64,000 nt of DNA from positions 1,731,940 through 1,795,939 of the forward strand of contig OY282444.1 in assembly GCA_958296125.1 (NCBI GenBank), given 5' to 3'. The notes beneath the pieces are model-generated. The model saw only the letters and a list, made by a program, of their open reading frames with translations. It was not told the DNA's origin and did no database searches. The position numbers and the translations under genes were made by a program. How positions within the stretch are numbered: position 1 is the first letter of the stretch; the number at the start of each line of letters is the position of its first letter. This DNA comes from an uncultured Poribacteria bacterium (GTDB lineage: Bacteria > Poribacteria > WGA-4E > PCPOR2b). Below are positions 1 to 64,000 of the stretch, in pieces.

Positions 1-1
1 G

Positions 2-3000
2 TCCTTTGAAGAAGCACTAACATGGTATCAGAAAGCTGTTGATGACTTCCCGGCAGACCCGGTTGCGTCTCATGCACTCTACGGTGCAATCTGGGCGTTG
101 AACGCGCTCGGGCGAAAGGATGAACTGGAAGCTGTCGCGAGGGAATTTATCGATAAAAACCGCATGGATAACGAACTTGACCTTCTCGCTGCTGAAGTTC
201 AGTTGAAGTTTGCGGACCTGAAATTTAATGATTTTAAGCAGTATGAGGATGCAGCCTCGGAATACGGCAAACTTTGGGAGTATCGTGATTTCCCGAAATT
301 TCACCTAATTAAGTTGATTGGAAAATTTCAGGAAGCGCGTTCATACTACGAAGCCGCCAAACCGGCGGGTTACCGTGAAGGCGATCCGGAAGCAGTCTTT
401 AACGAAGCCCTGCTACAGAAGGCTGTAAACGCGTACCAGCAAGCGATAGATAAGTTCAAGGGACCCGAGGTTAAAGGTGGAGAGAGTGGCACCTTCCTCG
501 GCGGTGTTGAGCAGGGGCGCTATGATGATTTCCCGCAGCGTCCAATGCAGGTCGAAGCCTGCGTCATGAATCAAGCCCTCTCCCACGAAAAACTGAATGG
601 GTGGGGTAAAGCTCGTGACCTTTACAAAGCGATTCTTCCAAGCAGCGATAATTATCAACGTGCACAGTTGCTCATCGCACAGAGTCTTGTCAAAGAGGGC
701 AAGAACAGCGAGGCCGTGGCGCATTATCAGTCGATAATGGACGTTTTGAATACGGACAATCGCTCGCTCGCAGAAATTAAGCTGGCAGACCTGCTGCGCT
801 CCGAGGAACGATTTGCTGAAGCAGCAGCTGAGTATGAAAACGTCGTTGCAGGTAACCCAACTGGTGAATACGCCGACGATGCACAGTATCTTGTCGGACT
901 TTGTTACTATAAAGCGGCTAAAGCGGCCTCCGACGATGCAGCCCTCTTGGATAAATCTGTTGCCGCGTTCCAGAAATCAATTGAGGATTATCCGGAGAGC
1001 CCGAATGCGGTTGAGTCATATTATGGATTAGCGCTCGCTTATCGTGACATGGCACTGGCTGGAAATGCGGAGGTGTGGCCAAAGGTGCTGGAAACCGCCG
1101 ATACTGCTTACGAAGAACATGGCAGCAGCGATAACACCATCGTCCAAAAGACGTTGGGCCATATAGACTTGGTCAAAGCGACCGCCATTGAAAAACGGGG
1201 GCTTGAATCTGAAGAAGAGAAGGCTGATCTCATTGCGAGTCTGAGGCGAATTGTCCAGAATACCGGTGCCCCAGAAGATTCTCGTTCGCGAGCACAGTTG
1301 AAAATCGGACACCTATATTATGGTGACGGTGATCATGAAAAAGCGCTCGCTGAATACCAAACATTCGTTCAGATGTTCCCTAATAGTGAGCTCGTGCCGA
1401 ATGCGTTATATCAGGCCTCTGTTTGCTATTATCAGATTGGTCAAGACAGCACAGATGAAGGGGCCCAACAGCTTGCCTTCCAGAATGCTGTAAATACCGC
1501 GACACAGGTTACCGAAAGAAATCCCGATGTCGATGCGTCAATCAGTGCCTATTACACGGTAGGACTGGCAAAGCACGCGCTGAATGATAGTAAGGGGGCA
1601 ATTGCGGCGTTTCGCCAGACCACCTCGTATGAGGGCCAAACGGAGGACAAACCCCGACAGGATTTAATTCGTCAAGCACATACCCGTCTCGCAGATTTAA
1701 ATACCGCTGTTGGCGACCACGCGGCAGCTGTGCGAGAATATCAGTATGTGATTCAGCATACAGATGATGAGGATCAGAAGGGGCGCGCCTACTTCTCTAT
1801 AGCATATGCTCAGGATGAGCATCTCAAGCAGTATGATGATTCGCTGCTCAACTATCAAAATGCGATTCAGCTTTCAAAAGATTCGCTCATCAAGGCACAA
1901 GCGTACTATCGAATGGGTTTGATTTATCAAGAAAGACTGAATGACCCCGCGAATGCACTGAAAGCATATGAGGCCTTGATTAATCAGTTCGGTGCCGATT
2001 CTAATACCAGCATCCAATCTATGGCGGCTGACGGTGGCATTCGTCGGTCTGACATCTACTTAAAATTGGGGCGTATGGAGGATGCAATCGCTCAAGCAGT
2101 CGCCGCTCGCGAGGCAGCACAAACGGTTCCACAGAAAGTTTCCGCACAGTATACTCTCGGTCTTCTGTATTTTCACCAAGCGCGGAAGCTCTTCTCCGAT
2201 AAACCGGGTACCGACTTACAACCGTATATTGATGCGAGTCGGCAAGCCGCAACCGTCTATGTTGAAGCGGCTAATGTTGTACCGGCCGATAAGGTCAATG
2301 ACACCATAAGCCTATTTGTTCAGAACGCGCTCTTTTCAGCCGGGCAGATTTACTATTCGCTCGGTACAGGGATCAAACTTCCCGATGACCTCAATAGCGC
2401 GATTCCGGTGCTGAATCAGTTCGTCGAATATGCGGACAAGGGTGTTTTCTCGGTCTCATCACAGGCGGATGTGTCGGAAAACGTCCAGACCGTATTGGGC
2501 TACCTCGCCCCCACCTATTATGAGTTGGGTCGAATGCAGCTCGGTTTTGACGAGGGGTTTTCTGAAAAAACCATTCGCTTCTTTGAGCAGTCAGCGGGTG
2601 TGTTCATAGACCTCACTCGACGATTCCCTAAGGCGAAAGAGGCACCGTTCTGGCAGTATCAGGCAGGCGAGGCGTACTTTGCGGCTCAACAGTACCAGAA
2701 AGCCATTGACGAGTATAGGAAGGTCCGCCGCATCAATCCACAGCATGCACAGGCAGCTGAATCTCTCGCTGCGATTTCAACTTGCTATGCGTTGCTGGAG
2801 AAAAATACCGAGGCTGAAGCAGATAGAGAGAAATGGCTGGGTAAGATCTTTGAAACGAACGAGGTACTCGTAAAGAACTATCCAACCAGTCCCTTTGCAG
2901 CAGAAGCGTTTCTCAACATCGGCAACACTTACTATAACCAGGGGGTTCTCACGGATGTTACAGAAGCAGACCGTATCCGTGCTTATACGATGGCTATTAA

Positions 3001-3469
3001 GCAGTATGAGCAAGCCCTGGCAGTTCCCGATATCAATGCAGAGTCCAAAGAACAGGCCGAGGTTTTCCTGCGTGATACGAAAAGAGCCCTCTCAGCAGAT
3101 GTGTATATTCAGGCGACCACCAATTTCGACCTGGCAAGGGTGGTGCATGAAGATCAACAGAAGGAAGCCGTTGAGAAGGCAATCATTGGGTTCAAGGATA
3201 TTATCAAAACCTATCCGACTACTAAATACGCCGACCTTTCTTTTGTGCAAATTGGTGAAGCGTATATGATGCTAGCGACCCAAAATGATGAGTATTATAA
3301 CGACGCGCTTGACTTCTTTGATGCGTTTTGGAGTAAATACGCGACCGTCCCGCCTAGCGACACACAGGTCAACAAAGCGTTGAGATACGCGCAAAGTCAG
3401 ATTGCCACAATCACGGAGTATATGAGGGCACAAAACATCCCACGTCGTACCGGTGGCGGTGGCGGATAG
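2..3469 (+). CDS. Giant TPR-repeat protein (5' partial)
   Basis: The reading frame is open from the first bases of the window and reads as TPR-like helix pairs before the first in-window ATG at 98, so the true start lies upstream. Nearly the whole visible 1,150 residues consist of tetratricopeptide-like repeats, with recurring A-x-x-x-Y-x-x-x-(I/L) and Y-P-x-S patterns such as the F-P-x-S/Y-P-x-S turns of YbgF/BamD-type repeats. The C-terminus ends in a run of glycines after an R-R-T stretch. This architecture is usual for periplasmic or envelope scaffolds (Tol-Pal/YbgF, BamD-like) in Gram-negative bacteria. No catalytic domain is visible. A strong terminator follows at 3568. The specific partner cannot be read from the sequence. 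Confidence 0.9.
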   Translation, partial: SFEEALTWYQKAVDDFPADPVASHALYGAIWALNALGRKDELEAVAREFIDKNRMDNELDLLAAEVQLKFADLKFNDFKQYEDAASEYGKLWEYRDFPKFHLIKLIGKFQEARSYYEAAKPAGYREGDPEAVFNEALLQKAVNAYQQAIDKFKGPEVKGGESGTFLGGVEQGRYDDFPQRPMQVEACVMNQALSHEKLNGWGKARDLYKAILPSSDNYQRAQLLIAQSLVKEGKNSEAVAHYQSIMDVLNTDNRSLAEIKLADLLRSEERFAEAAAEYENVVAGNPTGEYADDAQYLVGLCYYKAAKAASDDAALLDKSVAAFQKSIEDYPESPNAVESYYGLALAYRDMALAGNAEVWPKVLETADTAYEEHGSSDNTIVQKTLGHIDLVKATAIEKRGLESEEEKADLIASLRRIVQNTGAPEDSRSRAQLKIGHLYYGDGDHEKALAEYQTFVQMFPNSELVPNALYQASVCYYQIGQDSTDEGAQQLAFQNAVNTATQVTERNPDVDASISAYYTVGLAKHALNDSKGAIAAFRQTTSYEGQTEDKPRQDLIRQAHTRLADLNTAVGDHAAAVREYQYVIQHTDDEDQKGRAYFSIAYAQDEHLKQYDDSLLNYQNAIQLSKDSLIKAQAYYRMGLIYQERLNDPANALKAYEALINQFGADSNTSIQSMAADGGIRRSDIYLKLGRMEDAIAQAVAAREAAQTVPQKVSAQYTLGLLYFHQARKLFSDKPGTDLQPYIDASRQAATVYVEAANVVPADKVNDTISLFVQNALFSAGQIYYSLGTGIKLPDDLNSAIPVLNQFVEYADKGVFSVSSQADVSENVQTVLGYLAPTYYELGRMQLGFDEGFSEKTIRFFEQSAGVFIDLTRRFPKAKEAPFWQYQAGEAYFAAQQYQKAIDEYRKVRRINPQHAQAAESLAAISTCYALLEKNTEAEADREKWLGKIFETNEVLVKNYPTSPFAAEAFLNIGNTYYNQGVLTDVTEADRIRAYTMAIKQYEQALAVPDINAESKEQAEVFLRDTKRALSADVYIQATTNFDLARVVHEDQQKEAVEKAIIGFKDIIKTYPTTKYADLSFVQIGEAYMMLATQNDEYYNDALDFFDAFWSKYATVPPSDTQVNKALRYAQSQIATITEYMRAQNIPRRTGGGGG

Positions 3470-3567
3470 GGCACCGTGTATGTTTTTGATTCATCATATC
3501 TTCGCAGTAGAAACTCCGTTCCTTAGAGCGAATAGGGCGGGGTAACTGATCAACTCCATTTCAACAG

Positions 3568-3602
3568 AGGCGTTTGGGATATATTTCCCAAACGCCTTTT
3601 TT
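3568..3602 (+). terminator. Rho-independent terminator of the TPR gene
   Basis: A perfect 12-bp stem (3568-3579 with 3586-3597) closes a 6-nt loop and is followed by six T residues. It lies 98 bp after the stop of the TPR gene on the same strand. The stretch from 3470 to 3716 otherwise holds nothing I can support. Confidence 0.9.
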
Positions 3603-3716
3603 ATCATATCTTGCTGACAAGCCCCATTAATTATCGGATAAGGAGTTGGATAACCGTTTGAGTGCAAAGACACCAAGACAATTGCTCATAAGACCTTTTA
3701 AAAGGAGATCAATTCA

Positions 3717-4388
3717 TTGGCAACGCGGTCGAAAACCTCAGCTTGGCAGAGTGATTTAACTCCTCCTCTACGAAAGAATTCCCCGCGGAGCTCCCAGCGA
3801 TCCAGATGTCCTAATAGGCACCGTAAGGCCCCAAGCCGTAGCCAGCAAATCCGTCGTCATCTAGCTCCAGAGCTGCTGACTCAGATTCGCGCTGAAAGCC
3901 ACGGACGCGCTTACGTTCAAAAGCAGATTCGGAGGAGAACACCGATGGTTTTTGAACTTTACGGGGGACATATTGAAGGCATCATCAGTCGCCGCTTGAC
4001 TTATGCCCTTGCTGTCGTCTTAGTCAATGGAGAGGTGCACCATCTTGAGAAACTCAACATCAAGTATATGTACAAGCAGGATGAGATGTCTCAAGTTGTT
4101 CAGGATATTGAGGTGGATGCGGATTTGAAAGCGCAAAACTTGGTCTCGATTGTTCCCAGATCTGAGCGATTCCAGATTGATGACCGTGTGCTTGCGCGTT
4201 GCCGCAAGGAAAAAAATCCAGTGCGCTTAATCCTCAGAGGCGGGGAGATTATCACGGGGGTTATCAGTTGGTTCAGCCAATATGAGATGAAGATCTTTTT
4301 AGCTCATGGAGGCAACGTTATTGTATTCCGGCACGGATTACATAAGTTAGGACTTACACCGTTGAACGCTCAAAGCCAATTCCCCTAA
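3717..4388 (+). CDS. Tandem Sm/Hfq-like RNA-binding protein
   Basis: The TTG start at 3717 is chosen because AAAGGAG lies about 10 bp upstream. The 223-residue product has a 70-residue Ser/Arg-rich, probably disordered basic N-terminus, then two Sm-like modules. Module 2 (about 166-213) fits Hfq well: K-N-P-V at the start, a G-G-E-x-I-x-G-x-I Sm1 strand pair, and V-F-R-H-G-L in place of the Hfq Sm2 motif Y-K-H-A. Module 1 (about 74-120) has the same spacing (R-T-P-M-V, Y-G-G-H-x-E-G-I-I), but its Sm2 part is V-H-H-L-E-K-L. Canonical Hfq is a single domain of 70-110 residues that forms hexamers, so a fused pair implies a pseudo-hexameric trimer or another geometry. The RNA-chaperone role is inferred. 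The gene appears monocistronic. Confidence 0.7.
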   Translation: MATRSKTSAWQSDLTPPLRKNSPRSSQRSRCPNRHRKAPSRSQQIRRHLAPELLTQIRAESHGRAYVQKQIRRRTPMVFELYGGHIEGIISRRLTYALAVVLVNGEVHHLEKLNIKYMYKQDEMSQVVQDIEVDADLKAQNLVSIVPRSERFQIDDRVLARCRKEKNPVRLILRGGEIITGVISWFSQYEMKIFLAHGGNVIVFRHGLHKLGLTPLNAQSQFP

Positions 4389-4480
4389 CAAGGGGGCTCC
4401 GTGCCGAGAGCAGGCCGGGGGTTGGGGTCCCCCTTGGCATCCCTCCTTATCAAGGGGGTTCAGGGGGGAGTTTGGCGATT
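4389..4480. repeat. G/C-run intergenic palindromic element
   Basis: Between the convergent Hfq-like gene and queF lies a stretch of alternating G-runs and C-runs, including two AAGGGGG-type motifs and a CCTCCTT-atc-AAGGGGG near-palindrome at about 4440-4458. This resembles short dispersed REP-like palindromes found between convergent genes. It could also act as a bidirectional terminator. No second copy is obvious in this window. Confidence 0.4.
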
Positions 4481-4614
4481 TATTGCTGCCCGATGAATCA
4501 GGCAACCATAGTCGGGACATGGGAAGTCGTGGTTCTATAACGGTTTGTGGGGTTACGGCAGGTTTGGTCTGGGTGGGCAATTTCGTTGAACATCTGCTAC
4601 AACTGGATTTTTTA

Positions 4615-5013
4615 TCATACGTCCTCTCGTTCATAGTTAGCACGGACGATGGTTTTAATTCCCCCACGGATGTGAAAATCCCCAACAATCTCAACCTTCC
4701 GTGGATCGCATGCTGCAACAAAATCCGCAAGGATTTTATTGACAACATGTTCATGAAAGATTCCGACATCTCGGTAAAATAGCAAATACTCTTTCAGTGA
4801 TTTGAGCTCGACGCACTGTTTATCGGGAATATAGGTAATCTGAATCATTCCAAAGTCTGGTAACCCGGTTTTGGGACAAACTGCCGTAAATTCTGGGTTC
4901 GTTACTTCAATGGTGTAATCTTTGTCGCTGTATTCATTTTTCCAGGTTTCGATGTTCGGCGTTTCCATTTCGCGGATGTTGTCCTGCAATCCACTATAGG
5001 ATTGATGATGCAT
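4615..5013 (-). CDS. queF: NADPH-dependent 7-cyano-7-deazaguanine reductase QueF
   Basis: The 132-residue product has the unimodular (short, YkvM-like) QueF layout. It reduces preQ0 to preQ1 in queuosine biosynthesis in the cytoplasm. The nucleophilic Cys46 sits in A-V-C-P-K-T-G, followed by D53. The QueF signature E-L-K-S-L-K-E-Y at 69-76 binds NADPH, F-H-E-H at 86-89 supplies the conserved His and Glu, and G-D-F-H-I-R-G-G lies near the C-terminus. The ATG at 5013 has AGGGAGG upstream. It stands alone on the minus strand with no other queuosine gene nearby. I looked for a preQ1 riboswitch in the upstream 130 bp and saw no match to the classic type I or II consensus. Confidence 0.93.
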   Translation of the reverse strand: MHHQSYSGLQDNIREMETPNIETWKNEYSDKDYTIEVTNPEFTAVCPKTGLPDFGMIQITYIPDKQCVELKSLKEYLLFYRDVGIFHEHVVNKILADFVAACDPRKVEIVGDFHIRGGIKTIVRANYEREDV

Positions 5014-5415
5014 AGATAAAAAGCCTCCCTTGAGTTTCTATTTCAGGAATGATAACACCGTGTGAGAAACATCGTCAAGCAGTAATATTGATGGAGCATG
5101 TTTATCGATCTTGCTAAAATTGATTGGATAATTTCGCACAAGGCATTCCCCGAAGGGACTTTTTTCACTTTGGGACTCACCAATCGCTTGCTTTTCTCTC
5201 GACGGTATCAATCCATCGTGATATAATCTCCCTACTGTTCAGAGGAAAAGAAAATGCCAAACCAAATTTAGTAAACGATGATTATTGAATGTGAAATCCT
5301 GAAGTCTAATCCACCCAAAGCCTTTGAACCGTGGTGGAAGTTTCACAGTGCCAATCAAATCCTACGAAACCTGTTTTCTGGCAAAGTTTGGTGTTAAAAG
5401 GAGAGATTGATTACT
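5014..5415. other. 402-bp intergenic region with a candidate promoter
   Basis: This divergent gap separates queF (minus) from the VOC gene (plus). A TGATATAAT extended -10 lies at 5219-5227 on the plus strand, with a weak TCGACG 17 bp upstream. It could serve the VOC gene with a long leader. A 39-codon open frame (5278-5397) has no ribosome site and I do not call it. Confidence 0.3.
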
Positions 5416-5835
5416 ATGTTACAATTAACACATCCCATCGTTGACATCGCTATTACGTGCAGTAACTTCGAGGAGTCGCTGCGCTTCTATCATGAATGTT
5501 TAGGCTTGAAGATTGTCATGGACATCCAGATTCCTGAAGACGTAGCGAAAGGAGCAGGACTGGCACCGCGAGGGTTTCGCCAAGTTCGCCTGCAAGCTGG
5601 GCAAACACTCATTAAGTTGATGGGTATCGAATCGCCGCCTCCAACACCCTCCTACGATTTTTCAGCTGGCGTGCGCTGGATCACCTTTTTCGTCGAGGAT
5701 GTGTGGAAGACTGTCGAAGAATTGAAGCAGCAGGGGGTGGAATTCTTGTCCGATCCGGTCGGGGCACCGGATGCCGGAGGTGTAGTCTGCGCGAGAGACC
5801 CCGACGGTATCCTCATTGAGCTTGTACAGAGATAA
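5416..5835 (+). CDS. VOC (glyoxalase/bleomycin-resistance fold) protein
   Basis: A 139-residue protein with the two babbab modules of the vicinal-oxygen-chelate superfamily. A first-module metal ligand region starts at V-D-I-A-I-T-C-S-N-F-E-E-S-L-R-F-Y, and the second module ends in A-R-D-P-D-G-I-L-I-E-L, the usual C-terminal E-containing metal-site strand. Members include glyoxalase I, extradiol dioxygenases and epimerases, so the substrate cannot be inferred. The ATG at 5416 is preferred over the TTG at 5407, because AAAGGAG at 5397-5403 would abut the TTG but is 12 bp from the ATG. It is close to the amidohydrolase-like gene downstream (148 bp). Confidence 0.8.
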   Translation: MLQLTHPIVDIAITCSNFEESLRFYHECLGLKIVMDIQIPEDVAKGAGLAPRGFRQVRLQAGQTLIKLMGIESPPPTPSYDFSAGVRWITFFVEDVWKTVEELKQQGVEFLSDPVGAPDAGGVVCARDPDGILIELVQR

Positions 5836-5983
5836 TACTTTGGATATGGAAAGTGTTTTTCTATTCTATCAATCTTCCCCTTCTATTCACCTTTCAAGTT
5901 AAGTACCTGTTAAAAAACTTAACCTTCCATCCCCTAACAGGACGAAGAGAGAGGGGTTCCGGATAGACCCTAAGGAGAACTTT

Positions 5984-6733
5984 ATGGCGACACAATTTGT
6001 TGCGGATTTTGAAGCCTACATGCCTGCTGAATTTAACGGAGAGTCTTACGGTAAGGCAGGCTTGATAGCCGTTGCCGACAAGGCAGGAATTGACGTTTGT
6101 GTTGTATTTCCCGGCGGCCTGCCACCCAATCCAGCGAAAATCAACGCCCACTTACTCGAAGAAACGAAAGGTGAACCGCGCATCGTGCCGGGGTGCCTGA
6201 TTAACCCCACAATGGGACCCGATGCCTGTGATGACCTAAAGCGATGCGTTGATGGCGGTGCTCGGACAGTCAAATTGATGGCAGCGGCACATCGCTATCG
6301 CCTTGACGCGCCCTGCGTTGATCCAGTCATGGCACTCGCGAAGTCACTTGACATTCCCGCCACCATCCACTCTGGCTCACCGATGAGCGGGTGCTCACCG
6401 GAGTTCATTGGAACACTTGCGCAACGTCACCCGGATGTGACGATCATTATGGATCACATGGGATATCGTGAATGGACAGGACTTGCTGTTCAAGCCGCGG
6501 TTGAGAATTCCAAGATTTATCTCGGTACAACCCTCATCGCCGCTGCCGAACCGATTACCATCAAGGGCATTGTGCGTGGTGGACAGATTGGTGCTGATCG
6601 AATCGTTTTTGGATCTAACTCGCCGAGTGGAGATGCCGTAAATGGTGTCAACGGTATCCGAAATATCGGGTTTACCGACGAGGAAGCCGCAAGCATCCTT
6701 GGTGGGAATCTGAAGGCAGTTTACGGTCTCTGA
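5984..6733 (+). CDS. Amidohydrolase_2-like TIM-barrel protein lacking the HxH motif
   Basis: The 249-residue product matches the central and C-terminal parts of the amidohydrolase-2 (ACMSD/2-pyrone-4,6-dicarboxylate hydrolase) barrel. I see A-T-I-H-S-G-S in the strand that normally carries a metal-binding His, T-I-I-M-D-H-M-G with a His, and R-I-V-F-G-S-N-S-P with N-S replacing the usual T-D/S-D. At the N-terminus the expected D-x-H-x-H is replaced by D-F-E-A-Y. The barrel fold is well supported, but a metal-dependent hydrolase activity is doubtful. The start has AAGGAG 8 bp upstream. It may form a short operon with the VOC gene. Confidence 0.7.
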   Translation: MATQFVADFEAYMPAEFNGESYGKAGLIAVADKAGIDVCVVFPGGLPPNPAKINAHLLEETKGEPRIVPGCLINPTMGPDACDDLKRCVDGGARTVKLMAAAHRYRLDAPCVDPVMALAKSLDIPATIHSGSPMSGCSPEFIGTLAQRHPDVTIIMDHMGYREWTGLAVQAAVENSKIYLGTTLIAAAEPITIKGIVRGGQIGADRIVFGSNSPSGDAVNGVNGIRNIGFTDEEAASILGGNLKAVYGL

Positions 6734-6755
6734 TCCTTGGTTTGGCTTGCTATAG

Positions 6756-7799
6756 CTATTTGACTTTGCCGCGCCCGGCAATTTTCCAAACCGTTTCTAC
6801 CTGCTCATCTCTCACTACGACCAACTCATCGTGCAGATTGCTTGTCATGCCTTGATGCAGCGGAATAACAGCCAATTGGTCGCCGACGCGGAATTCATGC
6901 TGCGATTCACTTACATCGAGATGGCCGTGTTCGACGGACATCCCGTATATCTTGACATCCGGGTGCCCGATGATGTGGCCATAAGGTGTGGGGGGATAGC
7001 TGGTGAACGTCTTGGCACCGCTGTCAACGATGATTCGGTCAGCGGTTGGGGTGCTCACAACCGTCACAATCATCCGCAAGGCGCATCGATCTGGATTGAG
7101 TGCTTCTGAACCAGAAATGCGCGTCATACCTTCGTAGACATACGAGCCGCTGCGCGTTTCCGTGCAACCAATATCTTTTGATGCCTGCTCGGCACCTGTC
7201 CCACCCCCGCTGATGATACTGATGGGAATGCCTGCGCCATCTAGAAGATCGACCGTTTCGTCAATGAAGGGCTTTGCGCGAATATTGCTGCCATAGGTCA
7301 TAATGCCCTGAAAATCAAGTCCGGGCATCTTCATCACCTTCTGGCCGAGTTCAAGTGTGGCTTGGGGGGATTGCACACCGACCCGGTGTCCCCCTGTGTC
7401 CTGTTCGATGACCACGCGCACGGTGCAACCATCTGTGACTGCCTGTCCAGAGATTCCTTCGGCGGTTATCTCCGAGTCAAGGGTGACGGTAATCTTCGCC
7501 CGTTTGACCAACTGTGTCAGCCGCTGCAGTTTCGGTTTGCCGACGATGTTGTAGGGAATCAGGATGTCATCAAGCCCCCCATCAACCATAGCCTCTGCTT
7601 CGCCAAGTTTTTGGGAGGTAATCCCTTTTGAACCGGCAGCAACCTGCATTTTAGCAATCTCCGGAACTTTGTGGGTTTTTGTGTGGACACGCAAATCAAT
7701 GTCGATTTCGCGACAGAGGGCTGCCATATTATGGATATTACGTTCAAGAACATCAAGGTCTACAGTGAGTGCAGGCGTATCCAATTCGGAAATGTGCAT
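6756..7799 (-). CDS. PLP fold-type III D-threonine aldolase/D-serine dehydratase-like enzyme
   Basis: A 347-residue protein with an N-terminal alanine-racemase-like PLP barrel. L-D-T-P-A-L-T-V-D at the start and R-V-H-T-K-T-H-K carry the PLP lysine. The C-terminal half holds a D-serine-dehydratase-like metal-binding domain (G-H-x-x-V/L and a late H-Q-G-M). The family includes DSD1-type D-serine dehydratases and D-threonine aldolases, which act on D-amino acids in the cytoplasm. I prefer the ATG at 7799 (M-H-I-S-E-L) over 7832 because GGGGAG precedes it closely. It converges with the amidohydrolase-like gene, 22 bp away. The exact substrate is not readable. Confidence 0.85.
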   Translation of the reverse strand: MHISELDTPALTVDLDVLERNIHNMAALCREIDIDLRVHTKTHKVPEIAKMQVAAGSKGITSQKLGEAEAMVDGGLDDILIPYNIVGKPKLQRLTQLVKRAKITVTLDSEITAEGISGQAVTDGCTVRVVIEQDTGGHRVGVQSPQATLELGQKVMKMPGLDFQGIMTYGSNIRAKPFIDETVDLLDGAGIPISIISGGGTGAEQASKDIGCTETRSGSYVYEGMTRISGSEALNPDRCALRMIVTVVSTPTADRIIVDSGAKTFTSYPPTPYGHIIGHPDVKIYGMSVEHGHLDVSESQHEFRVGDQLAVIPLHQGMTSNLHDELVVVRDEQVETVWKIAGRGKVK

Positions 7800-7874
7800 A
7801 TCATTCTCCCCAATTAATAAATTAGTGAACAAATCAAGCTTTTCGTTGCACGTATAAGGTTAATTAATAAACTG

Positions 7875-7925
7875 AGGGGCTGGGAAACACGAATCTGTAT
7901 TCGTCGTATTATTCCCAACCCCTCG
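7875..7925 (-). terminator. Long hairpin between two minus-strand genes
   Basis: Thirteen bases at 7875-7887 pair with 7913-7925 (one mismatch). An inner 6-bp stem, ACGAAT (7889-7894) with ATTCGT (7899-7904), sits inside the loop. It lies 37 bp past the stop of the secreted-protein gene. It lacks a clear T-run on either strand, so a transcript-end or processing role is a guess. Confidence 0.5.
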
Positions 7926-7962
7926 CATATCGTAATTCGTCACTATGTAGTCGGTGTCATGC

Positions 7963-8718
7963 CTATCTGTTAGTATCTTTAGTTTCTTTTAGATATTCGG
8001 GCTCTTGTTTTGGGGTCTCCTCTGCCGTGTCGGCTTCTTCTTTCATACTCGGTTCAACTAAGTACTCAACCCGAAAGTCTCGGACGGATATGACGGGGTA
8101 GGGTCCATCAAAACCTACAATCTGTCCTTTGGCTTCGACCCCCTGAACACCCTTGCCCGCCTCTTGTATTAACTCATCAAATTTATCACTATCGCTAAAA
8201 ACGACCTTCTGGTCCCGACCAACAACCATCGCATGATTGATTTCTGATGTGTTAGCACGCCAATGTCGCCAAAAAGGAACGTTGCGTATGTAGCTCCGTG
8301 AGAACCCCGGATGCGCGTAGAGATTGCCCGTGACTGTCGCTTCGGATTTGGCGACCCAAGCCCGACTTCCGATTTGACTACCCCGAAAGCGTTGATCGTT
8401 CAGTTGACGGGTAATGTTATAAATGTCAAAAGTACGACCCTCGTTGTACGGATTCTTACCCCGTCGCGGGGTGACTTCAACGATAGTTGTAAAATGACGT
8501 TCACGCCCCTTTTTATCAACAGGCGAGTAGAAACTCACATTTTCCGGATCCGCCCAGGGTTTCAACAAACGTCGAATCTGTCGAGCGTCATCACCATTGA
8601 CAAAGCCGAAAAGGTGGATTTGAATGCTTTCAACCTCCGCATGACTTGGATTGGTGAAGCCAGCGAGTAGAAAAATGGAAAGAATGAGGAGACTGAGGTG
8701 GAACTTGTGGGGTAACAT
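7963..8718 (-). CDS. Exported protein of unknown function
   Basis: A 251-residue protein with a clear Sec signal peptide: basic n-region, L-L-I-L-S-I-F-L-L-A core, probable cleavage after S-H-A at about residue 27. The first mature 40 residues (I-Q-I-H-L-F-G-F-V-N-G-D-D-A-R-x-I-R-x-L-L) look like a small alpha/beta ferredoxin-like module, similar in outline to heavy-metal-associated folds but without a CxxC pair. The tail is Glu/Thr-rich and low-complexity. I do not recognise the family. The start has AAAGGAG 10 bp upstream. It is probably transcribed alone. Confidence 0.75.
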   Translation of the reverse strand: MLPHKFHLSLLILSIFLLAGFTNPSHAEVESIQIHLFGFVNGDDARQIRRLLKPWADPENVSFYSPVDKKGRERHFTTIVEVTPRRGKNPYNEGRTFDIYNITRQLNDQRFRGSQIGSRAWVAKSEATVTGNLYAHPGFSRSYIRNVPFWRHWRANTSEINHAMVVGRDQKVVFSDSDKFDELIQEAGKGVQGVEAKGQIVGFDGPYPVISVRDFRVEYLVEPSMKEEADTAEETPKQEPEYLKETKDTNR

Positions 8719-9115
8719 TTTTCGTTCACTCCTTTAATTCATATCGCGTAATCTCGACAATTTTCCTCGCCAAGATACTTGAAAAAAATTCAAAGAATCC
8801 AATATGGGCATGCACGATTCCTTGATCGACAACTGAAAATCACAGCGATATTTTTAGCAAATTTTATGCCATATAGAAACTTGCTGAAGAGGTGCTCTCT
8901 TGAAAACAACTCGCGAAAGCGCAATTGGTCAAACACCACCAATTAGGACCTCATACTTTACTCCGTATCATTTTTGTAACACAGTTGCTAGAGGGACACA
9001 ATTAACCGCTACTATTGATTGACGCTTCGCGGTATAATGAAGTTTACTTCAAAAGACGAACAACAGCCAATCGCCGATTCAACCATTTTGCCGATATTTC
9101 CGTTTTGTTTAATCC
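8719..9115. other. Intergenic region between divergent genes
   Basis: About 400 bp between the minus-strand exported protein and the plus-strand outer-membrane gene. A TATAAT at 9033-9038 lies 77 bp before the plus-strand gene but has no good -35 at 16-18 bp. No coding signal is seen. Confidence 0.3.
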
Positions 9116-10060
9116 GTGAAATCTCTTAATTCGTCTAACTTATCAGAAAAGATGAAGATTGTCAACTCCATACGCTTGCGATGGGCAATACGCTCAAACA
9201 TCATTTTAGTCTGCGTAGCGATTCTATTCCCGTTATGTGTGGATGCTGCTTTTGAAAACATCGGGCTAGCCGCCCGTCCGATGGGAATGGGCGGGGCTTA
9301 CGCAGCGTTAGCTAGCGATACCAATGCGATGATATGGAACCCAGCTGGTTTGGCGAAACTTCGTGAGCCCGAGATAGGCTTAAACTATCTAGAGCTTTAC
9401 GGTTTGGTGAACTATGGCCTTTTGGCGTGGGCCCATCCACTTCAAAACAGTAGAGCCATCGGGGCAAGCCTCTTGAGCTCTAGTGATCCGGATGGGCTAT
9501 ACCAAGAACTAGTGATTGACCTTTCCGCAGCCCTGACGATTCTGGAGAATCTATCCGCCGGGCTCAACCTCAAGTATCTGTCCTCATCAGCAAGTATGGG
9601 CGAGATTTCCGTTGGATCCGGCAGCGGCGGGGCAGTTGATCTGGGGATACGATATATCTCCACCGACCAACGTATTACCCTTGGGCTTGCACTGCCTAAT
9701 TTGCTCTCGCATGTTCTCTATAGCCGGGAGGAACTGAAAAATGCTGATGCCACAAGCTATAGTGAAAGACTTGTACGAGCATCACGCCTCGGCATCGCCC
9801 TGCGTTTGGATCTGATCTCCCCCCGGTTTTCAGGCTTCATCTTTGCAGCCGAGTTTGCCAACGGCCATCCGATCTTTGGTGTCGAGTACACTGTCTACAA
9901 CGCGAGCCTGAGATTCGGGTGGCGATTGACAGAGGGGGTTTCCAGAGGCTTAACGGCAGGTTTGGGCTACCGGTTGGGAGATTTGCAATTCGACTACGGT
10001 TTCGTCGGTGGTCGCTATCACGCTCAAACATCCCTGTTTTCTGTCACACTTTATTATTAA
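9116..10060 (+). CDS. PorV/UPF0164-type outer-membrane beta-barrel protein
   Basis: A 314-residue protein with a signal peptide (I-I-L-V-C-V-A-I-L-F-P-L-C-V-D-A) and the family hallmark just after cleavage: A-A-R-P-M-G-M-G-G-A-Y-A-A-L followed by N-A-M-I-W-N-P-A-G-L. The rest alternates hydrophobic and polar residues and ends in an aromatic (L-Y-Y), as expected for an outer-membrane barrel. PorV/PorQ relatives are FadL-fold proteins, some of which serve type IX secretion. The role here is unknown. The GTG at 9116 is one option; the internal ATG at 9152 gives a more normal signal peptide. It is followed by a related gene. Confidence 0.8.
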   Translation: MKSLNSSNLSEKMKIVNSIRLRWAIRSNIILVCVAILFPLCVDAAFENIGLAARPMGMGGAYAALASDTNAMIWNPAGLAKLREPEIGLNYLELYGLVNYGLLAWAHPLQNSRAIGASLLSSSDPDGLYQELVIDLSAALTILENLSAGLNLKYLSSSASMGEISVGSGSGGAVDLGIRYISTDQRITLGLALPNLLSHVLYSREELKNADATSYSERLVRASRLGIALRLDLISPRFSGFIFAAEFANGHPIFGVEYTVYNASLRFGWRLTEGVSRGLTAGLGYRLGDLQFDYGFVGGRYHAQTSLFSVTLYY

Positions 10061-10222
10061 AACATGGAGGACAGCAGACGGGAGCTATCACTATCGTCAT
10101 GAGCATTCTCGCCATGCCTGTATCCGAGTATCGTGAGGTTCATGCCCAAATCGGTGGATTTTCGCAAACATTTAACGATAGTGGTCTATCTACTTTTCAA
10201 GGGGAAGGATGAAAGGGATGGA

Positions 10223-11362
10223 ATGCGCGCAATTTTACGTTTTACACTTCACATTATCCTGTTATCTGTCTTGGGAGTCTCAACAGGGGTGGGGGACGAA
10301 AACGTGAGAATCGCCGGCATGGGAGGGGTAAAAATTGGTATGAACGCGCCGGATGCGGGGCTATTCGGAAACCCTGCTGCCCTCCTTGACGTTGAGTCAA
10401 ATAATCTGTCAGTTGCTTTGTCGGTCGAAAATTATCGTTTTGAAGAACTGCCCCAAACATCAGGCCTCCAATTCGCCTCTGAGTTGACTCTGGGCTCTCA
10501 ACCTTCAATCTACTACTCCAGAGCCTTTGGTGAGTGGGGGGTTACTTTAGGACGCACAGCAACTCTGGAAAACCTTGCCAAATTTGAAGTTGAAGCAACG
10601 CGATCCGAGTATATCATCGATCGGCAGCATTTTTCGGCTACGACGGAGATGGTTACGGGCTATAATCTTTTCTGGGAATCTAGGTGGGCAATTGGAGTCA
10701 GCAGAGGAATTGATGCGGGAACGGTAGGTGTACGTCTGAAACAGGTATCACAAACTGCGAAACGTGGGCGAATTGTGTCGGTGCTGAATTTGGAATCGCA
10801 GCACGCACGGGATGTCAATCCTAACGACCCTCGCGAACTCATCCCTGCGATTATTGATGGTATTGACTTTTCGGACCCGACTCAGTATTTGGGCGCGAGT
10901 GATGAGCCAATACAAGATTTAACAATGTCTACCTTTGAAATCGATCTCGGCTATCAAAGAGATTTCTCAATCACGGAAGCGCACCAACTTCGGACCGGGT
11001 TGATTGTTGAAAATCTGTTGCAGCGGAAACTGATTAGACCACTTCCACTGAAGCTGGGTATTGGAGCAGGTTATGAACCGTTGGATTGGATCGGAATAGG
11101 AATCGATATATGGCGTGTTGCTGGGTATCGCGGGCTTGATTTCGCGCTCGGCGGCGAGTTGTACGGTACATGGGATCGTGGCTTCACCGGCGCGGCAGCC
11201 CTCCGCGGTGGACTTGGTCGGATCGATACAGTAGGGGCATTTTCAGTAGGCGTGTCCCTCGCGTTCGGCAGTTCACATTGGGAGTACACATTGCGAAAAC
11301 GCTTTCGGAACCAGCCACTCCGTCAAGCAACTCACCTTTTTGCATCAACTATACGATTCTAA
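10223..11362 (+). CDS. Second FadL/PorV-like outer-membrane protein
   Basis: A 379-residue exported barrel protein. The ATG at 10223 is preferred because AAAGGGA lies 5 bp upstream and it yields a proper signal peptide (L-H-I-I-L-L-S-V-L-G-V-S). The mature N-terminus has the family pattern R-I-A-G-M-G-G-V-K-I-G with F-G-N-P-A-A-L, followed by repeating beta-strand sequence and a C-terminal F (S-T-I-R-F). It is not closely similar to the gene before it apart from this motif. The pair probably arose by ancient duplication. Substrate and partners are unknown. Confidence 0.78.
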   Translation: MRAILRFTLHIILLSVLGVSTGVGDENVRIAGMGGVKIGMNAPDAGLFGNPAALLDVESNNLSVALSVENYRFEELPQTSGLQFASELTLGSQPSIYYSRAFGEWGVTLGRTATLENLAKFEVEATRSEYIIDRQHFSATTEMVTGYNLFWESRWAIGVSRGIDAGTVGVRLKQVSQTAKRGRIVSVLNLESQHARDVNPNDPRELIPAIIDGIDFSDPTQYLGASDEPIQDLTMSTFEIDLGYQRDFSITEAHQLRTGLIVENLLQRKLIRPLPLKLGIGAGYEPLDWIGIGIDIWRVAGYRGLDFALGGELYGTWDRGFTGAAALRGGLGRIDTVGAFSVGVSLAFGSSHWEYTLRKRFRNQPLRQATHLFASTIRF

Positions 11363-11434
11363 AGGAGTAGGGGCACATAGGCGAAACTCATCAACCTCAC
11401 TGCCCGGGACTGTTGCAATCGAGGGGAATATCTC

Positions 11435-12454
11435 TTGAGGTATCAACGAAATTTCATCATCGCGATGATTTCGCTGGCCGTTCTTTTTGCCATCGGGGTT
11501 GTCGGATATTGGATTATTGAAGGGGAGAACCCGCATCAAAAGTGGACCGTGTTCGACGCAATTTTCATGACTGTCATTACATTAACGACAGTAGGATACA
11601 CCGATGACAATATGTCCAAGGTGGGAAGGGCTTTTACCGTTTTTCTGTTGCTCGGCGGGTTTGGCATCTTTATATATAGTGTCGGTGTTGCGACCGCCTT
11701 CGTTATTGAAGGACAATTGCGCGAGGTATTTCGACGAAGAAAGATGGAAAAATCAATCGATAAACTTTCAGACCATTATATCGTCTGCGGCATAGGGGAT
11801 ACAGGTGTTCACGCACTCGATGAAATGATTCAAATGAACATTGATTTTGTCGCTATTGAGTACGCGCAGGAACGAATCGATTATTTACTTGAAACAAAGG
11901 ATTTCTTGTGTGTTCAGGGCGATGCAACGGATGATGAGGTTTTGATTCGTGGGGGTGTTGAACGTGCACGGGGGCTAATCACCTCGCTGTCCCGCGATCA
12001 AGATAATCTATTCGTTGTCCTATCTGCAAAACAACTCAATCCGGGGTTGAAGGTTGCCTCTAAAGCGGTTGAAGCCAATTCGCTAGCCAAGCTGCAGCAG
12101 GCGGGGGCAGATGAAGTGGTCTTATCAGACCATATCGGCGGCATGCGGTTGGCTTCGACAATTACACGTCCAATCGCGGTCAACTTTCTGGACATTATGC
12201 TCAGGAGTCAAGAGACAACGCGCTTCGCTGAATCCGTCATCCAGTCAGGGACACCATTGGTGGGACTCACTCTGGGTGAGGCACGCATCCCAGATCGAAC
12301 CCAACTGATGGTTGTCGCAGTGCACAAGCGGCGAGGGGATTTTATCTATAACCCCTCTGGTGCGTTGAAGCTGGAGGCTGGTGATGGCTTGATTGTCATC
12401 GCAGATAACGAGCAGCGACAAAACCTAAACAAGCTAACAGGCGACACGCTTTGA
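11435..12454 (+). CDS. TrkA-domain potassium channel (2TM + RCK)
   Basis: A 339-residue MthK/Kch-type channel. TM1 spans about 8-28, the pore helix is followed by the K+ selectivity filter T-T-V-G-Y-T-D (51-57), and TM2 lies at about 65-92. The RCK-N domain has V-C-G-I-G-D-T-G (117-124) for nucleotide binding, and a RCK-C (TrkA-C) domain fills about 255-335. It conducts K+ across the inner membrane with ligand gating. The start is TTG at 11435, with GAGGGG about 10 bp upstream. It converges with the peptidase gene, the two stops being 5 bp apart. Confidence 0.92.
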   Translation: MRYQRNFIIAMISLAVLFAIGVVGYWIIEGENPHQKWTVFDAIFMTVITLTTVGYTDDNMSKVGRAFTVFLLLGGFGIFIYSVGVATAFVIEGQLREVFRRRKMEKSIDKLSDHYIVCGIGDTGVHALDEMIQMNIDFVAIEYAQERIDYLLETKDFLCVQGDATDDEVLIRGGVERARGLITSLSRDQDNLFVVLSAKQLNPGLKVASKAVEANSLAKLQQAGADEVVLSDHIGGMRLASTITRPIAVNFLDIMLRSQETTRFAESVIQSGTPLVGLTLGEARIPDRTQLMVVAVHKRRGDFIYNPSGALKLEAGDGLIVIADNEQRQNLNKLTGDTL

Positions 12455-12458
12455 TGCT

Positions 12459-13622
12459 TCAATTGCCTTCAGAGGTAAGCCGTCCGTATTGCTTCATCAC
12501 GGCTTGCAACCGATCTAGAGGGATGGCATGGATTGTGTTCCCGTTTCTGCCCACGGTGGTCACTGCTGTGGTCATGGAGTTGAGGACTGCTTCCTCCGTC
12601 GCTTCAATGACAGCTTGGTACAGCGCATCCATCCGACGATTGGCAAGGATTGTGATGGGAAATGTCCCATCGTCCGTCCGGCGCGGAATTGTGTTAGCGG
12701 TCGAAAAAGCAATTACAAATTCGCCGCTGCTAACGGTACTTGGCGTACCGGTGCGGGCAAGCCCATGTGTCACCCGCTTGGCGAGTTGCGTCAGCTGACG
12801 ATGTACCAAAGGAGCGTCCGTTGCGACAACGATGGTAAACGAACCGTCTCGGCCCCACTCTGGTGTAAGTTCCGTAATCTCTCTGCCGACAGGAACACCA
12901 TTGATTTGCAGTTGATGGCGCCGACCGCCATTGGAATTGACCAGCACACCGACCGTGTATCCCCCCCGATCCACGGGCAACACTCGTGACGATGTACCAA
13001 TGCCTGCCTTAAAACTGTAGCACCGCATTCCCGTGCCTGCGCCAACACACCCTTCTGCAACGGAACCGTCTGCGGCGTTTTCTATCGCCTGAACGGCGTG
13101 TTCTGCGGTGACATGCAGCCCGCTGATGTCATTTAGCCCACCGTCATAGCACTCTGCAACGATTGGCAGAATGATGTGGTCTTCCGGGTACCGTTTGATC
13201 ATGTATCGCACAACGCCCTCATGAACAGGTCCAACGCTGAGTGTATTCGTCAGCATAATTGGGGACTCGATCCACCCCGCTTCATTAGCCCAGGCTAACC
13301 CCGTTGCTTCACCGTTACCGTTAATTGCATAACCCGCACCAAACAACTTATTTGTCCAGATATCGTCCCGCGGAATGACGGCAGTTACGCCTGTCCGAAC
13401 ATTGTCACCGTTTTTTAGCGTAACATGCCCCACCTTCACCCCAGCGACATCCGTGATTGCATTGTGTTTGCCGGGTTCATAGATCCCGATTTTGATCCCG
13501 AGATCCCGGGCCCGCGCCCTACCTTCAGGAACGCCAGCACCTTGGTCGGAGTTGGCAGGTGTCCAGCCCGCTATCAAACATACGCACAGGCAGAACCATA
13601 ATCTTATGTATTGTTTTCTCAT
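12459..13622 (-). CDS. P1/DmpA family (S58) aminopeptidase, exported
   Basis: A 387-residue N-terminal-nucleophile peptidase with a signal peptide (L-W-F-C-L-C-V-C-L-I-A-G-W). DmpA relatives cut themselves at a Gly-Ser bond to expose the catalytic Ser. Here the matching site appears to be D-G-S261-F-T before the conserved V-V-A-T-D-A-P. Other family blocks are I-T-D-V-A-G-V-x-V-G-H, N-G-N-G-E-x-T-G and G-A-G-T-G-M-R-C-Y. The family hydrolyses N-terminal amino acids from D-amides, esters or beta-peptides. The start has AAAGGAA 9 bp upstream. It is last in a minus-strand run with the nuclease-like and DUF4416 genes. Confidence 0.9.
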   Translation of the reverse strand: MRKQYIRLWFCLCVCLIAGWTPANSDQGAGVPEGRARARDLGIKIGIYEPGKHNAITDVAGVKVGHVTLKNGDNVRTGVTAVIPRDDIWTNKLFGAGYAINGNGEATGLAWANEAGWIESPIMLTNTLSVGPVHEGVVRYMIKRYPEDHIILPIVAECYDGGLNDISGLHVTAEHAVQAIENAADGSVAEGCVGAGTGMRCYSFKAGIGTSSRVLPVDRGGYTVGVLVNSNGGRRHQLQINGVPVGREITELTPEWGRDGSFTIVVATDAPLVHRQLTQLAKRVTHGLARTGTPSTVSSGEFVIAFSTANTIPRRTDDGTFPITILANRRMDALYQAVIEATEEAVLNSMTTAVTTVGRNGNTIHAIPLDRLQAVMKQYGRLTSEGN

Positions 13623-13685
13623 TACTTTGTTCCTTTACTATTACGCTAATGCTTAGGGGTGCGGAGCCGGACTAGGAGCGTGCAT

Positions 13686-13802
13686 TCAGAAGGGCGGCGC
13701 GAATCCGTCTTTATCTAAGAGTCCGCGGAGTCGATTGAACTCTTGCTCCGCTACAGTTGGGATTACCCTATCCAAGACTTGGGCAACCGTTTGCCAATTC
13801 AT
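13686..13802 (-). CDS. 38-residue small protein candidate
   Basis: An ATG at 13802 is preceded by an excellent GGAGGTAA at 7 bp spacing. The frame reads 38 codons to a TGA. The peptide begins M-N-W-Q-T-V-A-Q-V-L-D and ends in D-G-F-A-P-P-F. It is amphipathic, with a likely helix and charged residues (E-Q-E-F-N-R-L-R). It lies between the nuclease-like gene upstream and the aminopeptidase downstream on the same strand, so it would be co-transcribed. The function is unknown. The ribosome site and lack of overlap with any other gene are the main support. Confidence 0.5.
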   Translation of the reverse strand: MNWQTVAQVLDRVIPTVAEQEFNRLRGLLDKDGFAPPF

Positions 13803-13892
13803 ATTTTGATTACCTCCGTTGAAGCAGTATATACATGTTGGGTTCATGTAGTTTCGCATCCCCACATTAAATCCGTATCGACATGTTAAACT

Positions 13893-15080
13893 TCACTTCA
13901 ACTCAGGCTTCCCTGCACGAAGCCATGCGGTATACCAGTAGCTTGCTGTCGCTGTTGCCGCGTCACTCATGCGCTGCACCGCTATCCAACCGCTAAATCG
14001 GAATAGCTTTTCCAGATACGATGCGCTGTAGGTATCTTCACCTAACTTTGCCTTGCGGTCGGCATGGAGGAGGTTGTTGGCGTATACATAGCTGTCGAGT
14101 ACAATGTCAAAAGCAGCTTCCAGCGGGTCTCCAATTTCCAACGCCCTCTTCGGTGTGAGATGGATTCGTTCTGCATAAGCATCCACCATATCGTCCTCAA
14201 AGCGTTGATGCACACCGTGTTGATTGGTCAATTGTCCGTTGTAGTTTTTAACGACATGCAGCGGCATATGAATATCCTCAACATAGTGAGCGAGTGCACC
14301 GGCAGCCTGCACAATCTTTTGGGTATCTCCCGATTTCATTGCCTCAGATAGTAGCCGTGTGTAGTCAGCAATACGCCACGTTGCCAAACCGCGTTTCGTA
14401 ATGGTTTCCACGCCAAATTTCGCAACCGCGTCATCATAGTCGTGGGGAAGTTCTACAAATGGATAGGGACCATACAGATCAATATCAAGAAAATGCCGAG
14501 GGCCCTCGGCGGGGTCGCCCGATTTGTAGACATTTAGACTGGTTAAAGATAGCAGATTCTCCTCTATATCAAGGGCGAAACGGGTTTCTTCTTCAGACCC
14601 CAGCAGCACCGGCTCCGCACTTCGATTTTCAAAAATGGCTGTTTTATCCCCTAACAGGTATAATTTATCTGCCTCTTTCCTAATCGGGTACTCCTGTTTA
14701 CCTACTGTTATGAACCATCTGCCCTCCTTTCCGCGAAGCGAGACCGGGGCGTTTTGCGGGAAGTCGATTCTATGGACCTCAAACACTTGACGTAAATCCG
14801 CCGTAATCTGCCCACTGTTCAAATCCTTTTCGTACTTCAATCCAATCCGAAACAGCAGCTCCCTTCTCCATCGATCCGGATCGTTCGAGTGATAGGCGAG
14901 TTGTCGGCGGTGCTTAACGAAGAAGGGGGAAATTTCTGAAGGGAGAAAATCGCAGGCAGCATCGGTGATTCGCTCGTGTGCATTGCTTCCCCAAGGAAAG
15001 GCGCGAGACGCGTAACAAGTGACTAGGATTACATAAACAAGTAACCAAATAGAAGTGGACCAGATTTTCGCTTTCATCAT
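13893..15080 (-). CDS. S1/P1 nuclease-phospholipase C fold, exported zinc enzyme
   Basis: A 395-residue protein with a signal peptide. Just after it comes F-P-W-G-S-N-A-H, placing a Trp and an early His where P1 nuclease and zinc phospholipase C use the mature N-terminal Trp and His as zinc ligands. The signature H-Y-V-E-D-I-H-M-P-L-H, then N-Q-H-G-V-H-x-x-F-E further on, supplies the other ligands. The usual form of the motif is H-x-x-G-D-x-H-Q-P-L-H. An insert of about 130 residues between the two parts makes it longer than the typical 260-300. The start directly follows the DUF4416 stop (TAA then ATG), so translation is probably coupled. Nuclease versus lipase activity cannot be decided. 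Confidence 0.8.
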   Translation of the reverse strand: MMKAKIWSTSIWLLVYVILVTCYASRAFPWGSNAHERITDAACDFLPSEISPFFVKHRRQLAYHSNDPDRWRRELLFRIGLKYEKDLNSGQITADLRQVFEVHRIDFPQNAPVSLRGKEGRWFITVGKQEYPIRKEADKLYLLGDKTAIFENRSAEPVLLGSEEETRFALDIEENLLSLTSLNVYKSGDPAEGPRHFLDIDLYGPYPFVELPHDYDDAVAKFGVETITKRGLATWRIADYTRLLSEAMKSGDTQKIVQAAGALAHYVEDIHMPLHVVKNYNGQLTNQHGVHQRFEDDMVDAYAERIHLTPKRALEIGDPLEAAFDIVLDSYVYANNLLHADRKAKLGEDTYSASYLEKLFRFSGWIAVQRMSDAATATASYWYTAWLRAGKPELK

Positions 15081-15635
15081 TTAAAAGGGGTGGGAGTTTA
15101 ACCCGATTGCTCTCAATTGCTCCATATAGATACGGCGGATATGGTTGAAGATGTCAATGTAGGTGGGTGTACGGTAATCAGGGTAAGTCCATTCCCAAGG
15201 TTGGAAAGTCTTACGGTAAAATTTGAGCGTAATCTCAGCATAAATGCCACCTTGGAGATAGATGCGGTGTGCATGGTCTTTCGTCGAAGCGAGTACTAAC
15301 TTTGCCGCCGAAATATAGCCCGGATCGAGATTGACCGCGCGGGGAGCCGTATCACCCTTCGCAAACTCACATTCAACTGCGTTAGAAAAACACTTGGCGA
15401 ACGCGAGCGACTCGGCGGGGATAAGTCTCCCAAAGCTCACGAACTGACGCTTCAAATCCTTCCCCATCTCCGCCTCATAGTATGTGGTGTAATCAAAAGG
15501 TAACACATCACTGACGAAATCAACCTGTCCAAACTGCTCTGCGAGTTGTTGATGTACGACGGAGAGTAAATCGGGGGCCGCCGTAATAATTCCAACAATC
15601 AGTTTAACAGGGGGGTGGGATCTGATTTGCCCCAT
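15081..15635 (-). CDS. DUF4416-family protein
   Basis: A 184-residue cytoplasmic protein matching the DUF4416 layout: V-K-L-I-V-G-I-I-T at the N-terminus, a central F-D-Y-T-T-Y-Y-E-A-E-M-G, and R-A-V-N-L-D-P-G-Y and Y-P-D-Y-R-T-P-x-Y near the end. The family is widespread but uncharacterised. The start has AAAGGAA 9 bp upstream. The nuclease-like gene follows with no gap, so the two form an operon on the minus strand. Confidence 0.85.
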   Translation of the reverse strand: MGQIRSHPPVKLIVGIITAAPDLLSVVHQQLAEQFGQVDFVSDVLPFDYTTYYEAEMGKDLKRQFVSFGRLIPAESLAFAKCFSNAVECEFAKGDTAPRAVNLDPGYISAAKLVLASTKDHAHRIYLQGGIYAEITLKFYRKTFQPWEWTYPDYRTPTYIDIFNHIRRIYMEQLRAIGLNSHPF

Positions 15636-15758
15636 ATCTGCGTTCCTTTGAAGGATAGGCGTTTATACTTAGTTCTCAATCAGAATTGATATTACAAAAC
15701 GTTGACCTCGCCACCTGAGGTGCACCCATGCGGCACATAATATCAGGCACTGCCAAAC

Positions 15759-16733
15759 CTACTCGGTGTAGACCGCTTCGATCAATCCTTTCATATAACC
15801 GATGGCAAATAGCCGTTCCATACTATGTTCATCCGCGATGCTAGCATCGCCCATTTTCGGGAAATGGTCTGGACGTGCGACTCCCGTATAACCAACGTCA
15901 CGGTAGGCACGTACGCACTCCGCCATATCAGCCTGTCCGTCGTCGTGAAATACTTCTACGAACTTCTCAGGTGTTCCACGCACATCCCGGAAATGAACAA
16001 AGAAAATCTTTTCTTGTCCTCCGAAATGCCGAATCACCTCGGGCAAGTTGTCGGTCATCAGGGAGAAGTTCCCCTGACAGAGACCAATTCCGTTGACAGG
16101 ACTTGGGACCAAATCTATCAGTTTCTGATAATTCTCCACGCTGCTCATGATTCGGGCGACCCCTCGGATAGGCGACAGTGGTGGATCATCCGGATGCATC
16201 GCCAATTTGACGTTGGCTTTTTCCGCAACTGGAACCACACGCTCCAGAAAATATTTCAGATTCGCCCATTGCTGCTCTTCGGTGATAATACCATGCTCGG
16301 TCAGGGGTGCACCCTTCATGTAATTATGGTCATAGCCGCTGACCTGAGACCCACCGCGTGAAGGGATTGTGACAGAGGTTCGGAGTACAAAAAGAATCGG
16401 CATCCACGCGGGGCACCACACCGGAATCTCCAATGCCCCCATGTTGCGGATAAACTCACAGATAACATCAATTTCTTCATCACGTCCCGGCGAACCGAGT
16501 TTTATTTTCTCCATTGGGGGACGGCTCTCAATCACCTGCAGGCCAAATCCTCCATCTTCGTATGCAGCCTTCACACGGGCAAGGGACATGTAACTCCAAG
16601 GCTGCTGCTCGGCGCTGGCATTCGGTATTGGATTCAAGTCCATGCTGCCAACCGCAGACTCAACACCGGCTTGTTTGGCTAATGTCCAGACGGGGGTCGG
16701 TTCTGGCCCAAGGGCTAAAGCAATCTTTACCAT
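15759..16733 (-). CDS. Mannonate dehydratase-like enzyme (UxuA family)
   Basis: A 324-residue xylose-isomerase-like TIM barrel with the UxuA blocks in order: M-H-P-D-D-P-P followed by R-G-V-A-R-I, G-L-C-Q-G-N-F-S, F-V-H-F-R-D-V-R-G, F-H-D-D-G-Q-A-D-M and R-P-D-H-F-P-K-M. UxuA removes water from D-mannonate to give 2-keto-3-deoxygluconate in glucuronate breakdown, using Mn2+ or Fe2+ held by Cys, His and Asp residues of these blocks. The protein is shorter than E. coli UxuA (394), like other short relatives. The start has AAAGGAA 6 bp upstream. No other uxu gene is adjacent, so the true substrate could be a related sugar acid. Confidence 0.82.
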   Translation of the reverse strand: MVKIALALGPEPTPVWTLAKQAGVESAVGSMDLNPIPNASAEQQPWSYMSLARVKAAYEDGGFGLQVIESRPPMEKIKLGSPGRDEEIDVICEFIRNMGALEIPVWCPAWMPILFVLRTSVTIPSRGGSQVSGYDHNYMKGAPLTEHGIITEEQQWANLKYFLERVVPVAEKANVKLAMHPDDPPLSPIRGVARIMSSVENYQKLIDLVPSPVNGIGLCQGNFSLMTDNLPEVIRHFGGQEKIFFVHFRDVRGTPEKFVEVFHDDGQADMAECVRAYRDVGYTGVARPDHFPKMGDASIADEHSMERLFAIGYMKGLIEAVYTE

Positions 16734-17072
16734 TTTCGATTCCTTTCTGCTTAGAGTGAAAAACCGAATTGTATGTTATCACGCTTCCAAAGGTTCCAAT
16801 GAATTATATCACAACCATCAACGATTTCAACCGAAAAAATGTTCTAGCACCGGTAAGGATACAGAGACATAAACTAAATTGTCACTAGGAAAATTATCCC
16901 GACTAATCGGAAGCGGATATAGCTGGATTTGAGGGGCTTCCCCGATTCCCCTATGGGGGTGAACAGGCATTTGGAATCTACACGGATATAGTCATCGGCG
17001 GCAGTTTCTGAAGTATATTTTGCGCGATCCTCGGTCACCCGGCATACACCTTCTGGATCTAATGAGAGTGTT
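16734..17072. other. 339-bp intergenic region
   Basis: The region lies between two minus-strand genes. One minus-strand frame stays open through much of it but has no start or ribosome site, so I do not call a gene. A short hairpin-like GGGGCTTCCCC-type stretch occurs near 16933. Confidence 0.3.
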
Positions 17073-18182
17073 TCAGATATCGTAAACGATGCTAAACCGA
17101 TGGCTGCCTGATGTGTTCCGGATCCCGCCGATAGGGAAAAGGAAACCGTAGTCGATACGGAGGCTTTTGAACGGACGATAGCTACCGCCGAGTGTCAAGT
17201 TTGTTCCCCATGCCAGATTTTCCAATCGGAATCCGCCGCGCAAGGTTAAACTGTCCCCATAAAACTGAGACTCAATGCCGACCTTGACATCAACCTCGCT
17301 CTCTCTGAAAACGAGATCCATGCCCCATGTGGAGTTTTCGGCAACAATACCAATGCCGAGCATCACTTGTAGCGGCAAATTCTCCGTCACAAGTGAGTTC
17401 GTGGAAGCAATATTAGGTGTGTTGAGGTTCTGGAGGGATAGGGCTATTGGAATATTTGGGGATGGACGAAAGATCATGCCAACATCTAGACTCAACCGAC
17501 TCCGACCCGGTAAGTCTTCCACGACCAAACCATCTGCCCCGATTGTGGGTGCCGTATCCCAATTTAACAGCTTGACGGCACCTCCGAGTGAGATGCGCCG
17601 TTTTTCTTCCGTCCCTAAGTCATAACTTTTGCTCACCCCGATGAGGATGTAATTTTCCGAATACAACTGCCCGACGTTCAACCGCTTCCAGAGAAGTCCC
17701 AAAGCCCCTCGAGTCGGGCGGGAATAGGCATAGCTAATCAGGTTTTGTGTGATTGACGTTTTATCGCTCAGTCCGACATGTAGTCTCGCTGTTGTCGCTG
17801 ATAACTGTTGCGCGGATTGGCGCGATTCCGATTGAGGTCTCAAGTTTGCAATAGATGCGGGATTAACCAACAATCCATCTGATTCATTGCCAATGGCTGT
17901 AAACGTTCCCCCCATTGCGAAAGCACGAGCACCGATAAATCCATCTTCAAATGCCGCATGCGTCTGCACAGAGAGTCCCACCACGCTAATTCCGATCAGT
18001 ACGAGAAAAAGTATCAACTTGAGAAGAGGAAAAGAATGGCAGAAAGAAAAAAGGAAGGGGCGGAAGGTTGAGGCACAAGGGGGGGAAGAATGCGAGATTG
18101 GGAGATTAGAACAGCGGCAAGTGACGGAAATCCACAGCCTGTCTGCGCTTCCATTCTTCCTTCCAACTGAAAAATTACTCAT
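17073..18182 (-). CDS. Third PorV/UPF0164-type outer-membrane protein
   Basis: The product has a hydrophobic signal segment (L-I-L-F-L-V-L-I-G-I-S-V-V-G-L ending Q-T-H-A) followed by the family hallmark G-A-R-A-F-A-M-G-G-T-F-T-A-I and L-L-V-N-P-A-S-I-A. The C-terminus is S-H-R-F-S-I-V-Y-D-I, typical of a last outer-membrane strand. I place the start at the ATG at 18182, which overlaps the final codons and stop of the response-regulator gene (ATGAGTAA overlap), suggesting translational coupling. This leaves an unusually long n-region of about 50 residues, so a later non-ATG start is possible. Function unknown. Confidence 0.75.
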   Translation of the reverse strand: MSNFSVGRKNGSADRLWISVTCRCSNLPISHSSPPCASTFRPFLFSFCHSFPLLKLILFLVLIGISVVGLSVQTHAAFEDGFIGARAFAMGGTFTAIGNESDGLLVNPASIANLRPQSESRQSAQQLSATTARLHVGLSDKTSITQNLISYAYSRPTRGALGLLWKRLNVGQLYSENYILIGVSKSYDLGTEEKRRISLGGAVKLLNWDTAPTIGADGLVVEDLPGRSRLSLDVGMIFRPSPNIPIALSLQNLNTPNIASTNSLVTENLPLQVMLGIGIVAENSTWGMDLVFRESEVDVKVGIESQFYGDSLTLRGGFRLENLAWGTNLTLGGSYRPFKSLRIDYGFLFPIGGIRNTSGSHRFSIVYDI

Positions 18183-18873
18183 CGGTAAATTTGTAGCCAA
18201 CTCCCCAGACAGTTTTAATGTATTGGGGATGGCTCGCATCCGTCTCAATTTGTTCCCGCAATCGCCGGATGTGTACATCGACAGTACGCGTTCCTACGAA
18301 GCTATCCTGACCCCACACATAATCGAGTAAGTGATCGCGCGAATAGACACGCCCTGGGTTTCGCATCAGAAACAGTAGGAGATCAAATTCCTTCATCGTG
18401 AGTTCCAACAGTCTATGTCCGATGGTTGTCCGCCGGCGGTCAGTATCAATGGACAAATCTTTATATTTCAGTATTGCCCTCTGGTTATAGGGTTGATAAT
18501 CTTGGCGATAGGTTCTTCGTAAGATTGCTTTAACCCGCGCTAGCAATTCACGCGGGTTGAACGGTTTCGGTATATAATCATCTGCGCCAATCTCCAACCC
18601 GACGATTTTATCTACATCGGTATCCCTCGCTGTAACCATCAAAATTGGAACAGTAGACTCTGCTCGCATTTGCTTACAGACTTCAAAGCCATCCAATCCA
18701 GGTAACATAATGTCGAGGATAACTAGATCGGGGAGGTCTTGGCGCATTCTATCAAGAGCTTCAATCCCGTCGTAGGCTTTGATAACCCCATATCCCTCTC
18801 CCGTCAGATAATCACCGATAAAATCAACGATATCTGCTTCATCATCGACAACTAGGATTTTATAAGTTTTCAT
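18175..18873 (-). CDS. OmpR/PhoB-family response regulator
   Basis: A 232-residue two-domain regulator. The receiver has the acidic pair D10-D11, the phospho-acceptor D54 in V-I-L-D-I-M-L-P, T81 and K103 in I-P-K-P-F. The winged-helix DNA-binding domain (about 135-230) contains L-T-x-K-E-F-D-L-L-x-F-L and R-T-V-D-V-H-I-R-R-L-R-E. The ATG at 18873 (M-K-T-Y-K-I-L-V-V-D-D) is chosen over an upstream in-frame start because it begins at the fold. No histidine kinase is adjacent. Its 3' end overlaps the outer-membrane protein gene by 8 bp, so that gene is a natural co-expressed partner or target. Confidence 0.93.
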   Translation of the reverse strand: MKTYKILVVDDEADIVDFIGDYLTGEGYGVIKAYDGIEALDRMRQDLPDLVILDIMLPGLDGFEVCKQMRAESTVPILMVTARDTDVDKIVGLEIGADDYIPKPFNPRELLARVKAILRRTYRQDYQPYNQRAILKYKDLSIDTDRRRTTIGHRLLELTMKEFDLLLFLMRNPGRVYSRDHLLDYVWGQDSFVGTRTVDVHIRRLREQIETDASHPQYIKTVWGVGYKFTDE

Positions 18874-19394
18874 TGCAATCGCTCGCCTTGGAACCGTACG
18901 CAAGTTTATAACTTTCCGGGTTGCGGTTGTAAGAATACGCTGTTGGGGATGGGTTTATCAGTAGTCCTAAAGAAAATCCAGCGGCTTGAGGAGATATCCC
19001 TCACGGTGTCGGATATGAAGCCTAAAACGTGAGGCATAATCCTCCCCACGTTGCCGTTACGATTATTATACTTTATGTCCACATCCATGTCAAATTTCAT
19101 GTTGGAAAGCAATGGGCTAAAAGACTCTGAAATCGGCAGTTTTTTTTGTAATATTCATGAAATTGGGATATAATTATAGTCATTAGGGAAGTAACACGGT
19201 GGCGTTGTCTGAGTAGAGAATTAATTTTGCCACTTGACATGAGCAGAAGCACTTGATCTCTGCTTCTTTTTCTGTTATAATAACTGACCAAAGTAATAGC
19301 ATTGAGAGCAGCGTAATAGATTACAACACCACAACCTATCAGCGATGACGTTGTTCATACGAACCCTTCAACCCCAATTCGGAAGGAGCCAATA
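18874..19394. other. 520-bp divergent intergenic region
   Basis: The region separates the minus-strand regulator from the plus-strand reductase. It holds the promoter and hairpin described separately at 19245-19281. A second TTGACA at 19234-19239 has no -10 at proper spacing. No gene is supported here. Confidence 0.4.
19245..19281 (+). promoter_or_regulatory. Candidate sigma-70 promoter with overlapping hairpin, upstream of the reductase
   Basis: TTGATC at 19253-19258 and TATAAT at 19276-19281 are separated by exactly 17 bp. A 7-bp inverted repeat (AGAAGCA at 19245-19251, TGCTTCT at 19261-19267) flanks the -35 and is followed by four T residues. The repeat could be an operator or a terminator reading from upstream. 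The reductase ATG lies 114 bp after the -10. Confidence 0.5.
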
Positions 19395-21833
19395 ATGGCG
19401 ACAGAAAGTTTAGCCCCTTTTAATGCGGATGCGATATCCCCAGAGTCTGCCCGCGCAATTGAAATTTATGAGATGCAGCTGGAGCGTGTTCAAGCGGGTC
19501 AGATGCCAGAGGAGATTTTCCTCGAATTCAGACTCCGTCACGGCGTTTATGGACAGCGTGATGAAGGTTCACAGATGATTCGCGTAAAAATTCCATTCGG
19601 TGGTCTGAATGCGAAACAACTGGAAATGCTGGCCGATGTTGCCGAAGAATTCTCGGATAATATCATTCACATCACGACTCGCCAAGATGTGCAGTATCAT
19701 TATGTCGACATTGACAATACGCCAGAGTTAATGCGTCGATTGGCGTCTGTTGGTATAACAACCCAGGAGGCGTGCGGCAATGTGGTTCGGAATGTCACCG
19801 CTTGCCCACTTTCTGGCGTGTGTAACGATGAACCGTTTGATGTAACGCCTCACTCCAAGGCACTGTCCGCCTTTCTGTTGGGGCATCAGGATGCACAAGA
19901 CTTCGGACGCAAGTTCAAGATTGCGTTTTCCGGATGCCATGAACACGCCTGTGGCTTAGGATACATGCACGATATTGGCGCAGTTGCAGCGATTAAAGAG
20001 GTTGATGGAAAACCGAAGCGTGGATTTAAGTTGCTTGTCGGTGGCGGTCTTGGTGCCGTGCCACATCAGGCAAAAGTCTTTGACGAGTTTGTACCTGAAG
20101 AGGAATTGCTACCAATTTCACAAGCAATCTCGAAGGTATTCACCCGTCTCGGGGAACGTAAAAATCGCAACAAGGCGCGGATGAAGTTCGTCGTGGCAAA
20201 ACTCGGCATTGAAGAATTTCGTCGCCTTGTGTTGGAAGAGCGCGAACAGTTGCGCCATGACCCCGCGTGGATTGCTCATCTCGACAATCTAGATGCGTAT
20301 GACGAAACACCGCTGAAACCGCCGACGCAGCTCAACGGTGCCTCGAAACCGGAAGGATTTGATCAGTGGCATGCCACGAACGTGCGTCTGCAACCACAAC
20401 CGGGATACGCGGTCGTCAATATCACCTTGCCACTCGGAGATATCACTGCGGATCAAACACGGGCATTGGCGGATGTCTCGCGCAAGTATGTGAAGGACAC
20501 CATTCGCACGACTGTCGAGCAGAATCTTGTATTGCGTTGGGTCAGCCTGAGCGATCTGCCTGCCCTCTATCAGGAGCTCAAAGCAATCGGCTTAGGTGCA
20601 TCGGGTGCCGAAAGCACGGTTGATATTACAGCATGCCCTGGCACCGATTCCTGCAAACTAGGTATCTCATCTTCTCGCGGGTTAGCCGCTTACTTGCGGA
20701 ATTACTTCATCGAAACCGGGGTGAAGGAGGAGATCCAAGATCTGCGAATCAAGATCAGCGGTTGCCCCAATTCATGCGGTCAGCACCACATCGCAAACAT
20801 CGGCTTCTTCGGCTCATCACGACGTATGGGGAAACATAGTGCCCCGTATTATCAGGTCATGTTGGGTGGTCACGCTACCGAGAATGCAAGTGCTTATGGA
20901 CTTGCCGCAGGGAAGATTCACGGCAAGAACATCCCGCAATTTATCGAGCACTTGACAGGAAGGTACCTTGAGGAACGGCGCGACGATGAACCGTTCACCG
21001 ACTACATTGCGAGACTTGGCAAGCCCAAGATTAAGACAATCCTCCGCGAGTATGATAAGATCCCTTCCTTCGAGGAAGATCCCAGCTACTATATTGACAC
21101 CGGTGACACGAAGGAATTTCAACTCAAAACGGGGGTTGGTGAGTGTGCAGGGCAGTTGGTAGAGTTGGTATCATACATACTTGAGGAAGCGGACCGGCTG
21201 ATCTATGAGTCGGGGGTTGATCTGGAGAACGACCAATATGTGGATTCCGCTCAGCACGCTTACGAAGCGATGATCAAAGCCGCGGACGCATTGCTGACGA
21301 CCGAAGGGCTGCAACACATTGACGACGAGACGACGGTCAGGGAATTCCGAAGTCGGTTCTTTGAACCGGGAATTGTCTTCCCCGGCTTTGGAGCGCACCT
21401 ATTTAAGGCGGTCGAGGAGGATTCCAGCACCTTTGATAGGGAGCTAACGCACCGCCGCGTCGAGGAAGCGACCCTCTTTGTTGAGGAAGCACATAATGTC
21501 TACGGACGGATGCGGATTCGGCAGGAGGAGGAAGCAAGCACTAAGAAGCGCGAAGCTCGACCGGCACGCATCCCCAAGGCACCGCCGAAAGCGAAAAAGG
21601 TCGAGGAAATCGTTGATAGTCTTGACCTCAAAGGTGTAGCGTGTCCGTTCAATTACGTGCAAGCGAAAATTCGTTTGGAGACGATGAATGTCGGTCAGCT
21701 GTTGGAAATCACGATTGACGATGGCGAACCGATTGAAAATGTTCCCAAGAGCCTCACGAATGATGGGCATGAGATTACTGATACCAAGAAGATTGGTCAG
21801 CACTATCGGCTCGTGATTCGTAAAGGTGAATAA
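19395..21833 (+). CDS. Siroheme sulfite/nitrite reductase fused to HEPN-like and TusA domains
   Basis: An 812-residue protein. Residues about 1-565 form the two-fold repeated ferredoxin-dependent sulfite/nitrite reductase. The [4Fe-4S]-siroheme cysteines are C414, C420 (T-A-C-P-G-T-D-S-C) and C457, C461 (G-C-P-N-S-C). The first half also keeps a Cys pair (C137, C143) and G-C-H-E-H-A-C at 181-186. Residues about 577-705 are an all-helical segment resembling HEPN-type domains. Residues about 738-812 form a TusA/SirA domain with L-K-G-V-A-C-P, whose Cys normally carries persulfide sulfur. Reduced sulfide may thus pass to a built-in sulfur carrier. The RBS GGAAGGAG is ideal. A terminator follows. 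Confidence 0.88.
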   Translation: MATESLAPFNADAISPESARAIEIYEMQLERVQAGQMPEEIFLEFRLRHGVYGQRDEGSQMIRVKIPFGGLNAKQLEMLADVAEEFSDNIIHITTRQDVQYHYVDIDNTPELMRRLASVGITTQEACGNVVRNVTACPLSGVCNDEPFDVTPHSKALSAFLLGHQDAQDFGRKFKIAFSGCHEHACGLGYMHDIGAVAAIKEVDGKPKRGFKLLVGGGLGAVPHQAKVFDEFVPEEELLPISQAISKVFTRLGERKNRNKARMKFVVAKLGIEEFRRLVLEEREQLRHDPAWIAHLDNLDAYDETPLKPPTQLNGASKPEGFDQWHATNVRLQPQPGYAVVNITLPLGDITADQTRALADVSRKYVKDTIRTTVEQNLVLRWVSLSDLPALYQELKAIGLGASGAESTVDITACPGTDSCKLGISSSRGLAAYLRNYFIETGVKEEIQDLRIKISGCPNSCGQHHIANIGFFGSSRRMGKHSAPYYQVMLGGHATENASAYGLAAGKIHGKNIPQFIEHLTGRYLEERRDDEPFTDYIARLGKPKIKTILREYDKIPSFEEDPSYYIDTGDTKEFQLKTGVGECAGQLVELVSYILEEADRLIYESGVDLENDQYVDSAQHAYEAMIKAADALLTTEGLQHIDDETTVREFRSRFFEPGIVFPGFGAHLFKAVEEDSSTFDRELTHRRVEEATLFVEEAHNVYGRMRIRQEEEASTKKREARPARIPKAPPKAKKVEEIVDSLDLKGVACPFNYVQAKIRLETMNVGQLLEITIDDGEPIENVPKSLTNDGHEITDTKKIGQHYRLVIRKGE

Positions 21834-21854
21834 CAGATAAGGTATCGTCAAAGT

Positions 21855-21899
21855 AAAGCGTGATGGACTGCAGCAGGGTTCGTCACGCTTTATTTTTTT
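21855..21899 (+). terminator. Rho-independent terminator after the reductase
   Basis: A 9-bp stem, AAAGCGTGA (21855-21863) with TCACGCTTT (21883-21891), is followed by a T-rich tract TATTTTTTT. It ends 57 bp before the RavA-like gene and isolates the two transcription units. Confidence 0.88.
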
Positions 21900-21955
21900 A
21901 GTGGGGACGTGGATAACCAGACTTATCAAACAGTAAAAAATTATGGAGAATTTGT

Positions 21956-23467
21956 TTGAAAGAGAGAATTATAAAAATTATTGAAAGCCTGAATGAAGGA
22001 ATTCATGAAAGAGAGGAAACTATCGCCGTTTCGTTTTTGGCTGCTTTATCAAATCAGAATGTTTTCTTGTTTGGTCCACCTGGGACCGCAAAAAGTCTGA
22101 TAGCCCGCCGTTTGTCCCATGCTTTTGAAACCAATAGTTATTTTGAATACTTAATGCACCGTTTCAGTACTCCAGAGGAGGTATTTGGACCTGTCTCGAT
22201 TACTGAACTAAAAAAAGATAACTTCCTCCGAAAGACAGCAGGGTTTCTGCCCCAATCTGATTTTGCATTTTTAGATGAAATTTGGAAATCGAGTCCTGCT
22301 ATCCTAAATACACTTCTAACCATTATCAATGAAAAGCTATTTCGCAACGGCACGAAGGTGGAAGAGGCTCCCTTGAAGGCATTGATTGCCGCCTCAAACG
22401 AAACACCGCCTCCAGGGCAAGGACTAGAAGCACTATATGACCGCTTTCTCGTTCGGTTAAATGTTTTGCCGATGGAGGTGAAAGACAGTTTTGAAGCCTT
22501 ACTAAATTCACAACCAACCCATGCAAAAGTAAAATTACCTGAGGACTTGGCTATAAAACATGAAGAGTGGGAGGAGTGGTGTAATGGTATTTATTCAATT
22601 AAACTTTCGGAAGAAACCCTGAACATAATACACGATATTCGGCTCTCTTTTGAGGAAAAGGGAGAAGAACTCAATGTATATGTTTCAGACCGGCGTTGGC
22701 AGAAAACCTCAATTTTGCTTAAAGCCGCAGCATTCTTTTGTGATAGAAAAGAAACAAATTTAGTTGATACTTTATTGCTGCGCCACTGCTTGTGGACGAC
22801 GAAAGATAATTACCCAGAGGTAGTAAAAATAGTTGAGGATGCTGTGAGAAATCGTGGCTTTGAAACGGGCTTCAGTCCGCATGAAATTGACGATGAAAAA
22901 CAGGATTTAGATAAAGAAATTAACAAAGAGCTTTATTATAGCGAGGATGTCTATAAGACTGAAAATCTTAGTGGTCAGGAATATTTCAAACACAATCTAA
23001 CAGGATCTGGTCGCCAACAGACTTTTTATATTCCAGTAAACAAAATGAAAAGCACAGATAAGTTTCACCCAATAGCTAAGGAAGGAAACGAAATTAATGG
23101 GATTAGGTGTTGCTTTGACGGTCAGGGAACTTGTTCAATTGAAAGACTGGACCATCGTTATTATCATGAATGGACTCAACTGGAACCCTTCTCTCCCCAA
23201 GTATTACTTCACAAAGGAGACAAGAAAACAGATGTCAACTCAAGGCTTATTGAATCATTCGGGGAAGCCGTGCTGGAATTACGCCATAAAATCGAGGAAA
23301 TTATAGAGCAAATTGAAGCTAGGTTAGACCAGTTTAAGACAAAATTGGAGACACCTTTTGTCCCTGAACACACACGCAACATTGCTTTAGAAGGTATAGA
23401 GAAGCAGTTAGAAGATATGAAGTTGAGACATAAGGACTGTGACCGCTTAAAAAGTTTAATAGGATGA
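21956..23467 (+). CDS. ravA: MoxR-family AAA+ ATPase, RavA type
   Basis: A 503-residue hexameric-type AAA+ protein. Walker A is G-P-P-G-T-A-K-S (40-47), Walker B F-A-F-L-D-E (103-108), sensor 1 N149 in A-A-S-N-E, and the Arg finger R163 in Y-D-R-F. The C-terminal half contains a beta-rich insert and a coiled-coil, matching RavA rather than short MoxR proteins (E. coli RavA is 498). RavA works with ViaA; in E. coli the pair acts with respiratory Fe-S proteins and phospholipids and sensitises cells to aminoglycosides. The start is TTG at 21956, with GGAG 7 bp upstream. The stop overlaps the next ATG (ATGA). The region is AT-richer than its neighbours. Confidence 0.88.
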   Translation: MKERIIKIIESLNEGIHEREETIAVSFLAALSNQNVFLFGPPGTAKSLIARRLSHAFETNSYFEYLMHRFSTPEEVFGPVSITELKKDNFLRKTAGFLPQSDFAFLDEIWKSSPAILNTLLTIINEKLFRNGTKVEEAPLKALIAASNETPPPGQGLEALYDRFLVRLNVLPMEVKDSFEALLNSQPTHAKVKLPEDLAIKHEEWEEWCNGIYSIKLSEETLNIIHDIRLSFEEKGEELNVYVSDRRWQKTSILLKAAAFFCDRKETNLVDTLLLRHCLWTTKDNYPEVVKIVEDAVRNRGFETGFSPHEIDDEKQDLDKEINKELYYSEDVYKTENLSGQEYFKHNLTGSGRQQTFYIPVNKMKSTDKFHPIAKEGNEINGIRCCFDGQGTCSIERLDHRYYHEWTQLEPFSPQVLLHKGDKKTDVNSRLIESFGEAVLELRHKIEEIIEQIEARLDQFKTKLETPFVPEHTRNIALEGIEKQLEDMKLRHKDCDRLKSLIG

Positions 23468-25005
23468 GCATGAACAAAAAATCAGTTGAGAATGAAACAC
23501 AAGAAATATTAGAGGAGTTGTCTCAAGAGTTCCCCGTAGCAAAAGAGGGGGCTATCAGAGAACAGCTATCGTCAGAGATTGAAACTGAACAAAGGAATAC
23601 TCACAGGCATTTAAGACGGGATAATCCATTTAGGGAAAGCCAGATTGCCCTGCAGCGCACGGAAAACGAATTAGAAACAAAAAATACCGCAACGATAGAG
23701 CAGATAAAGCAAGACTTTCGACACTTCCAAGCGTTGGCAAAACAAACAAACTCAAGAATTGATGAAAAGTATTGGTTGTCGGAGCTCCAGAAACTCAAAG
23801 GAAATCAGCAGCGTCAAGCCAAGTTACAAACTCTCGTCAAAAAATATAATTCAGGCAACCGGAAGAGAAAAGAAAATGATCTTAAAAAAGTGCACGAGGA
23901 GCAGGTCATTTTTCGGAAACTTTTACTGCAACAGTGGAGAAAATTGTTAGACCAACAGTTTGCCAAATGGGAAATAGAAACAATCCAAAGATTTAGGCGA
24001 CAATTATTGAACCGATTAAAGGCATGGCTAAAAAATCTCCAATTGCTTGCAGATACATTAGACGAGTTATCTATTGAACCGGGCTTACTGTTTGATCTAT
24101 CAAAGGACAATTTGTCTCTATCAAATATTGAACAACTAAAGAAATGGGTATCATATATTTCAAAAGATGAAGGAGTTAAAGAATTATGTGACATGCTGGG
24201 CCGCCTCCGCCGGGCTGAGAAAACAATGCGGCAAGAACTCGTCAAAAACTCATTAACTGTTACAGAATATGTTCCAGACATAAACTCCAGAGAAGAAATA
24301 GTAGGCGTTTACTTAGGAAAAGATATCGAACACGCGCTACCCCAAGAAATAGCATTGCTTTCCGATGATGAGACCTCAATATTGTTTGACATGAAATTTG
24401 TGGAAGGTCGCTTGATGTGTTTTGAAATGGAAGGTATGCAGACAAGCTCCCATGAGGTTGAAGAAGAACACACGATTGAGGTTGAGGAGGAAGAAAAGTT
24501 AGGACCTATCATAATCTGTGTTGATACCAGTGGTTCAATGCAAGGCTCTCCTGAAACCATAGCCAAGGCTGTTACCTTATTTATGGCCACTCGTGCCCGC
24601 TCACAAAAACGAGACTGTCTCTTAATCAATTTTTCAACAGGTATAGAAACTTTAGATTTGTCGGGGCAAATTGGTATGACAAAAGTGATTGAGTTTTTAC
24701 AGCGTTCTTTTTATGGTGGGACAGACGCAGGTCCTGCACTTACCCATGCCCTTAATATGATGAACGACAAACAATATAACCAGTCTGACCTACTTATCAT
24801 TTCAGATTTTATGATGGCCGCGTTGCCTGAATCATTGCATGAAAAAATCTCAAATGCGAAAGAAAATAAAAATCGATTTTATTCGTTGTCCATAGGGGAC
24901 CTATTCTTAAGTGAAAGGCTACAGGAGATATTCGACAATGAATGGGTTTATAATCCGAGCAATTCTAGTATCAGTTCGATTCAAAACATCGTAAGATCAA
25001 TTTAA
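23464..25005 (+). CDS. viaA: VWA-domain protein, ViaA type
   Basis: A 513-residue partner of the preceding ATPase. The N-terminal 260 residues are charged, helical and partly coiled-coil. The C-terminal von Willebrand factor A domain has a complete MIDAS: D-T-S-G-S-M (354-359), the Thr in F-Y-G-G-T-D, and D in I-I-S-D-F-M. ViaA proteins stimulate and target the RavA ATPase. The 4-bp overlap with the ravA stop indicates translational coupling. E. coli ViaA is 483 residues. An acidic stretch (E-V-E-E-E-E-K) precedes the VWA domain. Confidence 0.88.
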   Translation: MSMNKKSVENETQEILEELSQEFPVAKEGAIREQLSSEIETEQRNTHRHLRRDNPFRESQIALQRTENELETKNTATIEQIKQDFRHFQALAKQTNSRIDEKYWLSELQKLKGNQQRQAKLQTLVKKYNSGNRKRKENDLKKVHEEQVIFRKLLLQQWRKLLDQQFAKWEIETIQRFRRQLLNRLKAWLKNLQLLADTLDELSIEPGLLFDLSKDNLSLSNIEQLKKWVSYISKDEGVKELCDMLGRLRRAEKTMRQELVKNSLTVTEYVPDINSREEIVGVYLGKDIEHALPQEIALLSDDETSILFDMKFVEGRLMCFEMEGMQTSSHEVEEEHTIEVEEEEKLGPIIICVDTSGSMQGSPETIAKAVTLFMATRARSQKRDCLLINFSTGIETLDLSGQIGMTKVIEFLQRSFYGGTDAGPALTHALNMMNDKQYNQSDLLIISDFMMAALPESLHEKISNAKENKNRFYSLSIGDLFLSERLQEIFDNEWVYNPSNSSISSIQNIVRSI

Positions 25006-25102
25006 GATATAGTTAAGTATTCCTAAGTCTTCCATTGTGCTCAGACGAGAAGCAAGACACTGAACTTTTTCGTTGGAATTGAAAGGAGAAACTTATTAGG
25101 CA

Positions 25103-26092
25103 ATGACACTTAAGGAGCACCTTGACGACATACGCAACAATTTAAGAGAAGAGATATTTACAAATGAGGCATCGGTTTCTCAGGGCATCTTACTTAGGCT
25201 ACTCCGCGCACTGGGTTGGCCAGAGTCTAATACGCAGGTTGTCATTCCTGAATACTCAGTTGAAGGGGGCAGAGTAGATTTTGCACTGTGTCATCCTCCA
25301 TCAAAGCCGCTGGTCTTCATTGAGGTCAAGGCAGTTGGCCAAATTGAAGGGGCGGAGAGACAGCTGTTTGAATACGTTCATAGGGGGGTGCTAATCGCTA
25401 TCCTCACCGATGGTCGAGAATGGCGGTTTTTTCAACCGGATGATCAAGGAGATTACAGAGACCGTAGGGTATACAAGCTGGATCTGATCGAAACAGACAA
25501 TCAGGAAAGTTCCGAACGTCTTAACAGATACCTGAACTACGAGTTGATACGCACCGGTGAAGCCATTAGGGCAATCGAAACCGACTATCGGGACATCTTC
25601 AGGCAGAGACATATTGAGACAAGTTTGTCAGAAGCATGGATCAAATTGGTGGAGGAAGCCGATGAGTTTTTGATAGATGTAGTGGCGGAGAAAATGGAAA
25701 GTCTGTGTGCGTATAAACCAACAGGCGAGCAGGTGTTAGATTTTCTGAAAAGCCTAGGCGGGGATAGGTCACCCCCGGAAAAAGATCCTTCTCCACCAAA
25801 CCCCCCGGGTAAAAAAACACGCCTTGCCGTAACTATGCCCAATGGAGAAAGGATTGATCATCACAACGCAACAGACACTTTTGCTGAGGTAATTGAAAAG
25901 CTAGGAATAAATCAGGTGGGGAGTGTTTATCCTGATCTCATCTCTACCTCGAAATCATCTAAATATGGATATCAGGTTGGGCAGCATTATATAAACAATC
26001 AGACAGACACGAAGGACAAGAAGCGAATCCTAGAAACTATTGCTGACAAGCTTGGGGCACAGCTAAAAGTAGAAATCATCTCCAAAAATTGA
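25103..26092 (+). CDS. HsdR-N-like PD-(D/E)XK protein
   Basis: A 329-residue protein. The N-terminal 130 residues match the type I restriction HsdR_N fold: R-V-D59-F followed by V-F-I-E74-V-K76, giving a complete D-ExK nuclease core, then Q-L-F-E-Y and I-L-T-D-G-R-E-W. No helicase or methylase follows, so this is not a type I system. A proline-rich linker (about 222-238) joins a second domain of about 90 residues beginning M-P-N-G-E-R-I-D, which I do not recognise. It lies 97 bp after the VWA gene on the same strand. Stand-alone proteins of this kind are common in defence islands. A nuclease role is inferred. Confidence 0.72.
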   Translation: MTLKEHLDDIRNNLREEIFTNEASVSQGILLRLLRALGWPESNTQVVIPEYSVEGGRVDFALCHPPSKPLVFIEVKAVGQIEGAERQLFEYVHRGVLIAILTDGREWRFFQPDDQGDYRDRRVYKLDLIETDNQESSERLNRYLNYELIRTGEAIRAIETDYRDIFRQRHIETSLSEAWIKLVEEADEFLIDVVAEKMESLCAYKPTGEQVLDFLKSLGGDRSPPEKDPSPPNPPGKKTRLAVTMPNGERIDHHNATDTFAEVIEKLGINQVGSVYPDLISTSKSSKYGYQVGQHYINNQTDTKDKKRILETIADKLGAQLKVEIISKN

Positions 26093-26215
26093 ATTGATGA
26101 ATCGGGAATTGGAAAATTATTAATGATGGATATGGAGGCATACCGCACACGCCATTACTCTTGACGGTAGAGAACTATGGTTTTATAATATTAACAAGAC
26201 TAGGACAGAGGATAT

Positions 26216-26611
26216 ATGTTTTTTACATTACTGTTGGTCACATTCGTCTTAGCGGCTGCTGTCTCATTTTGCGTCGTAAAGGTCTTTGATAAGCCAATAT
26301 CCGCCATTTTTAGGCGCATCATTCAGGACGAGATCAGCAGTGCATGGCATAAGTATGTGAAATTTGCTGCTTATGTGGTCGGTATTTCCGGTGGCGTAAG
26401 AATACACCAGCTAGAAAAGTACATAAGTCCATTTGCCGAACATTCTCAGATATTAGAGTTGAATGATAGGCGATGGATACTAGAAGTATATCGCACCATT
26501 ATTAGCACTCTTCAAGCAATTGCTTGGATGTACTTAGTAGTATTTATATTCGCCTTAATCGCGTACGTCATAGTTAAGGCTTTTGAGTTAAGGCGTGCGA
26601 AAGAAAAATAA
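26216..26611 (+). CDS. Small integral membrane protein, unknown
   Basis: A 131-residue protein with an N-terminal TM segment (about 1-22), an amphipathic or membrane-associated stretch near 47-62 and a C-terminal TM (about 98-122), ending in a basic tail. No family is recognised. It shares the AT-rich composition of the RavA-ViaA-nuclease block and lies 124 bp after the nuclease-like gene. The ATG at 26216 has AGAGGA about 6 bp upstream. Confidence 0.6.
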   Translation: MFFTLLLVTFVLAAAVSFCVVKVFDKPISAIFRRIIQDEISSAWHKYVKFAAYVVGISGGVRIHQLEKYISPFAEHSQILELNDRRWILEVYRTIISTLQAIAWMYLVVFIFALIAYVIVKAFELRRAKEK

Positions 26612-26681
26612 ATGCACCCTACCAAATACAGTAAACGGGGACTCACCTCCCATAGAAAGGAATTGACAGTTATAATTACCT

Positions 26682-27263
26682 ATGGATCTACAACAGATTA
26701 ACATCAAGGTCTTCGTTACAGAGGACAGCCATATCAATTACGAGAATTTCATTAAGGTTTTCAATAGGTGGATGGCGGAAGGTGCTCCAGATGAATACTT
26801 GAACTACGCCGACTACTCGTTCACCCATGCTGGGCCCGGCGTTATGTTAATTTCCCCAAGCACGAATTATAGTATTGATAACGCCAGAAGTCGTCACGGT
26901 TTTCTCTATAACCGGAAGCATAAAGTGGAAGGCGAGAATCGCGAAAAGATTCATCAGGCGTTTGTTGAAACGCTTCAAAGATGCCTCCATTTAGAAGCAG
27001 CTGAAGAATTGGAGAACGCAGTGCATCTAAACGGAGCTGAAGTCCTGTTTATGATTAATAACCGCCATATTGCGCCGAACACCCAAGAGATGTTTGAGGC
27101 GATTCAGCCGGATTTAACCACTGTGCTTGAGCAGATGTATGGTGGGGACGATTTTACGGTTGAACGCCCATCTGAAGATGTAAGAGAACGATTTGCGGTT
27201 CAAATTTCCGCGCGTTCGAGCAAAGGCATATCAGATCTTCTGGCGAATTTGGAAAATCACTAG
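26682..27263 (+). CDS. Conserved-looking cytoplasmic protein, unknown
   Basis: A 193-residue soluble protein starting M-D-L-Q-Q-I-N-I-K-V-F-V-T-E-D. The length, mixed alpha/beta pattern, and motifs such as A-G-P-G-V-M-L-I-S-P and N-N-R-H-I-A-P-N-T look like a folded enzyme or binding protein, but I do not recognise the family. There are no Cys residues other than one in R-C-L-H, and no membrane segments. The start lies 15 bp after an AAAGGA. Base composition returns towards the chromosome average here. Confidence 0.65.
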   Translation: MDLQQINIKVFVTEDSHINYENFIKVFNRWMAEGAPDEYLNYADYSFTHAGPGVMLISPSTNYSIDNARSRHGFLYNRKHKVEGENREKIHQAFVETLQRCLHLEAAEELENAVHLNGAEVLFMINNRHIAPNTQEMFEAIQPDLTTVLEQMYGGDDFTVERPSEDVRERFAVQISARSSKGISDLLANLENH

Positions 27264-27379
27264 TGCTCTGTCAAATAAATCGTGATAAATCACTCACGGC
27301 AGTGGATTTGGCAATCGACAGCAAGCGGGGACATTGTACTAGAATCAAATCTTACGATTTACAACGAGGGCATTTTTAG

Positions 27380-28186
27380 ATGCACAATTTTAGTAATGAA
27401 CAAATAGAGCGATATAGTCGACACATCATCCTCAAAGAGGTTGGGGGGCTGGGCCAAACCAAACTGCTTGAGTCGAAGGTGCTTCTCATCGGTGCAGGGG
27501 GGCTTGGGTCACCTGCGGGACTGTATCTAGCCGCAGCTGGTGTCGGAACGCTCGGAATCGTCGACGACGATGTTGTAGATATGAGCAACCTCCAACGACA
27601 GGTTCTTCACGGAACGAGCGATGTGGGCAAACAGAAAACAGAGTCAGCAAAAGAAACGCTTGCAGACATCAATCCTGATGTTAAAATTATCACGTATACC
27701 GAGAAGATTGTTTCGGCAAATGCTTTTGAAATCCTTGAAGGTTACAACCTCATTGTTGATGGGTGTGATAATTTACCGACCCGCTATCTGTTGAATGATG
27801 CCAGTGTGATGCTTGGCAAACCGATCGTGCATGGCAGTATCTTCCAGTTTGAAGGTCAGGTGACAGTTTTCCATCCCGGCAGAGGGCCGTGTTATCGTTG
27901 CCTTTATCCATCGCCTCCGCCCCCTGATATGGTGCCAAGTTGTCAAGAAGCGGGTGTAATCGGCGTGTTACCGGGCATTGTCGGGAATGTGCAAGCTGCA
28001 GAAGTCATCAAAGTTCTACTTGACATTGGGAAGCCATTGATTGGTCAACTGCTTCTGTTCAACGCCTTGTCGATGGAGTTTAAGAAGCTCACGCTTCGTC
28101 AAGACCCTGAATGTCCCGCCTGTGGTAAAAACCCGACGATTCACGAACTGATCGACTATGAAGAGTTTTGTCAAGTGCGTTGGTAA
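27380..28186 (+). CDS. moeB: MoeB/ThiF-type adenylyltransferase
   Basis: A 268-residue E1-like enzyme. G-A-G-G-L-G-S-P (39-46) binds ATP, followed by V-D-D-D-x-V-D-x-S-N-L-x-R-Q and D-G-C-D-N-x-x-T-R-Y-L. The zinc site is formed by C-Y-R-C and C-P-A-C. It adenylates the C-terminal Gly-Gly of a sulfur carrier (MoaD or ThiS). No rhodanese domain is attached. ThiF and MoeB cannot be told apart on this alone. The nearest sulfur-handling gene is the TusA-fused reductase 5.5 kb upstream. No carrier gene is adjacent. Confidence 0.88.
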   Translation: MHNFSNEQIERYSRHIILKEVGGLGQTKLLESKVLLIGAGGLGSPAGLYLAAAGVGTLGIVDDDVVDMSNLQRQVLHGTSDVGKQKTESAKETLADINPDVKIITYTEKIVSANAFEILEGYNLIVDGCDNLPTRYLLNDASVMLGKPIVHGSIFQFEGQVTVFHPGRGPCYRCLYPSPPPPDMVPSCQEAGVIGVLPGIVGNVQAAEVIKVLLDIGKPLIGQLLLFNALSMEFKKLTLRQDPECPACGKNPTIHELIDYEEFCQVRW

Positions 28187-28206
28187 TCTATCAACCCTAC
28201 ACGCAC

Positions 28207-28250
28207 ACCAAGCCCCAAGACAGGAGTATGGAGTCTTGGGGCTTGGTTTT
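28207..28250 (+). terminator. Strong terminator after moeB
   Basis: A perfect 15-bp stem (28207-28221 with 28233-28247) closes an 11-nt loop and is followed by T residues. It lies 21 bp past the moeB stop. Confidence 0.92.
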
Positions 28251-28742
28251 AAGTAACATCCGACTCTTGGTGCAACCCATCAACAATCCATCCAAATCGA
28301 GATGGACTACAAATAGCTAACGTCCTGCTTCCGTTTGACCGTATACATATCGGGTGCCATCCCTGCCTCGTCTAAAATAAGAATCAGCATAGAAAACCTC
28401 TCCTACTTCTCCCGGGGTGATACGGTGTCGTTACCAAAGATGTTCTTCGTTCCGCTCATCCCATTGAAATCTTTCGCTGTGTATCCCCAATTTTTTCCTC
28501 ACACGTGTTTTCGCTCAGTGAATTATATGTTATCATCCACCGCCGTGGAGATTGAGTGCCTCGTCAAAAGCATGTTGTAGGGCGATATGTTTGTGCTTGA
28601 CAGCACCTATGATGGGTGCTATACTAAAGCCTATTCTAAAAAATAAGTTGCACCGGAATGAAGCCTATCGAACCGTGAGGTTGTGAAGATCTGAACCTTG
28701 AGGATAGGTCAATATAAAAACTGTGAAAGGAGCTATTGAATC
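28251..28742. other. About 490-bp region before the propeller gene
   Basis: The first 340 bp show no supported gene; an 81-codon open frame at 28335 has no ribosome site and an unlikely composition. The last 150 bp hold the promoter at 28597 and a structured leader, described separately. Confidence 0.4.
28597..28625 (+). promoter_or_regulatory. Near-consensus promoter whose spacer is a palindrome
   Basis: TTGACA (28597-28602) and TATACT (28620-28625) are exactly 17 bp apart. The whole 17-bp spacer is an imperfect palindrome, GCACC-TATGATG-GGTGC, pairing at 7 of 8 positions around the central G. This is the classic place for a repressor or a MerR-type activator to bind. The downstream gene starts 117 bp after the -10. 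Confidence 0.75.
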
Positions 28743-29789
28743 ATGTTGACAAAAAGGGTGGTTTTATTGAGCGTTATTGTATTAGCGGCTGTGTTGGTAA
28801 CAACCGTACTCCATGCCGGCGGACAGTGGAACATTTTGCAACAACGCGATGTAGAGGATGTTCGGAATTATAATGGAATTGCTTTTGTGAGTCCAAAGGA
28901 AGGTTGGGTCGCCGGTGTTTCAGAATTAGATATGGAGAATCCCGGATATATTGGGCACACCATGGACGGGGGCAAAACGTGGGAAAAGCAAGAAGCGGGA
29001 GATCCTATCAATCAGATGCTCACAGATATCTACTTTTTCGATAAGAAACATGGATGGGCAGTCGGCGAAGCAGGGTTGATTGTTGGAACAGCAAACGCTG
29101 GCAAACGCTGGGATATCCAAACGAGCAAGGTCGGAAATGCTCTTAAAGGCGTTCACTTTGTTAGCCCCAAAATAGGTTATGCGGTTGGAATGAATGAAAC
29201 AATTATTCAGACCAGCAACGGTGGAAAACACTGGAACCTGCTTAGCGGCGGTGAGGTTGCCGCTGCTGTGGGTGATGAAGAAACAATCGTGTTTAATGCA
29301 GTTCAATTTATTGATGAGTCTACCGGCTGGGTGACAGGGGTTAGGATTAGTCCGGAAACCGGGGGCCAAGATGGCTTAGTCCAGCAGACTACTGATGGCG
29401 GCCAAACATGGATGGACCAACCCACAAATATCTCGGATATTCTCGAAGACATTTTCTTTATAGATGCCCATAACGGTTGGGCGGTCGGAGAAAACGGAGT
29501 CGTCTTACACACCACAAACGGTGGTAATACTTGGGATATTCAAACAAGCGGGACGGAGGAAAAGCTATTGAGTGTCAGCTTTGCCGATACTGCTGTCGGC
29601 TGGGCCACTGGGGGCGATCTCGGTGTCAACGTTATCATTCATACAACCGACGGTGGAACGACATGGGTAACGCAGACCATTGAGGACCCCATTATTAGTA
29701 AGATGCCTGCGTATGGTGTTTTTGCGTTAGACGCAAAGAACGTTTGGGCTACAGGTCGTGACGGTTTTGTTTTGTCATCTTCAAAGTAG
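28743..29789 (+). CDS. Ycf48/HCF136-like beta-propeller, exported
   Basis: A 348-residue protein with a signal peptide (V-V-L-L-S-V-I-V-L-A-A-V-L-V ending L-H-A). It has repeated BNR/Asp-box-like blades of the form G-W-x-V-G-x-x-G-x-I/V-x-x-T-x-x-G-G-x-x-W. Examples are H-T-M-D-G-G-K-T-W, Q-T-S-N-G-G-K-H-W, Q-T-T-D-G-G-Q-T-W and H-T-T-N-G-G-N-T-W, giving about six or seven blades. Ycf48 itself is a photosystem II assembly factor. In non-photosynthetic bacteria these are secreted or envelope proteins of unknown role. AAAGGAG lies 9 bp upstream. It has its own strong, probably regulated promoter. Confidence 0.85.
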   Translation: MLTKRVVLLSVIVLAAVLVTTVLHAGGQWNILQQRDVEDVRNYNGIAFVSPKEGWVAGVSELDMENPGYIGHTMDGGKTWEKQEAGDPINQMLTDIYFFDKKHGWAVGEAGLIVGTANAGKRWDIQTSKVGNALKGVHFVSPKIGYAVGMNETIIQTSNGGKHWNLLSGGEVAAAVGDEETIVFNAVQFIDESTGWVTGVRISPETGGQDGLVQQTTDGGQTWMDQPTNISDILEDIFFIDAHNGWAVGENGVVLHTTNGGNTWDIQTSGTEEKLLSVSFADTAVGWATGGDLGVNVIIHTTDGGTTWVTQTIEDPIISKMPAYGVFALDAKNVWATGRDGFVLSSSK

Positions 29790-29853
29790 ACATTATCAGT
29801 TTGAAGCACAATCCTAAGCTAGGAGAATCTATTTTCAAAAATTGAGGTGATAG

Positions 29854-31020
29854 ATGAATTTTGCAGATCGAATGGACCGTCTAGGAACAGAATCTGCCTT
29901 CGAGGTACTGGCCAAAGCCAAGGGATTAGAAGCGCAGGGTAGAAACATCGTCCATCTCGAAATTGGTCAGCCCGATTTCATAACCCCTGCGAATATTTGC
30001 GAGGCAGCCTTCAAGGCAATGAAGGACGGTCACACCGGATATGGACCCTCTGCGGGTCTATTGGAGTTTCGTGAAGTTATCGCCGAGCATATTTCGGAGA
30101 CGCGGGGCGTAGAGATTCATCCGGATGAAGTCACTGTTACACCCGGTGCCAAGCCTATCATTTTCTTTACCATTTTGGCCCTTGTCAATGAAGGAGATGA
30201 AGTTATCTATCCGAATCCCGGATTTCCGATCTATGAATCTGTCATTGATTTCATTGACGGAAAAGCAGTCCCTTTGCCATTACGTGAAGAGGTTGATTTT
30301 CGCTTCCGGATTGAAGATCTTGAGGCTTCCATCTCGGATCGGACGAAACTACTGATTATCAACTCACCCCAAAACCCGACAGGCGGCACGTTGGCAAAAA
30401 GCGATTTGGAAGCAATCGCCGAGCTAGCGATTCAGCACGATTTCTATGTGCTGACAGACGAGGTATATTCGCGAATCCTTTATGAAGGTGTCCACGATAG
30501 CCTCATCAGTCTACCGGGTATGAAGGAGCGAACGATTCTGCTTGAGGGACATTCCAAGACCTATGCTATGACCGGCTGGCGGTTAGGTTATGGGATAGCT
30601 CCCAAAGAGTTGGCGGATAAGATTACACAGTTGACCATAAATTCCAACTCGTGCACTGCAACTTTCACGCAATTTGCAGGGATAGAGGCACTGAAGGGGC
30701 CGCAGGATTTTGTCCACGAAATGGTTACTGAGTTCAGAACACGACGTGACGCAATCGTTGATGGTCTCAATGCAATTGAGGGTGTGAGTTGTATCAAACC
30801 CCTCGGCGCATTCTACGTGTTCCCGAATGTCTCACAACTGCCCTTTTCCTGCCAAGACCTATCGGACTACCTGCTTGAAGACGCAGGGGTTGCAGTTTTG
30901 CCCGGCACTGCTTTTGGTAAATTTGGCGATGACTACTTGAGACTGTCGTATGCAAATTCGCTGGAGAATATTCAGGAAGCTCTAGCCCGGATGGATTCAG
31001 CAATTTCAAGGATTCGGTAA
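29854..31020 (+). CDS. Class I/II PLP aminotransferase (AspC/AlaA-like)
   Basis: A 388-residue fold-type I aminotransferase. The PLP lysine is K235 in G-H-S-K-T-Y-A-M-T-G-W-R-L-G. N-P-T-G-G-T, Y-V-L-T-D-E-V-Y-S-R and the C-terminal R-L-S-Y-A are the other cofactor and substrate blocks. Members use aspartate, alanine or aromatic amino acids with 2-oxoglutarate. The next gene, homoserine kinase, lies 26 bp downstream, consistent with a role in aspartate-family amino acid synthesis, but the exact substrate is not fixed. Confidence 0.92.
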   Translation: MNFADRMDRLGTESAFEVLAKAKGLEAQGRNIVHLEIGQPDFITPANICEAAFKAMKDGHTGYGPSAGLLEFREVIAEHISETRGVEIHPDEVTVTPGAKPIIFFTILALVNEGDEVIYPNPGFPIYESVIDFIDGKAVPLPLREEVDFRFRIEDLEASISDRTKLLIINSPQNPTGGTLAKSDLEAIAELAIQHDFYVLTDEVYSRILYEGVHDSLISLPGMKERTILLEGHSKTYAMTGWRLGYGIAPKELADKITQLTINSNSCTATFTQFAGIEALKGPQDFVHEMVTEFRTRRDAIVDGLNAIEGVSCIKPLGAFYVFPNVSQLPFSCQDLSDYLLEDAGVAVLPGTAFGKFGDDYLRLSYANSLENIQEALARMDSAISRIR

Positions 31021-31048
31021 TTGCTTTTAATTTTCGCAGGTAAACTTG

Positions 31049-31963
31049 ATGCCCAACAAAGCAACCGCTCGTGTTCCAGCGAGCACAACAAACCTAGGAC
31101 CGGGCTTTGATGTCCTTGGGCTAGCCCTGCAACTTTATAGCACTATCTCGCTTGAAGAGATTGGCAAGGGAACGGAGATTGAGGTCACCGGCATCGATGT
31201 GGATAAGCTCTCCAACAACGAGAGTAATATTGCTTACCGAGCCGCAAATTTGGTTTTCGACAAGTGTGGATATAAGCCGAGAGGATTGCGATTGGTTTTA
31301 ACAAATGGCATTCCCGCAATCCGGGGATTGGGTGGCAGTGGCACAGCAATACTCGGTGGATTATTGACAGCGAATGCCCTATGTGATGAACCGTTTTCTC
31401 GCTCTGAACTGCTCGATTTTGCCACGGAGTTTGAAGGGCATCCGGATAATGTTGCTGCATCACTGCTAGGTGGTTTGGTCATATCTATGATGCAGGGGGA
31501 CCACGTACATTCGATCCAAATGGATTGTGGTTCAGATCTGCGTGTTGTTGTGGCAATCCCCGACTTTTCGTTGTCCACCCAAGCAGCCCGCGGCGTTCTG
31601 CCCCAAACAGTTGATTTTGCTGATGCTATCCACAATGTGAGTCGTTCTTCAATGCTGGTCGCAGCAATTGCAACAGGCAAATTAGAGATGTTAGCACTTG
31701 CTATGGCAGATCGCCTCCATCAACCGTATCGCGCTGCCCTCATCCCTGGATTTGATGATGTGGCTGAATCTGCGATGCGCGCTGGGGCATTAAGTGTGGC
31801 TCTGAGTGGGGCGGGCCCAAGCGTTGCAGCCTACTGCACAACATCCACACAAGAAGTCGGTTCACAAATGAGCCACGCGTTTGCACGAAATCAGATTTCT
31901 TGCGACATCAAGGTGTTATCCATCGATTCCACCGGCGCGACCCTGCAAATGAACGAAATCTAA
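31049..31963 (+). CDS. thrB: Homoserine kinase
   Basis: A 304-residue GHMP kinase. P-A-S-T-T-N-L-G-P-G-F-D is the homoserine-kinase N-terminal signature. R-G-L-G-G-S-G-T-A is the ATP-binding loop (commonly G-L-G-S-S-A), and L-S-G-A-G-P-S near the C-terminus is motif 3. It phosphorylates L-homoserine for threonine synthesis. I start at the ATG 31049 rather than the adjacent TTG. It lies just after the aminotransferase gene and probably shares its transcript. No thrC or hom is adjacent. Confidence 0.92.
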   Translation: MPNKATARVPASTTNLGPGFDVLGLALQLYSTISLEEIGKGTEIEVTGIDVDKLSNNESNIAYRAANLVFDKCGYKPRGLRLVLTNGIPAIRGLGGSGTAILGGLLTANALCDEPFSRSELLDFATEFEGHPDNVAASLLGGLVISMMQGDHVHSIQMDCGSDLRVVVAIPDFSLSTQAARGVLPQTVDFADAIHNVSRSSMLVAAIATGKLEMLALAMADRLHQPYRAALIPGFDDVAESAMRAGALSVALSGAGPSVAAYCTTSTQEVGSQMSHAFARNQISCDIKVLSIDSTGATLQMNEI

Positions 31964-32106
31964 GCACCTGAAATCTATTTTCTATATCTCTGACGAATCC
32001 GCTGATTTTTCCTTTCTGTCCCTTATTTTTCTGTTTTGTTTTACTGTTTTCCATTCTTCGTAAAAAGCCAGAAAGTGCAGTATTTCTACAATTAGATGGG
32101 GAGCAA

Positions 32107-33405
32107 ATGATGAACACAGATACCGCAAAAATCTACACGAAAGGCGGCAGAGGTGGAAACGGTTGTATCAGTTTTCGCCGCGAAAAATTTGTGCCGCGAG
32201 GGGGACCCAACGGCGGTGATGGCGGACGGGGTGGCAACGTCATCTTAGAAGTTGCCGAAGGGATAAGCACACTTATCGATTTCCGGTACAAGCCCCATCA
32301 GGTTGCGGAGCATGGTCAACACGGCATGGGGAAACTGATGCATGGGGCGGATGCCGAAGATCGAATCCTCAAAGTCCCAGCTGGTACGATTGTACGGGTG
32401 CCAGAAACGGAGGAGGTCATTGCCGACCTGAAAGAGGTGGGACAGCGTGCCGTTATTGCACATGGTGGGATTGGCGGCAAAGGAAATGCACGTTTCAAGA
32501 GCAGCACGTTCCAAACCCCGCGCGTTGCTGAAAAAGGAGAGCCGGGGGAGGAACGTACCATCACGCTAGAAGTCCAGCTGATTGCAGACGTTGGCTTGGT
32601 CGGCTATCCAAACGGAGGCAAATCGACGCTGCTCGCCCGAACCTCTGCCGCGAAGCCGAAGATTGCGGACTATCCCTTTACAACCCTGACTCCCAACTTA
32701 GGTGTCGTCCGAATCGATCTCGAACGTAACTTTGTGCTTGCAGATATTCCCGGTCTCATTGAGGGCGCGCACGAAGGGGCAGGATTGGGGCACGACTTTC
32801 TGCGGCATATCGAACGCACGAAGATGCTCCTCCACATCATCGATACCGCCTCTGTCGATGGACGCGATCCAATCACCGATTACGAACAGATCAACACAGA
32901 ACTCGAACGGTACAACCCCCGCTTAACTCGCCTACCCCAATTGGTTGTCCTCAATAAAATTGACCTTCCTGATGCACAGACCAATTTGCAGCGAGTCAAA
33001 GATTACTTCAAGAAGCGGCGTGTCTTTCCGATCTCCGCGGTCACCGGCGAAGGGGTAGACCGGCTCATCAGAGCGACCTATCAACTCCTGCAACGGATAA
33101 ATGAACGGATTCGGGAACGCCAAGAAACTGTGGAACCTCAACCAACCTTCCACATACCCAAACCTGATAAACGATTTGAACTCATCACGCAAAAGAATCG
33201 TTTTGTTGTGCGTGGCGAAGAACCACGTCGCGCGGTTCTTATGACCGACATGGAAAATGATCAGGCATTGGTCCTCCTCCATCGAAAACTGAAAAAAATG
33301 GGTGTCCTGAATGCGCTCATCAAAGCTGGTATTACGGAAGGCGATACCGTTCAGGTTGATACCTTTGAGTTTACATTCACCCCTGATGAAATCAACACAA
33401 ATTGA
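32107..33405 (+). CDS. obg: Obg/CgtA GTPase
   Basis: A 432-residue ribosome-associated GTPase. The glycine-rich Obg fold fills about 1-160 (G-G-R-G-G-N-G, G-G-P-N-G-G-D-G-G-R-G-G). The G domain has G1 G-Y-P-N-G-G-K-S (166-173), G3 D-I-P-G (213-216), G4 N-K-I-D (283-286) and G5 S-A. The OCT domain lies at about 345-428. In most Obg proteins the G1 is G-x-P-N-V/A-G-K-S; Gly replaces Val here. It acts in late 50S assembly and stress control. The usual rplU-rpmA neighbours are absent, and proB overlaps its end. Confidence 0.96.
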   Translation: MMNTDTAKIYTKGGRGGNGCISFRREKFVPRGGPNGGDGGRGGNVILEVAEGISTLIDFRYKPHQVAEHGQHGMGKLMHGADAEDRILKVPAGTIVRVPETEEVIADLKEVGQRAVIAHGGIGGKGNARFKSSTFQTPRVAEKGEPGEERTITLEVQLIADVGLVGYPNGGKSTLLARTSAAKPKIADYPFTTLTPNLGVVRIDLERNFVLADIPGLIEGAHEGAGLGHDFLRHIERTKMLLHIIDTASVDGRDPITDYEQINTELERYNPRLTRLPQLVVLNKIDLPDAQTNLQRVKDYFKKRRVFPISAVTGEGVDRLIRATYQLLQRINERIRERQETVEPQPTFHIPKPDKRFELITQKNRFVVRGEEPRRAVLMTDMENDQALVLLHRKLKKMGVLNALIKAGITEGDTVQVDTFEFTFTPDEINTN

Positions 33406-34543
33406 ACCCCGTCAGCTGTTAGCGCGTGCTCGACGAGTCGTCGTGAAGGTTGGCAGCACAACCGTATCAAAGAACTTCGATCTCAATTCCGAGCGTTTGG
33501 ACGCATTGGTACAGAATCTTGCATCAGTCAAACAAAAAGGCAAAGAGGTTATTCTCGTCACTTCCGGTGCAATCGCCGCGGGCACCGGAAGGTTAGGGCT
33601 CACACAACGTCCACAAACACTCCCTGAGTTACAGGCGGCGGCATCAGTTGGACAGACCCGCTTGATGCACGCTTACGAGCAGCGGTTTTCGCAATATAAC
33701 CAGATTACGGGGACGATGTTGCTGACGCAGGATGACTTCAATTTCCGCGAACGCTATACATACATGAGTGATACGTTACGCGCACTGCTGCGGCTTGGCG
33801 TTCTTCCAATCATCAACGAAAATGATACCGTTGCGGTAGAGGAAATAAAGGTCGGCGACAATGATACGCTGGCGGCTTATGTAACCAATCTCGCGGAGGC
33901 AGACCTGCTGATTATCCTATCAGACCAAGACGGGTTTTATACCGCAGACCCCCGCAAAGACCCGCAGGCGAAATTGATTAGCCTTGTCTACGACGTTACC
34001 GACGAACTCAAACGCGCAGCGGGAAGCGCGGGCAGCACCAGCGGCACCGGCGGCATGGCTACGAAACTACGCGCTGCTGAAATTGTGACCGGATCGGGTG
34101 AGATGATGGTGCTCGCGAATGGCACCGAACCTCAAGTTATCAATCGAATACTAGCGGGTGAAAAGATTGGGACACTGTTCCTCCCACAGGAACGGTTGTC
34201 AGGACGGAAACGGTGGATTGCCTATTCACGCCCTCCGAAAGGGCACCTGTTTGTGGATAGTGGTGCACGTCGTGCATTGGTCGATCACGGTAGAAGTCTA
34301 CTGCCATCGGGGATTCAACGGGTAGAAGGAAACTTTAATTGCAGGGACACCGTCTCCTGTCGAGACGAAGATGATGTTGAACTTGCGAGAGGACTTGTTA
34401 ATTATAACACGCACGAATTGAAACGGATTATGGGCAAACAGACCAGCGAAATTGAAAAGGTCCTTGGCTATTACTATTATAACGAAGTGATTCATCGGGA
34501 TAATTTGGTCGTGATGCACAAAGGTGAAAAGGGTGAGACGTGA
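33386..34543 (+). CDS. proB: Glutamate 5-kinase with PUA domain
   Basis: A 385-residue protein catalysing the first step of proline synthesis. The amino-acid-kinase domain starts V-V-V-K-V-G-S-T-T-V and includes V-T-S-G-A-I-A-A-G, N-E-N-D-T-V, D-N-D-T-L-A and S-D-Q-D-G-F-Y, then G-T-G-G-M-x-T-K. A PUA domain fills the C-terminal 110 residues. The ATG at 33386 matches family starts and overlaps the obg stop by 20 bp. proA is not in the window. The obg-proB order is common in bacteria. Confidence 0.95.
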   Translation: MKSTQIEPRQLLARARRVVVKVGSTTVSKNFDLNSERLDALVQNLASVKQKGKEVILVTSGAIAAGTGRLGLTQRPQTLPELQAAASVGQTRLMHAYEQRFSQYNQITGTMLLTQDDFNFRERYTYMSDTLRALLRLGVLPIINENDTVAVEEIKVGDNDTLAAYVTNLAEADLLIILSDQDGFYTADPRKDPQAKLISLVYDVTDELKRAAGSAGSTSGTGGMATKLRAAEIVTGSGEMMVLANGTEPQVINRILAGEKIGTLFLPQERLSGRKRWIAYSRPPKGHLFVDSGARRALVDHGRSLLPSGIQRVEGNFNCRDTVSCRDEDDVELARGLVNYNTHELKRIMGKQTSEIEKVLGYYYYNEVIHRDNLVVMHKGEKGET

Positions 34544-35336
34544 GACGAGTAGGGTGCTTAATCCAAAATATCCTACAATTGAACATGAACGGGCTTCTGA
34601 AACTATCGTGCATTTCTTCTCCACTTTCTCAGTCGTCGAGGCAGTGACCCTTATCTGCTCCTGCACACGGGGCAAAGCCAGCCGTGATAGTTGTCTGGAC
34701 ATGGCGGTACTTGTTCGACCAGAGATTTTTGCGACGGAGCGTGAGGGACTTGAGGAACAGTGGAGCGAATTTTATAGGCGGGAAGATGTTTTCAAGAGGC
34801 TTCAGCAGGTCGGTAAATACTCGCACGTTGACTTGGAGTTTTTTGATGGATGCTTTGTACCCGTATCGCGTGGGTGGACCTCTGGAGCCGATGGGTTTGA
34901 GTTAGAAATCGGGAACCATTTGGCATACAGCGTACCGCTATGGAAAAAGAGCGATTATCTAGATGACCTCAAAGCCCAATGGTTGCCCTACTATGATGAA
35001 GCCCTTCGCCGAGAAAGATTGGCAATGGTGCACCGTTATTGTCTTAATAATCTTGATCACATCCCACTATATGTGAATCGAGGTTTGCACTTTCAGGCAT
35101 TTGACCGGCTGTACAAAGCGATCGGAGAATTTCTTCAAGCACTTTTCATCGCCCACCGAACCTATCCCATTGCCTACGACAAATGGATCCGCGAGCAGGT
35201 TGAAGAAATTTTAGGACTACCCAAACTTTATCGAAAGTTGGTAAAGTTCTTTGAGATTGCCTCCTTCGAGAGCCAAGAGATTACTGCCAAGGCAGCAGAT
35301 CTGGCATATTTGCTGAACAAATATGCTTCGGAGTGA
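34524..35336 (+). CDS. Nucleotidyltransferase-like protein
   Basis: A 270-residue cytoplasmic protein overlapping the proB end by 20 bp. Residues about 38-65 (A-V-T-L-I-C-S-C-T-R-G-K-A-S-R-D-S-C-L-D-M-A-V-L) follow the G-S-x-x-R-G-x(5)-S-D-x-D layout of pol-beta nucleotidyltransferases, but the G-S pair reads S-C and the catalytic acids are spaced as D-S-C-L-D. The helical remainder resembles the DUF4037-like C-terminal helper domain. It may be an inactive or divergent transferase. The start is a GTG; a later start is possible. Confidence 0.6.
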   Translation: MKRVRRETSRVLNPKYPTIEHERASETIVHFFSTFSVVEAVTLICSCTRGKASRDSCLDMAVLVRPEIFATEREGLEEQWSEFYRREDVFKRLQQVGKYSHVDLEFFDGCFVPVSRGWTSGADGFELEIGNHLAYSVPLWKKSDYLDDLKAQWLPYYDEALRRERLAMVHRYCLNNLDHIPLYVNRGLHFQAFDRLYKAIGEFLQALFIAHRTYPIAYDKWIREQVEEILGLPKLYRKLVKFFEIASFESQEITAKAADLAYLLNKYASE

Positions 35337-35382
35337 TTAACTCGCTGTGCTGTTTTGAGATGGCGAGCGAGCCCGGCTTGAT

Positions 35383-35421
35383 AAAAAAACGGGCTTCAAA
35401 AATTAAATCGCTGAAGCCCGT
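35383..35421 (-). terminator. Terminator of the peroxiredoxin gene
   Basis: Read on the minus strand, a 10-bp stem (35412-35421 with 35389-35398) is followed by seven T residues (35389 down to 35383). It lies 41 bp after the peroxiredoxin stop. Confidence 0.88.
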
Positions 35422-35461
35422 TAATGATTTTAGTGTTTCGATCTGGATTTGGGATGTTGAT

Positions 35462-35929
35462 CTAATTCAATTTATCAAGTTCGCTCAACACCTGATTCAC
35501 TGCAAGAGTGTTGTCCGGTGGTGCATCTTCAACATGCTTGAAAACGATATTGCCTTCCGCATCAATGATGATAACGCCGCGGTTCGTGATGCCGACCTCT
35601 TCAAGTGCCATCCCAAACTGCTTGGATACCGCAAGATTCATGTCGGCTAGGAGCGGGAACTTGACACCTCCAAGATGCTCGCTCCACGCTTTATGTGCAA
35701 ACGCTGAGTCACGGTTTATCGCTATAATTTCAGCATTTTTTGCTCGAATCTCATCAACCTTTTCATTAAAATCAGGAATCTGCACGGAGCAAACCGGCGA
35801 GAAGTCGAGCGGATAAAATATCACCACTAGATTCTTCCCTTTAAAGTTGTCCGAAGAGACCTCTGTATCCTTGGATCCAAGAACGCCTGTCAGTGTAAAA
35901 TTAGGTGCAGCACTTCCTACATCTGCCAT
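35462..35929 (-). CDS. Peroxiredoxin, AhpE/Bcp-like 1-Cys type
   Basis: A 155-residue thioredoxin-fold peroxidase. The peroxidatic Cys is in P-L-D-F-S-P-V-C-S, fitting P-x-x-x-(T/S)-x-x-C, and the supporting Arg follows in I-N-R-D-S. No second Cys is present, so it works by a 1-Cys mechanism using an external thiol. It reduces H2O2 and organic peroxides in the cytoplasm. The start has AAAGGAGG 7-8 bp upstream, and a terminator follows, so it is a single-gene unit. Confidence 0.93.
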   Translation of the reverse strand: MADVGSAAPNFTLTGVLGSKDTEVSSDNFKGKNLVVIFYPLDFSPVCSVQIPDFNEKVDEIRAKNAEIIAINRDSAFAHKAWSEHLGGVKFPLLADMNLAVSKQFGMALEEVGITNRGVIIIDAEGNIVFKHVEDAPPDNTLAVNQVLSELDKLN

Positions 35930-36225
35930 ATACGTAAACCTCCTTTAAGCATTTGATGCTGTGATTTGATAGTTAATAGAGTTATGTTTGCATTGCAAAG
36001 TCTATCACAAATTCATAGGTGTGTCAAATCGAATTTGTTGACAGCCCATGGATATGATATGTTGACATACTCTCCGCCCTGAAGGACGGAGACTCTTTTG
36101 ATTGCCCTTCAGTCGGAATTTGTGCTATCAACAAAAGAAGTGAAAGTTAAAACCAGCCTATGATGGGTCAGAATCACAGGCTAGGAACACTCCAATAATA
36201 CTATAAATACAAGGCTACGTTAAAC
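35930..36225. other. 296-bp region with IS200/IS605-like hairpin
   Basis: Apart from the peroxiredoxin leader, the region contains the hairpin at 36072-36091 described separately and nothing coding that I can support. Confidence 0.4.
36072..36091. mobile_element. Hairpin resembling an IS200/IS605-family end
   Basis: CTCCGCCC-TGAA-GGACGGAG forms an 8-bp stem with one mismatch and a 4-nt loop, preceded by TGACATACT and followed by ACTCTT. Subterminal hairpins of this sequence type mark ends of IS200/IS605 and IS1341-like elements. No transposase gene is nearby, so at most this is a scar or a single end. Confidence 0.4.
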
Positions 36226-37011
36226 CTAAATCGGATAATTTCGATTTGTATTAAGGTGTGTCCTCACTTGCACCAACATCTCCTCTTCAGAAATCGGATC
36301 CTCCCGCTCTGCAGCGTATTGCGCCTCCACCCACCGATGAATTTCCTCGATTGCCGGGTGGTTTTCGTTCACGGACGTTTGGCCTTTCCCCTCCAGATAG
36401 GCATTTATCCACAGCAGCACACCATATTTGCCAGAGGTTCGGGCAATGATAATATCGACCATTTCCGCTTTGTCTGCTTTCTCTTGTGGAAGTTTGCCTT
36501 CCCCCTCCACTTCCATGCCGGATACACTGGAGATAACCGCCTTGTCAATATAGGCATGTCTAAAAGCGTAATGATGAGGACGTGGGTTGTCAAATTCGGT
36601 ATATTTGCGGATATTAATCTGGCAACGGAAAACTACCGGTGCCTCCCCACGAGATTGTGCCAACTGAGCCGCTCGCCTACGGGCTTCGATCGATTTTCGA
36701 GTAAACCAGATTTTCTTCCCTGCTCTCCCACGTGCCTTGAACCCTTCTGTCATAATCGCCTTTGCCCTATCAAGCGTCGTGCCGTGCCAGACGGTGATGA
36801 CATTCTTAAACTCGGTATTCCATCCCACATTGACAAAACTGCGAATCCATTTGGGCTCAACGCCCTGGCGAACCGCAAACTCCTCCAACGTCAGGTCGGG
36901 GTTTTGCTCAATTTGCCTATTAAACTGTTCCGCCAACCATGCGAAGTCTTGATCTTCAAATCGCCGCTGATAATGACCTTTTTGTTTCTGATCTCTTCTC
37001 TTTTTCGCCAA
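36226..37011 (-). CDS. ADP-ribosyltransferase-fold-like protein
   Basis: A 261-residue protein if started at the TTG at 37011, which has GAGGGA 9 bp upstream; an ATG at 37062 would add 17 residues but lacks a site. The centre reads I-T-V-W-H-G-T-T-x-x-x-A-x-x-I-x-x-x-G-F, the H-G-T strand-helix of the ADP-ribosyltransferase/KptA superfamily. It is followed by K-I-W-F-T and a R-R-A-A-Q helix. No clear catalytic Glu motif is assigned. The N-terminal 60 residues are basic, with a helix-turn-like V-R-Q-G-V-E-P-K-W. It could modify protein or nucleic acid, or remove RNA 2'-phosphate. No antitoxin gene is evident. Confidence 0.55.
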   Translation of the reverse strand: MAKKRRDQKQKGHYQRRFEDQDFAWLAEQFNRQIEQNPDLTLEEFAVRQGVEPKWIRSFVNVGWNTEFKNVITVWHGTTLDRAKAIMTEGFKARGRAGKKIWFTRKSIEARRRAAQLAQSRGEAPVVFRCQINIRKYTEFDNPRPHHYAFRHAYIDKAVISSVSGMEVEGEGKLPQEKADKAEMVDIIIARTSGKYGVLLWINAYLEGKGQTSVNENHPAIEEIHRWVEAQYAAEREDPISEEEMLVQVRTHLNTNRNYPI

Positions 37012-37481
37012 CGTAAAATCTCCCTCATGACAAACACCAGGCATTTCCGGGGGAATAGACAATTGAGCAGCCCCTTCGCTTCGTCGCTGCCTCCACAGTC
37101 AACAAAATTGGCTTTCAATTCATTGAACAGGCGGCGACCACATAGAAGTTGCAAAAAGGCCAGGTCTGGAATTGCAGCGGCAAATTTCTCACTTTGTTCT
37201 TTTTATTTATAGTGGAAATTTACCGCTGAGATTTACCGGGCATTTGGAGATCTTTAATCTAAAATACAGTAGTAGAATACTTTACGGTTTCAATTTTTTA
37301 ATGCACACTCTGCGATATTCTTCAGTTTATTTTTGATTTGGCGTACTTTTCTATTTTCCAATTGAGTCAACGGTAGATTAGGAATTGAGTATTTGTTGGC
37401 ATCGGATGGGCACATTTGATATAATACTCGATGGGTGTGTTGCCTTACCCGAAGTCAAGTGAGTAGAGGAGAAAAATCGAA
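37012..37481. other. 470-bp divergent intergenic region
   Basis: AT-rich spacer between the minus-strand ART-like gene and the plus-strand RidA gene. It contains the RidA promoter (37396-37425) and no supported gene. A TTTACCGCTGAGATTTACCG near-direct repeat occurs around 37219-37240. Confidence 0.35.
37396..37425 (+). promoter_or_regulatory. Extended -10 promoter of the RidA-family gene
   Basis: TTGGCA (37396-37401) and TATAAT (37420-37425) are 18 bp apart, and TGA directly before the -10 gives the extended TGnTATAAT form. The gene starts 57 bp after the -10. Confidence 0.65.
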
Positions 37482-37895
37482 ATGGCAGATGGATTCAACG
37501 CACCGGGTGTCGTCAAGCCCTTTGGGATTTTTTCCAGTGCCGCATGGCAGCCGGAGGGCAAAGTCCTCCATATTTCTGGACATGTTGCACAGGATCCGGA
37601 CGGTCACACAGTCGGGGCGGGTGATATCCGTGCCCAGACCCGGCAAACGCTGGCAAACATTCAGGCAGTCCTATCGAGCGTCGGTGGAGAAATGTCGGAT
37701 ATCGCCAAGGTTACAGTCTTCGTAACCGATATGTCAACGCTTGCTGATATCCACGCAGTACGCTCTGAATTTTTCGATCCGCCGTATCCCGCCAGTACGT
37801 TGGTTGAGGTGAGCCGGTTGGTCAACCCTGAGTGGATGATTGAGATCGAGGCGGTGGCGGTGATTCCGTTTGACCGAGTCAAGCACCTCGTATAA
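37482..37895 (+). CDS. RidA/YjgF-family protein
   Basis: A 137-residue Rid-family protein. Typical blocks are L-H-I-S-G-H-V-A-Q-D-P-D-G, Q-T-R-Q-T-L-A-N-I-Q-A-V-L, V-T-V-F-V-T-D-M and the C-terminal P-A-S-T-L-V-E-V-S-R-L, I-E-I-E-A-V-A. The motif equivalent to the RidA catalytic Arg (normally in P-A-R-x-x) is S here (Y-P-A-S-T), so it may belong to a Rid subgroup without imine deaminase activity. It could act on enamine intermediates from the neighbouring PLP enzymes, by inference only. Confidence 0.88.
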   Translation: MADGFNAPGVVKPFGIFSSAAWQPEGKVLHISGHVAQDPDGHTVGAGDIRAQTRQTLANIQAVLSSVGGEMSDIAKVTVFVTDMSTLADIHAVRSEFFDPPYPASTLVEVSRLVNPEWMIEIEAVAVIPFDRVKHLV

Positions 37896-37999
37896 GATAA
37901 AAGTTCGCTCCGCGTCCCTATAGCAGTGCTACACTCGTCAGAATTACGCCAAATGCACCGTGTCGGGACATAGGGGTTGAGTATTAAGGAGAATGCTCC

Positions 38000-40192
38000 G
38001 TGAACACAGAGGATAGACAACCAAAAGTGAATCGAGTTGGGTCTACCGCCCAAAGGCTTGCAGAGAAGCCCTACGAAAAGCGCGTGTGCCGTATAGAATG
38101 CTATCCAAGTTGTGTACGACCAGAGGAGTCATATATTGGTCCATCGGTCGAAGAATGGGTAGATTTCATCAATGAAGTAGGTGTCGAAGTGCAGGTTGTT
38201 GATGGGGAAATTAACAGGGGCACCCCGCGCTTTCGCTCAAAGATGATTCCGCCGCACGCCAATGTTGACAATGATCGCCTGCCAAGATTCTTGGAACTGG
38301 CGCACCAACGGGGCATCCTTATCCTCAGCTACTATCCTGTTATATATACCAAGCCACTTAAACCGTTTCATCCGGAGTGGTTGATGCAGTTTCTGGACAA
38401 TGGCAGACCTGAGATCGAGAACCTGGGTTGGTTCTGTTTCAATTCGCCCTACCGGGACTGGTTGCCGGAATATCTCATTGAGTGGTTGGACAACCTTGAC
38501 CTCGATGGCTTCTACTTAGACGACACCAACTACGGATCCCACGAGGAACGACCCTTTCACCCCTCCTGCTGTTGTGGATACTGCGAAAAACTGTTTCGGA
38601 AAGAGACAGGGTTGGAACTCCCCCGGAAGGTTGACTTCGATTCTCTGGACTTCCGACACTTTGTCAACTGGCGTTATGAGAAGATGAAGGATTTTATGCA
38701 CCACATCTTCCGGCGGATCAGAGCGAAATATCCGGATGTTATCCTCGACATGAATTCATACATTCGACCGACCGCCGATTGGACAGACGGCCACCCGCTC
38801 AACTCATTTCATCTGGAAGACGTTGGTGGCTATTTTTTCGTGGAGACATTTCGGTCCCTACGAGAACCCAACTTTACAGCAAAGGTGTTGCGGTCAACCG
38901 GTACGCCCTTCGGTCTCTTCCGAAATGTCACTCAATCGCTACAGGGATTTGGTGGTGCACCTTATCCTGAAACGTTTTCACCCGCCATCGCTGGGCTTGC
39001 CGCCATTGCGAATGGCGGTGCACCGTGCGGGAATCCCTTCAGCGGGCCAACAATTCTCCATAAGGACGCGGTCAAGTCTGTCTTCAATGAATTCAAGAAA
39101 CGGGTCAATTATATCAAAGGCGATACGGTCAAATACATCGCACTCCACTACTCACAGCAGAACCGGGACTTTCGTCCGTCGGAGCTTCCCAAGAACATGG
39201 GGCAGACCTACTTCCACGAGATTGGGCAGAAAGACGCTTACGGTGCCTACGAGATATTGAATCGGTCACATCTGTTGTTCGACTTCGTTTTGGACGAGCA
39301 TCTGAACCATGAGACGCTGTCACAATATCGCTTGCTCTTTCTCTCAAACAGTGCCTGTCTGTCCAATGAACAGTGCGAAACTATCAGAAGATTTGTCTAT
39401 GAAGGCGGTACGCTCATCGCTAGCCATGAGACCTCCCTGCTGGACGAACTCGGACGAGAGCGGGGAAAATTTGCTCTCTCCGATGTATTGGGAGTGGAGT
39501 ACCGATGTCCACGCGGGGATACAAACGACCACCGTATCATATATGTCCCCCATGATGCGGAGTTGTCGCGCAAATTCGGCTATGTCATCTGCTTCTATGG
39601 TCAGGAATCTGCGGTATCTGTCCTACCGGATGCTGACCTCCACGTGCTTTGTACGCGAAGCTGTCTGGAAGGGGAACGCCCACTAAACGATTTCGACCCA
39701 AGAATGGATTACGATTCGTCCGAACCAGCTATCACAATGCACCATTTCGGGAAAGGCAAGGCGATTTACATCTGCGGCGATGTGGGTGGAGCGTACATGA
39801 ACAACCCTTACCCACCACTGAAACAACTCATCGCCAACTTGGTGAAGAGGACACCGCCACCTATCGAGTTTGAGATGCCGGAAGCCATTGAGGTTACCGC
39901 TGCCCATCGAAGTGTCAATGAACTGATGATTCATCTGCTCAACAACCCCACCCCACTACTGCCTTGGCGCATTGCGGATCGTGAGAAGCACGATGAGGAG
40001 ATGACCACTTTTTTCGCACTCCATGAGGTAAACCCCATCCACAACATTCGGGTTCATTTCAATGACTTTGCGGTGAAGGCAGCACATTTACCACTACAAG
40101 GGATAAATCTGGAGGTGTCAGAAGCCGCTGCGACGGTTGCGGTGCCAGCGGTAAGTCTCCACGAGGTACTTCTCGTGGAGTATCGGAATTGA
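38000..40192 (+). CDS. Glycosidase-like TIM barrel with beta-galactosidase trimerisation-like domain
   Basis: A 730-residue cytoplasmic protein with no signal peptide. The N-terminal 380 residues form a TIM barrel resembling GH42-related or fucosidase-like proteins, with D-G-F-Y-L-D-D-T-N-Y-G carrying adjacent acids on a strand end and a Cys cluster (C-C-C-G-Y-C) after it. Residues about 395-620 resemble the GH42 middle (GATase-like) domain: L-L-F-L-S-N-S-A-C-L-S then Y-E-G-G-T-L-I-A-S-H-E-T. A beta-sandwich closes the protein. The sugar substrate is unknown. The start is GTG at 38000 with AAGGAG upstream. Confidence 0.78.
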   Translation: MNTEDRQPKVNRVGSTAQRLAEKPYEKRVCRIECYPSCVRPEESYIGPSVEEWVDFINEVGVEVQVVDGEINRGTPRFRSKMIPPHANVDNDRLPRFLELAHQRGILILSYYPVIYTKPLKPFHPEWLMQFLDNGRPEIENLGWFCFNSPYRDWLPEYLIEWLDNLDLDGFYLDDTNYGSHEERPFHPSCCCGYCEKLFRKETGLELPRKVDFDSLDFRHFVNWRYEKMKDFMHHIFRRIRAKYPDVILDMNSYIRPTADWTDGHPLNSFHLEDVGGYFFVETFRSLREPNFTAKVLRSTGTPFGLFRNVTQSLQGFGGAPYPETFSPAIAGLAAIANGGAPCGNPFSGPTILHKDAVKSVFNEFKKRVNYIKGDTVKYIALHYSQQNRDFRPSELPKNMGQTYFHEIGQKDAYGAYEILNRSHLLFDFVLDEHLNHETLSQYRLLFLSNSACLSNEQCETIRRFVYEGGTLIASHETSLLDELGRERGKFALSDVLGVEYRCPRGDTNDHRIIYVPHDAELSRKFGYVICFYGQESAVSVLPDADLHVLCTRSCLEGERPLNDFDPRMDYDSSEPAITMHHFGKGKAIYICGDVGGAYMNNPYPPLKQLIANLVKRTPPPIEFEMPEAIEVTAAHRSVNELMIHLLNNPTPLLPWRIADREKHDEEMTTFFALHEVNPIHNIRVHFNDFAVKAAHLPLQGINLEVSEAAATVAVPAVSLHEVLLVEYRN

Positions 40193-40204
40193 ATCGGAGG
40201 GCTC

Positions 40205-40332
40205 ATGATGCCGTTTACACCAGATGTATACTATCCTGAACGAGGAAAAGATTGGAAGTGCAGAAAGCCGGGGGACGTGGGTATGGACGCTGACTCCCTC
40301 AATTGCTTTCACAGTAGCCAATCAGACGAGTT
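40205..40332 (+). pseudogene. N-terminal remnant of a beta-lactamase-family serine hydrolase
   Basis: Reading from 40205, the sequence gives Y-Y-P-E-R-G-K-D-W and K-P-G-D-V-G-M-D-A-D-S-L. This is the opening block of class C beta-lactamase-related serine hydrolases of this type of genome (K-D-W-E-x-R-x-P-E-E-x-G-M-D). Right after it, near 40297-40302, the reading frame shifts: the +1 frame continues A-F-T-V-A-N-Q-T, as expected for the family's next helix, then meets a stop. The catalytic S-x-x-K part is absent. The fragment now sits directly before, and in frame with, the methyltransferase gene. Confidence 0.55.
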
Positions 40333-40363
40333 AGCGGTGCTTCAAATTAAGAGGAGAAATGCA

Positions 40364-40981
40364 ATGCCACACGAATGGGATTCGCCCGAATATGTTCATC
40401 GGTGGATAGAAGATGGTGACAAAACAGACCCACAACGGGCAGAACAGATCACGGCACTCGTGGGTTTGATTCGATGCAGTTCTGAAGAATGTATTGAAGT
40501 GTTGGACCTCGGTGCGGGGTACGGGATTGTAACACGCGAGATTCTCACTGCTTATCCGAATGCACGGGTGGTGTGCCTCGATGGGTCATCAGAAATGCTC
40601 AAGCATGGGAAAGCGCGACTGGTAGATTGGCAGGATCAACTCAGTTTTGTTGTAACGAGTTTTGATTCTCCGAATTGGTTGGCAACCCTGCCAGCGAAAC
40701 GACAGTTTGATGCAGTGCTCTCATCGCGAGCCATTCACCACGTTGTTGATGACCGTAAGCAGGGGCTATACGCGGAAATCTTTCAGTTGCTGAAACCGGG
40801 TGGCTGCTTTGCTAACCATGATTTGGTCCGAAAACTCGATGACCCTGTGCGCGACATTGATAATCCATTTGGAACGGTTGAAGATCAGCTTGTTTGGCTT
40901 GAAAACATTGGGTTTATTGATGTGGAATGCTTTTGGCAGATGGAAGGTCGTGCCTTGTTTGGGGGATATAAGTCAGGATAG
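40364..40981 (+). CDS. Class I SAM-dependent methyltransferase
   Basis: A 205-residue enzyme with the Rossmann-type SAM site V-L-D-L-G-A-G-Y-G (motif I), V-V-C-L-D-G-S (motif II) and F-D-A-V-L-S-S-R-A-I-H-H (motif IV), close to UbiE/methyltransferase-25 proteins. I place the start at the ATG 40364 because GAGGAG lies 7 bp upstream and it matches the fold boundary. The in-frame 53 codons before it belong to a hydrolase remnant. The substrate is unknown. Confidence 0.85.
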   Translation: MPHEWDSPEYVHRWIEDGDKTDPQRAEQITALVGLIRCSSEECIEVLDLGAGYGIVTREILTAYPNARVVCLDGSSEMLKHGKARLVDWQDQLSFVVTSFDSPNWLATLPAKRQFDAVLSSRAIHHVVDDRKQGLYAEIFQLLKPGGCFANHDLVRKLDDPVRDIDNPFGTVEDQLVWLENIGFIDVECFWQMEGRALFGGYKSG

Positions 40982-41102
40982 TTAGTAAAGTTTTGATTTA
41001 CATCCGATCACCTCAAATTGCCCCATGATTCCCTGCACCTCTCATGTAATAGATGGAATGCGCTTTCGAGAGATCGCATGAGTTTTTAATCGGAGGAATA
41101 CT

Positions 41103-41579
41103 TTGGCGCAAAAAGTTCAGTTAGACCGTTTTAAGAATTATATGCTAATGGTTCACCGCAGCGTTGATTCGGAGCTATTCCGAAATCTATACGCTTCTGT
41201 TGACGGGGAAGATACAGATATCCTACGAGACGGAATACTTTCTTGTGCCTACTTCGTCTCATCGGTGCTTTTCCACTGTAAGCTGATAGATGACCTACAC
41301 ACGACCGTCAGGGGGCTAGAGGCGAATCTCCAACGGTCCGGTTGGAACGAGATAGAAGAACCGAAAGTTGGTAGTGTCCTAGTCTGGGAACCGACAGAAT
41401 TTCCTGATGGCAGTATTCGTAGACATGCGGGATTCTACATTGGCGACGCGGAAGCGATTAGCAATCGGACGGATCAGCGCGTACCCAGAGTTCACAGCAT
41501 GAATTTTGAAACAGAGGGAAAGTATCGTGCAGTTGAAGCCATTTATTGGCACGAGAATTTGGATGAAGCGGACAGCTAA
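41103..41579 (+). CDS. NlpC/P60-like cysteine peptidase fold protein
   Basis: A 158-residue soluble protein. C48 in I-L-S-C-A-Y-F-V-S-S-V-L fits the nucleophile-bearing helix of NlpC/P60-type papain-like folds, and R-H108-A-G-F-Y-I-G supplies the His strand. G-S-V-L-V-W-E between them is the usual G-D-L-V-x-F position. There is no signal peptide, so it acts inside the cell or is inactive on wall peptides. The start is TTG at 41103 with CGGAGG 5-6 bp upstream. The SDR gene follows 21 bp later. Confidence 0.72.
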   Translation: MAQKVQLDRFKNYMLMVHRSVDSELFRNLYASVDGEDTDILRDGILSCAYFVSSVLFHCKLIDDLHTTVRGLEANLQRSGWNEIEEPKVGSVLVWEPTEFPDGSIRRHAGFYIGDAEAISNRTDQRVPRVHSMNFETEGKYRAVEAIYWHENLDEADS

Positions 41580-41600
41580 CCACGTAATGGAGCGAAGCGA

Positions 41601-42392
41601 TTGGAAAACTACAAGAACAAGGTAGTCATCATCACCGGCGCATGCGGCGGCATCGGAAAGGCAATCACCGAAAAGTTCGCGGCTGCCGATGCGACATTAG
41701 CCCTTTGTGACATTCGCCAAGACGAACTCTCACACACCGTTGAAAAATGCCGACAGGCAGGGGCGACCGTCTATAACGATGCTATCGATGTTGCAGATGA
41801 AGCCCCAGTGCGTAGTTTCTGCGAAACAGTCGCCCAAACTTTCGGGACGATTGATTGCTTAATCAATACTGTCGGCATTGTCGATTGCCCGGGAGATGTC
41901 GAAGAACTCTCGCTGTCAATGTGGGATGAGACGCTCTCCATCAATCTTACTTCCGCTTTTCTGATGGCAAAGTACTCGGTGCCGCATATCAAACAACAGG
42001 GCGGTGCCATTCTCAACATCGCTTCGGTTTCAGGCTTGGCAAACCAAGAGAATGCGATGATCTATTCGGTGACGAAAGCTGGACTACTATCACTCACCCG
42101 GAGCGAGGCCATCGATTTGGCAAAATACGGTATCCGTGCCAATGCTATCTCGCCCGGATCAGTGGAAACGCCATTATTGGAGGCAGCGGTTGACCAAGCG
42201 GCGCAACTGTTTAGCCGTACCAGAGATGAGCAGTGGCAGGTCTGGCGCTCACAATACCCAACCCAACGTTTTACATCACCGCAAGAAATCGCAGAGCTGG
42301 CTCTGTTTTTGTGCAGCGGGAGAGCAACCAATATCACTGGCACTAACTTCGTTATTGATGGCGGGCTGACGGCACTGCTCCCGGAGCGATAG
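41601..42392 (+). CDS. Short-chain dehydrogenase/reductase
   Basis: A 263-residue classical SDR. T-G-A-C-G-G-I-G binds NAD(P), N-T-V-G-I-V replaces the common N-N-A-G, and the catalytic set is S (I-A-S-V-S), Y-S-V-T-K and the upstream N. The C-terminus has N-F-V-I-D-G-G, standard for FabG-like members. D37-like acid in L-C-D-I-R suggests NAD rather than NADP. The substrate is unknown. The TTG start has GGAG about 10 bp upstream. Confidence 0.93.
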   Translation: MENYKNKVVIITGACGGIGKAITEKFAAADATLALCDIRQDELSHTVEKCRQAGATVYNDAIDVADEAPVRSFCETVAQTFGTIDCLINTVGIVDCPGDVEELSLSMWDETLSINLTSAFLMAKYSVPHIKQQGGAILNIASVSGLANQENAMIYSVTKAGLLSLTRSEAIDLAKYGIRANAISPGSVETPLLEAAVDQAAQLFSRTRDEQWQVWRSQYPTQRFTSPQEIAELALFLCSGRATNITGTNFVIDGGLTALLPER

Positions 42393-42498
42393 CAATTGTC
42401 GTCAAGCAAAATGTCGCTTTTGATTGTGGGGCAGAGCACAAAACCCTGGTGAACTTTGCGGATAGTCTCTAGTAAGTGCGAGGGAGTAGATAAACAAC

Positions 42499-43404
42499 AT
42501 GGCTCAAGAGCGTGTGGTATACATCAATGGAGAAATAGTCCTAGAGAGCGAGGCGAAGGTGTCCTTCCGGGACCAGGGCTTTGTAACCGGGGATGCAGTC
42601 TTTGATGCGCCCCGCACTTTCGGCGGGGTGATATTCAAACTGACAGAGCATCTGGACCGGTTGTATAACTCGCTAAAATATATGCGCCTGGATCCGGAGA
42701 TTCCCCAGCACCAGATGACAGAATTGACCATGCAGGTGCTAGCGGCAAATCAGCCCCTGTTGGGAGCAAACGATGACTACTGGGTGATACAGCGGATTAG
42801 CAGAGGTGTCCCCACGGGAAGGGGCAAATATAAGCCAACGGTAATCATCGAGTGCAACCCTTTACCCTTCGCTGCAAGGGCACGGTATTACCGTGACGGC
42901 CTTAATGTCGTTATCCCTTCGATAAGACGAACGCCGCCTGAGTGCATGAGCCCTAGGGTTAAGGTGCACAATTACATCAACCTCATACTTGCCGATCAGG
43001 AAGTAAAGGCGCAGCACCCGGATGCCTTCTCTATCTTGCTGGACATCAACGGTAATATATCTGAAGGTCTTGGGAGCAACTTCTTCCTCGTCAAAAACGG
43101 GATAGTCGTCACACCAAGAGAGCAGTACGTTCTGGCAGGCATAAGCCGTGAGACTACCATTGAGCTCGCCCAAGGGTTGAACATTGAGGTGCATGAGGCA
43201 GACGTTGACCTCTATGATGCTTACACGGCGGATGAGGCCTTTGTGACCTCCACCAGCTTCTGCATCTGCCCTGTGTCTTCTGTCAACGGTTCAACCATTG
43301 GTGATGGCGGTGTGCCGGGCCCGGTTACCGACCGCCTCCAGAAAGCATATAGTGACCTTGTAGGGATAGACATCGTGGGACAGTACCTAACACGACTCGG
43401 TTGA
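42499..43404 (+). CDS. Class IV (branched-chain/ADC lyase-like) aminotransferase
   Basis: A 301-residue fold-type IV PLP enzyme. F-R-D-Q-G-F-V-T-G-D-A-V-F is the N-terminal signature, the PLP lysine lies in P-R-V-K-V-H-N-Y, E-G-L-G-S-N-F-F is the phosphate/Glu block and T-S-T-S-F-C-I-C-P-V the C-terminal loop. IlvE, D-amino acid transaminase and PabC share this fold. The sequence does not separate them. The base composition (GC-richer 5' half) differs slightly from its neighbours. Confidence 0.9.
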   Translation: MAQERVVYINGEIVLESEAKVSFRDQGFVTGDAVFDAPRTFGGVIFKLTEHLDRLYNSLKYMRLDPEIPQHQMTELTMQVLAANQPLLGANDDYWVIQRISRGVPTGRGKYKPTVIIECNPLPFAARARYYRDGLNVVIPSIRRTPPECMSPRVKVHNYINLILADQEVKAQHPDAFSILLDINGNISEGLGSNFFLVKNGIVVTPREQYVLAGISRETTIELAQGLNIEVHEADVDLYDAYTADEAFVTSTSFCICPVSSVNGSTIGDGGVPGPVTDRLQKAYSDLVGIDIVGQYLTRLG

Positions 43405-43507
43405 AAATATCCGGACGGTTGTCCGTCTGTTCATGGCTCATTGAGCCTAAAATGGTCAGGTGAGTTAACGGTATTTTCTTTGACTCAAAGCGATATGCAC
43501 TCGTATA

Positions 43508-45514
43508 TTAAGGGAAAAATAGGTATAAAGAGATAGTGGTCGGAATGTCTAAAATGCTCCAGAGGCTACCCAAGATATAGTCTCCTAACGCGAGTCCTAA
43601 AAAGAATGGGATTGCGCGTCGATACGCGTTGAATCCGCTATAGCGCAGGATGACAACCTTGCACCCCCAAGCGACAAAGAGACAGCACCACAGATTCCCC
43701 ATCCCCCAACTCTGTGCTGTAGCATAGCCGAGGGGATGCAGAGACCACCACAGGAAGCGCGCTCGCAAAAACATCAGCAAAACTGTAAACACAAGCCCAC
43801 CCCCCATAAAGGCGAGTGCTGGACGATCTGGCTCTTTGGGAGAGCTCAGCCAATTTTCAAGTTGCACATAGACATCACGCCCAAATCCCAATGTGGCGGG
43901 ATCAAAGTATCCAGATTCCGCGCCATGTCGATAATAGACATCCAACAATAGCCAAAAGGTCACCCCCGATCCAATCACTGTCGCGAGCAGAATAGCAATG
44001 GCCGTATGGCGCGGGTTAATATGCCGCCTTTCCGAGATTTTCAAAGCTTCCAGTTGCTCTGGCATTGGATTTGCCCAATTGGCGCGATTGAAAAACATGT
44101 ACAGCGAAAAAACGGTCAGCGTGCTGGAATTAAGTCGCCATGTGCCAACACCGACAATAATCATGTTATGCGGACTAATGTATTTCAAACCGTGTACTAG
44201 GAACCCCAACTCTGCCCTTAGCCGGGTAATCATTATCGCTAATAAGAAGTAAATCGCGAAAAAAATTGGAATCACCCACAACGACATGCCAGCTTTGTAG
44301 GAAAATGCCATCAGAAAAACCGTGCCGAGCAGGATACCGACGAAAGCTAGACGATATGGCATCGGTTCGCCGGAATCATCTAGTTGTGACGGGGAGGCGC
44401 GGGAGCTGAACAGATGACGCACCAGTCCTTTGATGTGAGATCTGCCGGTCCAGAGGACAAATCCTAGCAGCCCCATATATACACCGAAGCCCTGTTCGGC
44501 GGGATAAGGGAAACGTGGTAGACCTCGCCAGCCCATGACGCTACCAACCATCAGTTCGATCTTGTAGATCCAAAAAAACGCCCAGCATGAAAACAGAAGA
44601 TCCAGCGGTATGAGAAAGCCAATACCAATCGCAAAAGGATAGAAAGCGACTTGCACACCGCCCATCCCGCTCCAGGGGCGGGTAGTAAAATAGTGACTGA
44701 TGCTCTGGCGTTTGACGGGGATGTAGGGAATAACAGGGTAAATTGAATGAAGTAGGTTCACAATACTAATTAAGGCGGCAATGCCGAAGCCAAGCCACAT
44801 CAGCCTATTTCTGAAGAATCCCAATCTGGGATTGGTCATCTCTAACGGGAGCTGAGTCAAGGGGTAGGTCAACCGCTCGCGCTCAATCCACTGAATCCGC
44901 AATAGCGCGTTGATACACAACATCACAACCATCCACGCAAAGATGAACGCCATCCACGCAATCGTCGGAGCGATCCACGCTTTCAAATATCTCCCGATGT
45001 AAAGACTTGAACCCCCTTCATAAAGAGCAGTCACCGCTTTTTCGTCGTGAACGGTGAGCCACTCCGGAAGTTGTCGCCAAAACAGTTGCCGCCATTCGTT
45101 TTCGGGACTAGCAAACCGAAACGCATGCACCATGATTGGTATAAAGATTTCCATACAGTCGTATGAACAAAGGGTGGAAACAATACACAGCATGAAGTAA
45201 ATGGTGAGGAGCTCCTGCTGGGAAAGACCGAGCTTGGGGGAGATTTTGCCGAATATGCATCCAATCAGAACGAGCCAGAAAAGCGTAAAAATGACGTGCG
45301 ATAGCGGATGAACAAGCGTTGGGAAGGTATGGCGAATCACTTCAAGCTGAATGATCCAAGCTACAGTGATCGGAATCAGCAGGAGAGCGATAAAAAAGGA
45401 TTTGAGTGTTAAACCATTCTGGAAAGGCGCAGGGGTATTTTCTACTAGGGCAAAACGGGTATTTTGAGGTTCTGTTAGCATGCTTTTCATTTTACCAACT
45501 ATATGTGTTGGCAC
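43508..45514 (-). CDS. DUF6785-type multi-pass membrane protein, paralogue 1
   Basis: A 668-residue inner-membrane protein with about 14 hydrophobic segments. It shares long blocks with the next gene: Q-N-G-L-T-L-K-S-F, F-P-T-L-V-H-P-L-S, R-E-R-L-T-Y-P, Y-P-V-I-P-Y-I-P, E-Q-G-F-G-V-Y and F-L-G-L-A-L-G-D-Y-I-L-G-S-L-W-S. The family (DUF6785 with DUF6784) occurs in Planctomycetes-Poribacteria-type genomes and resembles oligopeptide-transporter-like folds; transport is inferred. The GTG at 45514 or the ATG at 45490 could start it. It lies 30 bp after paralogue 2. Confidence 0.8.
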   Translation of the reverse strand: MPTHIVGKMKSMLTEPQNTRFALVENTPAPFQNGLTLKSFFIALLLIPITVAWIIQLEVIRHTFPTLVHPLSHVIFTLFWLVLIGCIFGKISPKLGLSQQELLTIYFMLCIVSTLCSYDCMEIFIPIMVHAFRFASPENEWRQLFWRQLPEWLTVHDEKAVTALYEGGSSLYIGRYLKAWIAPTIAWMAFIFAWMVVMLCINALLRIQWIERERLTYPLTQLPLEMTNPRLGFFRNRLMWLGFGIAALISIVNLLHSIYPVIPYIPVKRQSISHYFTTRPWSGMGGVQVAFYPFAIGIGFLIPLDLLFSCWAFFWIYKIELMVGSVMGWRGLPRFPYPAEQGFGVYMGLLGFVLWTGRSHIKGLVRHLFSSRASPSQLDDSGEPMPYRLAFVGILLGTVFLMAFSYKAGMSLWVIPIFFAIYFLLAIMITRLRAELGFLVHGLKYISPHNMIIVGVGTWRLNSSTLTVFSLYMFFNRANWANPMPEQLEALKISERRHINPRHTAIAILLATVIGSGVTFWLLLDVYYRHGAESGYFDPATLGFGRDVYVQLENWLSSPKEPDRPALAFMGGGLVFTVLLMFLRARFLWWSLHPLGYATAQSWGMGNLWCCLFVAWGCKVVILRYSGFNAYRRAIPFFLGLALGDYILGSLWSILDIPTTISLYLFFP

Positions 45515-45544
45515 CTACTACGATCGGGTCATTATCTCTGTCCG

Positions 45545-47473
45545 CTAGGGAAAAAATTGATACAGAGTAGTATTGGCTACAACACTGATAATACTCCAAA
45601 GACTGCCTAAAATATAATCGCCCAAAGCAAGCCCTAAAAAAAAGGGGATCGCCTGTCGATACGCTTTAAGTCCACCGTGGCGTAGAATTATCGCTTTTAG
45701 CACCCAGGCAACAAAGAGACATGCCCACAGGTTGAACATTCCCCAGCTATTTGCCATGGCATAGCCGAGTGGATGGAGGGGCCACCACAGAAAGCGCGTC
45801 CTCAGGAACATGAGTAGCACTGTGAAACTGAATCCCCCGCCCATGAAGGCGAGAGCTGGGACATTTGTTTCTTGGGGATAGTTCAGCCAGTTCTCAAGTT
45901 GGCGATAGATGATTCGTCCGTATCCCACTGCAAATGGTCCGTAGTAGCCCGTTTCTGCGCCATGTTGGTAGTAATTATCTAACAATACCCAAAACACACT
46001 TATCGATCCAATTAAGGTAGCCAGTAGAATAGCTGCGGCTATATGGCGCGGATTGATATTTCGCCTTTCAGCGATTTTCAGGGCTTCCAGTTGCGGGGGC
46101 ATTGGGTGAGCCCGATAGGCACGGTTGAAAAACTTATACAGTGAAAAGACGGTCAACGTGCCGGCACCTAGTCGGCGTGTCCCAAATCCGGCGATGATCA
46201 TGCTGTGCGGGTCAATGTAATGCAAATCGTGTACTAAAAACCCCAATTCCGCACGGAGTCTCGCAATCATTATCGCTAATAGGAAGTAAATCCCGAAAAA
46301 GATTGGAATGACCCACAAAGACATCCCTGCTCTGTAGGAAAATACCATCAGGAACGCCAATCCAGTTAATATACCGGCGACTGCCAACCGATAGGGCATC
46401 GGTTCACGAGAATCATCGAGTGACGATGAACGTAAGAGATGGCGCACTAATCCTTTGAAATGAATTCTGCCGATCCACAGCGCAAATCCGAGTAAGCCAA
46501 CATAGACACCAAAGCCCTGTTCGTTGAAATAAGGAAAACGCGGCAGATTGCGCCACCCCATCATGTTACCGACCATCAGTTCGATCTTATAAACCCCGTA
46601 AAACATCCAGCATGAAAAGAGGAGGTCTAGCGGTATGAGGAAACTAATACCGATGACAAAGGGATAGAACGAGATCCGGAAGGGCCCCATCGCATTCCAG
46701 GGACGGACGGTGAAGTATTGATGTAAGTTCTGCCGCTTGATGGGGATATAGGGAACGGTGGGGTAAATCGAATTGAGCAGGTTCACGATACTAATCAATG
46801 CAGCAATGCTGAAGCCAAACCACATCAGCTTATTTTTGAAAAACCTATTTCTGGTATCCGTCATCTCCAGTGGAAGTTGAATGATTGGGTACGTTAGCCG
46901 TTCCCGTTCCGTCCACTGGATCCGCAACAGTGTATTGATGCACAGCATGACAAACAGCAGCACAAAGATGAATGAGATATATGCCAGAGCAGGGCGGAGC
47001 CAGGCATACAGGTGCCGCTTGATATAGAAGCTTGATCCCCCTTCGTAGTAAGGGGCTAGCACGGTTTCATCTTGAACGGTGAGCCAAGGTGGAAGCTCCT
47101 TCCAGAACAGTTCACGCCATTGGTTTTCAGGGGTTGCAAAGCGGAAGGGGTGCCCCAAAAGCGTAATTAAGATCTGCATCATGTCGGCTGAGCCAAGGGA
47201 CGATACGATGCCCAACATGACATAGATAACCAAAAGCTCCGGCGGACTAATCCCAAGCTTGGGAGAAATTTTCTTGAGGATGTACCCAATTAGAAGTAGC
47301 CAAAATAGAATGAAAATGACATTTGATAGGGGATGGACGAGCGTTGGGAACGTGTAGCGAATGACTTCGAGTTGAACAATCCAGTAAATATTGATCGGAA
47401 TGAGGCACAGCGCAATGAGAAAGGACTTGAGCGTTAGACCGTTTTGGAAGGTCACTTCAGGCACTTTAGACAC
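45545..47473 (-). CDS. DUF6785-type multi-pass membrane protein, paralogue 2
   Basis: About 642 residues and very similar to paralogue 1 throughout, including the closing F-L-G-L-A-L-G-D-Y-I-L-G-S-L-W-S. I prefer the GTG at 47473 as start (S-K-V-P-E-V-T-F after the initiator), because AAGGAGG lies 9 bp upstream; an in-frame ATG at 47503 would contain that site inside the gene. The upstream DNA is the broken MacB/FtsX fragment, whose reading frame overlaps this start. Role unknown, presumably the same as its neighbour. Confidence 0.82.
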   Translation of the reverse strand: MSKVPEVTFQNGLTLKSFLIALCLIPINIYWIVQLEVIRYTFPTLVHPLSNVIFILFWLLLIGYILKKISPKLGISPPELLVIYVMLGIVSSLGSADMMQILITLLGHPFRFATPENQWRELFWKELPPWLTVQDETVLAPYYEGGSSFYIKRHLYAWLRPALAYISFIFVLLFVMLCINTLLRIQWTERERLTYPIIQLPLEMTDTRNRFFKNKLMWFGFSIAALISIVNLLNSIYPTVPYIPIKRQNLHQYFTVRPWNAMGPFRISFYPFVIGISFLIPLDLLFSCWMFYGVYKIELMVGNMMGWRNLPRFPYFNEQGFGVYVGLLGFALWIGRIHFKGLVRHLLRSSSLDDSREPMPYRLAVAGILTGLAFLMVFSYRAGMSLWVIPIFFGIYFLLAIMIARLRAELGFLVHDLHYIDPHSMIIAGFGTRRLGAGTLTVFSLYKFFNRAYRAHPMPPQLEALKIAERRNINPRHIAAAILLATLIGSISVFWVLLDNYYQHGAETGYYGPFAVGYGRIIYRQLENWLNYPQETNVPALAFMGGGFSFTVLLMFLRTRFLWWPLHPLGYAMANSWGMFNLWACLFVAWVLKAIILRHGGLKAYRQAIPFFLGLALGDYILGSLWSIISVVANTTLYQFFP

Positions 47474-47634
47474 TCTGTTAGGCCTCCTTCGTTCTCCTTC
47501 CAATCGGTGCCGGTCGCGATCATCGCCAGCACAGAAGCAACACCAATGATGATGCCCAACATTGTCAGGAAAGCGCGCATCTTATTCATGACAATGGCTG
47601 TGAATCCGACTGAAATTCCTTCGCTAAGTTTCAA
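47452..47634 (-). pseudogene. Truncated MacB/FtsX-type ABC permease N-terminus
   Basis: A TTG with GGAAGGAG 6 bp upstream opens a frame whose first 43 residues are the standard N-terminus of MacB-PCD permeases: E-G-I-S-V-G-F-T-A-I, then N-K-M-R-A-F-L-T-M-L-G-I-I-I-G-V-A-S-V. After M-I-A-T-G the homology stops. The last 17 codons run through the ribosome site and first codons of the DUF6785 gene in another frame, ending at 47452. The rest of the permease is absent from the window. Its intact start may still be translated and influence the downstream gene. Confidence 0.75.
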
Positions 47635-47786
47635 TCGTGACTCCTTCCCTCACTTCTGGGCTTTAAACGAAAGCGACCGTATTGTTCCGGCTCATCAAAA
47701 TGCTTCTAGACCCATCTTAGCCATTCGTCTCAACAAATCCGATTATCTCTTGTTTCATTCTTCCGCAACGATTACTGACCTGGCGT

Positions 47787-49703
47787 TCACCAAATAAACC
47801 GATACATTGGCTTCTGCACAATCACACCAATCAGTGCCCATACACCTCCGAGCAGAAACTCGCCGAATAGCATTCCTAGAAAGAACGGTGCTAGGCGACG
47901 AAACGTCCTTAAGCCTCCAAAGCGGAGGATGCACCACTTAATCACCCAAGCGACGAGCACCGAAGACCAGAAAAAGTTGACCGCCCATGTGCCTGTGATG
48001 CCGTACCCAACAGGATACAGGGGCCACCAAACGAAACGATGACGTAAGGCAGTCAAAGCGAAAGTGAAAAGCATACCGAAGAGCATTGCCAAGATTGATA
48101 GGATGTCGACGGGCATTGGGTTAGTGAGCCAACTTTGAGTCCGTCGAAAGACACCGCCTCCCCAAAACGCCACCGCGCCAGATTCGTAGCCGAGCTGTAA
48201 TCCACCCCAGAACAGGGGCAATGGGCTGATGATAACAGCGATTAATATCGCGAATCCGACGCGACGCGGTGAGATACCCGCCCGCTCGGCGAGTTTCAAC
48301 CCCTCCAGTTGCGGTGGCATAGCATTGCCGCGATAGGCACGATTAAAAGGAAATACGAGCGAAAATAGACTGAGGTTTCTAGGACCCAATTGCCGCATGC
48401 CAAACATCTTTGGAATTAACACGTCGGGTCCCATCCTGCGGAGGTCATGGAGGGGAGGACCGAGCTCGGCGCGGATGCGGGTCGTAACGGTCAAGGTTAT
48501 AAAATGGATGATGAAGACTAGGACAGCAACCCAGAGCGACATCCCCGCTACCACCCAAAAACCAACCAGCAGTAGGAAGCCGATAATCAGTCCGAGGACC
48601 GCCGCGCGATAGGAAATCGGTTCGCCAGACTCAGACGCTTTCTCCCCACGCCATGCGCCCATCAGCACATCTCGCAAATGACGACGCGCACTCCACAGCG
48701 TCAGAATCAGTACCCCAACACAGACACCAAATGACTGATCAAAGATGAAGGGAAAGTCGGGGATCTGCTGCAACCCGAGAATACTCCCCATAATCATTTC
48801 AAACTTCCAGAAGATGTAGAAAAACCAGAACGTGAAGGAGAGATCGAGCGGCATAAAATAGGCCATCCCAACGGCAAAGGGGAAGAGCGTGACAGGTGTC
48901 CAACCGATAGCGTTCCACGGTTTCGTGGTAAAATAGGGTCGCAGATCGAAGAAATCGCCACCCAGTCCTGGGATGGATGGATACAAGAAATGCAGCGCGT
49001 TGACGATATCCATACCGCCAGCGAGGATCGCCCCAGCCCACATCAATCGATTCCGAAAGAAGCCCTTGGTAGCCATCTGCTGCGGAAGTTCGATAATTGG
49101 GTAACTCAACCGTTCTATTTCAATCCACTGTTTTCGCAGAATGACGTTGATGCAAAATGCTGTGAAAACGAGGACGACGATAAACCCAGACCACGAAAGG
49201 ACAGGCTTCCACCATAACCGAAGATGCTCGTCAAGGTAAAGGCTCGATTCACCAACAAAATAGGTCGTAAGGCTGTTTTTATCGGTCAACGCCAGCCAAT
49301 CGGGGAAGTAACGGTGAAACAACGTTGCCCATTCGTTCTCTTCGGTCGCCATCCAGCCGCCGACAGCGATATGTGTGATGATTACGGCGAAGAAATCCGC
49401 ACCGGCGATTGCAGTGGCGACGGAGAGCATAGCGTAGAACGTCAGCAATTCGCCCTGCGTCAATGCCAGACGCGGCGAATATAGAGAAATTCCATAGTTC
49501 AGCGCAAGCAGAATCGCAAAGATAAAAATCACATTGAAGAAGAGCGACATGGTCGTCGGAAGCCCTTGTGCCCACCGCAGCATCGCGTAAACCCAGTAGT
49601 TGTTAAAGGGGATGACAGCTGCCGCTAACCAGATTACGCGCCAACGGATTTCTGGCTGCGGATGGTGGGTTGAAGCGGGAAAACGATTGTCTGTTGGGCT
49701 CAA
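47787..49703 (-). CDS. DUF6785-type multi-pass membrane protein, paralogue 3 (divergent)
   Basis: A 638-residue paralogue that keeps the family order (I-E-R-L-S-Y-P-I-I-E-L-P, P-Y-F-T-T-K-P-W-N-A-I-G, D-Q-S-F-G-V, R-I-R-A-E-L-G, N-R-A-Y-R-G-N-A-M-P-P-Q-L-E, F-F-L-G-M-L-F-G-E) but differs more than the other two do from each other. About 14 TM segments. The start is a TTG at 49703 with a weak AAGAAAG site. It precedes the MacB fragment and the other two paralogues on the minus strand. Confidence 0.8.
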   Translation of the reverse strand: MSPTDNRFPASTHHPQPEIRWRVIWLAAAVIPFNNYWVYAMLRWAQGLPTTMSLFFNVIFIFAILLALNYGISLYSPRLALTQGELLTFYAMLSVATAIAGADFFAVIITHIAVGGWMATEENEWATLFHRYFPDWLALTDKNSLTTYFVGESSLYLDEHLRLWWKPVLSWSGFIVVLVFTAFCINVILRKQWIEIERLSYPIIELPQQMATKGFFRNRLMWAGAILAGGMDIVNALHFLYPSIPGLGGDFFDLRPYFTTKPWNAIGWTPVTLFPFAVGMAYFMPLDLSFTFWFFYIFWKFEMIMGSILGLQQIPDFPFIFDQSFGVCVGVLILTLWSARRHLRDVLMGAWRGEKASESGEPISYRAAVLGLIIGFLLLVGFWVVAGMSLWVAVLVFIIHFITLTVTTRIRAELGPPLHDLRRMGPDVLIPKMFGMRQLGPRNLSLFSLVFPFNRAYRGNAMPPQLEGLKLAERAGISPRRVGFAILIAVIISPLPLFWGGLQLGYESGAVAFWGGGVFRRTQSWLTNPMPVDILSILAMLFGMLFTFALTALRHRFVWWPLYPVGYGITGTWAVNFFWSSVLVAWVIKWCILRFGGLRTFRRLAPFFLGMLFGEFLLGGVWALIGVIVQKPMYRFIW

Positions 49704-49873
49704 TGTGATTCTTTCTTGGGTTGGCTACTTGTCAACTTGATGCAGCAGTTGATACGAATTCTCAATTATTAGATTACAGGCGGTGCCACCCCGCGTTTGC
49801 CTGCCACCAGAGCATATCGGTATTCAGGCCGATTACGTTCACCTCAAAGCGTTGGGCTTGGCGTTGGAGATAT

Positions 49874-50971
49874 TTATGCGGAGGCGATTGTTAGTTCCCT
49901 CATCTTGTCCTCGTCCAACTCGACTCCCAACCCGGGCCCCTCTGGCGGATACAGGTGACTCTCCTCTGCCCGAATGCGCGCTTTGGCGGGCGAAACCGTA
50001 TAGAGCAGGGGACCAGCAGGATCGGCAGGAATATCTAGGTTGGGCACCGAAACCCCTAGATGTACTGCCCCGGCTGTACCTACGGTCGAATCCTGATCGG
50101 TTGAAAGCAAGGTCTTGAACCCAGCGGCTTCTGCCAGTGCGAACATCCGGCGCACGTAGGTCGGTCCCCACCAAATCCACGCCAAGTTAAGGACGGTGCA
50201 CGCCCCGCGCTCAATTGCCTCGTAACCGTCCTCTAGGCTGCTGATGTGCAGACTTACCTGCACATCCATCCGCTTGACAAACTCGGCGCATACCCGCAAA
50301 TTGTTTGATGGTTGCTCAAAGTTATACGGATTATGGTGACGCAGCACGTCTGCATAGCGCAGGGCGGTCTCCCAATCCGCAAAACGTCCGGAAAAATCGA
50401 AGGCTTTGAGTTTGATCTTCTCTCCAAAACGGGCTTTCATCTCGGTGATGAACCTGTTGTCCAGATCACTGTCTCCTGAAACGTAGTAGCGAAACAGATG
50501 ATGCCCCAAATCCACCAGCCGCTGTAGGTAGCTGGCATTCCGCTCAAAGCCATCCTCTAGATGCGCTCCTATAATTGGATAACAGAAGTACACGCTTTCT
50601 CGCATTTTTCCGCCCATTAAACTGTAGGCTGGCACGCCTTGCACCTTGCCATTGAGGTCGTACAGCGCGATGTCGATGGCAGCCGTCAAGTGCGAGTTAC
50701 TGACTGTGCTACCAAAGTCCTGCGCCCGCAGCAATTCATTAATCTCAGTGATCCGGGTGGCATCACGTCCAACCAGCAAATCGTTGTAGCGTTTTGTTAG
50801 CGCACCTAGATCTTCAGCCCTGCTGTCTGAGGCTTCTCCTAGCCCCACAAGCCCGTCAGATACATGCAGCTTCACGATAACGTGCCCTGACGATTCGCCC
50901 GTTTTAACCGGGTGTTCTTGGTAATAGCGTGGGGTTTCAATCTGGAACGTTTCGATTTTCGTGATTTTCAT
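49874..50971 (-). CDS. Enolase-superfamily protein, mandelate racemase/MLE-like
   Basis: A 365-residue protein with the N-terminal capping domain (I-T-K-I-E-T-F) and barrel of the superfamily. Metal ligands are plausible at D192 (A-F-D-F-S) and E219 (F-E-Q-P). The third ligand position reads S-L-H-I-S-S instead of an acid. The usual second-strand K-x-K is replaced by R-Y-Y (161-163). Sugar-acid dehydratases are the common activity in this group, but these changes make the reaction uncertain. The start has AAGGGAG about 7 bp upstream. It leads a minus-strand run with the DUF6785 genes. Confidence 0.78.
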   Translation of the reverse strand: MKITKIETFQIETPRYYQEHPVKTGESSGHVIVKLHVSDGLVGLGEASDSRAEDLGALTKRYNDLLVGRDATRITEINELLRAQDFGSTVSNSHLTAAIDIALYDLNGKVQGVPAYSLMGGKMRESVYFCYPIIGAHLEDGFERNASYLQRLVDLGHHLFRYYVSGDSDLDNRFITEMKARFGEKIKLKAFDFSGRFADWETALRYADVLRHHNPYNFEQPSNNLRVCAEFVKRMDVQVSLHISSLEDGYEAIERGACTVLNLAWIWWGPTYVRRMFALAEAAGFKTLLSTDQDSTVGTAGAVHLGVSVPNLDIPADPAGPLLYTVSPAKARIRAEESHLYPPEGPGLGVELDEDKMRELTIASA

Positions 50972-51021
50972 TTGTTCTCCCTTTCAGTGACTAACAATGG
51001 TGCAAAGTGACAGTAGTAATA

Positions 51022-51852
51022 TCACGCCCAGACAAAAATCTCTTCATCGTCCGGGGACATGCCAAAGAAGGCAGCGAGTACAATGCGCGGCTTCTCGCCT
51101 ATCACCGGCGGTACTTCATGGATGTTTTCAGAGAAAAAGAAGTAAAGGTCGCCGGGCTCAAGCTGAATTTGAATCCGGGGGATACCTTGTTCAGCGACAT
51201 ATTGGCTAAACGTACCTTCGGTGATATATTCCTGCACGGCGGGTGTCCAAGGGCAGTTATAGAGGAAAGGTTCTCCGCTTTCACCTTCCTGTTCGGAGTT
51301 CTGGAAGCACATCACCCCAGCCAATTGATGCTGAAACCGCGAGACCTCATAATGGAACCACTTTTGCCGCTTTGCTATGGAGTCAAAGTGGGGTCCGTGT
51401 CCCGTACCGGCATAGTAGACACGGAAAACGGCGGGGCCGTAGAGCCGTCCCCCTGACTCACGCGCGGTCATCACCCGTTTGTCCGGTGCCAGACATGATA
51501 ATGCCTCGTAGAAGGTCTTCACCGGATCATCGTACCCATCGAACAAGGTTTTAAAAAGTTCGTGCGTGTCAGCGGCGTAGGCGAATAACTTTTCGGGATC
51601 AGTGCTGTACTTAACCAAAGCGGGCCCAACGTATACAAGTTCCTTGCCGTCTCCAGATTGACGTGGGCCGTATGCCAAGCCACGTTCATAGAGCCTCTCC
51701 ACGAGGCCCGCACAGTGATCCGGATTGAAAGCTTTACGGAAGACAATGGCCGGTACTTCACCCGATACCAACGCATTGAGGGGCTTGGGATATTTTTTCA
51801 ATAGGTCTTGTAGACTGCCCTCAGCAGGTGTCCACGCATGGGGTACTGTCAT
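51022..51852 (-). CDS. 2-oxoglutarate-Fe(II) oxygenase-like protein
   Basis: A 276-residue double-stranded beta-helix protein. The iron triad is H-F-D in G-P-H-F-D-S and H in E-N-I-H-E-V-P-P, and the 2OG-binding Arg is in K-P-R-I-V-L-A-A-F. L-E-P-G-D-L-Y-F-F lies before the distal His as in prolyl-hydroxylase-like oxygenases. The substrate is unknown. The start has GGAAGGA 7-8 bp upstream. It lies 50 bp before the enolase-like gene, same strand. Confidence 0.85.
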   Translation of the reverse strand: MTVPHAWTPAEGSLQDLLKKYPKPLNALVSGEVPAIVFRKAFNPDHCAGLVERLYERGLAYGPRQSGDGKELVYVGPALVKYSTDPEKLFAYAADTHELFKTLFDGYDDPVKTFYEALSCLAPDKRVMTARESGGRLYGPAVFRVYYAGTGHGPHFDSIAKRQKWFHYEVSRFQHQLAGVMCFQNSEQEGESGEPFLYNCPWTPAVQEYITEGTFSQYVAEQGIPRIQIQLEPGDLYFFFSENIHEVPPVIGEKPRIVLAAFFGMSPDDEEIFVWA

Positions 51853-51929
51853 TATACAGTCCTTCCTTCAAATCATGGCATGAGAAAGTCACAGTGTGGA
51901 TGTCTCAAAGGTTTATTCGCAAAACAGAA

Positions 51930-52877
51930 CTAAGGCGCAACAGAGCTGACGCAACGAAAGCCAAAGTAACTGAGCGTAACCGCTGGCTCGCTGCTGTTGC
52001 GGTACGCCACGCGAACGATCTCCGGAGTGCTGTGCCACGAACCGCCTCGAAGTATGCGACGTTCTGTAATACTAGTGAAGTTATTATCCATGAATAGTGT
52101 AAGTCCACCCGACACCGGGTTCTCTTTTGGGCTGTTTGCGTAAAACTCTAAATCCAATTCATCTATGCACCACTCCCATACGTTTCCAGCTATATCATAT
52201 AGCTCGTAGCCATTTGGAGGATATAGACCCACAGGAGCGGTTTTTTGGTGCCCGTCATCAGAGTTCTGATCCGACCAAGAATAACTCGTGTTCTTATCCG
52301 CAAAATTGCACTGACTCCCATCCGGCGCGTCCTCTCCCCACGGATATCGTTTCCCGACCTGCCCACCGCGCGCGGCTTTCTCCCACTCCGCTTCGGTCGG
52401 CAGGCGTTTGCCGGCCCAATGGGCATACGCCGCTGCACCGTACCAACTCACTTCAACCACAGCATACTCTTCAAACCCTGCCCTGGGGCGGTATTGCTCC
52501 TCAACCCATTCAATCTGCTCGTCACCGTCGCCAATATCCAACCAGATATGACCGGTATCCCCCACATGCTTTCCTACCGCATTGAGGAACTTCGCATACA
52601 TCGCGTTGGTCACCTCGTAGACATCAATATAGAAATCGTCAAGGAAGACAGTATGAACGGGGCGTTCGTAGGTAGTACCTTCGTTGAAGTGGTCGCCCAT
52701 CTCAAACTCTCCAGCAGGAATCAGTACCATTTCCGCCATGTCTTCACCAACAATTCTGTCGAGGGCATCTCCATTCTCTTGCTCATCATCACCTCCACAG
52801 CCTAGCCATAGTGAAGCAATCAAGATGGTAAGTAACGCCATGCTATAAGCAGATATCCAATCAGAATCTTCACGCAT
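51930..52877 (-). CDS. SUMF/FGE-domain lipoprotein lacking the catalytic cysteines
   Basis: A 315-residue lipoprotein: the lipobox L-W-L-G-C-G lies at about 23-28 and is followed by an acidic linker. The SUMF domain begins M-V-L-I-P-A-G-E-F-E-M-G and contains E-V-T-N-A-M-Y, L-P-T-E-A-E-W-E-K-A-A-R, Y-P-W-G, G-N-V-W-E-W and R-G-G-S-W. Formylglycine-generating enzymes use two Cys shortly after R-G-G-S; here that stretch is H-S-T-P-E-I-V-R-V-A-Y-R without Cys, so it is a structural or binding SUMF protein. The ATG at 52877 has GGGGAG upstream. Confidence 0.88.
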   Translation of the reverse strand: MREDSDWISAYSMALLTILIASLWLGCGGDDEQENGDALDRIVGEDMAEMVLIPAGEFEMGDHFNEGTTYERPVHTVFLDDFYIDVYEVTNAMYAKFLNAVGKHVGDTGHIWLDIGDGDEQIEWVEEQYRPRAGFEEYAVVEVSWYGAAAYAHWAGKRLPTEAEWEKAARGGQVGKRYPWGEDAPDGSQCNFADKNTSYSWSDQNSDDGHQKTAPVGLYPPNGYELYDIAGNVWEWCIDELDLEFYANSPKENPVSGGLTLFMDNNFTSITERRILRGGSWHSTPEIVRVAYRNSSEPAVTLSYFGFRCVSSVAP

Positions 52878-52880
52878 CAA

Positions 52881-53187
52881 ATTATCTCCCCGTAAAATTA
52901 GTTTTGACTGTCATGTTGAGGTATAAAGTCTACCCTTGAGTGAAACGAAGGGCGGGCGACTCTTTGGGGTGAGCACATGTCGTGAGGCTAGGGAGAACAT
53001 TTGCACTCTCTAGCGGGCTTCGGGCTTATTCATCAACACAGCTTCGAGGGGTAGCAATAGAGTCTGATCCCCGATAAGAAGGTTTCAAACGGAGTTCGAT
53101 TTCATCGGACAGGCACTGCCATCAGTCTTGGCAAGTCCCGATTCCGTGGGATCGTCCCGATCTTTACGGAATTGAGAACCTGGTCGA
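52881..53187. other. 307-bp intergenic region
   Basis: Between two minus-strand genes. A weak self-complementary stretch lies around 53138-53165 (CCCGATT...GATCGTCCCGATC). I see no gene or clear promoter. Confidence 0.3.
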
Positions 53188-53964
53188 TTAGTTGAATTGT
53201 GGGTGTAAGGCACCTTCACCGAAAATCGTGGGGAGGGACTGACCATCGGTGGTCTTGGTCGCAGCATCTGTATAAGCGACGCTGAATGCCCGCCGCGGCA
53301 AACCGGTCTCATTCACCGCGGAAGTGTGAATCAGGTTAACGTGTAGCAATACCCCTTCACCCGCCTGTAATTCAAGGGTGACGGGATCCGCCACCGCGAA
53401 GAGGGCTTCCAGTTGTTCTTCTGTAGGGAAGTTCCCTTCATAGATACGGTGATGAGATTTGGGGATTACCCTGAGACAGCCGCTATCCAGGGTCGCAGGG
53501 TCAAGTGCTGCCCAGATGATAAGGCGTGAAAATGTGTCAAGGTGGCGAAATACATCCTGATGCCAAGGGAGGTGGGTTCCCGTCTCCGCCGGCTTATTCA
53601 TAAACATTGCACGCGGGGTAGAAATCGGGGTAGAGGGCCCGTAGGCTCTGGCACAAAGTTCCCGGAAGGCGGGTTTTTGCATATAGGACAGGAAGAATGG
53701 ATCAAACTCAAGTTCGGTGATCTTACGATAGTTCAACGTCGGACCTTTGTGACCCTTGGTCATTGGCTCCATCTTACTGTAGTCACTGGTCTTGCCATCC
53801 AGTTGCATCATTAGCTGGTCGTAGGGGAGTTTGGCTTTGCCCATCATGATGTCATCAATGCGCTGCTGTAAGGTATCGAGTTCTTCATCGTCCATCACCC
53901 TGCCGAGACGAAGATAGCCTTCTTCCTCGAATTGCTGCCATTGATTGTCACTGATTGGTTGCAT
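53188..53964 (-). CDS. Phytanoyl-CoA dioxygenase (PhyH) family protein
   Basis: A 258-residue 2OG-Fe(II) oxygenase of the PhyH/EctD superfamily. The iron ligands are H-Q-D (in L-P-W-H-Q-D) and H (in H-V-N-L-I-H-T-S-A); the 2OG Arg is in P-R-R-A-F-S-V-A-Y. G-C-L-R-V-I-P-K-S-H is the standard strand between them. Poribacterial genomes carry many such paralogues, with substrates unknown. The start has AGGAGGA about 10 bp upstream. Confidence 0.92.
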   Translation of the reverse strand: MQPISDNQWQQFEEEGYLRLGRVMDDEELDTLQQRIDDIMMGKAKLPYDQLMMQLDGKTSDYSKMEPMTKGHKGPTLNYRKITELEFDPFFLSYMQKPAFRELCARAYGPSTPISTPRAMFMNKPAETGTHLPWHQDVFRHLDTFSRLIIWAALDPATLDSGCLRVIPKSHHRIYEGNFPTEEQLEALFAVADPVTLELQAGEGVLLHVNLIHTSAVNETGLPRRAFSVAYTDAATKTTDGQSLPTIFGEGALHPQFN

Positions 53965-54123
53965 GATTTGTGAGTCCTCCTAAATTTAAGTCATTCGTGT
54001 ATCGTAACATAAGTCTTGATAATCTAGATCGCTGTGTATTGCTCAATCCGCAGCACGTTGTTGAGTATTGGCTTGAAGTTGGTGCTCCAAGTCGAGTAGA
54101 GCTAGTTGTCATCACTGCTCTGA

Positions 54124-54145
54124 CTAGTCTGGAACTAGTCTGGAA
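54124..54145. repeat. 11-bp tandem direct repeat at a gene end
   Basis: CTAGTCTGGAA occurs twice back to back (54124-54134 and 54135-54145). The second copy contains the stop codon of the minus-strand parvulin-like gene, so the repeat is probably a recent slippage duplication. Confidence 0.7.
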
Positions 54146-55913
54146 TTCGGTCAGGATATATTTTGACCTTCGCTTTATCACGAAGTTGAGCGTACAGGTT
54201 GTTGGTAAGTGCCACGCGTTTTTCCGTTTGGGTATCCGCTGTTACTATCCGTCGAACCTTTGGGTCATCAAGCGTTTTGTGGCGTGGTGGGTTGTGTTCT
54301 TCTTTGCGAAAAATTGTGTAGTATTGTCTGCCTTGAAAGCTGACAGTCATGATATCATCAACGGTCTGTCCCACTGCCATCGCAAAGGCAGCATCAGTAA
54401 AAGCTTGTTGCTCTTGCGGAAAAGTGTCTCGGGTCAGGTAACCGGTATCGCCGGGTTTGATGGGATCTGCCCCTGGCCCAGTCAATTCTCCACTATCTGA
54501 CAACGTTTTCGCCACTTCGACAATGTCTTTGCCTAACTGAATCGACTCAAAAACCTCCTTCGCGCGGTCGCTTTCCCTAAGCGTGATACAGGTTAGCCGC
54601 ACCTGCTCCTCCTCGGCGAATTCGCTTTTATGCGCTTCATAGTGGGCTTGTACGTCTTCCTCTGTCACTTCGGTTTTTTCCTCAACTTCAATTTTCCAGA
54701 GTTTATTAGCAAGCAGCGTATGGAGATACCTCTGCATTTTTTTTTGGATTTCCGGAGCTTCTTCGAGCTTCCGATCTTTAGCGAGACAGAGCATTAAGCG
54801 ACCTTCTGCCATCAGGGTCAAGTATTCTTCAAGGCGTGCTTTGTCTTTATAGTGCTCAGGTGCATACTCCGAGAGGTCGCGAATGTCCTGCATCATCACT
54901 GCAAGAGTAATCTGCTGCTTTCCGTTCCAATCAAATTCCGCAACAACAATGTCTTCCGCGTTTGTCACCGGTTCCTCTTGATCCAGCACTGTTTCAGGAA
55001 TCCGTTCCGGATAGGTTTTCAGCCCACTTGTCGAGGTGACTTCTGTCACCCATTCAATAATTCGCTGCCGTTTTTTTTCACGCTTAACGGAGGGTTCAAT
55101 ATAGTCTCTGACCTCCTCAAAATCCGCTATGCGTTCCGGTATGTGCTCCTCCATGCGGAAAATGAGGTAGTAGGTTTCGTGATTCATCTCAAGTTCAAGG
55201 ATTTCTTCCGTGATTTCGCCGACTTTCATGTCAAAAGCGGCATCAACAAAAACCTGCCAATCTTTGGATTCGTCCTTAGTAAAGAGCCCGGTGTTCCCCG
55301 GATCTACCATGTTGCTCCCGGGCCCAAACAATTTTCCTTTTTCTGACAATGCTTTTGCCAATTCGCTGATGTCTCCCCCGGCTTTGATTTGCGCTAGCGT
55401 CTCTTGTGCAAGTGTTTTTTCCACGACACTGATGCAGGTTACCCGTGCTGCTGCCTCTTCGACATATTCCGATTTGTGTTCCTCGTAATATTGCCGCAAA
55501 TCTTCCGCTGTAGGAGAGACCTTTTCATCAACTTCAATCAGCGTCAGTCGCTCGATCAAGAGCGTGTGCTTGTAATCTTGTGCCTTTTTGATTAATCCCT
55601 CATCTTTATCCAATCCCTTATCTATAGCTGCGAGGACTTTCAGTTTTTCGTCGATGAACTCCGGCAGGTATTCTGCCTTTCCGGCTCTGCTTGCGTAATT
55701 TTCCTGCTGGAAGATTGATAACTCTCCAATCGCCGCCTTGAAATCCGCAAGTGAAATCTCGAATTTTCTGCCGTTCCATTGATATCCGGCCAGGATAATC
55801 TGACTTTCATCGACAGATTCGGTAACAGAATCTGTTTGCTGCGATCGAGTAATCTGCCAACCCATTATGTCAATTGCTGCAAGTACAATCAACATAATCA
55901 ACGTTTTTTTCAT
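54135..55913 (-). CDS. Duplicated SurA/PpiC-like periplasmic protein
   Basis: A 592-residue exported protein (signal segment L-I-M-L-I-V-L-A-A-I-D-I-M-G-W) built of two similar halves. Each has a SurA-N-like helical part (E-Y-L-P-E-F-I-D-E-K-L; L-E-E-Y-L-T-L-M-A-E-G-R-L), a D-L-R-Q-Y-Y-E-E-H-K-S-E-Y / D-V-Q-A-H-Y-E-A-H-K-S-E-F linker, and a parvulin-like segment with G-P-G-x(2-5)-P-G-x-T-G. Each half ends in Y-P-E/D-R-I-P. It may be a chaperone or prolyl isomerase for outer-membrane or secreted proteins. The ATG 55913 is chosen for GAAGGGAG at 9 bp; the frame is open to 55964. Confidence 0.82.
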   Translation of the reverse strand: MKKTLIMLIVLAAIDIMGWQITRSQQTDSVTESVDESQIILAGYQWNGRKFEISLADFKAAIGELSIFQQENYASRAGKAEYLPEFIDEKLKVLAAIDKGLDKDEGLIKKAQDYKHTLLIERLTLIEVDEKVSPTAEDLRQYYEEHKSEYVEEAAARVTCISVVEKTLAQETLAQIKAGGDISELAKALSEKGKLFGPGSNMVDPGNTGLFTKDESKDWQVFVDAAFDMKVGEITEEILELEMNHETYYLIFRMEEHIPERIADFEEVRDYIEPSVKREKKRQRIIEWVTEVTSTSGLKTYPERIPETVLDQEEPVTNAEDIVVAEFDWNGKQQITLAVMMQDIRDLSEYAPEHYKDKARLEEYLTLMAEGRLMLCLAKDRKLEEAPEIQKKMQRYLHTLLANKLWKIEVEEKTEVTEEDVQAHYEAHKSEFAEEEQVRLTCITLRESDRAKEVFESIQLGKDIVEVAKTLSDSGELTGPGADPIKPGDTGYLTRDTFPQEQQAFTDAAFAMAVGQTVDDIMTVSFQGRQYYTIFRKEEHNPPRHKTLDDPKVRRIVTADTQTEKRVALTNNLYAQLRDKAKVKIYPDRIPD

Positions 55914-55941
55914 CCGCAGATTTCTCCCTTCGACATATAAA

Positions 55942-55996
55942 AAATTACGGCGAGAAATCTGCACGAATGAATTCGGCAGGTTCCGCGCCGTAATTT
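55942..55996 (-). promoter_or_regulatory. Long inverted repeat in the leader of the parvulin-like gene
   Basis: AAATTACGGCG (55942-55952) pairs perfectly over 11 bp with CGCCGTAATTT (55986-55996) around a 33-nt loop. On the minus strand it ends 14 bp before the ribosome site of the parvulin-like gene. It could be a cis-acting RNA structure or an operator. A second hairpin, TTACACCT/AGGTGTAA (56040-56062), lies just before it. Confidence 0.5.
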
Positions 55997-56098
55997 GTTG
56001 TGAAAACGAACCCTAAATTCAGCCCGCTTTCCTACTAGATTACACCTCATTCTTAGGTGTAAAATTGGGACAATGGAAAAATCTCTGATACACTCTCG

Positions 56099-56899
56099 TT
56101 AATTCCGGGCAGCTTTGAGACTCCCCCAGGTGAGGGGCAGTTTCCCCTTCGATTCAACCGCTAAAAACTGTCCTTCCATCAACAGTTGAAGTTCGTCAAG
56201 CGTCAAATTTCTCTTCATCAGGAAAAGTTCATCAAACTCTCCATCCCAAAAACGCTCCTCCTTAAACCGACCAATTTCTAAATTGGCAGGGGTATTAGCG
56301 GAACCGGGGGCTGAACCCGCGTCATCCTTATGGTCTAGTTTACCATCAATAAATAGCGAAACTCTCTCTTTGTTTGTACGCATCGAAGCGACATGGTGCC
56401 ATTGGTTATCTGAAATCTCCGTTTTACTCGGAATCTCAGCACCGAAGCCAACGGGCGCGGGTATGTGATATCGGGTGTAGAGCTTCTTATCCCTTAGCTT
56501 GATATACCAGCCACCGCCATCCCACTTAATATAGACAAATCCCTGACCTTCCTCTTTACCGGTCTTAACCCAAGCAGCAAGGGTGGTATCAGATTCGCCG
56601 AGATCCAAAGCTGGAACATCTGCCACGAACCCCGACTGCTCTTTCCCGTCTATAAACGAAAGACAAGTTTCAAATTTTTTATCTACGGAATCCACCCATG
56701 CTGGGCCACCTTCAAGTTCCCCCTCCAGTTTATTGGGACCGAGGTCTGCTATTATATCCCCTTTGCCTTCATTGAGAGGGAAGTAGAATACGAGGAGTGG
56801 GTCATCCAATTGGATCTGGCTATATCCCAAGGAGGGCAACAGGCCTATCAAAAAGATAACGACCAGGGCCCTGATTGGAAATCTCTTTAATCTTTGCAT
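56099..56899 (-). CDS. Exported LamG-domain protein (outlier of the family)
   Basis: A 266-residue protein starting at the ATG 56899, which has GGAGG 8 bp upstream. A signal peptide (A-L-V-V-I-F-L-I-G-L-L-P-S-L-G-Y-S) precedes a concanavalin-A-like LamG fold: F-Y-F-P-L-N-E-G-K-G, D-L-G-P-N-K-L-E-G-E-L, A-A-W-V-K-T-G, W-H-H-V-A-S and F-D-G-K/F-I-D-G-K. The C-terminus K-L-P-L-T-W-G-S-L-K-A-A-R-N carries the tail shared with the four copies downstream on the plus strand. LamG domains bind glycans or proteins outside the cell. Confidence 0.85.
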   Translation of the reverse strand: MQRLKRFPIRALVVIFLIGLLPSLGYSQIQLDDPLLVFYFPLNEGKGDIIADLGPNKLEGELEGGPAWVDSVDKKFETCLSFIDGKEQSGFVADVPALDLGESDTTLAAWVKTGKEEGQGFVYIKWDGGGWYIKLRDKKLYTRYHIPAPVGFGAEIPSKTEISDNQWHHVASMRTNKERVSLFIDGKLDHKDDAGSAPGSANTPANLEIGRFKEERFWDGEFDELFLMKRNLTLDELQLLMEGQFLAVESKGKLPLTWGSLKAARN

Positions 56900-57371
56900 T
56901 TGAATATCCTCCAGTTTGCGGTTATTACAGAAATTTGCATCGGCCGACACATTGTCCGCGCGAATGGTGATTCGTTTGCGAATCTCATTAACCAACCGAA
57001 GTTATGCTGATTGACCAGAATCGCTGCAAATCTGCTCATTCCATTGCAAATCTCTGAAGATTATTACATCAAAATTAATTATAATACCAAAGATTAAAGA
57101 TGTCGATCGAAAATTTATTTTTTTCTTGACAGGTATTCAATAAATGTGATACGATGGATCTAATTTTTTTAGGTCTTTCAATTTTAGGCGCACTATCAGG
57201 TTTTACTAAAGTTTGGACAATTTGTTTGGAATTAATTCAGTGTTATCAAGAGGCTAATGAATATTCGGTGAGTAAGTATCTTCAGGGATTGTCGCAGAAA
57301 ATAATCGCCGCTCGATTAAAGTCCTAAAGATATTCCACCATTAACCCCCATGTCAATTTACGTGGATGAGA
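56900..57371. other. 472-bp divergent region
   Basis: Between the outlier LamG gene (minus) and a transposase remnant. It contains a promoter-like TTGACA with TACGAT (57126-57155). The 57-codon frame beginning at 57154 starts inside that -10 region and has no ribosome site, so I leave it uncalled. Confidence 0.35.
57126..57155 (+). promoter_or_regulatory. Candidate sigma-70 promoter
   Basis: TTGACA (57126-57131) is followed 18 bp later by TACGAT (57150-57155). If active it would drive RNA toward the LamG cluster across the transposase remnant. Confidence 0.4.
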
Positions 57372-57596
57372 TCAACCAATGCCTAATACACGGTACACCT
57401 GCTCAATGTTTATTGAACTGCCCAGGGTAGAAGTGGTGTCGAATGCCACTTGTGTCAGGCAACTTACCACGAAACTGAGTTGTACCAATTGATTGATGCT
57501 TTGATGGGATTTGACTCGATACTTGTCAAACATGAAGCGTTGTTTGACATCACCATAAGCAATCTCAATTAACCATCTTTGTCGTAAATTGTACAA
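57372..57596 (-). mobile_element. Transposase C-terminal remnant (IS4-like DDE type)
   Basis: The 74-residue frame begins Y-N-L-R-Q-R-W-L-I-E-I-A-Y-G-D-V-K-Q-R-F, matching the Y-x-x-R-W-x-I-E-x-x-F/Y-x-x-x-K block (the last catalytic Glu region) of IS4-family DDE transposases, and continues K-Y-R-V-K-S-H. Everything N-terminal is missing; the frame is closed by a stop just upstream. It is a dead fragment, cut off close to the ribosome site of the first LamG copy. Confidence 0.6.
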
Positions 57597-57626
57597 ACTT
57601 TAGCAGATTTTAAGGAGGATTTGAAA

Positions 57627-58496
57627 ATGAGAATGTCTATTGGGACAAGTTTCATCACAACGTTTCTGGTCGTTACGGTTTTCGCTGCCCAGGCCGCTAT
57701 AGATCCGAACATGCTTTTGTGGTTCTCGTTTGATGAGCAGCTCGATGGGAAGAAGATCGAAGACCTGACTGGCGGGGGTAACGATGGGAAACTCAAGTTG
57801 GGTGCCAAGATCACCAACGAACCCGCAGAGGTTTACAAAGGGGCGGGAGCGGTTAAATTCACCAATATCAGTGCTCAGGTCCGCGTCGAGCCCTTTAAGA
57901 GAATGAATGAGTATAAAGATAACACCTACACCTTTTGGATCTATATATTCGGTAACACCGCTAAACCTTGGAATTGGGAACACTGTGGTGCTGTTCCCTG
58001 TGGAGAAGGAAGGGCAAGCATTCTGGAAAAGGGCAGAGTTCTAGAGGGGAATGTGAAAGGTTGGGCACCAGGCATACTTCTTCAGGAGAAACCGCTAGCC
58101 CTTATATATCAATTTGAAGATAAAGGGGGGGGCGGGGTCCAAGGAGCTATAGGCGCGAAGGGAATCGTCGGGCCCGGTGGTAACGGTACCGAGTTTGAAG
58201 TGAAGAAGTGGTATCACATCGCGGGTGTCAAAAAGGCGGCTGAACTGATAATCTATGTCAACGGCAAAGAACAAGGCAGATATGATGCCCCAAGAGATTT
58301 CGTTCAGGGCGAAGCACTACTTCGTATCGGTGGAACCCGGGAACGCTCCGCCCATTTTGCCATGGATGAATTTTCCCTTTATGATCGTGCCTTAACCGAA
58401 AAAGAGGTAGCGTTGGATGCCAAAGGCGTACTTCTGTCGGTTGAGCCCGAACGAAAATTGACAACCACTTGGGGCGATATCAAAATCAGTCGTTAA
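57627..58496 (+). CDS. Exported LamG protein, tandem copy 1
   Basis: A 289-residue protein; the ATG 57627 has AAGGAGG 8 bp upstream (an in-frame TTG at 57621 is too close). A signal peptide ending A-Q-A-A is followed by L-W-F-S-F-D-E-Q-L-D-G-K-K-I, D-L-T-G-G-G-N-D-G-K-L, W-Y-H-I-A-G-V-K and M-D-E-F-S-L-Y-D-R-A-L-T, a LamG-type jelly roll. It carries a 14-residue longer central insert (E-H-C-G-A-V-P-C-G-E-G) than the other copies. The C-terminus is R-K-L-T-T-T-W-G-D-I-K-I-S-R. Probably surface-exposed; ligand unknown. Confidence 0.88.
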   Translation: MRMSIGTSFITTFLVVTVFAAQAAIDPNMLLWFSFDEQLDGKKIEDLTGGGNDGKLKLGAKITNEPAEVYKGAGAVKFTNISAQVRVEPFKRMNEYKDNTYTFWIYIFGNTAKPWNWEHCGAVPCGEGRASILEKGRVLEGNVKGWAPGILLQEKPLALIYQFEDKGGGGVQGAIGAKGIVGPGGNGTEFEVKKWYHIAGVKKAAELIIYVNGKEQGRYDAPRDFVQGEALLRIGGTRERSAHFAMDEFSLYDRALTEKEVALDAKGVLLSVEPERKLTTTWGDIKISR

Positions 58497-58580
58497 CCGA
58501 TGGGACTTCTGATAATGTTACAACAGTTGGCTTAAGGTCCAGTACCATCCAGCCTAAATTGATAACAGGAGGAATTGAAA

Positions 58581-59399
58581 ATGAAAACACTTATTTGGCT
58601 GAGTTTCATTGTCACGTTTGTTGCCATGACGGTTCTTTCTGCCTCTGCGGCTCTAGATCCGAACATGATTTTGTATTTCGCGTTTGATGAGCAGCTTGAT
58701 GGAAGGAAAGTCGAAGACCTCACCGGCGGGGGTAACGATGGGAAACTCAAGTTAGGTGCCAAAATCACCAACGAACCCGCAGAGGTGTACAAAGGGACGG
58801 GGGCGTTAAAAATTTTCAACAACATCAGTGCTCAGCTCCTCGTCGAGTCTTTTAAGGAAATGGATACCTATAAAGAGAATACCTACACCTTTCAACTCTA
58901 TATCTTCGGTGTCAGAAATGATCCGTGTTGTGCAGAGGAAGGTATCTTAAAAAAAGCCAACGTTCTAGATGCCGCTGACAAGGGGAGCGCGCCAGGTATT
59001 TTTCTGACTGATCCGGGTCTATCACTTATATATAAATTTAGCGATCAGGGGGCTGTAGCAGGTGAGGCGGTTGGGCCCGGCGGCAAGGGTGAAAAATTTG
59101 AACTAAAAAAATGGTATCACATCGCGGGTGTCAAACAGGGATCAAGCCTGACAATCTATATCGATGGCAAAGAAGAAGCCAGATATAAAGTCCAGCGCGA
59201 TTTTGTTCAGGGTAAGGGGCACCTGCGTATCGGTGGAACGCGGCAACGGGCAGCCTCGTTTGCCATGGATGAGTTTCAGCTCTACAATCGTGCCTTAACC
59301 GAAAAAGAGGTAGCGTTGGATGCCAAAGGCATATTTCTGTCGGTTGAGCCCGAACGAAAATTGACAACCACCTGGGGCCATCTCAAAACAGGTCGTTAA
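58581..59399 (+). CDS. Exported LamG protein, tandem copy 2
   Basis: A 272-residue close paralogue of copy 1 with the same leader AGGAGG-AATTGAAA-ATG and signal peptide (A-M-T-V-L-S-A-S-A-A). Large blocks are identical to copies 3 and 4 at DNA level, for example the stretch encoding L-T-G-G-G-N-D-G-K-L-K-L-G-A-K-I-T-N-E-P. N-D-P-C-C supplies a paired Cys in the loop. It ends R-K-L-T-T-T-W-G-H-L-K-T-G-R. The downstream 80 bp also match those of copy 3. Confidence 0.88.
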   Translation: MKTLIWLSFIVTFVAMTVLSASAALDPNMILYFAFDEQLDGRKVEDLTGGGNDGKLKLGAKITNEPAEVYKGTGALKIFNNISAQLLVESFKEMDTYKENTYTFQLYIFGVRNDPCCAEEGILKKANVLDAADKGSAPGIFLTDPGLSLIYKFSDQGAVAGEAVGPGGKGEKFELKKWYHIAGVKQGSSLTIYIDGKEEARYKVQRDFVQGKGHLRIGGTRQRAASFAMDEFQLYNRALTEKEVALDAKGIFLSVEPERKLTTTWGHLKTGR

Positions 59400-59483
59400 T
59401 CGATGGAACTCTGATAGTATGTTAGGCGAGATCCATCCGATTTTAGCTTCAAAAGATTTTTATCTTTCAGAGCTATATCATTT

Positions 59484-59819
59484 TGGACGGCGAGGGCCAA
59501 ACCATTTAACTACCATGCAGATTTTGGGAGCTCCTCCGATTTATCGGGGGGCGGAAAATCTTACAGTAGCTGGCTTAAAATGTACCGAGCGAAGGTACTG
59601 CCAGAAGTTTACAATCATTTGGACTGGGACCCTGACGAAGTGAAAGTGCGGTGGAGTAGATTTGCCGGGTGTAAAGCCTGCCCATGTTCGCCTGGGTTTG
59701 TTGTAAAAGCTATGCCCAAAGAATTGGAAGATTATAGTCAGATTATAACTTCTAGACCTGAACCCATGACAGGGTATGAGTATACTCCGGTAGGAGGTAT
59801 ACAAAATGGGAGTTTTTGA
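59484..59819 (+). pseudogene. 5'-truncated gene with a CxxC-x-C-SPGF motif
   Basis: From about 59484 a frame reads like real protein well before its first ATG (59580): F-N-Y-H-A-D-F-G-S-S-S-D-L, then W-L-K-M-Y-R-A-K-V-L-P-E-V, V-R-W-S-R-F-A-G-C-K-A-C-P-C-S-P-G-F-V-V-K. No start or ribosome site exists upstream, and the sequence before 59483 is shared with the region after LamG copy 3, so the gene lost its 5' end at an insertion junction. Cys-rich S-P-G-F proteins of this kind are known to me from phage and plasmid genes, but I cannot name a family. Initiation at 59580 would give 79 residues. Confidence 0.5.
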
Positions 59820-59863
59820 TATTTTCGTAGAAATAAGCTCGAGAAAACTATAAAGGAGGATAA

Positions 59864-60235
59864 ATGGGTGAGGGTAAAGGTAAGGTTACATACGAGATAG
59901 TAAAAAAGTACGGTTTGAATAGTGCCGGAACAGTGTATAGAGTGATGCAAAGGAAGGATTCTGGCTGGTTTCGACATTATAGTATCGGTTCAGCTTCAAC
60001 TCGCGAAGGAGCTGAAAATCTTATTCAGCGAGAGATAAAGAAGCAAGAAGCTAAAGCTCAGAAAAGAGAGGAGCGAGCCAGGAGATACGAAGCTGAAGAA
60101 CAAGATCGCAAAAAAGCATATGAATTAGAAAAACAGATGTATATTGCGAAAGAAGCACGCGATCGAGGTATTCGCATTAGCGAAAAGGGTACGAAACAAA
60201 GTTTTCTAACGAAAATTAGAAACTTTTTCAAATAA
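59864..60235 (+). CDS. Small charged coiled-coil protein, unknown
   Basis: A 123-residue protein. An N-terminal K-V-T-Y-E-I-V-K-K-Y-G, a short G-W-F-R-H-Y-S-I-G-S-A-S-T module, then a long Lys/Glu/Arg-rich helix (E-I-K-K-Q-E-A-K-A-Q-K-R-E-E-R-A-R-R-Y) predicted as coiled coil. No family recognised. AAAGGAGG lies 7 bp before the ATG. It is part of the cargo inserted between LamG copies 2 and 3. Confidence 0.65.
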   Translation: MGEGKGKVTYEIVKKYGLNSAGTVYRVMQRKDSGWFRHYSIGSASTREGAENLIQREIKKQEAKAQKREERARRYEAEEQDRKKAYELEKQMYIAKEARDRGIRISEKGTKQSFLTKIRNFFK

Positions 60236-60253
60236 GGAAAGAAGAGAATTTAA

Positions 60254-60355
60254 ATGAGAGAGGAATTTTTCACTCGATCTCAAATCGAGAAAACGTTACA
60301 ATATGATGATCCGCATTTAATTCTGAGTTGGGGTCTGTATACGGATCCGAGTTGA
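60254..60355 (+). CDS. 33-residue open frame in the insert
   Basis: An ATG at 60254 opens 33 codons (M-R-E-E-F-F-T-R-S-Q-I-E-K-T-L-Q-Y-D-D-P-H) to a TGA. The composition looks protein-like, but the ribosome site (GAAGAGAA) is weak. It may be the start of a gene truncated at the right edge of the insert. Uncertain. Confidence 0.3.
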   Translation: MREEFFTRSQIEKTLQYDDPHLILSWGLYTDPS

Positions 60356-60396
60356 GTGTCATTCAACCGAAATCGGTATAAAAGGAGGAATTGAAA

Positions 60397-61215
60397 ATGA
60401 GAACATTTATTTCGATGAGTTTCATCACCATGTTTCTGGTGATGACAGCTCTCTCTGCCCCGGCGGCTCTAGATCCGAACATGATTTTGTATTTCGCGTT
60501 TGATGAGCAGCTTGATGGAAAGAAGGTCAAAGATCTCACCGGCGGGGGTAACGATGGGAAACTCAAGTTGGGTGCCAAAATCACCAACGAGCCCGCAGAG
60601 GTGTACAAAGGGACGGGGGCGTTAAAAATTTTCAACAACATCAGTGCTCAGTTCCTTGTTGAGTCCTTTAAGGAAATGGATAACTATAAAGAGAACACCT
60701 ACACCTTTTGGCTCTACATATACAGTGTTAGAAATGATCCGTGTTGCCCAGAGGAAATTATTCTGCAAAAAGCCCACCTTTTAGTTGGTGATGTGAAAGG
60801 AAACGCGCCAGCCATCTTTGTGACCGATCCGGGTCTGACGCTTACCTATAAATTTGGCGACCAAGGGGCTGTACCGGGTGACGGGGCCGGGCCCGGCGGC
60901 AGGGGTGAACAATTTGAAATGAAGAAGTGGTATCACATCGCGGGTGTCAAAAAGCCATCAGACCTGATAATCTACGTTGATGGCGAAGAAATAGCCAGAT
61001 ATAACGTCAAACGCGATTTCATCCAAGGTAAGGGGCACCTTCGTATCGGCGGATCGCGGATCCGAGCTGCTTCTTTTGCCATGGATGAGTTTGGGCTTTA
61101 TAACCGTGCCTTAACCGCAAAGGAAGTGGCGATGGATGCCAAGGGGCAATTCCTGTCGGTCGAGCCTGAAAGAAAATTGACAACCACTTGGGGTCGTCTC
61201 AAAACAGGTCGTTAA
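60397..61215 (+). CDS. Exported LamG protein, tandem copy 3
   Basis: A 272-residue paralogue with AAAGGAGG 8 bp before the ATG. The signal peptide is almost identical to that of copy 4 (M-R-T-F-I-x-M-S-F-I-T-M-F-L-V-M-T). The LamG body keeps F-A-F-D-E-Q-L-D-G-K-K-V and M-D-E-F-G-L-Y-N-R-A-L-T. It ends R-K-L-T-T-T-W-G-R-L-K-T-G-R. Differences from copies 2 and 4 cluster in the middle third, which suggests the ligand-facing loops vary. Confidence 0.88.
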   Translation: MRTFISMSFITMFLVMTALSAPAALDPNMILYFAFDEQLDGKKVKDLTGGGNDGKLKLGAKITNEPAEVYKGTGALKIFNNISAQFLVESFKEMDNYKENTYTFWLYIYSVRNDPCCPEEIILQKAHLLVGDVKGNAPAIFVTDPGLTLTYKFGDQGAVPGDGAGPGGRGEQFEMKKWYHIAGVKKPSDLIIYVDGEEIARYNVKRDFIQGKGHLRIGGSRIRAASFAMDEFGLYNRALTAKEVAMDAKGQFLSVEPERKLTTTWGRLKTGR

Positions 61216-61367
61216 CCGATAGAACTCTGATAGTATGTTAGGTAGGATTCATCCTAGCTATATCATTTGAAGATGGAGAATTGCCTTGACTTTGGCAGGT
61301 CTACGGTGGATCTGCCGATGTGTGTTGTTTAACTGACTAAAGTCCAATATCAAAGGAGGAATTGAAA

Positions 61368-62186
61368 ATGAGAACATTTATTTTGATGAGTTTCATCACC
61401 ATGTTTCTGGTCATGACGGTTCTCTCTGCCCCGGCGGCTCTGGATCCGAACATGATTTTGTATTTCTCATTTGATGAGCAGCTTGATGGAAAGATGGTCG
61501 AAGACCTCACCGGCGGGGGTAACGATGGGAAACTCAAGTTGGGTGCCAAAATCGCCAACGAACCCGCGGAGATTTACAAAGGCACAGGGGCATTAAAAAT
61601 TTTCAACAACATCAGTGCTCAGTTCCGTGTGGACGAGTTTGACCAAATGAATAAGTATGGAGATAACACCTACACCTTTTGGCTCTATATATACGGTGTC
61701 AGAAATGATCCGTGTTGTGCAAATGGAAGTGTTGTGGAAAAAGGCAACGTTATAGGGCAGGCTCACAAAGGTCATGCGCCAGCCATCTGGATCACCGATC
61801 CCGGTCAATCACTTGTATATAAATTTGGCGACCAAGGGGCTATAGGGATTGACGCGGTCGGACCCGGCGGCAAGGGTCAAAAGTTTAAACTGAAGCAGTG
61901 GTATCACATCGCGGGTGTCAAACAGGGAGGAAGTCTGACCATTTACATTGACGGTAAGGAAGAAGCCAGATATAAGGTGGCACGTGATTTCGTTCAGGGT
62001 AAGGGGCATCTTCGTATCGGCGCAACCAACATACGATCCGCCTCTTTTGCCATGGACGAATTTGAACTTTATGACCGTCCCTTAACCGAAAAAGAAGTGG
62101 AGTTGGATGCCAAAGGCTTACTTCTGTCGGTCGAGCCCCAAAGGAAATTGACAACCACCTGGGGCCATCTCAAAACCGGTCGTTAA
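61368..62186 (+). CDS. Exported LamG protein, tandem copy 4
   Basis: A 272-residue paralogue closest to copy 3. AAAGGAGG precedes the ATG by 8 bp, as in the other copies. It has L-Y-F-S-F-D-E-Q-L-D-G-K-M, N-D-P-C-C-A-N-G in the variable loop, and ends R-K-L-T-T-T-W-G-H-L-K-T-G-R. Only 152 bp separate it from copy 3, against 997 bp between copies 2 and 3, where foreign DNA lies. Confidence 0.88.
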   Translation: MRTFILMSFITMFLVMTVLSAPAALDPNMILYFSFDEQLDGKMVEDLTGGGNDGKLKLGAKIANEPAEIYKGTGALKIFNNISAQFRVDEFDQMNKYGDNTYTFWLYIYGVRNDPCCANGSVVEKGNVIGQAHKGHAPAIWITDPGQSLVYKFGDQGAIGIDAVGPGGKGQKFKLKQWYHIAGVKQGGSLTIYIDGKEEARYKVARDFVQGKGHLRIGATNIRSASFAMDEFELYDRPLTEKEVELDAKGLLLSVEPQRKLTTTWGHLKTGR

Positions 62187-62238
62187 TCGAGGGGCCTGCT
62201 GAGATAGATTATAGGGGAAAGCAAATGAGAGGTAGTTA

Positions 62239-63468
62239 GTGCCCCAGCATAAAAACCATGTTATCGGATATAGTATTCTCATCATTCTGATTAGCATGGG
62301 GACACGGCAGACATTTGGCATTTATCTGCAGCCGATTACTGATGAACTCGGTGTTGGACGTGAACTGTTTAGCTTAGCCATAGCCCTCCAAAGTATTATT
62401 GGGGGTCTGCCATTTGCGGGCGTGCTGGCAGATCGTTACGGTTCGCGCTGGGTGGCGATGGGCGGTGGGTTACTATTCGCTGTATCGATGTATTTGATAT
62501 CGATGACAACTCATTGGATCGGTTTGATGCTCGGTTTTGGTGTGTTGTCTGGCGTGGCTCTGAGTTGTGTATCGTATGTCGTTGTATTGGGTGCGGTGGT
62601 GCAGGTAGTTCCACCTGAACGGCGCAGCAGAACATTTGGCTTTATCACAGCCGCCGGTTCGGTTGGGATGTTTATTGTCGTGCCAGTCGCACAACACATC
62701 TTGAATACCTTTGGTTGGCGAACCACTTTTGCAATTTTTGCAGGCTTTGTGGGTTTGACTGCCTTATTAGCCGTGGGATACCCCAACCCCGCTCGAAAAC
62801 AACAGGTTGCAGGCGATGCATCCACGGATAAGCCTTCTGAGTCGCTAACTCAAGTGTTGGCTAAGGCAAGCCAGCATTCGGGATATTGGCTGCTGACTAT
62901 CGGTTTTTTTGTCTGCGGCTTCCACGTTTCGTATGTTGCGTCCCACTTACCCGCCTATCTCACTGATAACGGATTATCAGCTACAGCCGGAGCAACCGCA
63001 CTCTCGCTGGTAGGATTGTTTAATCTATTTGGTTCTACGCTATTTGGCTACCTAGGCGATCATTATCGCAAGAAATACCTGCTGAGTGGTCTTTATCTTG
63101 GTCGGTCGCTCGTTATCAGCCTGTTTCTCCTCTTTCCAGTAACCGAAACCACGGCGATGATTTTTGGTGCTGTGATTGGTTTTTTATGGTTGGCTACTGT
63201 ACCGTTGACGAGTGGCACGGTGGCGCAAATTTTCGGTCCTCGTTACTTATCCACGCTGTACGGAATTGTATTTTTTAGCCACCAAGTGGGGAGTTTTCTT
63301 GGGGTTTGGCTTGGAGGCCGAATTTATGACGCAACAGGGATGTACACGCCTGTATGGATAATTGCGATTATCCTAGGTGTGCTGGCTTGCATAGTTCATC
63401 TTCCCATTGCGGATCGACCTGTATATCCACTTAGGACAACAGGCGCGACGCTTGAGGATGGTGCATAG
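62239..63468 (+). CDS. Major facilitator superfamily transporter (OFA/monocarboxylate-like)
   Basis: A 409-residue inner-membrane protein with 12 TM segments in two halves separated by a hydrophilic loop (about 190-215). L-A-D-R-Y-G-S-R-W-V is the MFS motif between TM2 and TM3, repeated as L-G-D-H-Y-R-K-K-Y in the second half. G-T-R-Q-T-F-G-I-Y-L-Q-P-I at TM1 is common in monocarboxylate/OFA transporters. The substrate is probably a small organic acid, by inference. The start is GTG at 62239 with GAGAGG upstream. Confidence 0.9.
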   Translation: MPQHKNHVIGYSILIILISMGTRQTFGIYLQPITDELGVGRELFSLAIALQSIIGGLPFAGVLADRYGSRWVAMGGGLLFAVSMYLISMTTHWIGLMLGFGVLSGVALSCVSYVVVLGAVVQVVPPERRSRTFGFITAAGSVGMFIVVPVAQHILNTFGWRTTFAIFAGFVGLTALLAVGYPNPARKQQVAGDASTDKPSESLTQVLAKASQHSGYWLLTIGFFVCGFHVSYVASHLPAYLTDNGLSATAGATALSLVGLFNLFGSTLFGYLGDHYRKKYLLSGLYLGRSLVISLFLLFPVTETTAMIFGAVIGFLWLATVPLTSGTVAQIFGPRYLSTLYGIVFFSHQVGSFLGVWLGGRIYDATGMYTPVWIIAIILGVLACIVHLPIADRPVYPLRTTGATLEDGA

Positions 63469-63673
63469 TATATGCAGTGCCAAGGCTTTGCCCCTTCCTT
63501 GCCTCCCTTCACCTTGCCAAAAATGGCGAAAAAAAACGCCCCATAACCACAGCCATCCTCTCTTTTTTGCGTGACAAGTCCTATTCCAATATGTTAAAAT
63601 ACTTCTCGCTGATATGATGCCAGCTAAGTTGAAAATTCCAGAAGAAATACAAGGTTGATTAACAGATAAAACT

Positions 63674-64000
63674 ATGGCATACAAAGTCTCAATGTGCATC
63701 GTTGTTGTGAGTCCTCCAGTCGGAGTCGATTTCTCTTTGGAAAACAACGGGAACTTGGTTTCGGTTACTCAATCCACAGGGGAGGATATTACGTTTGATT
63801 TTGACACGGTTGTGAAAGCGCATCGTAACACGGGCGTTCCCAACTTTACGGGGGCATTCGCACGGGGAACTCCCTCGAAACGGTTCTTCTACGTCAATAT
63901 CGGGGAGTTGGCAGGTCAAGCGGATTGTAAATGGAGCAGAAGGGCAAAAATCTGGATTTCATCGGGTTATCCAAAATTTAACCTCCAGGAGGAAGTGACT
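63674..64000 (+). CDS. DUF5990-like protein (3' partial)
   Basis: From the ATG at 63674 the frame stays open to the window edge (109 codons). V-S-P-P-V-G-V-D-F-S-L near the start, then F-D-F-D-T-V-V, P-N-F-T-G-A-F-A-R-G-T-P-S-K-R-F-F-Y-V, W-S-R-R-A-K-I follow the DUF5990 pattern (a small beta-rich protein of unknown function). The ribosome site is weak. The gene continues beyond the window. Family assignment is from memory of the pattern. Confidence 0.6.
   Translation, partial: MAYKVSMCIVVVSPPVGVDFSLENNGNLVSVTQSTGEDITFDFDTVVKAHRNTGVPNFTGAFARGTPSKRFFYVNIGELAGQADCKWSRRAKIWISSGYPKFNLQEEVT

Follow-up and report, generated by a model that had tools for sequence, protein, structure and literature searches.

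Hfq (PF17209; TIGR02383) is normally a homohexamer and thus has six identical pockets, and the eukaryotic Sm/LSm rings are built from different subunits; in Hfq and Sm proteins, neighbouring Sm folds pair strands to close the ring. Cyanobacterial Hfq works with PilB in type IV pilus biogenesis. A tandem Hfq may also exist in Novosphingobium. The RNA-binding roles of Hfq residues K56, Y25 and R16 have been established experimentally, and mutation of Y25 in Escherichia coli Hfq greatly weakens distal RNA binding (PMC6239178). Cyanobacterial Hfq keeps the fold and is reported to have a very low affinity for RNA (PMC10989914), and proteins that combine a zinc finger with an Hfq domain occur on Thermococcus plasmids (PMC3543421). 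Our text searches, which covered open-access literature, turned up no description of a tandem Hfq and none of an Hfq from Poribacteria; tandem Hfqs of other bacteria may be mentioned elsewhere, and NCBIfam model NF010691 (176 positions) is at most a candidate for a further one after comparison with a doubled Hfq query.

We analysed a stretch of 64,000 nucleotides from an uncultured, sponge-associated Poribacteria bacterium (hereafter the window), one gene of which encodes a protein that structural modelling strongly predicts to consist of a basic tail and two Hfq-type Sm folds in one chain (Table 1). Five orthologues from the same genus are 70-78% identical to it, and the TTG start region and ribosome site are recognizable in sister species too. 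The dN/dS values (0.04-0.21 for module 1, 0.12-0.37 for module 2 and 0.25-0.64 for the tail) indicate purifying selection on both modules, module 1 being the most constrained part of the protein; together with the phylum-wide conservation, they rule out a chance open reading frame. A viral or phage origin was also rejected, as there were no sequence relatives and the viral fold matches were poor. Upstream, the window encodes a very long TPR-like repeat protein (2-3469, plus strand; 87-88% identity across the genus), and the stem of the conserved terminator that closes this gene is perfect. Given this strong and conserved terminator, the tandem gene probably forms a transcription unit of its own. 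The adjoining gene on the minus strand (4615-5013) looks by eye like queF (preQ0 reductase); this neighbour is retained throughout the genus and in a single further one. No conserved operon was found around the tandem gene beyond the genus and one near relative, and scanning the window for Rfam families and tRNAs gave no hits.

Table 1. Features of the tandem Hfq/Sm locus, in window coordinates
Feature	Position	Strand	Basis
Terminator of the upstream TPR gene	3566..3599	+	14-pair stem and T run; kept in five species
Likely ribosome binding site, AGGAG	3703..3707	+	9 bases 5' of TTG; sister species with similar GGAG
Tandem Hfq/Sm gene	3717..4388	+	ORF, 223 aa, TTG start; genus orthologues; dN/dS well below 1
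Basic Ser/Arg-rich tail, residues 1-56	3717..3884	+	13 K/R, 2 D/E, 9 S; dN/dS 0.25-0.64
Module 1, predicted Hfq-type Sm fold, residues 62-120	3900..4076	+	AlphaFold models, Foldseek, single-domain relative L049
K112 (position of Hfq K56) and K116-Y117-M118-Y119-K120 strand	4050..4076	+	Conservation
Fixed-length linker, residues 121-155	4077..4181	+	Constant spacing; short helices and a strand in the model
Module 2, predicted Hfq-type Sm fold, residues 156-213	4182..4355	+	Pfam Hfq 155-207; PDB Hfq profile matches; model
F204-R205-H206 (position of Hfq Y55-K56-H57, proximal pocket)	4326..4334	+	Conservation

Family models recognize this protein poorly. Pfam Hfq matched module 2 only (residues 155-207, E 6e-5), at 22.9 of 27 bits and hence under the curated cut-off; Hfq_1 (PF21979) scored 19.9 of 27 bits, again under the family cut-off, and in the Pfam scan no family model matched module 1. 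AlphaFold2 modelling of residues 49-223 with 53 sequences gave a helix and five strands twice over (pLDDT 89.7, pTM 0.85), so that in the model both modules have the N-terminal helix and five-strand barrel of Hfq; the helix of module 1 starts a few residues before residue 62. When the two-module model was compared with the PDB, Hfq accounted for all 50 matches listed, and the same was true of module 1 folded alone, whose best match was the cyanobacterial Hfq 3hfo_A (E 3.4e-5, rmsd 0.9 Å over 60 columns). A preliminary description of this DNA had proposed two fused Hfq/Sm domains behind a basic N-terminal tail and had named the absence of an Sm fold from module 1 as grounds for giving the idea up; the AlphaFold and Foldseek analyses place that fold in module 1, and the model and the charge composition of the tail agree with the proposal. 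The closest fold match of module 1 thus lies among the Hfq-related proteins (PF21979 Hfq_1; cyanobacterial NCBIfam NF047718; 3hfo), which have a single domain whereas the tandem protein has two. The profile of module 2 retrieved from the PDB many Hfqs and archaeal Hfq-like proteins such as MJ1435 (2qtx), its best sequence match (best E 2e-7).

At the level of sequence, the profiles of the two modules showed no significant similarity when set directly against each other, and the module 1 sequence alone reached Staphylococcus aureus Hfq at an E value of 0.35 only. Although sequence comparison alone was not significant, a non-Sm module 1 was ruled out by fold prediction and structure search. Module 1 is nevertheless tied to Hfq by sequence through L049, which is encoded in a basal Poribacteria genome and has one domain only, its basic tail being followed by YYLLKQMREKTKMV...QKQAILYYYKA, since L049 exceeds the Pfam cut-offs for both Hfq_1 (40.8 bits), being a member of that family by score, and Hfq, and is matched by the profiles of module 1 (30.7 bits) and module 2 (22.4 bits). 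In the distant tandem relative L160, Pfam Hfq_1 matches module 1 and Hfq matches module 2, both under cut-off. The spacing from K112 to G176 is 64 residues in 53 of 53 sequences, which, taken with the pTM of 0.85, suggests a fixed geometry between the two domains.

We then compared the RNA-binding positions of Hfq with both modules, counting conservation in 53 sequences of type A, which has the basic tail and includes the window protein, and type B, which has a cold-shock domain. Hfq residues F42, Y55, K56 and H57 become Y189, F204, R205 and H206 in module 2 and Y, E, K and L in module 1. The V-F-R-H-G-L motif reported earlier for module 2 lies at residues 203-208, and its proximal residues are retained in 53/53 (F204), 47/53 (R205) and 51/53 (H206) sequences; the Q41 position is variable in this module. 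Module 1 has K112, K116, Y117, Y119 and K120 in all 53 sequences and further invariant residues at K69, Q70, I71, T75, M77 and F79; its H57 position is L, I or T, with no aromatic residue at the Y55 position. That each module conserves a different set of residues suggests that the halves retain different parts of one ancestral pocket. At the rim, Hfq R16, R17 and R19 correspond to R163, K164 and K166 of the window protein, and Arg occupies the R16 position in 6 of 12 type A and 41 of 41 type B sequences; on the whole, type A retains most of its rim bases. The distal-face residues Y25, I30 and K31 are replaced by I/T, E and I/V in module 2, and in the 53-sequence comparison they were not recognizable in module 1. 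The expectation that a tandem Hfq would have two different faces is therefore better put as a difference between two kinds of proximal pocket, since the distal-face residues Y25 and K31 of Hfq are missing in module 2 and unrecognizable in module 1. When sequences of other phyla are added to the comparison, four positions stay invariant, K112 in module 1 and G176, G181 and H206 in module 2; the window protein carries all of these traits of the Poribacteria tandem family, namely the two predicted Sm folds, the invariant residues and the constant spacing. It resembles Hfq in the helix and five-strand Sm fold, in the proximal and rim residues of module 2 and in having an extension that is probably disordered, but differs in its two mutually diverged domains per chain, the lack of distal-face residues, a score below the family cut-off and the N-terminal position of the basic extension. 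Altogether, its score, number of domains and distal site place the protein outside the Hfq family, while its fold, and probably also its role, is Hfq-like.

The genome, a single contig of 5,156,246 bases (98.9% complete), was searched for other regulators of this kind. Searches with PF17209 and PF21979 returned no canonical hfq above either cut-off anywhere in the 5.16 Mb; these two family models gave no sign of a hidden copy and extend to the whole genome the earlier remark that no stand-alone hfq is visible, and neither CsrA nor ProQ was found. The only two credible Hfq-like matches were the window gene and a tandem paralogue at 1.14 Mb on the same contig (G000:C1), which encodes a 320-residue protein in which a Pro-rich linker connects an N-terminal cold-shock domain (E 3e-18) to the same kind of tandem module. 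The preliminary description was thus right about the fused domains and the missing hfq, but foresaw neither this paralogue nor the phylum-wide family described below. As part of the explanation that we develop here, we think it rather probable that the window protein and its cold-shock paralogue stand in for Hfq in their own genome, and the same replacement seems to hold in most of the phylum.

On balance, we favor, and consider rather probable, a double Hfq that has replaced the canonical protein and of which three copies probably make up a six-fold ring with alternating modules, binding U-rich RNA and acting as a chaperone. The protein would be a pair of diverged Sm domains that follow the basic tail and are covalently joined by a linker of constant length. 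As rings close by strand pairing, each chain has two folds and the Hfq ring is six-fold, three chains would be needed, as the preliminary description had also suggested, and their six Sm folds would close a ring with modules 1 and 2 in alternation. Its proximal side would present three near-canonical U-binding pockets from module 2 (Y189, F204, R205, H206) and, in between, three modified pockets from module 1 (K112 and K116-Y117-x-Y119-K120), so that 3' U-rich RNA ends could be held with three-fold symmetry. The basic rim residues R163-K164-x-K166, joined in type A by R72-R73-R74, and the basic tail may hold a second RNA, which could speed up annealing or protect the RNA. We infer these ligands from the conservation of the proximal residues and from the basic character of rim and tail, and the RNA binding, trimeric ring and chaperone role are to be read in the same way. 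If such a ring forms, it would resemble the eukaryotic Sm/LSm hetero-rings in combining non-identical Sm folds with distinct pockets, whereas those consist of seven separate subunits and the tandem protein has two folds per chain and an Hfq-type rather than LSM-type sequence.

The missing distal-face residues and the lack of a proximal His in module 1 could also mean that the Sm module now serves protein binding or structure, its RNA function having been lost as in cyanobacterial Hfq, whose 3hfo structure is the best match of module 1 and whose affinity for RNA is reported to be low (PMC10989914). We regard this as rather improbable, because F-R-H is near invariant in module 2, the rim bases are retained, the tail is strongly basic and the paralogue includes a cold-shock domain; the latter, as a nucleic-acid-binding domain, was counted in favor of an RNA role.

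To place the window protein in its family, homologues were sought in other genomes and were present in 79 of 85 from Poribacteria. In the tree, types A and B separate, B being well supported (95/92) and A weakly (64/58), and the tail is basic in all type A relatives. Module length and the invariant positions agree between the two types. Two congeneric genomes contain one match each, of type A, and many genomes of another family have type B alone. A pattern scan (84,980 species, 66/66 loci) had suggested that the family is confined to Poribacteria, which was overturned by a whole-genome profile search: of 302 genomes sampled from other phyla, 5 contain full-length tandem relatives. In one small phylum both sampled genomes, two of these five, encode a cold-shock domain with a tandem Sm module, and in another, 2 of 4 genomes have a tandem module inside an open frame of 538 codons. 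A 537-residue protein of another phylum (L159:1727-3340, minus strand) carries tandem Hfq modules; its C-terminal part resembles the ParB N-terminal domain by eye, a match that Pfam did not call. A class-level relative (L051:616-1200, minus strand; 194 residues) combines a cold-shock domain with a single Hfq-like domain and is possibly an intermediate of the cold-shock type. The zinc-finger-Hfq proteins likewise have a nucleic-acid-binding addition N-terminal to an Hfq domain, but both they and MJ1435 have one Hfq domain per chain, and the former are plasmid-borne and carry a zinc finger rather than a tail or cold-shock domain.

The presence of both types in one genome, with equal module length and shared invariant positions, would also fit a nucleic-acid binder that makes no trimeric ring of its own, either a two-domain monomer or dimer or a partner in mixed A-B rings, some bearing cold-shock domains and others basic tails. 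These two variants are, even taken jointly, unlikely. Each type also occurs singly, which argues, allowing for incomplete assemblies, that neither needs the other.

In a second branch of the Poribacteria tree, the proteins that bear the tandem module are of GmrSD-type, UvrD-like, sacsin-like and RNase H-type kinds, and several of them match defence-protein models. Five proteins (L042, L046, L048, L061, L140) have tandem or partial Hfq modules on the C-terminal side of GmrSD/DUF262-type nucleases, followed in four of them by a cold-shock domain, and tested members matched the PADLOC models HEC-06, mREase_IV and Orf5. In L043, L044 and L142 the tandem module is on sacsin-like ATPases that match PADLOC TmtA models, seemingly on the N-terminal side in L142. 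UvrD-like helicases with a GrpE-like segment and an Hfq-like module are encoded by L045, L139 and L141; S1 repeats also occur in L139 and L141, and a GIY-YIG match lies within the helicase in L045 and L141. L056:573-1661 (minus strand) is a fusion of an RNase H-type exonuclease with a tandem Hfq module. Such company might suggest that the module acts mainly on the DNA side, as an adaptor that anchors itself or an enzyme to DNA. For the window protein we consider this very unlikely, as the enzyme fusions belong to another tree branch and it has neither an enzyme domain nor a conserved neighbour outside the genus and one near relative.

With the double-Hfq replacement as the preferred reading, a wider and more tentative proposal is that the phylum may have exchanged Hfq for a duplicated, sub-functionalised Hfq forming an alternating ring, with a cold-shock version and an adaptor branch on defence-like nucleases and helicases. 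In the open-access literature searched we found no Hfq-type regulator described for Poribacteria, and the family would offer an entry point to their RNA regulation. If confirmed, an Hfq whose duplicated halves have diverged would be a bacterial case of broken ring symmetry, and altering three of the six pockets of an alternating ring would help to show which are needed. If the proposal is true, bacteria would have a natural way of turning homomeric into hetero-patterned Sm rings, in parallel with the eukaryotic Sm/LSm proteins.
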